Origin: Bacillus sp. (in: firmicutes)
Lineage (GTDB): Bacteria; Bacillota; Bacilli; Bacillales; Salisediminibacteriaceae
Length of the DNA: 38,531 bases
Direction of reading: 5' to 3'
Assembly: GCA_021208645.1 (NCBI GenBank)
Contig: JAJOJL010000142.1
Coordinates: forward strand, 1 to 38,531
Position numbers and translations under genes: made by a program
Part shown: positions 1-38,531 of the stretch, in pieces
Numbering within the stretch: position 1 is the first letter of the stretch
Layout of the letters: each line of letters starts with the position of its first letter
Notes under the pieces: generated by a model
Seen by the model: only the letters and a program-made list of their open reading frames with translations
Told to the model about the DNA's origin: nothing
Database searches by the model: none

Positions 1-152
1 TCCGAAAGATTGAAGGGAAAGCTATCCCTTAGCAGAGCTTTGTCGTCGTTGCACCAGTCTAATTGTAAATAATTTTCCAAATGGACAGGACCACCTTTAA
101 TTGGGTATTTGCTTTTTTGGCTCTTAACAGAAAGAATGATTAAACTGAAAAT
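1..152 (-). other. open reading segment without start, possible gene remnant
   Basis: On the minus strand one frame stays open for 50 codons from a TAA at 153-155 to the left edge of the window. The translation looks protein-like (it includes KYPIKGGPVHLENYLQLDW) but has no ATG, GTG or TTG start with a ribosome site inside the window. It could be a gene remnant or chance. I do not recognise a family. Confidence 0.2.
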
Positions 153-617
153 TTAAACATTATTTATGCAACACTAGTGGATACAAATCACTTTATGAAT
201 TTTGTTCACATAATGTTCATAACTAAGTTACGATAGTTTTTAACTTGTAATCGTTCATAACACCACGAAATTTTATGTGAAATTATGGTCTGAATCATTT
301 TTCAAAAAATCATTTATCTATAAGTATTAAACTTTAAGAAAAACCGATATACCTTAGAAGAGAATATGAAATAAATTGTAATAATTATTCATAGTATGTA
401 AATGACCTAGCATATCTAATTCATAATAACAATAACTAATTACACGTTTATTATTATTTTAATATATTTTATGTCTTCGCTAGGGAACTCTATATGCGAA
501 GTATAAAAAGGTTTTAAAACTTTTTTTTATTGTTTCTTAAAAAAATAGTAGGGACCTTTATAGACCAAGGAGGAACAGTCTTTTTTTCGAAACATTTTAG
601 ACACATTTAACATAAGT
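153..617. other. AT-rich intergenic stretch
   Basis: This stretch is very AT-rich and holds no open frame with a ribosome site on either strand. I see no clear terminator or repeat. It ends at the regulatory region of the cytochrome gene. Confidence 0.5.
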
Positions 618-633
618 TGTGATGCATATCACC
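618..633 (+). promoter_or_regulatory. FNR/CRP-type binding site
   Basis: TGTGATGCATATCACC matches the TGTGA-N6-TCACA consensus of Bacillus Fnr and of CRP-family regulators at 9 of 10 conserved positions. Its centre (625.5) lies about 41.5 bp before the start point expected from the -10 box at 655-660. That is the standard class II activator position. Regulation by Fnr in response to oxygen is inferred; another CRP-family protein could bind. Confidence 0.6.
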
Positions 634-651
634 AACTGGATAAATGTTCTT

Positions 652-660
652 TGCTATACT
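652..660 (+). promoter_or_regulatory. extended -10 promoter of the cytochrome c551 gene
   Basis: TGCTATACT is an extended -10 element (TGn plus TATACT). No good -35 box is seen at the proper distance, and the FNR-type site sits there instead. This fits an activator-dependent promoter with transcription starting near 667, about 35 bp before the start codon. Confidence 0.5.
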
Positions 661-701
661 TTCCACGATTCAAACACAATACTTTGGGGAGGTTTTTATT
701 T

Positions 702-1046
702 ATGTTAGCAAAAAACAAATTGATGCTTTTCGTCGCAGTTCTCGTTACAATGCTTTTGTTAGCAGCATGTGGAGGAGGCGATGATTCAGCATCCAACGGG
801 GAAAGTGGTAGTAGTAACGGTGGGGACGTAACTGCCAGTAGTGAAGGGGAAGAAGTTTATATGCAATCTTGTGCTGCCTGTCATGGACAAAACTTAGAAG
901 GGGCTAATGCTGTTGCCCTAACTGGTTTAACATTATCAAAAGAGGAAATTGTTGAAATTACCTTAAATGGTCAGGGCGCCATGCCTGGGGGGTTAGCTGA
1001 TGGAAAAGAAGAGGAAGTAGCGGAGTATATTTTAAGCCAGCAATAG
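702..1046 (+). CDS. cccB: membrane-anchored cytochrome c551 (lipoprotein)
   Basis: A small class I cytochrome c of 114 residues that would shuttle electrons to a terminal oxidase on the outer face of the membrane. The start at 702 is chosen over an in-frame ATG at 651 because GGGGAGG lies 9 bases before it and the product then begins with a proper lipoprotein signal. That signal ends in the lipobox LAAC, so the mature protein would be lipid-anchored. A Gly/Ser/Asn-rich linker follows, then the haem motif CAACH and the likely axial methionine in AMPGG. Size and layout match Bacillus CccB. The gene stands alone, with an FNR-type site in its promoter and a shared terminator at 1101-1135. Confidence 0.85.
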   Translation: MLAKNKLMLFVAVLVTMLLLAACGGGDDSASNGESGSSNGGDVTASSEGEEVYMQSCAACHGQNLEGANAVALTGLTLSKEEIVEITLNGQGAMPGGLADGKEEEVAEYILSQQ

Positions 1047-1100
1047 ATAAGAACGAATTTTTTTCTGTTTATAAATCAATAATTATTATTACTTAAAATA

Positions 1101-1135
1101 GAGTGTCTAAAAGGTAAATCACCTTTTAGACACTC
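1101..1135. terminator. bidirectional terminator between convergent genes
   Basis: A perfect 15-bp stem (1101-1115 with 1121-1135) with a 5-nt loop lies between the cytochrome gene and the end of the selenoprotein operon. It is followed by TTTAAATT on the plus strand and by TATTTTAAG on the minus strand, so it can end transcription from both sides. Confidence 0.85.
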
Positions 1136-1144
1136 TTTAAATTA

Positions 1145-1846
1145 TTAGTAACTTGGAAAGTGAACCTCATGTATATTTCCTGGCTCTTGCCTTTCCATTA
1201 ATTCAGCTAATGCCGATTCTAATACTTTCATTTGGGTTTTACTATCATTTGGTTTTCCAAGGGAATGACCAAACTCAAAACCTTTTGGATGGATCGCACG
1301 GGGAGGTCTCATCAGACTGGACTGCTCCACATCCAACGTAATTAGTGTTGTCGGAATCCCCTGAGCTTCAATTCCACGCTGCACTGTAACTACAGTGCGA
1401 TGACAAAGGGGTCAGCCAGCAGTTAAAAGGACAGCATCTGCCTTTGAGCGAACAACTTCCTTTACTAGGGCTGGAATCGTTTCTTTATTGATTTTATTCA
1501 ATCTCATGGAGTATCCCATCATTGTTAAATGCTTCTCCGCAACTCCACCAAGATCCCCATCCTCTACCATTTCTCGCAAGCGGTCAATGGGAAAAACACA
1601 GTTAATATCCTCTTTCGGATAGTCCGTATTATAGTGATCCTTCGGTGCTGCATGGGTAACGGTTAATTCTTCCGTTTTTACATCACCTGGAATGATTCGA
1701 AAGGTTGCGTCTCCTTCTGCCGGATCTGTATGATATGGCTCTTGATCCTTGAGATGTACACCAGAAGTAGAGACAATCATGATGGTTGTTTCGTAAATTG
1801 GCTTATTAACAGGTGTATATGGGATAGCCTTTCTTGATAGTTCCAT
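1145..1846 (-). CDS. selenoprotein of the PrdB/GrdB family, Sec at residue 145
   Basis: Two open segments in one frame are separated only by TGA at 1412-1414. Reading the TGA as selenocysteine gives 233 residues with the redox motif U-P-L-C (UxxC) inside AVLLTAGUPLCHRTVV. This is the size and type of PrdB, the selenocysteine subunit of D-proline reductase, and of the C-terminal part of GrdB-type selenoprotein B. The start at 1846 has AGGGGG six bases upstream; the in-frame ATG at 1861 lacks a site. A SECIS-like hairpin (1381-1398) follows the TGA at the correct distance. It is the second gene of an operon, 34 bp after the Sec-peroxiredoxin. No PrdA, GrdA or other reductase subunit is nearby, so its substrate is unknown. 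If the TGA were a true stop, the conserved second half would be unexplained. Confidence 0.85.
1381..1398 (-). promoter_or_regulatory. SECIS-like hairpin downstream of the Sec codon
   Basis: In the mRNA, GCACUGU pairs perfectly with ACAGUGC around the loop AGUU (or 8 bp around GU). The loop begins 20 nt after the UGA. Bacterial SECIS elements are stem-loops just 3' of UGA with a G (often GU) at the start of the apical loop, so position and loop both fit recognition by SelB. Confidence 0.75.
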
Positions 1847-1880
1847 ACACAACCCCCTCATTTCTATCAGTTAGTTTCAA

Positions 1881-2381
1881 TTACATTTTTCGTAAAACAT
1901 CGAACAATTCTTCATTATCTGGTTGACGATCTATTGGGTGTACATCAATCCACTGAACAATCCCTTCTTTATCAATGATAAATAAAGCACGTTCAGAAGC
2001 ACCATATGCTGGTTCATTTTCATTTTTGCGGAGTACTCCGTATTTCTCTGCAACCTCACCATGAGGATAGAAATCAGCACATAGTGGATAGGAAATTCCA
2101 CCAATAGACTTTGCCCATGCATCGTGACTATGAACACTGTCGACACTTATACCCAAAACTTGGGTATCAAAATCTTCAAAACGAGGTAAATCATCCTCGT
2201 ATGAAGGCATTTGCGCACCTCAGACTGGTGTCCAATCTAGAGGATAAAAACAGAGGAATACATTTTTGGATCCACGAAATTCACTTAACGTTATCATACG
2301 ATCGCCATGTGCTTTCATCGTAAAATCTGGTGCTTGATCGCCTACCTTTAAAGTGCTTGTTTCCGTTGCTCCTTGAGGCAT
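1881..2381 (-). CDS. selenocysteine-containing peroxiredoxin, Sec at residue 54
   Basis: A thioredoxin-fold peroxidase of 166 residues that would reduce peroxides with a selenol. The frame is interrupted only by TGA at 2220-2222, exactly where peroxiredoxins carry the peroxidatic cysteine: FYPLDWTPVUGAQMPSYEDD gives P-x3-T-x2-U with P47, T51 and Sec54. The conserved active-site arginine is probably R131 in ASERALFIID. Cys101 and Cys44 are present; C101 could act as a resolving residue. The start at 2381 has GGGGAG seven bases upstream; the longer frame to 2486 has no site. A SECIS-like hairpin lies at 2174-2206. It resembles PrxU of Eubacterium acidaminophilum, a known Sec-peroxiredoxin linked to glycine reductase genes, and here precedes a PrdB-like selenoprotein in an operon. 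Confidence 0.88.
2174..2206 (-). promoter_or_regulatory. SECIS-like hairpin of the peroxiredoxin gene
   Basis: The mRNA can fold into a two-part stem: CUUCA with UGAAG, a small internal loop, then ACGAGG with CCUCGU around the 8-nt loop AUGAUUUA. It starts 13 nt after the UGA and its loop begins 25 nt after it, within the range for bacterial SECIS elements. The loop G is third rather than first or second, which is a mild deviation. Confidence 0.65.
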
Positions 2382-2513
2382 ATTAATCTCCCCTTTCCTT
2401 CTATAAGTTATTAGTTGTAAAACAACAATAACAGTATTGTCCATATTGGCTAAATTTACCCCCATAATTTTATGAATTTTTTTCATCTCAACTCATTTTG
2501 TAATCAAAAATAA
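2382..2513 (-). promoter_or_regulatory. upstream region of the selenoprotein operon
   Basis: On the minus strand TGGACA (one change from the -35 consensus) is followed after 17 bases by TTACAA as a weak -10. A short palindrome, GTTGTTTTACAAC (2414-2426), overlaps the -10 region and could bind a regulator. I see neither a clear PerR box nor an FNR box here. Confidence 0.3.
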
Positions 2514-2541
2514 CCTCTCACTTTGATATGTTAATGAGAGG
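2514..2541 (-). terminator. terminator of the SLC13 transporter gene
   Basis: CCTCTCA (2514-2520) pairs with TGAGAGG (2535-2541). On the minus strand the stem is followed by TTATTTTTG. It lies 12 bp after the transporter stop codon and before the promoter of the selenoprotein operon. Confidence 0.75.
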
Positions 2542-2552
2542 CTGTAAATGGA

Positions 2553-4412
2553 TTAAGTTGCATTAAATGGAAAGAAAAACGGAATAGCAAACATCATGAC
2601 CATCCATAAGACCATTTGTAAAGGTAACCCAACCTTCACAAAGTCGATAAATTTATAATTGCCAGCAGCCATTACTAATGCATTAGTTGGAGAAGCAACC
2701 GGAGTTGCAAAGGCCATACTCGCTGCTACAGATACAGCTAGAAGAAAAGGATAAGGACTAACGCCAAAGCTAATGGCACTCGTCACTGCAATGGGAGCAA
2801 ACAGAACTGTAGTTGCTGTATTACTAATAAATTGACTAAAAAAAGATGTGGCTAAATAAAATCCAGCCATGATGGCAATAGGGCCATAAGGGCCTAACAT
2901 TTCAACAATGGTCTCCGATAACAATTGGACGCCCCCTGTTTTCTCCAAAGCAGTAGCCATGGGAAGCATTGCAGCAATTAAAATAACTGATTCCCAGTTG
3001 ATGCGTCCATAAGCATCATCCATGTTCCTTAAACAACCTGTTATTACCATCAATACAGCGGCAATCACAACGGCCGTCACAGCAGGTACAATTTCCAACG
3101 TCATGACAATAAGCATGGCTAGCATGATTAGGGCTGCAATTGGTGCTCTTCCATTGGCAGCAGCCATACTAGCTTGCTCTTGGGGCTGCCCAACTACTAC
3201 CACATCCATCGTTTCCTTTGCTAACAATTCGATGTCAGACCAAGCCCCTTGTACTAGTAGGGCGTCTCCAAATAAAAGTTTTTCCTTGGACAAATCTTCC
3301 AAATATATTTTTCCTTTACGTTTTATGCTTAAGATATTTACATTGTACTTTTCTCGGAAATGAAGTTCTAATAGTGTATGGTTAATTAAGCTTGACTGGG
3401 GAGTCAATAAAACTTCTGCAATACCTTGTTCCCTTGAAATAACTTCTTTCGCTTCTTTTGTGTCTTCGATAATTAAGCCATAATCATCAGCAAATTTCTT
3501 CACTTGTTCTTGATATCCTTGTAAGTACAAAACATCATTTTCTTCAATGACACTTCCTGGGCCGGCAATTTCTTGATAGGTAACAGGCAAAAATGCAGGC
3601 CCGTTCCCTTCCGATTTTCGTTTAATCGACAGGACATAAATTTGATAATTCATTGGAACTTTTAATTCAGATAGCTTCTTCTTAGCTAGTGTAGACCCCT
3701 TTGGTACATAGACGGAATACAGCTTATCTGCTAATTCATAGTAGTTTGCTAATTGATTAGGAGTTGCATAAGTGTTCCTTGCTACTCTATTATTATCATT
3801 TTGTTTAGGTAGTAGGTATTTTCCAAATATTAACAAGAATAACATACCTGTGCCTAAGGCTACTAAACCTATTGGAGTGAAATCAAAGAAAGAAAGACGT
3901 TCATAGCCAAAATCTACTAATGTTTGACTAACTATTAAATTCGGCGGAGTGCCAATCAACGTTAATACGCCTCCTAAACTGCTGGCAAAGGCGAGGGGAA
4001 TTAAAAACTTTGCAGGACTTGTTTTCATTCCAATGGCAATACTCACGACCACTGGTAACAAAACAGCAACGGTTCCTGTGTTACTCATGAAAGCGCTTAA
4101 AATCCCGACGATAAGCATTAGTAAAAACAATAGTTTAATCTCACTGTTATTGGACCATTTTAATAACAGTTTTCCTGCCATGGTAGCTAATCCTGTTCGG
4201 AAAATCCCTCCACTTACAACGAACAAAGCGGCTATCATCACAACAACGGAATTGGAAAACCCTGCGAGTGCTTCATTGACAGTAAGAATTCCTGTTAATA
4301 GCAATGCTAGTAAAGAAAGCATCGCCACTAAATCTGACCGGATACGGCTTGTCATAAATAAAACAGTAGTAATCATTAATATGATGAACGTGAGAATTAA
4401 TTGTTGTTCCAT
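2553..4412 (-). CDS. SLC13/DASS-family anion permease with RCK_C domains
   Basis: A 619-residue membrane protein of the divalent anion/sodium symporter type (sulfate, dicarboxylate or similar; the true substrate is not readable). Hydrophobic segments fill residues 1-200 and about 415-619. The family signatures are visible in both halves: SNTGTVAVLLPVV near residue 110, IGTPPNLIVSQ near 155 and SNTATTVLFAPIAV near 535. The middle hydrophilic part holds two TrkA-C/RCK_C-like repeats (YVPKGSTLAKKKLSEL and LLTPQSSLINHTLLELHF), typical of regulated members of this family. AGGGG lies just before the ATG. It is a single-gene unit with its own terminator at 2514-2541. Confidence 0.85.
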   Translation of the reverse strand: MEQQLILTFIILMITTVLFMTSRIRSDLVAMLSLLALLLTGILTVNEALAGFSNSVVVMIAALFVVSGGIFRTGLATMAGKLLLKWSNNSEIKLLFLLMLIVGILSAFMSNTGTVAVLLPVVVSIAIGMKTSPAKFLIPLAFASSLGGVLTLIGTPPNLIVSQTLVDFGYERLSFFDFTPIGLVALGTGMLFLLIFGKYLLPKQNDNNRVARNTYATPNQLANYYELADKLYSVYVPKGSTLAKKKLSELKVPMNYQIYVLSIKRKSEGNGPAFLPVTYQEIAGPGSVIEENDVLYLQGYQEQVKKFADDYGLIIEDTKEAKEVISREQGIAEVLLTPQSSLINHTLLELHFREKYNVNILSIKRKGKIYLEDLSKEKLLFGDALLVQGAWSDIELLAKETMDVVVVGQPQEQASMAAANGRAPIAALIMLAMLIVMTLEIVPAVTAVVIAAVLMVITGCLRNMDDAYGRINWESVILIAAMLPMATALEKTGGVQLLSETIVEMLGPYGPIAIMAGFYLATSFFSQFISNTATTVLFAPIAVTSAISFGVSPYPFLLAVSVAASMAFATPVASPTNALVMAAGNYKFIDFVKVGLPLQMVLWMVMMFAIPFFFPFNAT

Positions 4413-4430
4413 CTTTCCCCTGCCCCTTTA

Positions 4431-4535
4431 TTATGTATAATCTAGTAAGCTACCTTTTTCACTTTCTAAACTAGAATGTGTGTATTCTCTAATAACATCA
4501 TAATCAGCAATACCATCATTGTCACTGTTTCCCAT
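4431..4535 (-). CDS. possible 34-residue ORF with an acidic Asp/Asn motif
   Basis: Between bmrA and the transporter gene a short minus-strand frame reads MGNSDNDGIADYDVIREY and ends in TAA 18 bp before the transporter ATG. NSDNDGIADYD resembles calcium-binding thrombospondin-3 or EF-hand-like loops. No good ribosome site precedes the ATG, and the frame extends six codons upstream, so this may be a remnant of a longer gene. The assignment is weak. Confidence 0.25.
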   Translation of the reverse strand: MGNSDNDGIADYDVIREYTHSSLESEKGSLLDYT

Positions 4536-4570
4536 TAACAATTCATAGAAGGTTCATATTATAAACTCCA

Positions 4571-4616
4571 GAGGGTGACACAAAAAGGCAAAAACACCCC
4601 CTTTTGTGTCACCCTC
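4571..4616 (-). terminator. terminator after bmrA-like gene
   Basis: A perfect 15-bp inverted repeat (4571-4585 with 4602-4616) lies 10 bp after the exporter stop codon. The U-tract is poor, so its activity is inferred from stem strength and position. Confidence 0.6.
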
Positions 4617-4625
4617 AATATCTAT

Positions 4626-6356
4626 TTATGTTAATTGTTGTTCTGCAAATTCTGCATATAGTGAGTGGTTCTCTATGAGGTATTGGTGAGTTCCTTCTCC
4701 AGTTTTCTTGCCTTTTTCAATAAAAATAATTTTATCTGCATTAACTATGGTAGATAACCGATGGGCGATCACAAGCGTTGTTCGTCCTTCCATAAGTCTC
4801 GTCAAAGCTTGTTGTACAATCCGTTCTGATTGACTGTCCAAGCTAGCTGTCGCTTCATCCATCATCAATAGTTTAGGGTCCCTCAGAAATGCTCTAGCAA
4901 TGGCGATTCTCTGCCTTTGACCACCAGAAAGTTTAACTCCCCGTTCACCTACTTCCGTATCCAGTTTATTAGGAAACTCCATTATAAACTGGTCAGCAAA
5001 GGCCATTTTTGCTACATCCCATAATTTTTCATCCTTAATTTCCTCTTCCATTCCATACGTAAGATTTTCTCGAATGGTACCGGCAATCATTGGACTATCT
5101 TGAGATACGTAACCAATTTGACTTCGCCATGACGCTAAACTCAACTCTTTAATCGGTCTATCCCCAATAAATATTTCCCCTTCACTAGGCTCATAAAATC
5201 GCTCCAACAGTCCAAATAATGTTGTTTTCCCTCCGCCACTAGGACCAGCAAAGGCAACCATTGTTCCCGGTTGTATTTGAAAAGATATATTTGATATTAT
5301 CGGTTCATTGTTTTCATAGGAGAAAGAAACATTTTCAAAACTTACAGGCAGATTACTTATATCTATTTCCCTGCCAGTTGTCCCCTTTTCTTCCGCAAGT
5401 TCCAATATTTCCATCATCCGTTCTGTAGCACCTTTCGCTTTTTCTAGTTGGGTGAAAAACATTGTGAAAGCTGTTAAGGGAAATACAATTTGAAATAAAT
5501 ATAAAATAAATGCTATAAGGGACCCTGTAGTCATGCTCCCTTCTGCGACCCGAATTCCACCGTAACCTATAATAAGAACAATGACGGCCATAACAACAAG
5601 CTGCATTAACGGTCCAATTACAGCAAGGACTTTAGATTCTTTTAGGCCAAAGGATAGTAAGCGTTCAATCCCTCCCCTTCCTTTCTTTTCTTCATGGATT
5701 TCAGCATTGGAAGCTTTCATAAGTCGGACTTCACTGATCGTTTGTTGAATTTTCCCTGTGAAATCAGCCGTTTCATCCTGCAGACCACGGGAAATTTTTC
5801 TCATTCTTCTCCCAAGAGGCCGCATGATCATAATTGTGACCGGAACAACCATCATCATGAGTATTGTCATTTTCCAGTCCATAATAATGAGGATGATAAC
5901 AGATCCAATAATGGAAATGATACCAGTAACAAATTGAGGGAAGTGTTGAGAAATTAAGTCTTTTACAATGCCCGTATCATTAACGACCCGGCTTACAGAT
6001 TCTCCACTCTTATTTCTATCAAAGTAGCTCACTGGAAGGCGTATAAGTTTAAGCAGCATTTTATTACGCAAAGCTGCAACAATTTTTTGACCAACATAGG
6101 CTAAAAAATATCTAGAAAATGCATCGATGGCTGCACGAGCGATAAAGGCAACGATTAACAGAATGATAAGTAAAGTACTGATTGCCTCCATGGTGAAACC
6201 ATCCACCATTTCTCTAGTTAACAAAGGGATTGATAGTCCCACTAAGGTGGTAATTAAACTTCCAGCCAATCCGATGGAAAAGGGAATCCATGGTATGTTA
6301 GTAGAGAGAATAAGTGTTAAAAAGGGTCTCAAATTCCGTTTAGATTTTTGATTCAT
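4626..6356 (-). CDS. bmrA: BmrA-like ABC multidrug exporter (half-transporter)
   Basis: A 576-residue fused membrane-ATPase half-transporter that would work as a homodimer exporting hydrophobic drugs or lipids. Six membrane segments lie in residues 1-310, followed by the ATPase domain with Walker A GPSGGGKTT, signature LSGGQRQR, Walker B LLMMDEATASLD and the H-loop in IAHRLST. Sequence and length closely follow B. subtilis BmrA (YvcC); for example KLIRLPVSYFDRNKSGESVSRV matches its intracellular loop. GGAGGAG lies 10 bases before the ATG. It is divergent from the yndM-like gene and has its own terminator. Confidence 0.9.
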   Translation of the reverse strand: MNQKSKRNLRPFLTLILSTNIPWIPFSIGLAGSLITTLVGLSIPLLTREMVDGFTMEAISTLLIILLIVAFIARAAIDAFSRYFLAYVGQKIVAALRNKMLLKLIRLPVSYFDRNKSGESVSRVVNDTGIVKDLISQHFPQFVTGIISIIGSVIILIIMDWKMTILMMMVVPVTIMIMRPLGRRMRKISRGLQDETADFTGKIQQTISEVRLMKASNAEIHEEKKGRGGIERLLSFGLKESKVLAVIGPLMQLVVMAVIVLIIGYGGIRVAEGSMTTGSLIAFILYLFQIVFPLTAFTMFFTQLEKAKGATERMMEILELAEEKGTTGREIDISNLPVSFENVSFSYENNEPIISNISFQIQPGTMVAFAGPSGGGKTTLFGLLERFYEPSEGEIFIGDRPIKELSLASWRSQIGYVSQDSPMIAGTIRENLTYGMEEEIKDEKLWDVAKMAFADQFIMEFPNKLDTEVGERGVKLSGGQRQRIAIARAFLRDPKLLMMDEATASLDSQSERIVQQALTRLMEGRTTLVIAHRLSTIVNADKIIFIEKGKKTGEGTHQYLIENHSLYAEFAEQQLT

Positions 6357-6532
6357 TTTTAAAATACTCCTCCGATTGTAGTTGTCCGTATGTATTTTGA
6401 ATAATTATTTCTTCTCAGCCTGTACTATCTATCTCTGTAAATTTTACCCTAATCGCACAAAGAAACCTAGGTGGATTACGTATGGATTCCCACCGATTGT
6501 CGAAAACTAAGGAAAAAGGAGTTTTATTAAAA

Positions 6533-6967
6533 ATGAAGCACTTAAATGTATTGGTCATTAAATTTCTTGTTTCCTTTCTTGTTTTTTGGATTAGTCTTGG
6601 TTTGTTTTTCGAGGCATCCCTTGGTGTCATTCTTTCCTTTAGTCTGCTTGTTACCTTCGTTGCTTATTTCCTGGGTGACCTAGTTTTACTGCCTCGATTA
6701 GGAAATAATAATGCAGTTATTGTTGATTTCTTTCTCACTTATCTTATTGTTTGGATTTTTGGTGCCTTCTTTCTTCACAGTTACATGCAAATTGCATGGG
6801 GAAGTATTATAGCTGCCACATTAATTGCCGGCTCTGAATTGTTTGTCCATTCGTATATTCTTAAAACCCTTCCTATTAAAAAGATAAGACTTGAGAAAGA
6901 AAGGTTTCATCAGGACTTTGCATTTGAAACTTCCGAAGAATCAAATCCAAATATAAAAAAGAAATAA
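6533..6967 (+). CDS. yndM: DUF2512/YndM-like membrane protein
   Basis: A 144-residue integral membrane protein with about four hydrophobic helices and a basic, hydrophilic C-terminal tail. Its pattern (MKHLNVLVIKFLVSFLVFW at the start, FLGDLVLLPRLGN in the middle) is that of the DUF2512/YndM family of Bacillus. The function of that family is unknown. The ATG at 6533 is chosen because GGAG precedes it and it matches the family start; an upstream in-frame ATG at 6482 would add 17 hydrophilic residues. It appears monocistronic. Confidence 0.75.
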   Translation: MKHLNVLVIKFLVSFLVFWISLGLFFEASLGVILSFSLLVTFVAYFLGDLVLLPRLGNNNAVIVDFFLTYLIVWIFGAFFLHSYMQIAWGSIIAATLIAGSELFVHSYILKTLPIKKIRLEKERFHQDFAFETSEESNPNIKKK

Positions 6968-7002
6968 TGTTAGTTCTCCAACAATACAACTCCATAAACA
7001 AA

Positions 7003-7048
7003 AGAGGGTGATGCAATAAGGCTAGACTTCTCCTTTTGCTCACCTTCT
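7003..7048 (+). terminator. imperfect terminator-like hairpin
   Basis: AGAGGGTGATGCAA-type sequence pairs imperfectly with TTTTGCTCACCTTCT, 35 bp after the yndM-like gene. A good U-tract is missing. From here to 7297 I see no gene. Confidence 0.4.
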
Positions 7049-7297
7049 GCAACTATTGAATTATTCTCTGTCTATTCTACAACAGGAGTGATATCCTACA
7101 TTGTTTTGTTTCTTTTAGCCATTTACTTAAATGTCAAAGTTTATCAATGAAGAAACCTAATTGTGGTAACTTGGCATCGTTAAATAGAGACAATAGTATT
7201 TGTAAACTTTTCTGTCCTCGAAGAAGGGCGTTTTTTTTATGCCGTTGCAGTTCAGTATATCAACTCAAACCGCCCTCATAATTTAAAAAATTTCTCT

Positions 7298-10200
7298 CTA
7301 ATCCACTGATTTAAGTGACTCCACCATATTAATATTCTTTAATTTGTAATGCATAAAGATATTCACTAATGCTGTAAATACAATTGTTAGTAAGATAGAC
7401 CACACATAGCTGGAAAAGTGGACATCCCTCCCAAACATCATTGTGTCAATTTCCATTGTAATAATAACGTAATGATGAAGAACAGTGCCCAAAAGTAACC
7501 CTACAATGGTACCGAATAATGTTAAGATAAAGTTTTCACGATAAACATAACCATCTACTTCATAATTGCGGAATCCTAACACTTTAATAGTAGCTATTTC
7601 CCGCATCCTTTCCGTTATATTAATATTCGTTAAATTGTACATTACCACGAATGCTAAGGAAGCGGCTGAAATAATTAGTATCAATACAACATAATCCAAA
7701 CTCTCCATCGTCTCTTGATAAATCTCTGCAATTGTTTTATTAAAATACACACTCATTATACTCTCATGGTTCATGAAACTTTCCCTAAACATTGCTTCAT
7801 TCACCTGTTCCATGTCCGTTACCCGAAACATATAAGCGTTATAACCAACCTCTTTATCCTGTACAGTAGCTGCATATACCGGACTAACATAGATGTAATG
7901 AGATAAATAGTTTTCTGCTATAGCAGCAACGGTTAGTTCATACGTAAAATTATTTGGATCCCGATAGGAGAATGTGTCCCCTTTCTCTACTCCCAATAAA
8001 TACGCTAATTTTTCCGTAATAATAGCTCCTTCATCAGGAATTGAAATTTTATCTTGAGATCTCCGTTCCTGAAGACGAATAAAATTACTTACCTTATTAG
8101 GATTTTTAATTATCATCAAATGGGAGGAGTACGCTCTGCCAGTTTCAGAGTCAACGGCATCAACAGATTCATTATAAATAGGCATGAATTCTTTAATGTC
8201 ACCTTGTACCTCAACAAACTCATGAATATGCTTTTCCGATTTTCCCTCTAATAATATTTGTCCATCATAAAGGAAAATGTGGGTAAATTGTTTTCCCATA
8301 ATGGCATTCACCGAATCACTTAATCCGTATCCGGCAATAAGGAGTGCCGTACAACCGGCAACACCAAGCACCGTCATGTAAAAACGTCGCTTATAGCGAA
8401 ATAGATTACGAAACGTAACTTTGTGAGAAAAACTTAAACGGGTCCAGAATGCTGGTATTTTCTCCAAAAAAATCCTCTTTCCAGGCTTTGGGGCCCTTTG
8501 TTGCATTAGAACTGCAGGTGTAGACTTCAATTCCTGCATCGTAGCAGCTAACGCGGCCACAACTGTCGTTAGTAACGCAATAATCAAGGAGATAATAGCA
8601 TAGTTCCAGTGGAACGGCGTTAACCTTTCAGGAATAGAATACATAATACTATAGGCATTCATTATTGCCGTTGGAAACAATTGGAATCCTATGGTTAGAC
8701 CAATAATTGTTCCTACTATGCTTGATAGTAAAGCATATAGCAAATATTTCAATGCAATTGTAAACGTACTATATCCAAGGGCTTTTAATGTGCCAATTTG
8801 ATTTCTCTCTTCATCTATCATACGTGTCATTGTTGTTAAACAAACAAGTGCTGCAACAAGGAAAAAGAACAATGGGAAAATTTTGGCTACGGCACCAATT
8901 CGTTCTGCGTCATCTCCATACCCAGAATAACCTGGGTTTCCTTCCCTCGAAGTCACGTACCACTCTCTCGGTAGTTGCGTAAGTTTCCCTTCTGCATCCT
9001 TTATTTCTTGTTCCCCTTTTTCCAGTTCCATTAAAACAATTGCCTTTTCCTCATGAAAGTTTTCCCAACTAGACGCCAGTTCCTCTTTTCCCTCTTTTAG
9101 TTCCGCTTTAGCCTCCTGGAATTTCTGCTCCAATTCCTCTTCACCTACAACTAATTCGGCCCTTCCACGCTTTAATTTTCTCTCATTTATTTCAATTTCT
9201 TCCTTCGCTTCCTCTAGTTCCCGTTTCCCTTCCTCTAGCTGTATCTCCGCTGTTATTAACTGATCAGCACCTTGTTTGTATAAAATTAGTCCCTCTTCAT
9301 ATTCTCGCCTACCTTCTTCAAGCTGCCTCTTAGCAATTTCATATTCTGCTATAGCTGTCTCATACTGATTTTCTGTCTCTAAATACTGTGATTTTGATTC
9401 AGCTAGAAAAGTATCGATAACGCCCATGCTCACCATTGAACTTTCTGGCGAGTAATCGATCCTTTTTAAAAACTCGCCTAACTCTTTCGGAATTAGGTTA
9501 CTTTCGTCGATTAACTTCCAATATTCTTCTTGATTTGAAGGGGGAAAATTAGCTAATCGGCTTCTAAGTTCCTTTAAACGGCGGATAGCTTCTTGAAATA
9601 ATTCAAGCTGTTCTTTGCCCTCATCTAACTGTTTCCGTGCTTTATCTAACTCCTGTTGTCCTAATTCTAGTTGTCCTTGCGCTTCTGTTAATTCACTTTT
9701 TTTATTAATAAGGTCTAACTTACCATCCTCATAAGCAAGTTTTCCGTTGTACCACTGGGAGTAGCTTTCTTCGTATTTTCTTTTCCCTGCTTCTAGCTGC
9801 TGTTCTCCTGTTTCTAGCTCTTTTATAGCCTTTTCCAACTCAGCAGAAAGCTTATCCATTTCCTTTTTTAATTCAATCTCAGCCTGTTGAATAGCTCGTT
9901 CAGCGTCCAACAATTGTCCTTCCATTTCATTGAATTCCTGCTCAGCCAATTCTCTGTTTTCTCTAAGGGTTAGTTGCCCCTCTTTTAGTTCCTCCTCCAG
10001 TAACGAAATTTCCCTACCTAGCGATTCCTTGCCTAACACCCTTAAGGAATATTGGATCGGGATCAAATGATTATTATACTCCTCTGTGTAGGCTATTAAC
10101 TTCGTTGATTCCTTTGTTTTTAAAAAAAGATCCGTCGGCCTCTCTAATTGAAAATCTGCTTCATTAATAAAAGCAAAGAAATCGATTGATCCATCACCGA

Positions 10201-10790
10201 TGTTTGTTTGTCCCCTTTCAAAACTAATATACATTGGGGAATAAATAGTGCCCACAACAGTGAAAGTGTTCGTCTTAAATACATCTTTTATCTCTTCTTC
10301 ACCTGCTAGGGATACTGTAACTATGCTACCAACCTTCAGGTCTGATGGTACATTCCCTCCTGTCTGTACAACCATCTCACCTTGGTTTTCTGGCAGTCTA
10401 CCACTACTCAAGCGAAGTTGATTCATTATTTCTCCATTCTCATGATCTAACGTATTATAGCTATACAATCGAACAATGGAGGTAGCTCCTTCTTGTGAGG
10501 TGACAAATAAGTCCTTCCAAAAGCCTGCCTGTACACGATCAACAGACGCTAAACTTAGCACATCATCCATGTCTTGTTGTTGAAACCCTAACGGGGATAC
10601 AATACGAAAATCTGCCAAATTGAGATCCTTAAAATACTTGTCAGCAGACTCGACCATGTTTGGCTCGGTGGCATTAATGCCACCGTAAAACCCTACCCCA
10701 ATTGCAATGATGGTGAGGATAGAAAAAAAACCGAGCTTTCGTATTTAAAATAGAGCGGAAAATATCCTTAATATAAGCTTTAGGCTCCAT
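7298..10790 (-). CDS. giant FtsX-type ABC permease with coiled coil, frameshifted near the start
   Basis: A permease of about 1163 residues. The first 20 codons start at 10790, directly after the ATPase stop codon, and encode MEPKAYIKDIFRSILNTKARF. The frame then breaks at T8 (plus 10723-10730); with seven T it continues without a gap into the long frame from 10657. Layout: one N-terminal membrane helix, an extracellular domain with a coiled coil rich in QLEEGKRELEEA-type heptads (about residues 260-600), three helices of a first FtsX domain, then a second extracellular part and a second FtsX domain at the C-terminus. This resembles exported-substrate permeases of the MacB/FtsX superfamily with extracytoplasmic coiled coils. 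The substrate is unknown. The upstream ATPase is its partner. Confidence 0.8.
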
Positions 10791-11492
10791 TTACCACTCA
10801 ATCCTCTCTATGCTTAAAGGAGATTGATTTTCTTCAATAGAAATCACTTCTCCATTTTTCATTCTAATGACTTTATCTGCCATTTGAGTCAAGGCTGCAT
10901 TGTGGGTAATGATGATGATAGTCATTCCTGTATCTTTGGCTGTTTCCTGAAGTAATTTCAAGATCGATTTTCCTGTTTGATAGTCTAAGGCCCCAGTAGG
11001 TTCATCGCATAAGAGCAACTTAGGATTTTTCGCCAAAGCCCTTGCAATAGCCACCCGCTGCTGCTCACCCCCAGACAACTGAGACGGAAAATTATCCATT
11101 CTATCTTCTAAACCAACAAGTTTTAATACTATTTCTACTGGTAGAGGCTGTTTACTTATTTGAGTTGCAAGTTCTACATTTTCCTTCGCCGTAAGGTTTG
11201 CTACCAAATTATAAAATTGAAAAACAAAGCCTATATCTTCCCGTCGATACTCCGTCAGCATTTTCTCTGAATATCCACTAATATCTCTACCATCCACTAG
11301 AATTTTTCCCTTATCAAGTGTATCCATTCCCCCTAGAAGGTTTAGCACCGTTGTTTTGCCTGCACCTGAGGAACCTACAATAACGCTTATGTCACCCTTC
11401 ATAATTTCAAAATTAACTCCGTTGACCGCATGTATGGTAATCTCACCCATCTGATAACGTTTATGTACATTCACTAATTTAATAAAGCTCAT
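10791..11492 (-). CDS. ABC transporter ATPase of the LolD/MacB (FtsE) type
   Basis: A 233-residue ATPase with Walker [11 protein letters not shown]-loop FVFQFYN, signature LSGGEQQR, Walker [13 protein letters not shown] and the H-loop histidine in [14 protein letters not shown] is the mark of the MacB/LolD/FtsE group that drives FtsX-type permeases. The start at 11492 (MSFIKL) has AAGGTG six bases upstream and is preferred over the in-frame ATG at 11501. The stop codon abuts the ATG of the permease, so the two are translationally coupled and form a mechanotransmission-type exporter or cell-envelope machine. Confidence 0.88.
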
Positions 11493-11693
11493 TTGCTTCA
11501 CCTTTTTTACCTATATTATCCCATTTCCAAGTGTGCCTGTCACGGTTGTCACAAAACAACTTATTACAATGTAGAACAAATCAATATGATACCATCAGCA
11601 TTTGTCCATTACGTCCTAATCATACTAGGTATTTTAAAGGGGAAGCTGTTTTATACGGAACTATGGATATTAAAGTTGATTTAGGGTAATGGC

Positions 11694-11775
11694 CGACAAT
11701 CCTCGAAAATTACTTATACTTTTTCTTCGTGCGTGGGTCAATTCGAGGAAGCATCTCAGAGTCCTGCGATGCGTA
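11694..11775 (+). repeat. degenerate copy of a dispersed GC-rich repeat
   Basis: The segment with CCTCGAAAAT, TTTTCTTCGTGCGTGGG, TTCGAGGAAGCA and CTCAGAGTCCTGCG closely matches the left half of the repeat at 22588-22760 in the same orientation. The right half is absent here. The CCTCGAAA/TTCGAGG arms can form a hairpin. Confidence 0.7.
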
Positions 11776-11830
11776 ATCAACTACTAATTTTATAGTTTCT
11801 TCTATACATAGTGGTGGATGTAGTAGTGGT

Positions 11831-11980
11831 TTGACAAAATAAAGATAGAAAGCGTTATTATGAGGGGAATTATACAATATGGAGATATATTAATCTAACT
11901 GTTATAAAGGGGATAGTTGGGCCTGTTTAAATGAACTATAATTTTAAAGCTCACATCAACAGGCACCTTATAGTTTTTTC
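11831..11980 (+). ncRNA. candidate pseudoknot RNA with terminator
   Basis: TTGACA (11831-11836) and TATTAT (11856-11861, spacer 19) form a near-consensus promoter in a gene-free region. The RNA starting near 11868 has a hairpin AACUGU/AUAGUU around UAUAAAGGGG. Two interleaved perfect helices follow: GCCUGUU (11921-11927) with AACAGGC (11958-11964), and AACUAUAA (11934-11941) with UUAUAGUU (11968-11975). The order A-B-A'-B' is an H-type pseudoknot, and the last arm runs into six U. It could be a small RNA or a riboswitch-like attenuator; the next plus-strand gene begins 365 bp away. It matches no class I know. Confidence 0.45.
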
Positions 11981-12023
11981 ACAACAAATCATTCCTATCT
12001 TCCATTTAGGTGATAGTTCAATA

Positions 12024-12123
12024 TTATAGCCGATCTTGTTCCCATAAAATGTAGAAATCATCGTCTTCTTCAAACAAATCTATTTCTTTTTCTTCTTCTA
12101 CTGGCTGACGATTTTTTTTCCAT
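12024..12123 (-). CDS. short acidic protein, frame broken at an A8 run
   Basis: ATG at 12123 follows GGAGGAAAGGAG, a strong ribosome site. Read as given, the frame ends after 17 codons. With seven instead of eight A (plus-strand T run 12112-12119) it reads MEKNRQPVEEEKEIDLFEE and on to FYILWEQDRL, 32 residues in all, very acidic. I know no family for it. The same +1 run defect occurs in other genes here, so the protein may be intact in the organism. Confidence 0.4.
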
Positions 12124-12344
12124 TTCTCCTTTCCTCCTCTCGAGAGTGTAGTAATTTAAATACTAGCATAGCCTGCACTGAATTAATATCAGAAATTTTC
12201 GACTAATATCGACTAAGCCTGTTGCAAAATAACCCTAATTAAAGAAACTGGTCGAAATAATTGTTATAAAATACTCCCTTTCAACAAAAGTTATGAATAA
12301 GTTTCTTCAGGCATTTTCCCTGCCCAATGAATGGAGGGGTTTCA

Positions 12345-13603
12345 TTGACCAAAACTTTACTGGTTAATTTTCTGTTCCTGTTATTTCCTGTATTGATGCA
12401 CCTTATTTTTTTTGAAGCTAAATACCCTGTAAATTTTATTCGCAAAAACAATTATATGATTTTCCTTTCTGGCATATCGATGGTTTTATGTATGACGTTT
12501 CCCATAAAATTTGAATTTGGATTCATCTTCGATTTGCGATATATCCCTTTTATTATCACTTCCTTATATGGAGGATATGGTGCAGTATTGCCATTGTATA
12601 TTGTGTTAAACATCTATAGGTTTATGATTGGTGGCGATGGCATTTTACTATCACTCCTTTATTCAACGATATATTTTTCCGTAATACCCTTTTGGAGTAC
12701 AAAGTTTTTAAACTCTCCCCCCAAAAAAAAGGGTGTCTATAGGAGGGATCACCTCATTAGCAGCCATGCTCTTTTTATTTAGCTGCTTTCAGCTTACTTT
12801 ACGAAAACTTAAACATGGAATACTGGACGATTTTTATTAATGTAATTACCATTCATGTGGGTGGAACCATTGTTATTGTGTTACTCATTGAGAAAATTCT
12901 CTACAATGAAAAACTTCGTGAAAGATATTTAGATACGGAGAGGTTAAACTTGACGAGCGAGTTGTCTGCTAGTATCTCCCATGAGCTAAGGAATCCCCTT
13001 ACTGTCACAAGTGGGTTTCTTCAACTGTTAAATAAGTCTACCAATATAAATGAAAGGGAAAAAGAATATATTCATTATTCACTACAAGAATTAGGACGAG
13101 CGGAAAAAATCATTAGTGACTTCCTTTCCCTAGCAAAACCACAAGCGGAAAATATGGTTCTTTCGAATTTAAAAAAGGAAATGGAATATGTTAATAATAT
13201 TATGGGACCATATGCTAATTTCCATAAAGTTGATATACAATACGAGTTCAATAATACAAGCAAGATTAAGTTTGATCAGAATCAACTTCAGCAATGCTTG
13301 ATTAACCTGTATAAAAATGGAATCGAATCCATGAAAGGCAAAGGTGGAACATTGACAGTCAAAATAACCGGGACGAATGATGAAGTAGAAATACAAGTAA
13401 GGGATACGGGGATTGGAATGAGTAAAGACGAATTATCGCGGGTTGGAAAACCTTATTACTCCACCAAACAAGAAGGTACTGGTCTTGGATTAATGGTCGT
13501 ATACAACACCATTCACAAGCTCGGTGGTAATATAAAAGTAGAAAGTGAGAAAGGAATTGGAACGACTTTTTTCATTTCTATCCCTTCAGAAGATAATAAT
13601 TAA
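12345..13603 (+). CDS. membrane sensor histidine kinase (5TM-LYT type), frame broken twice
   Basis: The TTG at 12345 follows GGAGGGG. The first part encodes five or six membrane helices of the 5TM-5TMR_LYT sensor type; the second encodes a kinase with the H-box SHELRNPLT, N-box in LINLYKNGIESM, and G-boxes DTGIGMS and GTGLGLMV. Two one-base excesses separate the parts: A8 at 12723-12730 (seven restores the frame) and T5 at 12772-12776 (four restores it), giving SLAAMLFYLAAFSLLYENL across the junction. Length would then be about 419 residues, like short sporulation-type kinases. No response regulator is adjacent, as is usual for kinases feeding the Spo0 phosphorelay; that role is inference. 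Confidence 0.75.
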
Positions 13604-13627
13604 AGAAGCGGGGTTAAGCCCGCTTCT
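13604..13627. terminator. terminator after the histidine kinase gene
   Basis: AGAAGCGGG pairs perfectly with CCCGCTTCT around the loop GTTAAG, starting at the kinase stop codon. It also sits just beyond the stop of the convergent small gene at 13641 and may serve both. Confidence 0.75.
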
Positions 13628-13640
13628 AATTAATTCCATT

Positions 13641-13793
13641 TTATTCCTCTGTTACCCGGTTTTTGAAGGCTTCATGAGTACTTATATAGCCTTCTTCTTC
13701 TTTTCTATCTTTTGCTTCCTTTCTCTCGCTTCCTTTGGGAAAATTCCCTGGATGACTTTTTCTTTTATGATTAAAACTTTTACCTGTGGCCAT
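13641..13793 (-). CDS. small basic hypothetical protein, 50 residues
   Basis: A short gene with an excellent ribosome site (AAGGAGG, seven bases before the ATG). The product starts MATGKSFNHKRKSHPGNFPK and ends FKNRVTEE; it is highly charged, with no membrane segment and no cysteine. I do not recognise the family. It lies between the kinase terminator and glpD, on the same strand as glpD but downstream of it. Confidence 0.6.
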   Translation of the reverse strand: MATGKSFNHKRKSHPGNFPKGSERKEAKDRKEEEGYISTHEAFKNRVTEE

Positions 13794-13863
13794 TTCTTTA
13801 CCTCCTTAAAGAATTCTCCCATTAGTTTTTCGTAATTAGGAAAGCCCTATGCATAGAAATATA

Positions 13864-15555
13864 TTACTTCATTCCGATAATAGACAGTTTAGGAAGATTC
13901 CCTAATTCCTCAACTGGAGTTGTGGCATATTTAATCTCTTCGTTCAGTCTTTGCTTGTAATGGTGATAATGTTCATATTTCCATTGGCATCTTTCTTTCA
14001 TATACGTGAGTACAGGTTCCTTCCACTCCTTAACCCAGTGAATATCGAAGAAAATTGCGCCAGTTCTCCGATTGAAGTAATCAACAGGTGAGGTTACCAT
14101 TTCCTCTTCTATCCCATAAACAAGTGAAGCAAATACTGCCTTCGTTAAACCATAACGTTGTGCCTGATTCCCTCTCTCACGTATTATTTCATAAACTTTA
14201 TTGACATTTGTTCCATACAAATGGGTAAGTTTTTTAGCTTCCTCTGCAGTTAAACCCAAATCTTGGCCTTCTTTTGTTTTCCTTTCCAGGAAAAACTTGA
14301 AGTTTTTGGCTCCTCCTAAATCACCACCGGATTAATTTTTATTTTTTTGTGTACATGGATGAGTATTGCCCAATTCTTTCGCCACAATATTGATAATTCG
14401 CTCTGCCATTTTCCGATAACCTGTGAGTTTCCCGCCTGCAATGGAAATTAAACCAGTTTTAGAAAAGAAGATTTCGTCCTTCCTTGAAATTTCAGAAGCA
14501 TTCTTCCCTTCTTCATGGATCAGCGGCCGTAAGCCACTCCAGCAAGATTCAACATCTTCAGCAGTTAGCATTACATCAGGGAACATAAAGTTGACAGCTT
14601 CAATAATATAATCCCTGTCCTCAACGGTCATACGAGGATTAACTAAGTCATCGTTATAATACGTATCGGTTGTTCCCACATAAGTTTTTCCGTCTCGAGG
14701 AATGGCGAACATCATTCTTCCATCTTCTTCCGTATCAAAGTAGACAGCTTGCTGCAGTGGGAAACGGGATTGATCTACGACAATATGAACGCCTTTTGTT
14801 AAATACAAGTACTTTCCTTTTTTCGAACGGTCCATCTCACGTAAAGTATCCACCCAAGGGCCTGCTGCATTAACTACCTTTTTGGCACGAATTATGTGTG
14901 ATTTACCAGTAAGAACATCAACAGCCTTTATACCAATCACTTTTCCATCCTCATAAATCAGTTCTTCTGCTTTCGTGTAATTAACAGCTATTGATCCTCG
15001 TTCTACTGCTGCTTTCACTACTTCCAACGTAAGGCGGGCATCATCTGTTTTATACTCTACATAGACACCACCACCTTTTAATTTATCTTTCCGAAGCAAA
15101 GGCTCCTTCGCTAATGTTTCCTTTCGGTTCAACATAAAACGACGCTCTGACTTTTTAACACCTGCTAAAAAGTCGTAAACTTTCAATCCGATGGAGGTGG
15201 CCAATTTTCCAAAGGTTCCTCCCTCGATCATTGGCAGAAGCATCCATTCTGGTGTTGTAACATGAGGTGCATTTTCATAAACAATAGCCCTTTCCTTACC
15301 AACCTCTGCCACAAGTTTTATTTCAAATTGCTTTAAATAGCGAAGACCACCGTGAACAAGCTTCGTTGACCTACTTGATGTACCAGCCCCAAAGTCCTGC
15401 ATTTCAATTAAACCAGTAGTAATACCGCGAGACTGTGCATCTAACGCGATTCCTGCCCCCGTAATTCCTCCCCCAATTACTAACAAGTCAAGTTCCTTGC
15501 TTGCTAATTCCTTTAAAAGCTTTTCCCTGTCCAAGCTTGAAAAAGTATGCTCCAT
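13864..15555 (-). CDS. glpD: aerobic glycerol-3-phosphate dehydrogenase with an in-frame TAA
   Basis: An FAD-dependent membrane-associated enzyme that oxidises glycerol 3-phosphate to dihydroxyacetone phosphate and feeds the quinone pool. The N-terminal part holds the FAD motif [17 protein letters not shown] and [17 protein letters not shown]; the C-terminal part ([14 protein letters not shown] onward) is the usual cap domain. Both lie in the same frame and are separated by a single TAA at 14332-14334. The context N-stop-SGGDLGG aligns with LSGGDFGG of other GlpD proteins, so the codon was probably TTA (Leu). The total, 563 codons, is normal for the family. Either a real nonsense mutation or a base error. 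The start at 15555 has AAAGGGG nine bases upstream. Confidence 0.85.
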
Positions 15556-15590
15556 AATGGACACCCCTTTTTATTGACAGAAAACAGAAA

Positions 15591-15640
15591 GAGACCACAA
15601 CAACTCCATCGCCTATATAACGATAGAGTGTTGTGGTCTC
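15591..15640 (-). terminator. GlpP-controlled leader terminator before glpD
   Basis: A long inverted repeat (GAGACCACAACA(A)CTC with GAGTGTTGTGGTCTC, extended by ATCG/CGAT) is followed on the minus strand by a U-rich tract, TTTCTGTTTTCTG. It lies 36 bp upstream of the glpD start. In B. subtilis the antiterminator GlpP, activated by glycerol 3-phosphate, acts on just such a leader; glpP is present nearby. Confidence 0.75.
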
Positions 15641-15733
15641 TCCAATTCTCCGACCTAGTTTGATTAACTTAACATAATTATAACATATATATTAAAAGCA
15701 GTAAGTAGTTTATTTGATTATTTAGGGAACCTA

Positions 15734-17263
<1,530 letters not shown>

Positions 17264-17281
17264 TTAATACAGATTAGACTA

Positions 17282-17830
17282 TCACTTCTTTAATAGATCT
17301 TTCCTTGAAGTAGTCACAGCAATAGCTCCAGCAGCTAGGGCGTCCATTACCTCCTGCTTCTCCCTAATTAACCCACCTGCTATGATTGGAATCTTTGTTT
17401 TCTCATACACTTCTTTAATTATATGGGGCATCACTCCTGGGAGTACTTCAATGAAATCAGGTTTTGTTATTTCTAAAAGCTTATAGCTAGATTCTAAGGC
17501 GATCGAATCTAATAAGAATAATCGTTGTACTGCAATAAGTCCATGTTTTTTTGCCGTAATTACTACACTTTTCCTCGTAGAGATTAACCCCGCTGGCTTT
17601 ATATCTTGACACAAAAACTGTGCAGCATACTCATCATTTCGCAACCCCTGTACTAAATCAGCATGGAGAAGGAGTTTTTTCTTTTTTGACTTAGCAAGGT
17701 TCACTAAACTTTTTAACTGTCCAACATGGCTGTTTAACAAGACAATATAGTTGTAATTGCTTTCTAGCAACTCTTCTAAATTCTTCATGTCCCTTGCAGC
17801 TGGTAAAATTTGTTGATTATTAAAATCCAT
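17282..17830 (-). CDS. glpP: glycerol-3-phosphate-responsive antiterminator
   Basis: An RNA-binding antiterminator of 182 residues with a TIM-barrel-like fold. It binds glycerol 3-phosphate and lets transcription pass the glpD leader terminator. Recognisable parts are NQQILPAARDMKNLEELL, LLLHADLVQGL and PIIAGGLIREKQEVMDALAAGAIAV (the latter quoted in part), all typical of GlpP. The second of two tandem ATGs is used because AGGTGG lies seven bases before it. It is the first gene of glpP-glpK, with glpD beyond, and is divergent from an ABC exporter. Confidence 0.9.
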   Translation of the reverse strand: MDFNNQQILPAARDMKNLEELLESNYNYIVLLNSHVGQLKSLVNLAKSKKKKLLLHADLVQGLRNDEYAAQFLCQDIKPAGLISTRKSVVITAKKHGLIAVQRLFLLDSIALESSYKLLEITKPDFIEVLPGVMPHIIKEVYEKTKIPIIAGGLIREKQEVMDALAAGAIAVTTSRKDLLKK

Positions 17831-17949
17831 CATTGCACCACCTGTTAATAAAATCTAGCTTAATTGTCCCAAAAATTTGTTATTTACTTTATTCTAATTT
17901 TTTTTTCATTTATTAAAAGGAAAATATATCTATTCCGTAGAATTTATAG

Positions 17950-17972
17950 TATGATAGTTCTATATATAGAAC
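17950..17972 (+). promoter_or_regulatory. promoter with palindromic operator for the ABC-2 exporter
   Basis: TATGAT (17950-17955) is a likely -10. It is followed at once by the perfect 16-bp palindrome GTTCTATATATAGAAC (17957-17972), which would lie over the transcription start. Such a position suits a dimeric repressor (GntR, PadR or similar). No regulator gene is adjacent, so the binder is unknown. Confidence 0.45.
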
Positions 17973-18023
17973 AAGTGACTTTATAAAGAATCGACAATTT
18001 TTTATAATAAATGAGGTGACAAA

Positions 18024-18764
18024 ATGGACGGGTACGTAATCATAGAAAACCTTTGGAAATCCTATGATGAATTATCTGTATTAGAAGGCATTGAATTATC
18101 CATTAAACGGGGTACAGTGTTTGGAATATTAGGCAGAAATGGTGCTGGTAAAACCACTCTAATGGAATGTCTGACAGGGTTAAGGGAGGCAGACATAGGA
18201 GGGGCGTATGTTGTAGAGAACGACCACAAAGAGAAGTTATTCAAGAGAAAAGAAGTAATTGGTGTTCAACCTCAGGAGTATTCATTATTTGAAAGACAAA
18301 CAGTAAAAGAAACTTTTGAACTATTCGCCAGTTTTTATAAAGAAAGTTTACCCCTACCTTCCCTTATTGAACGTTTAAAGCTGGTGGAACTGCAACACAA
18401 GCAAGTAAGAAAATTATCAACGGGGCAAAAACAGCGAGTAGCTATAGGTGTGGCATTAGTTGGTAATCCCGAAATTATCCTTTTAGATGAACCGACGGCA
18501 GGATTAGACGTTCAAGTCCGTTTTTTATTATGGGACATTATAAAAGAATTAAAAAAGGAAGGGAAAACCATTTTGATGACAACTCACTACATGGAAGAGG
18601 CAGAAGAGCTTTGTGATGAAATTGCCATATTACATGAAAAGAAAATTGTAGCCTTAGGAACAACAGATTCGGTTATAGAAGAATTTGCTTCCTCTCATCG
18701 GAAAACGTTAAGCGATGCCTTTATTCATCTTACAGGGGCTGAATTACGGTTAGGAGTGGATTAA
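18024..18764 (+). CDS. ABC-2 type exporter, ATPase subunit
   Basis: A 246-residue ATPase with Walker A GRNGAGKTT, signature LSTGQKQRV, Walker B IILLDEPTAGLD and the H-loop in MTTHYMEEAEEL. The DEPTAGLD and THYMEEAE forms are those of drug, antibiotic or lipid exporters with ABC-2 permeases (DrrA/YhaQ-like group). A ribosome site GAGGTGA precedes the ATG. The permease gene starts two bases after the stop codon. A palindromic operator upstream suggests inducible expression. The substrate is unknown. Confidence 0.88.
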   Translation: MDGYVIIENLWKSYDELSVLEGIELSIKRGTVFGILGRNGAGKTTLMECLTGLREADIGGAYVVENDHKEKLFKRKEVIGVQPQEYSLFERQTVKETFELFASFYKESLPLPSLIERLKLVELQHKQVRKLSTGQKQRVAIGVALVGNPEIILLDEPTAGLDVQVRFLLWDIIKELKKEGKTILMTTHYMEEAEELCDEIAILHEKKIVALGTTDSVIEEFASSHRKTLSDAFIHLTGAELRLGVD

Positions 18765-18766
18765 AA

Positions 18767-19526
18767 ATGAAAAATACTGCTTTATTTCGTTTAGTGAAGA
18801 CGGGTATATTGGAATTGTTGCGAGAGCCGAAGACACTTTTCTTTATTATTGTTTTTCCACTTTTGTTTTTAGGGATGTTTGCTGCAACCAATTCTGTTGC
18901 ACCACCAACTGATGCTATCAGTGTCTCCTTATTGGAATTTATGTTTCCTGGCGTACTCATTTTTGCGTTAGTTGCGTCTGGCATGTATGGGACTTCCACT
19001 CCTTTAATTGAACTAAGAAAGAAGGGTACCTTACGCCTTTTGCATATTACACCATTAAGAAAAGAAACCTTTATTGCCTCACAAATTATAGTTCGGTTCC
19101 TTGTGGGAATCCTTCAAGTAATACTGTTTTTTATTTGCTGGCTTCCTTATGGATTTAATTAGTGTATGGACGATACTTCCTGTTTTTATCGTTTCTCTCT
19201 TAGGAATAACGATGATCTTATTATTAGGATTTATTTTCGGTACACTATTTAATTCCGTTGAACTTGCTGGTGGAGTTTTAGGCGGAATGGTTGCTCCTGT
19301 TCTCATGATTAGTGGTGTATTGTTTCCGTTGTACATCTTACCTGATATTTTTGTAACAATTGCAAAGGTGATTCCATTTACTTATTTAGCCGATTTACTC
19401 CGATGGATTATGTATCCAGAGATGGGGGCCATGTTTCCCGTATATATAAACATTCTTGTATTAATTAGCTTTACGATTGCTTTCTTTTTTATTGGAAAAA
19501 GAACATTCAATTGGGAGTCTGTGTAA
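18767..19526 (+). CDS. ABC-2 type permease, frameshifted in the middle
   Basis: The partner of the ATPase before it. The first part (MKNTALFRLVKTGILELLRE) and the second part (from about 19127) are two halves of one ABC-2 permease with six membrane helices, about 252 residues. The halves lie in different frames. A one-base excess in the T6 run at 19127-19132 (five restores the frame) joins VILFLFAGFLMDLISVW. The conserved second half includes LIFGTLFNSVE-like and FPFTYLADLLRW-like motifs. It may be functional if the extra base is an error. Confidence 0.78.
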
Positions 19527-19542
19527 GGGTAAATTCTTTTAT

Positions 19543-19575
19543 TAGCTGACAGGAGTGGTTTTCTCCTGTCAGCTA
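19543..19575. terminator. terminator between convergent exporter and RNase H genes
   Basis: A perfect 13-bp stem, TAGCTGACAGGAG with CTCCTGTCAGCTA, with a 7-nt loop, stands 17 bp after the permease stop codon. No long U-tract follows on either strand, so efficiency is uncertain. Confidence 0.6.
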
Positions 19576-19606
19576 TGGCCCGGTGCCCCCACAAGTTTTA
19601 ATTTCT

Positions 19607-20266
19607 TTAATTTTCCATTTCGGTAGTACTCGAAATCTCAATTTCCTTTAAAGCTTGAGTAGCTAACTGATCAGCTTCCTGATTATGTTTTCTTGAAACT
19701 AATTGGTAATCAGGATGAATACCCAATGCTTCTAATTTCCCTTCGATCTTGTCTGCCCATTCATTCAATGTCTCTTCCATACATGGCCATTCTCCACTTA
19801 ACTGATTAATTACAACTTGAGAATCCCCAATAAATTTCACAGGCAGATGATGTACATCTAATAGTTCTAACTCTTGGATAGATAGATACATTGCCGCATA
19901 TTCCGCTTCATTATTTGAATCCAATAAATCATTCATGGCGTTTTTTCGGAGTCGGTAGGATTTACCATTTTTATCATAATAAATGGCTACACCTAACCCT
20001 GAACTTTTCGTTTGAAGATCAAATCCTCCATCAAAGTAAACAGTAATATTATGGGCTTCCGTTTGAATCCCATCCATAAACTTCTTTAATTCTTTCAATG
20101 TCCAACTGTTGTCCCGACTATCTATAAACTTGATGTTTTTCAATCGGCCTGTCTTTAGCAGATCCTCAGCAATTAATAAAGCCTTCTCACTATTCATGGC
20201 ATCAGAGGTAAATATGGTCTCAGTTCCTTTTGGTGTTTTATAGGTTAACTCAATGCTAACGTCCAT
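19607..20266 (-). CDS. RNase HI-like protein (YpeP type)
   Basis: A 219-residue protein with a short N-terminal region and a C-terminal RNase H fold. The four acidic catalytic positions are visible: D in VYFDGGFD, E in NNEAEYAAMYL, D in FIGDSQVV and D in NQEADQLA. It resembles B. subtilis YpeP and other reverse-transcriptase-like RNase H proteins that cleave RNA in RNA-DNA hybrids. The gene follows the RNase J gene by 15 bp and probably shares its transcript, making an RNA-processing pair. Confidence 0.82.
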   Translation of the reverse strand: MDVSIELTYKTPKGTETIFTSDAMNSEKALLIAEDLLKTGRLKNIKFIDSRDNSWTLKELKKFMDGIQTEAHNITVYFDGGFDLQTKSSGLGVAIYYDKNGKSYRLRKNAMNDLLDSNNEAEYAAMYLSIQELELLDVHHLPVKFIGDSQVVINQLSGEWPCMEETLNEWADKIEGKLEALGIHPDYQLVSRKHNQEADQLATQALKEIEISSTTEMEN

Positions 20267-20281
20267 AACTTTTTCCTTCCT

Positions 20282-21952
20282 TTATACTTCAATAATCATG
20301 GGGACGATCATTGGTTTCTTTTTTGTATGCTCAAATAAATATTGTCCAACTGTTTTTCTTATTTGCTGCTTAATCAATCCCCATTCTTTTCTTTCTGATT
20401 CAGTTAGATTATTAACGGTCTTAGCAATTAGCTTATTAACGTCTTTAAGAAGTTCTTCTGAATTTTTCACATACACAAATCCTCTAGAAATGGTGTCAGG
20501 ATTGGAAACGAGTTGCTTTTCTGTCTTACTCATTGTTAAAACTACAACGAGCATCCCATCTTCTGAGAGCTGCCTTCTATCTCGGAGGACAATCTCACCT
20601 ACATCACCGACACCGATACCATCTACATACGTATTCCCAGCATGTATTTTCCGCGTCTGCCTTGCTTCACCATTTTGTATATCTACAACCTCTCCATTGT
20701 TCATTATAAACGTGTTCCCTTCTGCTACTCCAATTGACTCAGCTAACTGACGATGATGGTGGAGCATCCTCATTTCACCATGGACAGGAATAAAGTATTT
20801 TGGACGCATTAAGGTGAGCATAAGTTTCAAATCTTCCTGGTATCCGTGCCCAGATACGTGCATCCCTGATGAACTTCCAGATCCATAAATAACTTTCGCT
20901 CCTAATGAAAATAAGTTATCGACTATACGTGTAACGGCCTTTTCATTACCTGGAATTGGACCTGCTGCTAAGATGACCGTATCTCCGGCAATTATCTCTA
21001 CACCTCGGAAATTACCAGTTGATAACCGAGAGAGGGCTGCCAATGGTTCTCCTTGACTGCCAGTACATAAAATAGTGACTAGTTCCGGTGGCAAAGTGTT
21101 AATCTCCTGTTGACCGATTAACATTCCTTCCGGCACATTTAAATAACCACGTTCCATGGCGACTTCAACGACATTCACCATACTTCTCCCAAGGAGAGCT
21201 AGCTTTCGGTTTGATTTTTTCGAGGCATCTACCACTTGTTGCAAACGACTAACATTAGATGCAAATGTAGATAGGATAACTTTCCCGTCTGCTTTCATGA
21301 AAGCCTCTTCCACGTGTTCACCTACCATTTGTTCTGATGGGGTTGAGCCTTTTCGTTCAGCATTCGTACTTTCTGATAAAAGAAGTAGGACACCTTCCTT
21401 GCCAATTTCCGCCATTTTATGAATATCTGCATGCTCATTTTTAGCAGGTGTATAGTCAAATTTAAAGTCACCTGTATGAACTACATTCCCTTCTGGTGTA
21501 CGGAAAAGGATTCCCAAACAATCTGGAATACTATGGGTAACCTTAAAAAATTCCACTTGAATTGCACCAAATTCTAATTTTGTTTTTCCGTCAATAGTAA
21601 CTAATTCTGATTCACGTAACAGCTTGTGTTCTTTCAACTTTAATTCAATTAATCCTAACGTAAAGGGCGTACCATAGACAGGAACGTTTAATTTTTTCAA
21701 GAAGAATGGTATGCCTCCAATGTGATCTTCATGGCCGTGCGTTACTATTAAACCTTTGACTTTCTCTTGATTTTCTACCAAATATGTAATGTCAGGTATT
21801 ATTAAATCAATCCCTAATAAGCTTTCATCTGGAAATTTATTTCCACAATCAATTAGTATAATGCTATCCATGCACTCGACAGCGTACATATTTTTGCCTA
21901 TTTCATTCATACCACCTAACGCGAAAATTGATAATTTAGTGTTTGTACTCAA
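20282..21952 (-). CDS. ribonuclease J family enzyme
   Basis: A 556-residue beta-CASP metallo-beta-lactamase with 5'-3' exo- and endoribonuclease activity expected. The metal site motif HGHEDH is at residues 72-77, followed by HTGDFKFDYTP near 160 and the beta-CASP histidine region PVHGEMRM. The C-terminal domain ends KPMIVPMIIEV, as in RNase J. The intact HGHEDH favours a J1-like active enzyme, but overall wording (for example NAERKGSTPSEQ) is mixed between J1 and J2, so it may be a third paralogue. The TTG start at 21952 has GGAGGG eight bases upstream. Confidence 0.87.
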   Translation of the reverse strand: MSTNTKLSIFALGGMNEIGKNMYAVECMDSIILIDCGNKFPDESLLGIDLIIPDITYLVENQEKVKGLIVTHGHEDHIGGIPFFLKKLNVPVYGTPFTLGLIELKLKEHKLLRESELVTIDGKTKLEFGAIQVEFFKVTHSIPDCLGILFRTPEGNVVHTGDFKFDYTPAKNEHADIHKMAEIGKEGVLLLLSESTNAERKGSTPSEQMVGEHVEEAFMKADGKVILSTFASNVSRLQQVVDASKKSNRKLALLGRSMVNVVEVAMERGYLNVPEGMLIGQQEINTLPPELVTILCTGSQGEPLAALSRLSTGNFRGVEIIAGDTVILAAGPIPGNEKAVTRIVDNLFSLGAKVIYGSGSSSGMHVSGHGYQEDLKLMLTLMRPKYFIPVHGEMRMLHHHRQLAESIGVAEGNTFIMNNGEVVDIQNGEARQTRKIHAGNTYVDGIGVGDVGEIVLRDRRQLSEDGMLVVVLTMSKTEKQLVSNPDTISRGFVYVKNSEELLKDVNKLIAKTVNNLTESERKEWGLIKQQIRKTVGQYLFEHTKKKPMIVPMIIEV

Positions 21953-22071
21953 AGTTGATACCCTCCACTATTATTAATAATAAGAGTAGTATGCCTTTGT
22001 TTCTAACCAATTATAAACAGAAATATTACAGTTAATAATTTCTTCACCATAAACTACTTTTCTGTAAAACA

Positions 22072-22386
22072 TCAACGCTCAACCTGTGTCATAGGATAAT
22101 ATTCTTTTGACCCAATTCCACGTTCATGCATACGTTTTATATATTCCAATTCGTCTTTCAGTTGCTCCACTGGATCTGTTTTTACAGTATTGGAACTATC
22201 AGTTAGAAGTTGTCTATTATAATGAAAAACATATTTCTTTTTCCGAATATAGTATTCCACAACAAAATCTTCCATACTACCATTCCATGAAAACTCGTTA
22301 ATTTTGACAGGTTCTTGACAGTGGTCCGTAAATATCTCCAATTGATTAAAAATAGCAGTTAGTCTTTCTACGATTTCCTTTTTCAT
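22072..22386 (-). CDS. hypothetical protein, 104 residues
   Basis: A soluble, charged protein with an internal hydrophobic strand pattern, EDFVVEYYIRKKKYVFHYNR, and a charged helical end, QLKDELEYIKRMHERG. It has no membrane segment and no cysteine pair. I do not recognise the family. AAGGAAGG lies upstream of the ATG. It precedes the RNase J gene by 120 bp on the same strand and may have its own promoter. Confidence 0.55.
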   Translation of the reverse strand: MKKEIVERLTAIFNQLEIFTDHCQEPVKINEFSWNGSMEDFVVEYYIRKKKYVFHYNRQLLTDSSNTVKTDPVEQLKDELEYIKRMHERGIGSKEYYPMTQVER

Positions 22387-22587
22387 ATATGTTTGCCTTC
22401 CTTTCTCAATATTCAGGTTAACACCTGTAAAATATAAATACTTTTTTGTATTGAGTAATATATATTATTACATACCTCATTCCATCAAATCTAATCCATA
22501 AACATAACTAAATAAAATGGGTATCCCTTTTGCTCAGAATGAGGTCCTTATATAAGTATTGAAGTGTTGATGAGATAGAAGCGAACG

Positions 22588-22760
22588 AGACTCCTCGAAA
22601 ATGCTTACACATTTTCTTCGTGCGTGGGCTATTTCGAGGAAGCACCTCAGAGTCCTGCGGGAAAAGCAACAGCCGAAGACCCCGCAGGGTGGGTTTTCCC
22701 AGGGAGGCTGAGGCGTTGCCCGCGGAAAGCGAGTTCGAGAAGATCTCAGCAACACGTCAC
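22588..22760. repeat. dispersed GC-rich palindromic repeat element
   Basis: A 170-bp block much richer in GC than its surroundings, built of nested inverted repeats: CCTCGAAA with TTTCGAGG, CCTGCGGG with CCCGCAGG, and GGGTTTTCCC. The motifs TCCTGCGGGAAAAGC and GAAGACCCCGCAGG are typical of a repeat family scattered between genes in many Bacillaceae. A half copy lies at 11694-11775. It contains no convincing gene. Confidence 0.75.
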
Positions 22761-22853
22761 CATTTTGATGAAGTTATTATGATTCTGAGCTAGTGGGATA
22801 CTCATTTTAAATAATTAAGACCTGGTAAGACAAATTTTCAGAGGAGTGGTGTT

Positions 22854-23162
22854 TTGGCTTATACTGTTATTTTTGGCATCGTGTTAGGGCAAATTGTTTG
22901 TCGTATTACCTATAGTAAATATGTTGGCATGTTTGATTGGACACATAAATTTTTCAATTATATCATCGTTCCCTTGATTGTTTCCTTTCATTACTGGATT
23001 TATATGAGTTTATTTTTACCTCAACCAAAATGGGGATTACACTATATGGTAGGATTGTTCCTTGGGTTTGTCGTTCAATTTTTTATTGTGAGAATACGAA
23101 AAGAGTATTTTTCAGAACTATTTCAATATGACATGAATAGAGAGAACCAAAAAAGCAGGTAA
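22854..23162 (+). CDS. small membrane protein, 102 residues
   Basis: A protein with three hydrophobic helices (about residues 1-15, 33-52 and 63-82) and a charged C-terminal tail. The TTG start at 22854 has GAGGAG seven bases upstream. I do not recognise the family. It stands alone between the dispersed repeat and the region before the MATE gene. Confidence 0.55.
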   Translation: MAYTVIFGIVLGQIVCRITYSKYVGMFDWTHKFFNYIIVPLIVSFHYWIYMSLFLPQPKWGLHYMVGLFLGFVVQFFIVRIRKEYFSELFQYDMNRENQKSR

Positions 23163-23331
23163 CTTTAACCTTTTACATATCACACTGGAATAATTAGGAA
23201 CACCCTTTACCTATAACACTAGTGTAGACAGCTGAGTTTCCTTTACATAAACAAAAATGAAGAAAAAGTGGAAGTACACCACCTTTTCTGCACCTTAGTT
23301 CATACATTATGGATACTCACCTTATCTTAAC

Positions 23332-23485
23332 TTAATCCTCCATAAACAAGCGGGCATAATACATGGATTCATCATCTAGTTCGTTCTTATCTTTAACATC
23401 CTGTAAGCTTTTTTTCTGTTCATCACTGGAAACCTGAAAACTTCCAGAAACATTTGGAACAGTCTTTTTTTTGCTTTTTGTCCAT
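23332..23485 (-). CDS. small hydrophilic protein, frame broken at an A8 run
   Basis: On the minus strand ATG (23485) begins MDKKQKK, then meets eight A (plus T run 23465-23472). With seven A the frame continues TVPNVSGSFQVSSDEQKKSL and ends YYARLFMED before TAA at 23332, giving 50 residues. The ribosome site is modest. I know no family. The defect is the same as in several clear genes of this window. Confidence 0.35.
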
Positions 23486-23541
23486 CTTTCATCACATCCT
23501 TATATTTAAAGTTTGCAGTTTAGTATTTGTTTATGTTTATC

Positions 23542-23572
23542 AAAAAAACAGTCCCCTAATGTTAGGAGACTG
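23542..23572 (-). terminator. terminator of the MATE exporter gene
   Basis: CAGTCTCCTAA pairs with TTAGGGGACTG (one mismatch) and is followed on the minus strand by seven T. This is a textbook intrinsic terminator 13 bp after the stop codon. Confidence 0.88.
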
Positions 23573-23584
23573 CAAATATAAATA

Positions 23585-24964
23585 TTAGCTACTTTTCTCA
23601 TTTAATACGACTGGTTTCGAAGGCTTTACTAATGATTTTTTCTGCCACACTTTACTTCGCCAGCGAAGATGCATTAATATTGCCCTAACCCATTCATCTA
23701 TAATCAATGCTGTCCAGATTCCGTATAGGCCATAGCCAAAGTGAACCCCCAGGAAGTATGCTAGTGGTACGCTAATTCCCCACATGGATATTATCCCCAT
23801 CATAACAGGAAACTGTGCATCGCCAGAAGCACGGAGAGCACTGATAATTACTAAATTGGATGTTCTTCCAGGCTCTAAAACTAATCCAAAAAACAGCAAT
23901 GTTGCACCGACAACTATAATCTCCCCTTGATCAGTGAATATAGAAAATAAAAACTCACCTGAAAGGGCAAATATGATTGCCACACTTATAGCTACTCCTA
24001 ATGCCCAGCGGAGTCCACGGTACATTTGTTTGTAGGCATAGTCTAATTTCCCAGCACCTACTAATTGACCAATATAAATTTGCATTCCTTTAGACATGGC
24101 CATGGAGAAAACGGCAAGAAACATTAACAAGTTTTGTGTATATACTTTAGTTGCTAAGGCCGTTGCTCCTAGCATTGTAATAAAAATTGTAATGACAATT
24201 TGACTTAAATTATAGGACAAATGCTCTCCAGCAGAGGGAATGCCGATCTTCATAATTTTCTTTACATAGGCCAACTTTAAGCGTAGGTAGCTTTCCCACG
24301 TTATTTTCACCTCTAAGCGTCTGTATAAAATCACGAACAGAATTAGCATCCCTAATGTTCTAGCACCTGCAGTTGCAATCGCTACTCCAGTTACACCTAA
24401 TTGGGGAAAGCCTAGAGCACCAAAAATAAAAAGATAGTTCCCAATGATATTTAATATGTTCATACCTAGGGAAACAAACATGACATCTTTCGTAAATCCT
24501 TGTGCCTGTAAGACTGAGAACATTGTAAGTACCATTGCTTGTGTGAACAATGTTCCACCAACGATAATCATGTATACATTAGCATAAGCATAGAGACTTT
24601 GATCTAAATTAAACATAGATAAAAAGGGTTGCCGAAATAGTACTACAATTGCACTCATAAATAAGCCAAACAAAAGATTAATAACAAGGGCATTTGCAAT
24701 CGTACCACTAACATCTTTCAATCTCTTAGCACCAATGAATTGGGCCACCACTACTCCAGATCCCATTGCCGTAAAATTAAACAAGACAAAGGTAAACATC
24801 ATTAGTTGATTGACAACCCCAATGGCTGCTACTGCTTCGTCAGATACAAAGCTAAGCATAAACACATCAGAAAACTTCATTAAGGCCTGTAATGCTACTT
24901 CTATAAAAATTGGCCATGTAATAACAAATAAAGAAATTTTTTCAACTGAACTACGACTAGACAT
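23585..24964 (-). CDS. MATE-family multidrug/cation antiporter
   Basis: A 459-residue membrane protein with twelve predicted helices in two similar halves, of the NorM/DinF superfamily that exports drugs or metabolites in exchange for Na+ or H+. N-terminal motifs such as WPIFIEVALQALMKFSDVFM and GSGVVVAQFIGAKR and the second-half ISALRASGDAQFPV are characteristic. The start at 24964 (MSSRSSVEK) follows GGTTGGTGG; an in-frame ATG eight codons earlier is less likely. Single gene with its own terminator. The substrate cannot be told. Confidence 0.88.
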   Translation of the reverse strand: MSSRSSVEKISLFVITWPIFIEVALQALMKFSDVFMLSFVSDEAVAAIGVVNQLMMFTFVLFNFTAMGSGVVVAQFIGAKRLKDVSGTIANALVINLLFGLFMSAIVVLFRQPFLSMFNLDQSLYAYANVYMIIVGGTLFTQAMVLTMFSVLQAQGFTKDVMFVSLGMNILNIIGNYLFIFGALGFPQLGVTGVAIATAGARTLGMLILFVILYRRLEVKITWESYLRLKLAYVKKIMKIGIPSAGEHLSYNLSQIVITIFITMLGATALATKVYTQNLLMFLAVFSMAMSKGMQIYIGQLVGAGKLDYAYKQMYRGLRWALGVAISVAIIFALSGEFLFSIFTDQGEIIVVGATLLFFGLVLEPGRTSNLVIISALRASGDAQFPVMMGIISMWGISVPLAYFLGVHFGYGLYGIWTALIIDEWVRAILMHLRWRSKVWQKKSLVKPSKPVVLNEKSS

Positions 24965-25128
24965 CCACCAACCACATCGCTTTATCAATACTATTTATCG
25001 TACATATGAAAAAATTATTCCATACTTTCACTGAACAAACTACACTCTATCATTTTTTCTATAGTTTGCAGGGTATAATCATTAGTTTATTCGCTTATCC
25101 CAAGGGAAAATTAGAAAAACTAGGCTAT

Positions 25129-27311
25129 TCATCGCTGCTGATTTTGCTTGATTATACCCTTAATGGCAGTCACTTTTTCCTCTACAAATTCCAAATCCTT
25201 CTGTCCTAGTTTTTCGTTACTATAAACAGCCTTATTAAAAATGGCCATTAGCCCCTTTAAATATGGTGTTAGGGATGGATTATCCTCCCCCCAATTTCTA
25301 AACGTTTCTGCTAATGTGTCATATTCATTAACCTTATATCCCTTTTTCCTTCCATAGTTTAACAAGCTTTCTAGTTCTAAAACGATCATTTCGTTAGGAG
25401 AAAAATTTGCCTTTTTTCTCCACCGGGGGCGAAAACTATTAATTGATTTCTTGAAAAGATAGGATAAATAGAATAGTAAAGCTACTGACCCAAGCATACC
25501 ACTAATATACAAAAGAATTGATTTGTAATTAGTATTACTAGCTTCATAGCCTGCTTCTAGTGAAGAATCTTCTTCCTCTTGTCTTCCATCCTCTACACTA
25601 TCCATCTCCGTAACGACTGGTGCAGAAAATGATGGTGTTGGTTCAAATGGAATCCATCCAAACCCTTCAAAATAAATCTCTACCCAAGAATGGGCATTGG
25701 AATTTGTTACTGAGAAAATACCTGGTGCTCCATAGTCATTTGCTTCAATGAGTTCCATGGGGTCTTCTTGTCTTGTCCCTTCCGTAAATCCCTTTACCCA
25801 ACGAGCAGGAATACCAACTGCTCGAGCTAACACAACCATGGATGTGGAGAAGTAATCACAGTAACCTTCTTCTATTTCAAAAAGAAACCGGTCTACAAAA
25901 TCGGGACTAGTTCCCTTACTATCATCTGGAGTTGTTGAATAAGTATAGGTGTCCCTGAGAAATGTTTCGATTGCCTTTACTTTGTCATAACTATTTCCAT
26001 ACTCTTCTGTGATTTCTTCACTTAAGCTCACGACTCTCTCTGGAAGGGATTCAGGTAGTTGTAAATATTTATCCCACTCCCCAAAGTAATCTCCATCAAT
26101 TGGTTTAGCTTCTCTTAATGCATATTCATTAATAATTGGGACTTCTGAGATTAAATGATACTTATTAGGAAACGCCGCCCCACTAGCTATATAGTGAATT
26201 TCCCCTAATGGTGGTAGCCAAACTAAAGAAAAATCATCGTCCAAGTCTTTTTCCTGATCTAATTCTAAATATCTCACTAATTCATTCACAGTCTCTTGAA
26301 CTTCTAAATCCATTGTTTCTAAGATTTCGATTGTTTTTATCGTTGGTGCACCGAAAAGAACCGGATAAGGAAGTGAACTGCTAACAGAAAATTCTATTGT
26401 CTGCTGTACTTCCCTTGTCTTTAACTTTGATTTATTAACAGAGGGATATCCCTCTGAACTTCCTTGAGGATCAGGCAAAGCAGTTTCTCCTGTAATAAAA
26501 GTTAGTTCAGGTAAACCTGTATCCATGGAGATCCTATTATTCCAACCCTGACCATTATAATAAGCCTTCGTTTCCCCTCGCCAATAATATGGGTATGAGG
26601 TTGTCACAGTCATTACAGGAGAGTGGTCAAAATCAAAACTACCACCGAGTTCACTGCTGTTCCTACTATAACCAGAAAGGGAATTACTAACTGGAAAAAT
26701 AGAATCCCTATCTCCGTTTCCTGACGGAGGAGCAACTACCCTTTCCCCTTCTGTATAGTTTTTCCAGGCAGTGTAAGGATCTGTTAATAAGGGGTTGGCA
26801 TCTGGTGCGAAAATAACAACAGACAGTATTAAACCAAAAAATATCCCGATTGGTACAATCAAAGTTTCAGGGTAATATGTTAGGTGACTCCACCTTCAGG
26901 GCTTTTTTCCCTCAACGTTTTAAAATGTTGAACAATTAGTAGAAGTAGAATAGAACAAACAATCACCGTTGTTTCTATCCATAATGACATACCAGTGTAC
27001 GTGTCAATACTTACTAAACAAATAGTTATAACTACCATTAAGGAAATTGCTCTGTATTTAGAGCGAAACCAAATCATTGTTGCAATAAATACAAGCCATG
27101 TCCCAATGACATAGGGTAAAAATGGGAAAAGGATATACATTTGCAGAAAATCATAATACACAGCTTGAAATACACCCTCCCACGTAGATTCAAAAAATAC
27201 TGTGGGACGCCAACCTAGAAACAACAATAATGTTCCAGAAATAATAAGCAATTTCTTTAAACGACTTATCCAATTACTAGTTGTGATCATTGACTCAGTT
27301 AATGCAATCAT
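25129..27311 (-). CDS. transglutaminase-like membrane protein (YebA type), frame broken
   Basis: The large second segment (25129-26862) carries a helix, the extracellular motif DPYTAWKNY, a transglutaminase core with the catalytic Cys in EEGYCDYFSTSMVVLARAVGIPARWVKG (quoted in part: GYCDYFSTSMV), His in NAHSWVEIYF and Asp further on, then a helix and a DUF4129-like tail. The first segment (26880-27311) holds five membrane helices. They lie in different frames; a one-base deficit near 26880 would join SPEGGVT to YYPETLIVP. The family normally starts right after a DUF58 gene. Here an ATG overlapping the DUF58 stop (27481) opens only 44 codons (27347-27481), so the true N-terminus is uncertain. 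A role in envelope peptide handling is inferred. Confidence 0.7.
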
Positions 27312-27346
27312 TACTATTAAAAAATTTAATTATTGTTGTATTTATA

Positions 27347-27481
27347 TCAGAATACGATGAAAAAGACTGCACTACCGTATACCAACATTATGGAAATAAG
27401 AACTACAAAACTAACATACAGCCAATCTGTTGAGTTCAAGAATGATTTTAATTTTTCTCTTAACCGACTTTGCTGTTTCAT
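27347..27481 (-). CDS. 44-codon membrane peptide overlapping the DUF58 stop
   Basis: ATGA overlaps the DUF58 stop codon, and AGGGGGAAGG precedes it, so translation by coupling is likely. The product starts MKQQSRLREKLKSFL and has one hydrophobic helix, then ends at TGA. It may be the broken N-terminus of the transglutaminase protein or a small membrane protein of its own. Confidence 0.45.
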   Translation of the reverse strand: MKQQSRLREKLKSFLNSTDWLYVSFVVLISIMLVYGSAVFFIVF

Positions 27482-28702
27482 ACCCTTCCCCCTAATTTGT
27501 CAGGAAGTTCTTGTAAGTTCATAATTGGATACAGTTGTACCTGTTTTCGAGTGAAACTTCTCATCCATGTTTTTACGTGTTGGTGCTCTAACGTCTGGGG
27601 AAGCCACAAATGACAAATGTGTACATTTCTTTTTCTTAGATTAGAAAATGTAGTAACCAAATTATCACTAATTGTTGGAGAAACAACTACTAACACACTT
27701 CCAGAATCTAATGGTAAGCGACTGTCCCTTATTACTTTCTCTAAAGATACTTTCCCAGTGTGTGAAGACATTAATAAGTAATTGTCTAAATGATGACTAT
27801 GCCTAGTACCATTAATTACCTGAAAGAAGTTTGAATCGAATGATATAACCTGAAAGGACATACCCTTTTCTTTTAAATAATTAATAACAGATGTGAATAT
27901 ACTTACAGCTAATTCAAACTGATCTTCATTGTCATACATGTGTATATATTGATCTAGAAGGAGAACAATTTTGGGGTGGTATTCCCGTTCGAACTCTTTT
28001 GTCTTCCATTCTCCTGTTTTGGCGGAAGCATTCCAATGAATTCGAGAAAGTTGTTCTCCAGCATGATACTCCTTAACTCCGTCTATATACGTTGATTCCC
28101 TTTGGAATATAGCAGTTGAGGACCGGTGATAGGCATGAAAGGAATCAATATATTCCCATCGAGCAATGTGAGCAGTTTTTGGATACACAAAAAAAAGTGC
28201 TAGCTTGTCTAAAGATAGATTTATGGTGAAAAATATTGAATATATCCCCCGTAACACATTCTGTATCACGAAATTGATAAACCCCACGTTTGAGTCCTTC
28301 AAATTTGTATTCTATTTCCCCTTTCCCATACGTGTTTGGAACAAAGGACGATTCATTCGTCTTTATTAAATTATTATTATAGTAAATAGAGTCTTTCACA
28401 AAAACATAGGTTATTGGCCATAAACCTGGTAGTTCAAAGTTCATTTTTATTTCAACGGTCGAACCGGCTACTAACTGATTTGTCATTATTTCTCTTGTTC
28501 CTTTTATGTTCCTTATTCCGCTCCAACGTTCAATCATTATTGGATAAACCGTCAATAATGTTAAAATGGAAACTAAAATAATACTTAACTTTCCGCCCAC
28601 AAAAAGAAAATAAAATATACTAGACAGCCAAAAAACCAGAAAACAGGTAAACATGGTTAGTTGATTTTTCGGAACCCATTTTTCATACAATCGTTCCAGC
28701 AT
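27478..28702 (-). CDS. DUF58 protein (YeaD type), frameshifted at a T8 run
   Basis: Two N-terminal membrane helices (about residues 15-50) precede a beta-rich part and the DUF58 motif in GVKEYHAGEQLSRIHWNASA, then a von Willebrand-A-like domain (VLLLDQYIH). The two parts overlap in different frames, joined at T8 (plus 28189-28196); seven T give ASTFFVYPKTA across the site. Total about 408 residues. DUF58 proteins work with MoxR ATPases, and the gene sits between a MoxR gene (4 bp upstream) and a transglutaminase gene, the standard operon order. Confidence 0.8.
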
Positions 28703-28706
28703 CCAA

Positions 28707-29657
28707 TCACTTCCTAACTCCAGTAGGAACCTTCACTTGTTCGATAATAGATTGTAAGATTACTTGTTCATTCAAATTCTCCATTCTCGCTTCCGGTTTC
28801 AAAACGAACCGGTGACAGAAAATGTATGGTACTAAATATTTCACATCATCAGGTGTTACAAAATTCCGCTGTTGAATAAACGCATATGCTTTGGCAGCTT
28901 GCATTAATGCAAGCGTCCCTCTAGGGCTTACTCCTAACAATATGTGAGGATTTTCTCTCGTAAGGGTAGACACCTCTAACAAATAGTCAACTATCCCATC
29001 TTCCATAAAAACAGATTCCACCCTCTTCTGTATCTGTTCCACTTCTTGCATTGTCGTAACAGACTTTAACTGGGAAATCTCTAAGTGTTTGGCTTTATTT
29101 AGTAGCAGTTCCCTTTCCATCTGTTTTGTTGGATAACCTAAAGAAAACTTCATCATAAATCGGTCCAATTGTGCTTCTGGTAGTGGGAAAGTCCCTTCCA
29201 ATTCAATAGGATTTTGTGTTGCAATTACAGTAAACGATTGTGGTAGTAGGTAGTGTTTATTATCAACACTCACTTGTCGCTCTTCCATTGCTTCTAATAA
29301 TGCAGACTGTGTTTTCGTTGAAGCACGATTTATTTCATCTACCAGTAAGAGATTTGAAATAACTGGACCAGGCTGATAAATAAACTGCTCTTCTTTCGGG
29401 TGATAGATAGAAAAGCCTGTAATGTCAGTTGGGAGCACATCAGGAGTACATTGTACCCTTCGAAAGTCACCTTGAATGGTTTTCGCTAATGCCTTCACAA
29501 GCAACGTTTTCCCTGTACCTGGAACTCCTTCTAACAGAACATGCCCCCTAGCCAAAAGGGAAGTCAGCAACAATTCTATTTCCTTTTCTTTTCCTAAGAT
29601 GATACTTTCTATATTTTCTTTGATTTTATTTACTAATGTAAATTCTCTCGTTAACAC
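28707..29657 (-). CDS. MoxR-family AAA+ ATPase (YeaC type)
   Basis: A 316-residue chaperone-like ATPase with Walker A GVPGTGKT, Walker B LLLVDEINRA, sensor 1 ATQNP and the MoxR motif GTFPLPEAQLDRFM. A GTG start at 29657 follows a run of G (AGGGGGGG) five bases before. MoxR proteins remodel or activate partner proteins that have VWA domains, here the DUF58 protein encoded next. The operon order MoxR-DUF58-transglutaminase matches B. subtilis yeaC-yeaD-yebA. Confidence 0.9.
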   Translation of the reverse strand: MLTREFTLVNKIKENIESIILGKEKEIELLLTSLLARGHVLLEGVPGTGKTLLVKALAKTIQGDFRRVQCTPDVLPTDITGFSIYHPKEEQFIYQPGPVISNLLLVDEINRASTKTQSALLEAMEERQVSVDNKHYLLPQSFTVIATQNPIELEGTFPLPEAQLDRFMMKFSLGYPTKQMERELLLNKAKHLEISQLKSVTTMQEVEQIQKRVESVFMEDGIVDYLLEVSTLTRENPHILLGVSPRGTLALMQAAKAYAFIQQRNFVTPDDVKYLVPYIFCHRFVLKPEARMENLNEQVILQSIIEQVKVPTGVRK

Positions 29658-29779
29658 AATACCCCCCCTAACAATGTATTGCTGTTTTTTCTTTGATTAA
29701 TAATTTGGTAGTTGATATCTATTTTAACATACTCACAAAAACTAGTTTTCGTACTTAAGATGGTAACTTATGTACCTAG

Positions 29780-29915
29780 TAAATAAAAAACAACCGTCTT
29801 AATTGGAGTAACCCGTTCGGTTGAGAGGGAGAAACACGTAATTCGCAATCTAAATAACAACTTGTTTAACAAGGTAATTAGTAGGCCAAATCACAAGGTC
29901 TGCTTTTCTTTTTAA
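29780..29915 (+). ncRNA. RNA-like repeat motif, copy 1, with terminator
   Basis: AACAACCGTCTTAATT, then CCCGTTCGGTTGAGAGGGAG, recur on the other strand at 34930-34860 with few changes. The AACC/GGTT arms around CGTTC are matched in copy 2 by AAGC/GTTT, a change that keeps pairing. Downstream, GTAGGCC pairs with GGTCTGC (with wobbles) and runs into TTTTCTTTTT, a likely terminator. This may be a structured RNA, an attenuator or a group II intron-type remnant. Confidence 0.4.
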
Positions 29916-29936
29916 ATATTGGGAATATTTTACTTG

Positions 29937-30058
29937 GTAATGGTATAATAAAGGGGTGAAATGACATACAAAACATAACGCATAGTTTAATAAACGGTAT
30001 GTAACTAAACGGGGAGTTTAGCGAAATTATGAGTTGCTTATGTGCAGCTCTTTTTTAT
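29937..30058 (+). ncRNA. candidate small RNA with extended -10 promoter
   Basis: TGGTATAAT (29943-29951 region) is an extended -10. About 100 nt follow with no ORF: a hairpin CTAAAC/GTTTAG around GGGGA, then GAGTTGC/GCAGCTC with TTTTTT, an intrinsic terminator at 30033-30058. It ends 115 bp before the Xre regulator gene, so it is either a small RNA or a leader attenuator of that operon. I cannot match it to a known class. Confidence 0.4.
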
Positions 30059-30107
30059 ATCTACAAGTTATAAAATGATGGAGCATGACAGGATTGTTAG
30101 CGAAAAT

Positions 30108-30147
30108 AATGTAATATATATATTGAATTATGTAATATATATGTTAC
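30108..30147 (+). promoter_or_regulatory. direct repeats before the Xre gene, likely operator
   Basis: AATGTAATATATATATT and TATGTAATATATATGTTAC are two near-identical copies 21 bp apart, two helical turns, just before the ribosome site of the Xre gene. Autoregulation by the encoded HTH protein is the usual meaning of such repeats. They also provide TATAAT-like boxes. Confidence 0.45.
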
Positions 30148-30172
30148 AATAAAAGAAAAAAGGAGAATGATA

Positions 30173-30379
30173 TTGAGTAACAAAATAAAAGTAGCAAGAA
30201 CGGAAAAAGGTCTCACTCAACAAGAATTAGCTAAACGCATTGGTATTACAAGGCAGACGGTGAGTTTAATTGAGAAGGGGAAATATAACCCATCATTAAA
30301 ACTTTGTTTAGATATCTGTTATCAATTAGATAAAACCCTTGATGAATTATTCTGGGTAGAAAAGAGGAGGAGCCAATAA
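30173..30379 (+). CDS. small Xre/Cro-type HTH regulator
   Basis: A 68-residue DNA-binding protein that is almost only a helix-turn-helix: VARTEKGLTQQELAKRIGIT then RQTVSLIEKGKYNPSLKLCL. The tail DKTLDELFWVEK is typical of the YvaO/YqaE-like small regulators that sit before a membrane protein gene. TTG at 30173 follows AAAGGAG by seven bases; the ATG at 30167 is too close to that site. The stop codon abuts the ATG of the next gene. Confidence 0.88.
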   Translation: MSNKIKVARTEKGLTQQELAKRIGITRQTVSLIEKGKYNPSLKLCLDICYQLDKTLDELFWVEKRRSQ

Positions 30380-30811
30380 ATGTTTAAAAAGATAACTGAT
30401 GAAAGAATTATGGAAAAAAACTTAAAAATGTTTCGGACACTCTATCTTGTGCAAACCGCTGGAATTATCATTGTATTATTATTGCATGTTATTGAGCATG
30501 GTTTCTTTGAATTAACTTCAACCCCTGTATGGTATGTTTTTATTATTACAACTATCGTGTACGCTTATTTACAAATGGATATCTCCGTTGATAATGAAGA
30601 AAATGATAAAGCACCATCTAAATATTCATACGGAATAGGATTCATAATTAGTCTAGTTATTGCAGCTATTATTGCTTTTGTTGTCTTAGCTGATAACCCA
30701 ATGTTAGTTAAACTACTAGCAATGGCTTTATTGTTTATTGCTACTTTTACTCCTTTTGCTTTTGTCCTTTTTCTAAAAAATAAGAAGGCAAAAGACTTAC
30801 ATGACGAGTAA
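30380..30811 (+). CDS. membrane protein paired with the Xre regulator
   Basis: A 143-residue protein with four membrane helices in two pairs (about residues 23-60 and 90-135), separated by an acidic stretch (DISVDNEENDKAPSKY). Its start directly follows the Xre stop codon, so the two are co-translated. Small Xre plus multi-helix membrane protein pairs are common in Firmicutes, with unknown or stress-linked roles. It may control the regulator's activity. Confidence 0.7.
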   Translation: MFKKITDERIMEKNLKMFRTLYLVQTAGIIIVLLLHVIEHGFFELTSTPVWYVFIITTIVYAYLQMDISVDNEENDKAPSKYSYGIGFIISLVIAAIIAFVVLADNPMLVKLLAMALLFIATFTPFAFVLFLKNKKAKDLHDE

Positions 30812-30857
30812 ATTTATATTGAACAAACGAAACATTATATATAGTATCATGGAAAAA

Positions 30858-30881
30858 AATGAGGTTCTATCGAACCTCATT
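30858..30881. terminator. bidirectional terminator between the Xre operon and tnpC
   Basis: AATGAGGTTC pairs perfectly with GAACCTCATT around TATC. On the minus strand seven T follow, so it ends the tnpABC transcript; on the plus strand it lies 47 bp after the membrane protein gene. Confidence 0.8.
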
Positions 30882-30909
30882 CTATATTTACATGTTATTA
30901 ATGATAAGG

Positions 30910-31303
30910 CTATTTTAAATTGATCTCGTTATAAATAGCCGCCCAATCCACCTTTAATTGCTCCTTTAACTTCTTATTTTCTTCTTCGAGTTGCTTCACT
31001 TTTTTTTCGAAGTGATTCAATTATCACATCTTTGGAATGTTCTGTCATATTTCGTTTAACTTGTTTCGGGGACTCTAATTTTTCTTCTTGCTTTCTTAAT
31101 GTTTCAATTCTAGACCTAATCTCACTGTATTTATATAAAAAAGGTTTTGTACTCCGGCTTTTGCCGATACAGAATTAAAATTTATCTTCTCTTTTTGTTT
31201 AATCATTTCTTTAATGGTGTTTTCAACCTTTTGCTTTGTTTTTTTCCTTTTTCTCTTCTATACTTCGAAGTAGTGGATCAATATTTGGATTTTTGTTTGC
31301 CAT
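30910..31303 (-). pseudogene. tnpC: Tn554 TnpC-like accessory protein, several frameshifts
   Basis: ATG at 31303 overlaps the end of tnpB by 46 bp. It reads MANKNPNIDPLLRSIEEKKE, and later parts in other frames read VENTIKEMIKQKEKINFNS, KPFLYKYSEIRSRIETLRKQ and VKQLEEENKKLKEQLKVDWA before TAG at 30910. At least three frame changes are needed. One is the A8 run at 31000-31007 (seven restores the frame); the others, near 31223 and 31155, are not simple run errors. The coiled-coil tail and about 131 codons fit TnpC, which sets the insertion orientation and frequency. Confidence 0.7.
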
Positions 31304-33298
31304 TGTATTTCATCTCTTTCTATAATCATTTTCTCTAATTCTCTTCTTGTTTTAGGGAGGCCGTAAAATCCTCCATTCGTTTCAATTCCATCTCTAATTT
31401 CCTTGTACTTTTTTAGTTTTGGCTGAATAATTTCAGCTGATCTATTTCTACCTGATTTTTGATATATTGCAATATCAGTTTCTATTTTAAGAATTTGTTC
31501 GTTGTAGAAATCTAGAAACGTCCGATCTACATGGAAACTACGACAACTGTTTTTTATACAAGGTGGTTCTAATGTTTCCTCTAGATAATCACAATTATTC
31601 TTTGGACTTTTAATACAAAACCCATGATCCAAACGAATTGAATCTAAATTATGACGAATCCATTCTAGCTCTAATCCATTTTCAACAGCTTGTTGTTCTA
31701 ATGTAGTTTCGACTACTTGCCCCCCTTGCTGAATCTTTACAGCCCCATTGTTTGAAGCCTTTTCCCATTCTCTACGAAGAGTGGTATCATGAATCTGGGC
31801 ATACACCAGTGTCATTTCTGGGCTCGCATGAGCCATTAACTTTTGAACATGTAATATATTCATTCCGTTATTAATAAGATTAACTCCAAATCGATGCCTG
31901 AACGCGTGTGGCTTGCATCGGTATATGCTTCCTTTTTCATCGACTATATTATTTTCTAGAGCTAATTTATTTAAATTGTTGACTACGTTTTCTCTTGAAA
32001 TAGGCTGCCCTTTCCTTGTTCCACTATAGGTTGGAAATAGATAATTATTGGGATTACTATCTGGTGACGATTTACGTTTCGTTAATTCCTGTTGCGTAAG
32101 AATTACTTTGGCTATTTCTTCAGAAACAGGGACCCGATGTGTTTTATCTTTAACTTTACGTTGTTCTCCAACAATCCACCAACCATCATCCTTTTGAATC
32201 AAGCAATCTATCTTTAGGGCACAAGTATCTGAGATTCTAAACCCTGTTGCCTCTAGTAATAATATAATCTGTCTTATTTCTTCAGGTAGTTTTTCCATAT
32301 TATTCATTATTTGCTCCCATACAAAGTCAGATATGTACTTAACATTATCCTTTGATTTGGGAGGGTACTTAGGTTTGTCTTCAGGAAAAATTAGTAATCT
32401 AACAGGTTTTATTGGTGCTTCCTCCCATCCAAACCTTTGTAGATAGTCAATTAAAGTTTCTAGAAAGGTTATAGAGCGGCATATATAGTTGGCCGAAGGA
32501 GCTTGTCCCTTATAGTTACTATTTCCACCCATAGGATGCGTTCGTAAGAACTCAATAAATTGTTCAATATCATTTCTGCTTAATTGATCCAATCCTTCCC
32601 AATTTGGGTACTTTTTATGAATGAATTTGAAGAAGACCTGTAGCTTTGCCATGTTTTGAATTGCTGATCCCCAGCTAAGGCTTTCCTGTATTAAAACACG
32701 GCTTTTGACATACTTTTTTAAGAGATTCCTAAAAGGTATAGGAACTGAATTAAAATTCAATGTGCAATCTGTAGAAGTGCTCTGATTGTAATCAATTCCT
32801 AGCTTACGGACATTCCAAATGTCTTTTTCAGTTTCGCTTCGACCATCATACCAATCAATATAAAAGTCATGAATTCGATTATATAACTGCACATAACCTT
32901 TAACTGTTAACTTACTGCAACCACCTTCGAAAAGATGAGTTTTATAGTGAAACAAAAACTTTTCATATGAAATGTCTAGAATTGAATTTATATCTGAATA
33001 AAACTCTAGGATAAACCGTTGTAATCTATTTATTGCTGTAGACCTTCTCCATACTGTCTCCATCTTCAATACTGATTCAGTTAGACATTTGAAAAAATAG
33101 TATTTTAATTCATTCGTTACTCCTGGATTTAATGCTGTGTTAAATTTAACAACTTGTTTATTTATATTGGTTTCACTAGTGTAAAGTGGGCATTCTATTG
33201 GAATCCAACTATCATTGGTCCAATATCCTTGTAACTCTGTCTCAATTCGTTTGTGCTGGATTTTTTTTAGTTTCCTTCTTAGATAGGTTTAACTGCAT
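31258..33298 (-). CDS. tnpB: Tn554 TnpB-type tyrosine recombinase, frame broken at an A8 run
   Basis: The larger Tn554 transposase. The intact part from 33069 has the catalytic residues R in ATGFRISDTCAL, HAFRH in PHAFRHRFGVNL, and H with Y in MAHASPEMTLVYAQIHD, plus a C-terminal cysteine group (CIKSPKNNC, CIKNSC). Coding continues upstream past 33069 to a run of eight A (plus T 33261-33268). With seven A the frame reaches ATG at 33298, giving MQLNLSKKETKKIQHKR and about 679 residues, overlapping the end of tnpA by 20 bp. As given, the frame upstream of 33069 has no ATG, GTG or TTG start before its stop at 33289. Confidence 0.82.
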
Positions 33299-34373
33299 CT
33301 TTATTCCCACCCTTCATATTCTCTTGGGCTTTTAGCCACTCTTTTCGAATTGTTTCGTCTGTTGGATGGACGTATGTTTGTATTGTTGTTTGGACCTGTG
33401 AGTGCCCTAACAACTTTTGAATTATTGATACTTCTACCCCTTGTTCATGGAGCTCAGTGGCATAAGTGTGCCTTAACATATGGGGTGTAATGTCAATCTT
33501 AGTTTTCTTTCTTATTCGTTTAATTACATCGAAAGCTGCTTGATATTTTAATGGTTCTCCCTTATTAGGACCAGTTAAATTTATAAATACATGATTGGTA
33601 TCCGCATCATGAATATCAATTAAATAATCTTGAAAAACATTCATTGTATCGCCAGATACATATACCCTTCTCCCTCTGCCATTTATAGTCTTAGATTCTC
33701 GTACTTGAATAGATGTTGAACCAATATCAAAGTCCTCAATCCATAAAGATAATGCCTCTCCAATTCTAAGACCACCTTCATATAAAACTCGGACCAATAA
33801 AGCATCTCGAATATTACTACACGCATCATGAATAGATTGAACCTGATCTTTTGAAAGTGTTAGAACTTCTCTTCGAGGTTCTTTGATTTTTAATATGTTT
33901 CTATCATGTGGCTTCCCCTTCGATATGTGATGAAGAAAGGGTTTGAATGATCGGTGATTCCCAATTACTTGCTTCTTTGTTTTCTCAGATAAATCATTTT
34001 CATAATCTTCAATTCGCATCAAGTAGTCATAGAAACTCTGAACGCAAGTCACCATAGTATTAACTGTTCGCTCAGATCTCTTTGCTTTTGTTTGTTGTAA
34101 TTGAATAACTTTAGTAGATTGATGCGGACTTCTTAGCCAAGATATATACTCCGCCAGAAGATCAAGATCTACTTCCTTGTACTCCTTTTCTTTTTCGTTT
34201 AAAAATTGAAAGTAAAACTTTAAATAATGACAGTATGACTTTAATGTATTTTCTGCTTTCCCAATGTTATCTAGATATTTAAGAAACCTTAATACAGGAA
34301 CAATAGGTTTGTTATCCCCATCGATAAGCAAGTATCTCTTTTTGTCATTAATTAAAACCTCTTGCACTTTCAT
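33279..34373 (-). CDS. tnpA: Tn554 TnpA-type tyrosine recombinase
   Basis: A 364-residue site-specific recombinase with an N-terminal SAM-like core-binding domain and a C-terminal catalytic domain: R in EGGLRIGEALSL, HxxR in TPHMLRHTYATEL, H in LLGHSQVQTTIQ and the nucleophile Y in QTYVHPT. All six conserved positions appear intact. The start at 34373 (MKVQEVLIND) has GGAGG eight bases upstream; earlier in-frame codons are less likely. First gene of the transposition operon. Confidence 0.88.
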   Translation of the reverse strand: MKVQEVLINDKKRYLLIDGDNKPIVPVLRFLKYLDNIGKAENTLKSYCHYLKFYFQFLNEKEKEYKEVDLDLLAEYISWLRSPHQSTKVIQLQQTKAKRSERTVNTMVTCVQSFYDYLMRIEDYENDLSEKTKKQVIGNHRSFKPFLHHISKGKPHDRNILKIKEPRREVLTLSKDQVQSIHDACSNIRDALLVRVLYEGGLRIGEALSLWIEDFDIGSTSIQVRESKTINGRGRRVYVSGDTMNVFQDYLIDIHDADTNHVFINLTGPNKGEPLKYQAAFDVIKRIRKKTKIDITPHMLRHTYATELHEQGVEVSIIQKLLGHSQVQTTIQTYVHPTDETIRKEWLKAQENMKGGNKDAVKPI

Positions 34374-34482
34374 CAACATCACCTCCAGGTACAATAGTGA
34401 TGTATTTTTGTTACTCTTTCTATGGAAACTATGTTTACTATATTTATTTACTAAATATATGTAGTAAATAAAGAAACAAAAA

Positions 34483-34523
34483 GGGCGTAGTATTTAACGT
34501 TATTAACGTTAAATACTACGCCC
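34483..34523 (-). terminator. perfect 19-bp hairpin upstream of tnpA
   Basis: A perfect 19-bp stem (34483-34501 with 34505-34523) around a 3-nt loop is followed on the minus strand by TTTTTGTTTC. It would stop transcription entering tnpA from upstream. The length and perfection are unusual for a plain terminator. Confidence 0.65.
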
Positions 34524-34573
34524 TGATATACTACATATAAGGGTGCGTTAGTATAAGAAGAAATAACATTTTT

Positions 34574-34607
34574 AAAAGGAGCTTGGAATCCGATCCAAGC
34601 TCCTTTT
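34574..34607. terminator. second strong hairpin upstream of tnpA
   Basis: AAAAGGAGCTTGGA pairs perfectly with TCCAAGCTCCTTTT around a 6-nt loop. The A/T ends of the stem make it a bidirectional terminator. It follows the 19-bp hairpin by 50 bp, in a gene-free stretch (34374-34823). Confidence 0.6.
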
Positions 34608-34823
34608 AAGTATGTCTTATCAGTGATAGCTAAACGCTGTGCTGGTATCATTTTGACCTTACGTGTTTTTAAGAATAATCATTGATAGTGATTTTCAACA
34701 CCCCAATTAATAACCCTTTTATCATAAGGACAAAAATTATTGTACTAACGCGATTTGCTATGCTAAATACTAATCCTAATGCTAAAACGTTCTAAAATCA
34801 TAATAAAGCCTGATAAATCAACG

Positions 34824-34930
34824 AAAAAAAGAGATGCGAATTAGCGTGATAATTCCATCTCTAATTGGCGTGTTATTTCATGTTTTCTCCCTCTCAAACG
34901 AACGGCTTATTAATTGGAGACAGTTGTTCA
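34824..34930 (-). ncRNA. RNA-like repeat motif, copy 2, with attenuator-like terminator
   Basis: Read on the minus strand: AACAACTGTCTCCAATTA, GCCGTTCGTTTGAGAGGGAG, then AGAGATG pairing with CATCTCT and seven T. An alternative pairing AATTAG with CTAATT overlaps the terminator stem, as in attenuators. The first 50 nt match copy 1 at 29780. Confidence 0.4.
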
Positions 34931-34948
34931 ATGATTAGAGTCAAATAA

Positions 34949-35281
34949 TTAAAAAGGCAGCGTTTCTTTCACCTTAAAATGCCCTCTCAATTCCTGTATT
35001 AAATGCTCATATGGGGTAGTTTCAACTTGACGAAACCCTTTCTGTGTATATAAGTGGACAGCATTTGGTAATTCATGCTTTAACTGTTTTCTCAATTTCT
35101 TACCTGCATCGTCTTCATCCACAAGAATGTAGACCTCCTTGTCCTCCACAGGCAATATAAAAGATTCCAGCTTTTCTTCACTTAGTGTCCCGTTTGTACA
35201 AATGATATCAACTGGTTCATCTAAGACAGCCTTCACTCTTTTTCTGTCGTTTATCCCCTCAACGATCAACACTTTTCCCAT
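34949..35281 (-). CDS. yusF: toprim-domain protein (YusF-like)
   Basis: A 110-residue protein made of a single toprim domain: the acidic Glu motif in VLIVEGINDRKRVK and the DxD pair in VYILVDEDDAGKKLRKQL. It resembles B. subtilis YusF, a small relative of RNase M5 whose function is unknown. The start at 35281 (MGKVLIV) has AGGA just upstream. The gene lies directly beside the left end of an IS200/IS605-type element, whose insertion has separated it from whatever originally lay upstream. Confidence 0.8.
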   Translation of the reverse strand: MGKVLIVEGINDRKRVKAVLDEPVDIICTNGTLSEEKLESFILPVEDKEVYILVDEDDAGKKLRKQLKHELPNAVHLYTQKGFRQVETTPYEHLIQELRGHFKVKETLPF

Positions 35282-35391
35282 GTTTTCCTCATTCCCTTGT
35301 AGGTGTGTTAGCAATAGTGTAGTGAACCTCTCCTGCTAAATCATAGATTTTGATGGAGCATCCCTTATCTTGAATACAGTACAAAACCAGT

Positions 35392-36751
35392 TTAAGCCAC
35401 CTTCGGTGACTCCATTACTGAATAAAGACTAATTAACGAAGACAAGGTTTGTTGTGTTCTTTTTGACAATTCAGGAACGTTTGCCTGAAAGGCCAACCAC
35501 TTCTTTTCAGAAGTGGATTTTTGAATACCGCGAATAAAATAACGTGCACCAATATTATAGCTAGCGGATAGATCCGCATGATAGACTTTGCCTGTCGTAA
35601 ACGTGGCAAGGTCTCTTTTGCTATTACGTTCCACTTTACCTGATCCATCAAATGCTAATGCACTTGTATTTCGAGCGTTTATCCTTGAAATCCTCATGCC
35701 TTGGAAGTGTGCCATTTCCTCCACTTTGTTTTGGATACCTTTCTTCCGCCAGTAGCGAAGTTTGAAACGGAGTTTCTTTGCACCGTAGTGATTTTTAGGC
35801 ACTTTCATTTTATCAAGGTACTCGAATACAATCACATCACATTGATGGGATTGGGCAAATCTTACGATTTCAGAAGAAGTGTGATGGATAATATGTTTTT
35901 GTAACCCATTGATTCTTCTCCAAAAATTTGGTGCTGCAATCCAACCTGAAACGGACTGTGCTTTGCGGAGTTTGTTTGTCATGGTATACAAGTGGTCTTT
36001 TTCTTTTGACTGGTTAATAAACTTGCGAGCCAAGACAGTGCCCCTTGCATCCATGATGGAACAAACTGCAGAATTATTAATGTTTAAGTCGACAGCACAA
36101 ATAATTTGGTCATCGATCGGTGTGTTTGTTAATTTTACTTTTGATTGAAACGTAAAGTGGAGAAAATATTTCTTTCCCACCTTCACCAGTTTAGGGCTAG
36201 ATTCCTTCCAGCCCCAAACATCCCGTTTATAATGGTCTTGTTCTTTAAACTCGATGTCTACCCATACCCAATCGTTGTTGTGAAATACTTTTATCTGAGC
36301 ACTTGTATCGGATGTTTTCATAAACATATTTCCTTTATAAAACACGGGAAATTCTTTGTGATTCACCTGTAATGTGGGGGCTTTTTTCTTGAATGTCACT
36401 CCTTGTAATAGAGCCATCTCCTTTTCTTCCACCCAGTTTTGATAGTTAGAGCGGAAGCTCTTCACTTTCCCAAAGGCAGAAGCAATGGCACTTCTTCTGA
36501 AGTAAGAAGGAAATTTATAAAAAAAGTTGATCGAACTCTCTATATTTAGGCAATGGGTTTGATTTTGTTGTATGAATAAGCTTTTCTACTTCTGGAACGA
36601 TGGACTTACTTGTTCTATCCTCGAGATTACCGAATTCCTTTTCCATAACCTCAATAATAAAGGACAAAGCTAGATTATACACCTCCAGTGTGGCGTCAAA
36701 AATACGGGAGTGATTGGTAATCTTATGGCGTAATGTTTTCGCTATTTTCAT
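35392..36751 (-). pseudogene. tnpB: IS605 TnpB (RNA-guided nuclease family), one frameshift
   Basis: MKIAKTLRHKITNHSRIFD starts at 36751 after GGGG. The frame breaks at T7 (plus A run near 36519-36525); six T restore FDQLFYKFPSYFRRSAIAS, for about 453 residues. The RuvC triad is intact: D in CAVDLNINNSAV, E in VIVFEYLDKM, D in YHADLSASYNIGARYF. The usual four-cysteine zinc ribbon between E and the last D is missing; NTSALAFDGSGKVERN stands there, as in a zinc-free subgroup. In active systems the 3' end of this gene and the element end produce the guide RNA. Confidence 0.78.
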
Positions 36752-36836
36752 ACTGAACACCCCTTTACCAAAACGTATGTTCTATAGTTTATTATACGAT
36801 AGATTAATTTTCGTTGTAAACGGAGAAGGGAGTATA

Positions 36837-37223
36837 ATGGAGTATAAAAAGAATCGACACGCCTATTACAAATTAACCTACCACTTCGTTGTTGTTACAA
36901 AATAGAGACATAAATGCATATCAGAGAAAATGATGATACGGCTAGTTGCTTTGTTCGAGAAATGGGATTGTGAGCTAATTGAAATGAATGGGGAGGAAGA
37001 TCATGTACATATCTTGTTTGATGCCCCTCCTCAGATCAACCTGGCCAACACTATTAATAGTTTTAAAACGGTCACTTCCCGTTATATTAGAAAAGAGTTT
37101 CCTAAGGAACTGGAAACGTTTTATTGGAAACCTTATTTTTGGAGTCGAAGTTATATGATTTTAACCACCGGTGGTGCTACCATTGATGTAATAAAAAAAT
37201 ATTTTGAAAGACAAGGAGAATAA
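36837..37223 (+). pseudogene. tnpA: IS200-type Y1 transposase with in-frame TAG
   Basis: ATG at 36837 follows AAGGGAG. The frame reads MEYKKNRHAYYKLTYHFVVV, TK, then TAG at 36903-36905, and stays open in the same frame to 37223. The HUH motif is present (EEDHVHILFDAP), as is the nucleophile tyrosine in VIKKYFERQ. Length without the stop, 128 codons, is normal. The single nonsense codon inactivates it unless suppressed. It is divergent from tnpB with a 76-bp shared promoter region. Confidence 0.78.
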
Positions 37224-37256
37224 GACCTTAGTGCCTCCCCCCACTAAATCAAGATT

Positions 37257-38234
37257 TTGAAGGGGAATGCGGCGCTAATAGTTTTGTTCAAAAGGACCGT
37301 GGAGAAGTACCAACATAGAAAAAAGAAAATTGCCGCTGTTACTGCCTGTTCCAATGTGACAGGTATAGAAACTCCATATCATAAAATAGCCAAAGTCATT
37401 CACCAATACGGTGGAGTCTGTTTTGTAGATTTTGCATGCTCCGCACCTTATGTAAATATCAATATGAAACCAAAAGACAAAGAGGAAAGGTTAGATGCGA
37501 TCTACTTTTCGCCTCATAAATTTTTAGGGGGGCCTGGAACGAATGGAGTTCTTATTTTTGATAAAAATCTATATAATAATACGATTCCAGATCACCCTGG
37601 AGGTGGTACGGTAAAATGGGTAGATCCATGGGGAGGAAGAAGTTACCTTGATGATATTGAGAAAAGGGAAGATGGAGGAACGCCAGGATTTCTCCAAGTT
37701 ATCAAGACAGCATTAACTGTTAAGCTGAAGGAAGAGATGGGGGTTAGTAAGATACTGGCTCGTGAAAAGGAGCAGTTGGAACTAGTATTTAATAAACTTA
37801 GAAATAAACCTCACCTCCACATTTTACAAGGAGATATTCGTGAACGCCTAGGAGTATTTTCATTTTATACGAAGGCGGTGCATTATAATTTATTTACAAA
37901 ACTTTTAAGTGATAGGTTTGGTATTCAGGCACGGGGAGGATGTTCCTGTGCAGGACCTTATGGGCACTACTTGCTGGGGATTGGTAAAGAGAAATCAAGG
38001 AAACTTAGGAAAGAGATAGAGGCAGGAAATTTACAGCATAAACCAGGCTGGGTTCGTATTTCCATCCATCCAACCATGACTAATTCAGAAATAACCTTTA
38101 TCGCCGATGCCATTTTATCTATTATGGAGAATCATGAGGATTGGAAGAAGGATTACAGCTATGATAAAAGAAAAAATCAGTTTTTTCATAGGAATACGAA
38201 CGATAAAGGGGAATTGACCAGTTGGTTTGAATGA
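37257..38234 (+). pseudogene. class V aminotransferase (cysteine desulfurase/lyase-like), N-terminus lost
   Basis: The remaining 325 codons contain the PLP lysine in YFSPHKFLGGPGTNG, the PLP-binding aspartate region in VCFVDFACSAPYV and the C-terminal GGCSCAGPYGHYLLGI with a possible active-site cysteine. Family members of this kind are about 480-500 residues, so the first 160-170, including the HxN/S substrate part, are missing. Convincing homology starts about ten codons into the frame, directly at the right end of the IS element. The missing half is not at the left end, so a deletion accompanied or followed the insertion. A TTG at 37257 could start translation but the product should be inactive. 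Confidence 0.75.
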
Positions 38235-38246
38235 AATATGTGCAAT

Positions 38247-38283
38247 AAAAAGGTTGAATGTGGTGGTTGCATTTAACCTTTTT
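38247..38283 (+). terminator. terminator after the aminotransferase gene
   Basis: AAAAAGGTTGAATG pairs with CATTTAACCTTTTT around a 9-nt loop, 13 bp after the stop codon, with a U-rich end. Confidence 0.8.
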
Positions 38284-38423
38284 CCTTAATAAATACTAGA
38301 AAGCAAAAAATCTTCCAGTTTATATCTAATTCTAGCACCATCGGCTAGTCTTTAATTAAACGACAGAATGCTGTTCCGTTAAAATAGAGAAGGAAGCTTA
38401 CGGCTCCACTGTCATGAGTTGGA

Positions 38424-38531
38424 TTGAACGCCTCAATCCCACTCTTCGCGATGATTTCCTTGGAGAAGAGTGTAATTGAACGTCCCAATCCCACTCTTCG
38501 TGATGATTCCTTGGAGAAGAGTGTAATTGAA
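38424..38531. repeat. 51-52-bp tandem repeat continuing past the right edge
   Basis: Two full units (38424-38475 and 38476-38526) and the start of a third. They differ at three bases and one extra T. Each unit contains CACTCTTC and GAAGAGTG, which form an 8-bp hairpin. All of the unit is conserved, so this is not a repeat-spacer array. Frames through it are broken by stops or by the 52-bp unit, so it is probably non-coding. Confidence 0.8.

What the first reader, a model, noticed from the sequence alone, without database searches (positions are those of the whole stretch)
1145..2381. Two-gene selenoprotein operon in a Bacillaceae-like chromosome
Adjacent genes each contain a single in-frame TGA exactly at a redox-active position: the peroxidatic site of a peroxiredoxin (P-x3-T-x2-U) and the UxxC motif of a PrdB/GrdB-like protein. 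Both halves of each protein are conserved across the TGA, and a SECIS-like hairpin follows each one. Sec-peroxiredoxin and GrdB/PrdB selenoproteins are known from amino-acid-fermenting clostridia. A paired operon next to an aerobic-type cytochrome gene in a bacillus is unusual, and standard gene callers would split both genes.
Basis: partly seen in the sequence, partly recalled or inferred. Interest (0 to 1): 0.92.

Follow-up and report, generated by a model that had tools for sequence, protein, structure and literature searches.

The report
Paired selenium redox genes in bacilli
Two neighbouring genes in a bacillus each appear to use a stop codon to insert the selenium amino acid at a redox-active site, and the same pair is kept in many related bacilli, which points to a dedicated selenium-based peroxide-handling unit whose chemistry is untested.

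Summary
Minus-strand genes 2381-1881 (AhpE-type peroxiredoxin, TGA 2220-2222, U54) and 1846-1145 (PrdB/GrdB-like, TGA 1412-1414, U145) read through as conserved proteins. In 30 non-redundant Bacillales loci the genes are adjacent and both TGAs are kept, 30 of 30, although four-fold sites are only 33-44% identical to the window's. TGA-form PrdB-like genes go with SelA in 38 of 38 sampled genomes besides the window's; the three Cys-form genomes lack it. The window's own assembly (76.6% complete) shows no selA, selB, selC or selD, but a contig ends where a relative's sel cluster begins, so that absence is uninformative. It is not D-proline reductase: PrdA was not found in 14 of 14 pair genomes, three of them under 81% complete, and the pair is its own clade. 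The prdB-like SECIS fits the published model; the prx one does not in this window. Best mechanism, unproven: a Sec-peroxiredoxin without a fixed resolving Cys, reduced by its UxxC neighbour. New variant of known selenoprotein families.

The parts
1881..2381 (-). prx: AhpE-type peroxiredoxin, 166 aa, Sec at residue 54 in PLDWTPVU
2220..2222 (-). TGA (Sec) codon of prx
   Evidence: TGA in 30 of 30 non-redundant loci
2175..2219 (-). synonymously constrained stretch after the prx TGA; two mutually exclusive hairpins, SECIS assignment provisional
1145..1846 (-). prdB-like gene, 233 aa, Sec at residue 145 in a UxxC motif (AGUPLCHR); the frame is open up to 1861 but L013 supports the start at 1846
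1412..1414 (-). TGA (Sec) codon of the prdB-like gene
   Evidence: TGA in 30 of 30 non-redundant loci
1381..1398 (-). bSECIS hairpin, 7-bp stem GCACUGU/ACAGUGC, loop AGUU, loop 20 nt after the UGA
1100..1136 (.). inverted repeat AGAGTGTCTAAAAGGT...ACCTTTTAGACACTCT, probable terminator shared with the convergent cytochrome gene (read by eye, no scan run)
   Evidence: sequence
651..1046 (+). cytochrome c551-like protein (PF13442; NF045774 91 bits, under its cut-off of 118), convergent neighbour, not part of the unit

Best explanation
It is a two-gene selenoprotein operon. Shown by comparison: UGA is a conserved sense codon at the peroxidatic site of an AhpE-type peroxiredoxin and at the U of a UxxC motif in a PrdA-less PrdB-like protein, in genomes that have Sec machinery. 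Inferred: the peroxiredoxin selenol reduces a hydroperoxide and becomes a selenenic acid; lacking a fixed resolving Cys, it needs an outside reductant; the co-encoded UxxC protein, which could form an internal selenenyl-sulfide, does this and is then recycled by cellular thiols or a flavoprotein. I put the Sec-coding part at about 0.97 and the reductase role of the PrdB-like protein at about 0.4-0.45; the single figure below is for the whole.
For: Adjacency and both TGAs in 30 of 30 non-redundant loci, with mostly different flanking genes. Identity to the window 81-94% for prx (18 close rows of A1) and 84-95% for PrdB-like (17 close rows of A2), with four-fold sites 33-44% identical. SelA in 38 of 38 genomes with a full TGA-form PrdB-like gene (G000 left out) and 0 of 3 Cys-form genomes. 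tRNA-Sec over the cut-off in 8 of 8 congeners, 11 of 12 pair genomes of the order sample and 0 of 7 SelA-less controls; SelD in 8 of 8 and 12 of 12. bSECIS after the prdB-like TGA. Best solved relatives of Prx are chains named Rv2238c/MT2298 (6.9e-31; that this is AhpE is recalled); C43 and C101 each vary among the pair's own relatives (16 of 19 rows keep each). Sec145 and Cys148 invariant in the 32 sequences of A2. Confident single-chain model (pLDDT 90.7, pTM 0.90).
Against: No experiment. No SelA, SelB, SelD or tRNA-Sec over the cut-off in the window's own assembly. G040 carries the pair but gave no tRNA-Sec over the cut-off (only 103 of 166 candidates were scored). The prx hairpin does not meet the published rules in the window and without the energy limit does no better than controls. 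Folding energy alone is weak for prdB-like (median z -1.45; window z -1.00, 16% of randomisations as good). C101 is kept in 16 of 19 close Prx rows and could resolve there. Functional coupling rests on co-location; no complex was modelled; other TGA-form PrdB-like genes, five of them in pair genomes, stand without prx in the stretches held.
Confidence: 0.55

Rival explanations
1. The PrdB-like protein reduces some other electrophile (a small molecule or an oxyanion), and the Sec-peroxiredoxin guards its selenol against peroxide.
For: PrdB and GrdB act in reductive cleavage of amino acids (PMC13188914, passages; attack by the Sec itself is recalled). In G229 the pair lies beside two rhodanese-domain genes, a TusA-family gene and a Sulf_transp (PF04143) gene. 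TGA-form PrdB-like genes without prx exist, one (L119) beside a pyridine nucleotide-disulphide oxidoreductase.
Against: PrdA found in 0 of 14 pair genomes; the sulfur-gene context was seen in one locus; no neighbour recurs in more than 4 of 19 large loci.
Confidence: 0.35
2. The second gene is a D-proline or glycine reductase subunit.
For: TIGR04483 hit (9e-46) and the UxxC motif.
Against: 156 bits against a cut-off of 300; PrdA in 0 of 14 pair genomes (11 of these at least 92% complete) against 3 of 3 Cys-PrdB genomes; separate clade, 100/99.
Confidence: 0.02
3. In this particular genome the sel genes are really lost and both genes give truncated products.
For: No SelA, SelB, SelD or tRNA-Sec over the cut-off.
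Against: Assembly 76.6% complete; contig C29 starts near where selA should end; selB, selC and selD over the cut-off in 8 of 8 congeners; both frames intact.
Confidence: 0.05
4. UGA is read here as Cys or another residue by an unusual tRNA, not as Sec.
For: Not excluded by the window alone.
Against: Co-occurrence with SelA and tRNA-Sec and the bSECIS hairpin.
Confidence: 0.01

Closest known systems
AhpE-type peroxiredoxin (Rv2238c, PDB 4x1u; the name AhpE for it is recalled)
   Same: Best match among solved chains, peroxidatic residue aligned; no fully conserved resolving Cys
   Different: Sec at the peroxidatic site; beside a UxxC selenoprotein in every locus examined. Mycobacterial AhpE is reduced through mycothiol/mycoredoxin (title in the reference list and passage of PMC10950700).
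Sec-peroxiredoxins (PrxU, NF040737; 'Prx TxxU')
   Same: PxxxTxxU motif; Prx is a listed selenoprotein family (PMC2398784, PMC13188914, passages)
   Different: PrxU model 79 bits against a cut-off of 270
D-proline reductase PrdB
   Same: TIGR04483 relative with UxxC
   Different: PrdA not found; separate clade; AGUPLCHR instead of GCGTCHR in the four PrdA-linked rows compared
Neighbouring selenoprotein genes: Prx/SelW, Prx-like/AhpD-like, grdAB, prdB-prdC, SAO, Tso
   Same: Several selenoprotein genes side by side (PMC2398784, PMC13188914, passages)
   Different: Different partners; a Prx/PrdB-like pair is not named in the passages seen

Membership tests
Bacterial selenoproteins | In-frame UGA at a redox Cys/Sec position, conserved in relatives | tested here: met
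Bacterial selenoproteins | bSECIS hairpin after the UGA | tested here: inconclusive
   With the energy limit: prdB-like 28 of 30, prx 9 of 30 and not the window, controls 0.45% of 8433
Bacterial selenoproteins | SelA, SelB, SelD and tRNA-Sec in the same genome | tested here: inconclusive
   Not found in G000, where a contig ends at the expected place. In the 12 pair genomes of the order sample: SelA 12, SelD 12, tRNA-Sec 11. SelB was searched in the genus only (8 of 8 congeners)
Bacterial selenoproteins | Selenium in the protein | not testable with these tools
   needs 75Se or mass spectrometry
AhpE-type peroxiredoxin | Closest solved relatives are AhpE | tested here: met
   seven best hits are annotated Rv2238c/MT2298 or AhpC/TSA family; name AhpE recalled
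AhpE-type peroxiredoxin | No resolving Cys | tested here: inconclusive
   C43 and C101 not invariant, each kept in 16 of 19 close rows
D-proline reductase (PrdAB) | PrdA in the same genome | tested here: not met
   0 of 14 pair genomes, 3 of 3 Cys-PrdB genomes
D-proline reductase (PrdAB) | PrdB model over its curated cut-off | tested here: not met
   156.2 of 300 bits
Glycine reductase GrdB | GrdB model over its cut-off | tested here: not met
   TIGR01917 49.5 of 602.2 bits, profile 221-414 of 431 only
PrxU | NF040737 over its cut-off | tested here: not met
   79.3 of 270 bits

The most novel reading that the evidence does not exclude
A self-contained all-selenium peroxidase couple spread across Bacillales: a one-Sec peroxiredoxin whose dedicated electron donor is a PrdA-less PrdB-like selenol-thiol protein, giving that scaffold a peroxide-defence role outside amino-acid fermentation.
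Probability: 0.4. Interest if true: 0.78.

Novelty: new variant of a known kind. Interest (0 to 1): 0.6.

Why it matters
PrdB-type selenoproteins are usually named as amino-acid fermentation enzymes, yet 235 were counted in marine metagenomes (PMC2398784, passage), where I doubt that reading (inference). A tightly coupled Prx/PrdB-like pair without PrdA offers a testable other role. A review states that aerobic bacteria rarely keep selenoproteins (PMC13188914, passage); if the hosts prove to be aerobes, which was not tested here, this pair would be a counter-example.

Tried and rejected
Considered and rejected: D-proline/glycine reductase subunit; chance stops or frameshifts; cytochrome as part of the unit; recent transfer as the reason for the high protein identity (four-fold sites 33-44% identical; older transfer stays possible).

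Led nowhere or weak: a 14-kb DNA probe from the relative's sel region hit a dispersed repeat in 51 of 52 listed matches (40 of 233 candidates scored). A DUF520 (yajQ-type) probe from that region found nothing in G000, without a positive control. A sigma-B-like site (consensus recalled; for example GATTAA-N14-GGGAAT about 50 nt upstream) is visible in about ten of 30 loci, mean best score 9.37 against 8.62 in shuffles, but only 8 of 12 in the window. Plasmid search: 24 records, all under 60% identity. PDB sequence search with the PrdB-like protein or profile gave a weak hit to a designed repeat protein (7.6e-4, 0.0016), nothing else under 0.05. Fold comparison could not be run. Paper searches; passages read in PMC2398784, PMC13188914, PMC9312934, PMC5029168, PMC1794560, PMC1088965, PMC10950700. 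No paper naming this pair was seen there; most papers were seen as listings only, so this is no proof of absence. Tree: 16 of 30 pair rows used. L013 was left out of A2 because of its upstream TAG.

Full report
Observation. Read through, they are an AhpC/TSA peroxiredoxin and a PrdB/GrdB relative. The longer start at 1861 is unlikely, since L013 has a TAG just before MELSRK.

Conservation. The PrdB-like protein was found at 83-91% identity in 12 further genomes of a 299-genome order sample and at 83-93% in 21 named loci (Evansella, Litchfieldia, Neobacillus, Mesobacillus, Anaerobacillus, Calidifontibacillus, Aneurinibacillus and others). Every one of these loci has prx directly upstream and a stop at both positions; without duplicates 30 loci remain, window included, with TGA 30 of 30 in both genes and gaps of -1 to 124 bases. 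Four-fold sites outside the SECIS stretches are 33-44% identical between the window and the other 29; a neighbouring exporter gene against its relative in G008 gives 30%. So the TGAs have outlived near-saturating synonymous change. Neighbours mostly differ: in 19 large loci only a luciferase-like monooxygenase (4), a LysR-type regulator (3) and a sensor-kinase family (3) recur besides the pair. Among eight congeners only G008 has a close prx (93%); it shares three neighbouring families with the window at 69-78% identity. G008 is Evansella vedderi by duplicate sequence and contig length, so the window probably belongs to that genus (inference; the bin has 5.2% contamination).

Sec machinery. 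In the order sample 138 of 298 genomes other than G000 have full SelA, among them all 12 pair genomes and all 38 genomes with a full TGA-form PrdB-like gene; the three Cys-form genomes do not (Cys read). tRNA-Sec is over the cut-off in 8 of 8 congeners, 11 of 12 pair genomes (not G040) and 0 of 7 SelA-less controls; only about 100 candidates per genome were scored. SelD is over the cut-off in 8 of 8 congeners and 12 of 12 pair genomes, with a TGA in 19 of these 20. G000 has none of SelA, SelB, SelD or tRNA-Sec over the cut-off. In 8 of 8 congeners selB, selC and selD lie within about 13 kb. In the three looked at closely (G003, G004, G008) SelA (PF03841 E at most 1.8e-133) and an 84-91-aa ORF follow, and in G003 and G008 then a gene read as aconitase. 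In G000 that gene (93% identical) and the small ORF lie at the start of contig C29, whose first bases look repetitive by eye; alignment to G008 puts the expected selA stop about 110 bases from the contig end, and no SelA remnant is seen there. An assembly gap would look like this; presence is not shown.

SECIS. After the prdB-like UGA a 7-bp stem with loop AGUU pairs in 30 of 30, with one double change in L023, and codons 155-160 hold nearly one codon choice each. The published rules (PMC13188914, passage) pass in 30 of 30, but without the energy limit also at 54% of 8433 control positions; with it in 28 of 30 against 0.45%. After the prx UGA codons 59, 61 and 62 are fixed, 30 of 30, while codon 60 varies, which fits a short proximal hairpin whose loop has no G; the usual lowest-energy fold is a distal hairpin (23-28/37-42), whose pairs fail in 0 to 3 of 30. 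The rules pass in 17 of 30, no better than controls, with the energy limit in 9 of 30, and not in the window. Against synonymous randomisation the median z is -2.70 (prx) and only -1.45 (prdB-like). Many other TGA-form PrdB-like genes and the second Sec-Prx of the genus also fold hairpins there; no control was run for those.

What the proteins are. Prx is closest among solved chains to Rv2238c (AhpE by recall). Cys43 and Cys101 are each kept in 16 of 19 close rows. In 32 PrdB-like sequences (18 pair members of 30, 14 distant relatives) Sec145 and Cys148 are invariant. The AlphaFold model is confident; fold comparison was not available. PrdA was found in 0 of 14 pair genomes, of which G000, G166 and G218 are 77, 80 and 62% complete, and in 3 of 3 Cys-PrdB genomes, next to prdB. 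A tree of 40 rows puts the 16 pair rows in one clade (100/99) apart from the four PrdA-linked rows; several long branches make deeper placement unsure, and one row without PrdA nearby (L129) groups with the PrdA-linked ones.

Mechanism. A Sec-peroxiredoxin lacking a fixed resolving residue needs an external reductant; a UxxC protein encoded beside it in every locus seen is the simplest candidate. This is inference from co-location and motifs. The rival, that the PrdB-like protein acts on another substrate with Prx as its guard, is close behind; in G229 two rhodanese-domain genes, a TusA-family gene and a Sulf_transp gene lie next door.

Novelty. Both families are listed selenoproteins, and Sec in Bacillales was tabulated in 2006. 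The coupled, PrdA-less pair was not named in the listings and passages seen. I file it as a new variant of a known kind.

Noticed in passing
L100 about 7965-8730 and many contigs of G000: A dispersed repeat between tRNA-Sec and selB in G008 has 51 partial matches (73-94% identity) in G000.
   Followed up: no
L064-L068, L071: A second Sec-peroxiredoxin (39-44% identical, FTPGU motif) in six of eight congeners, without a PrdB-like gene in the stretch held; four weaker TGA-bearing hits as well.
   Followed up: partly
L024-L040, L119-L123: Several TGA-form PrdB-like subfamilies (UYICHQ, UPxCQQ and others) in Bacillales without prx in the stretch held; L121 also holds a pair.
   Followed up: partly
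L116, L117, L118: Cys-form PrdB next to PrdA in three SelA-less Bacillales genomes.
   Followed up: yes
window 31258-37223: Two phage-integrase-family recombinases, a Toprim protein and an IS200-like transposase, beside ORFs without Pfam match at 35392-36757.
   Followed up: partly
window 37257-38234: Class-V aminotransferase matching only positions 132-368 of the 371-position profile, directly after the IS200-like transposase; perhaps cut by the insertion.
   Followed up: no
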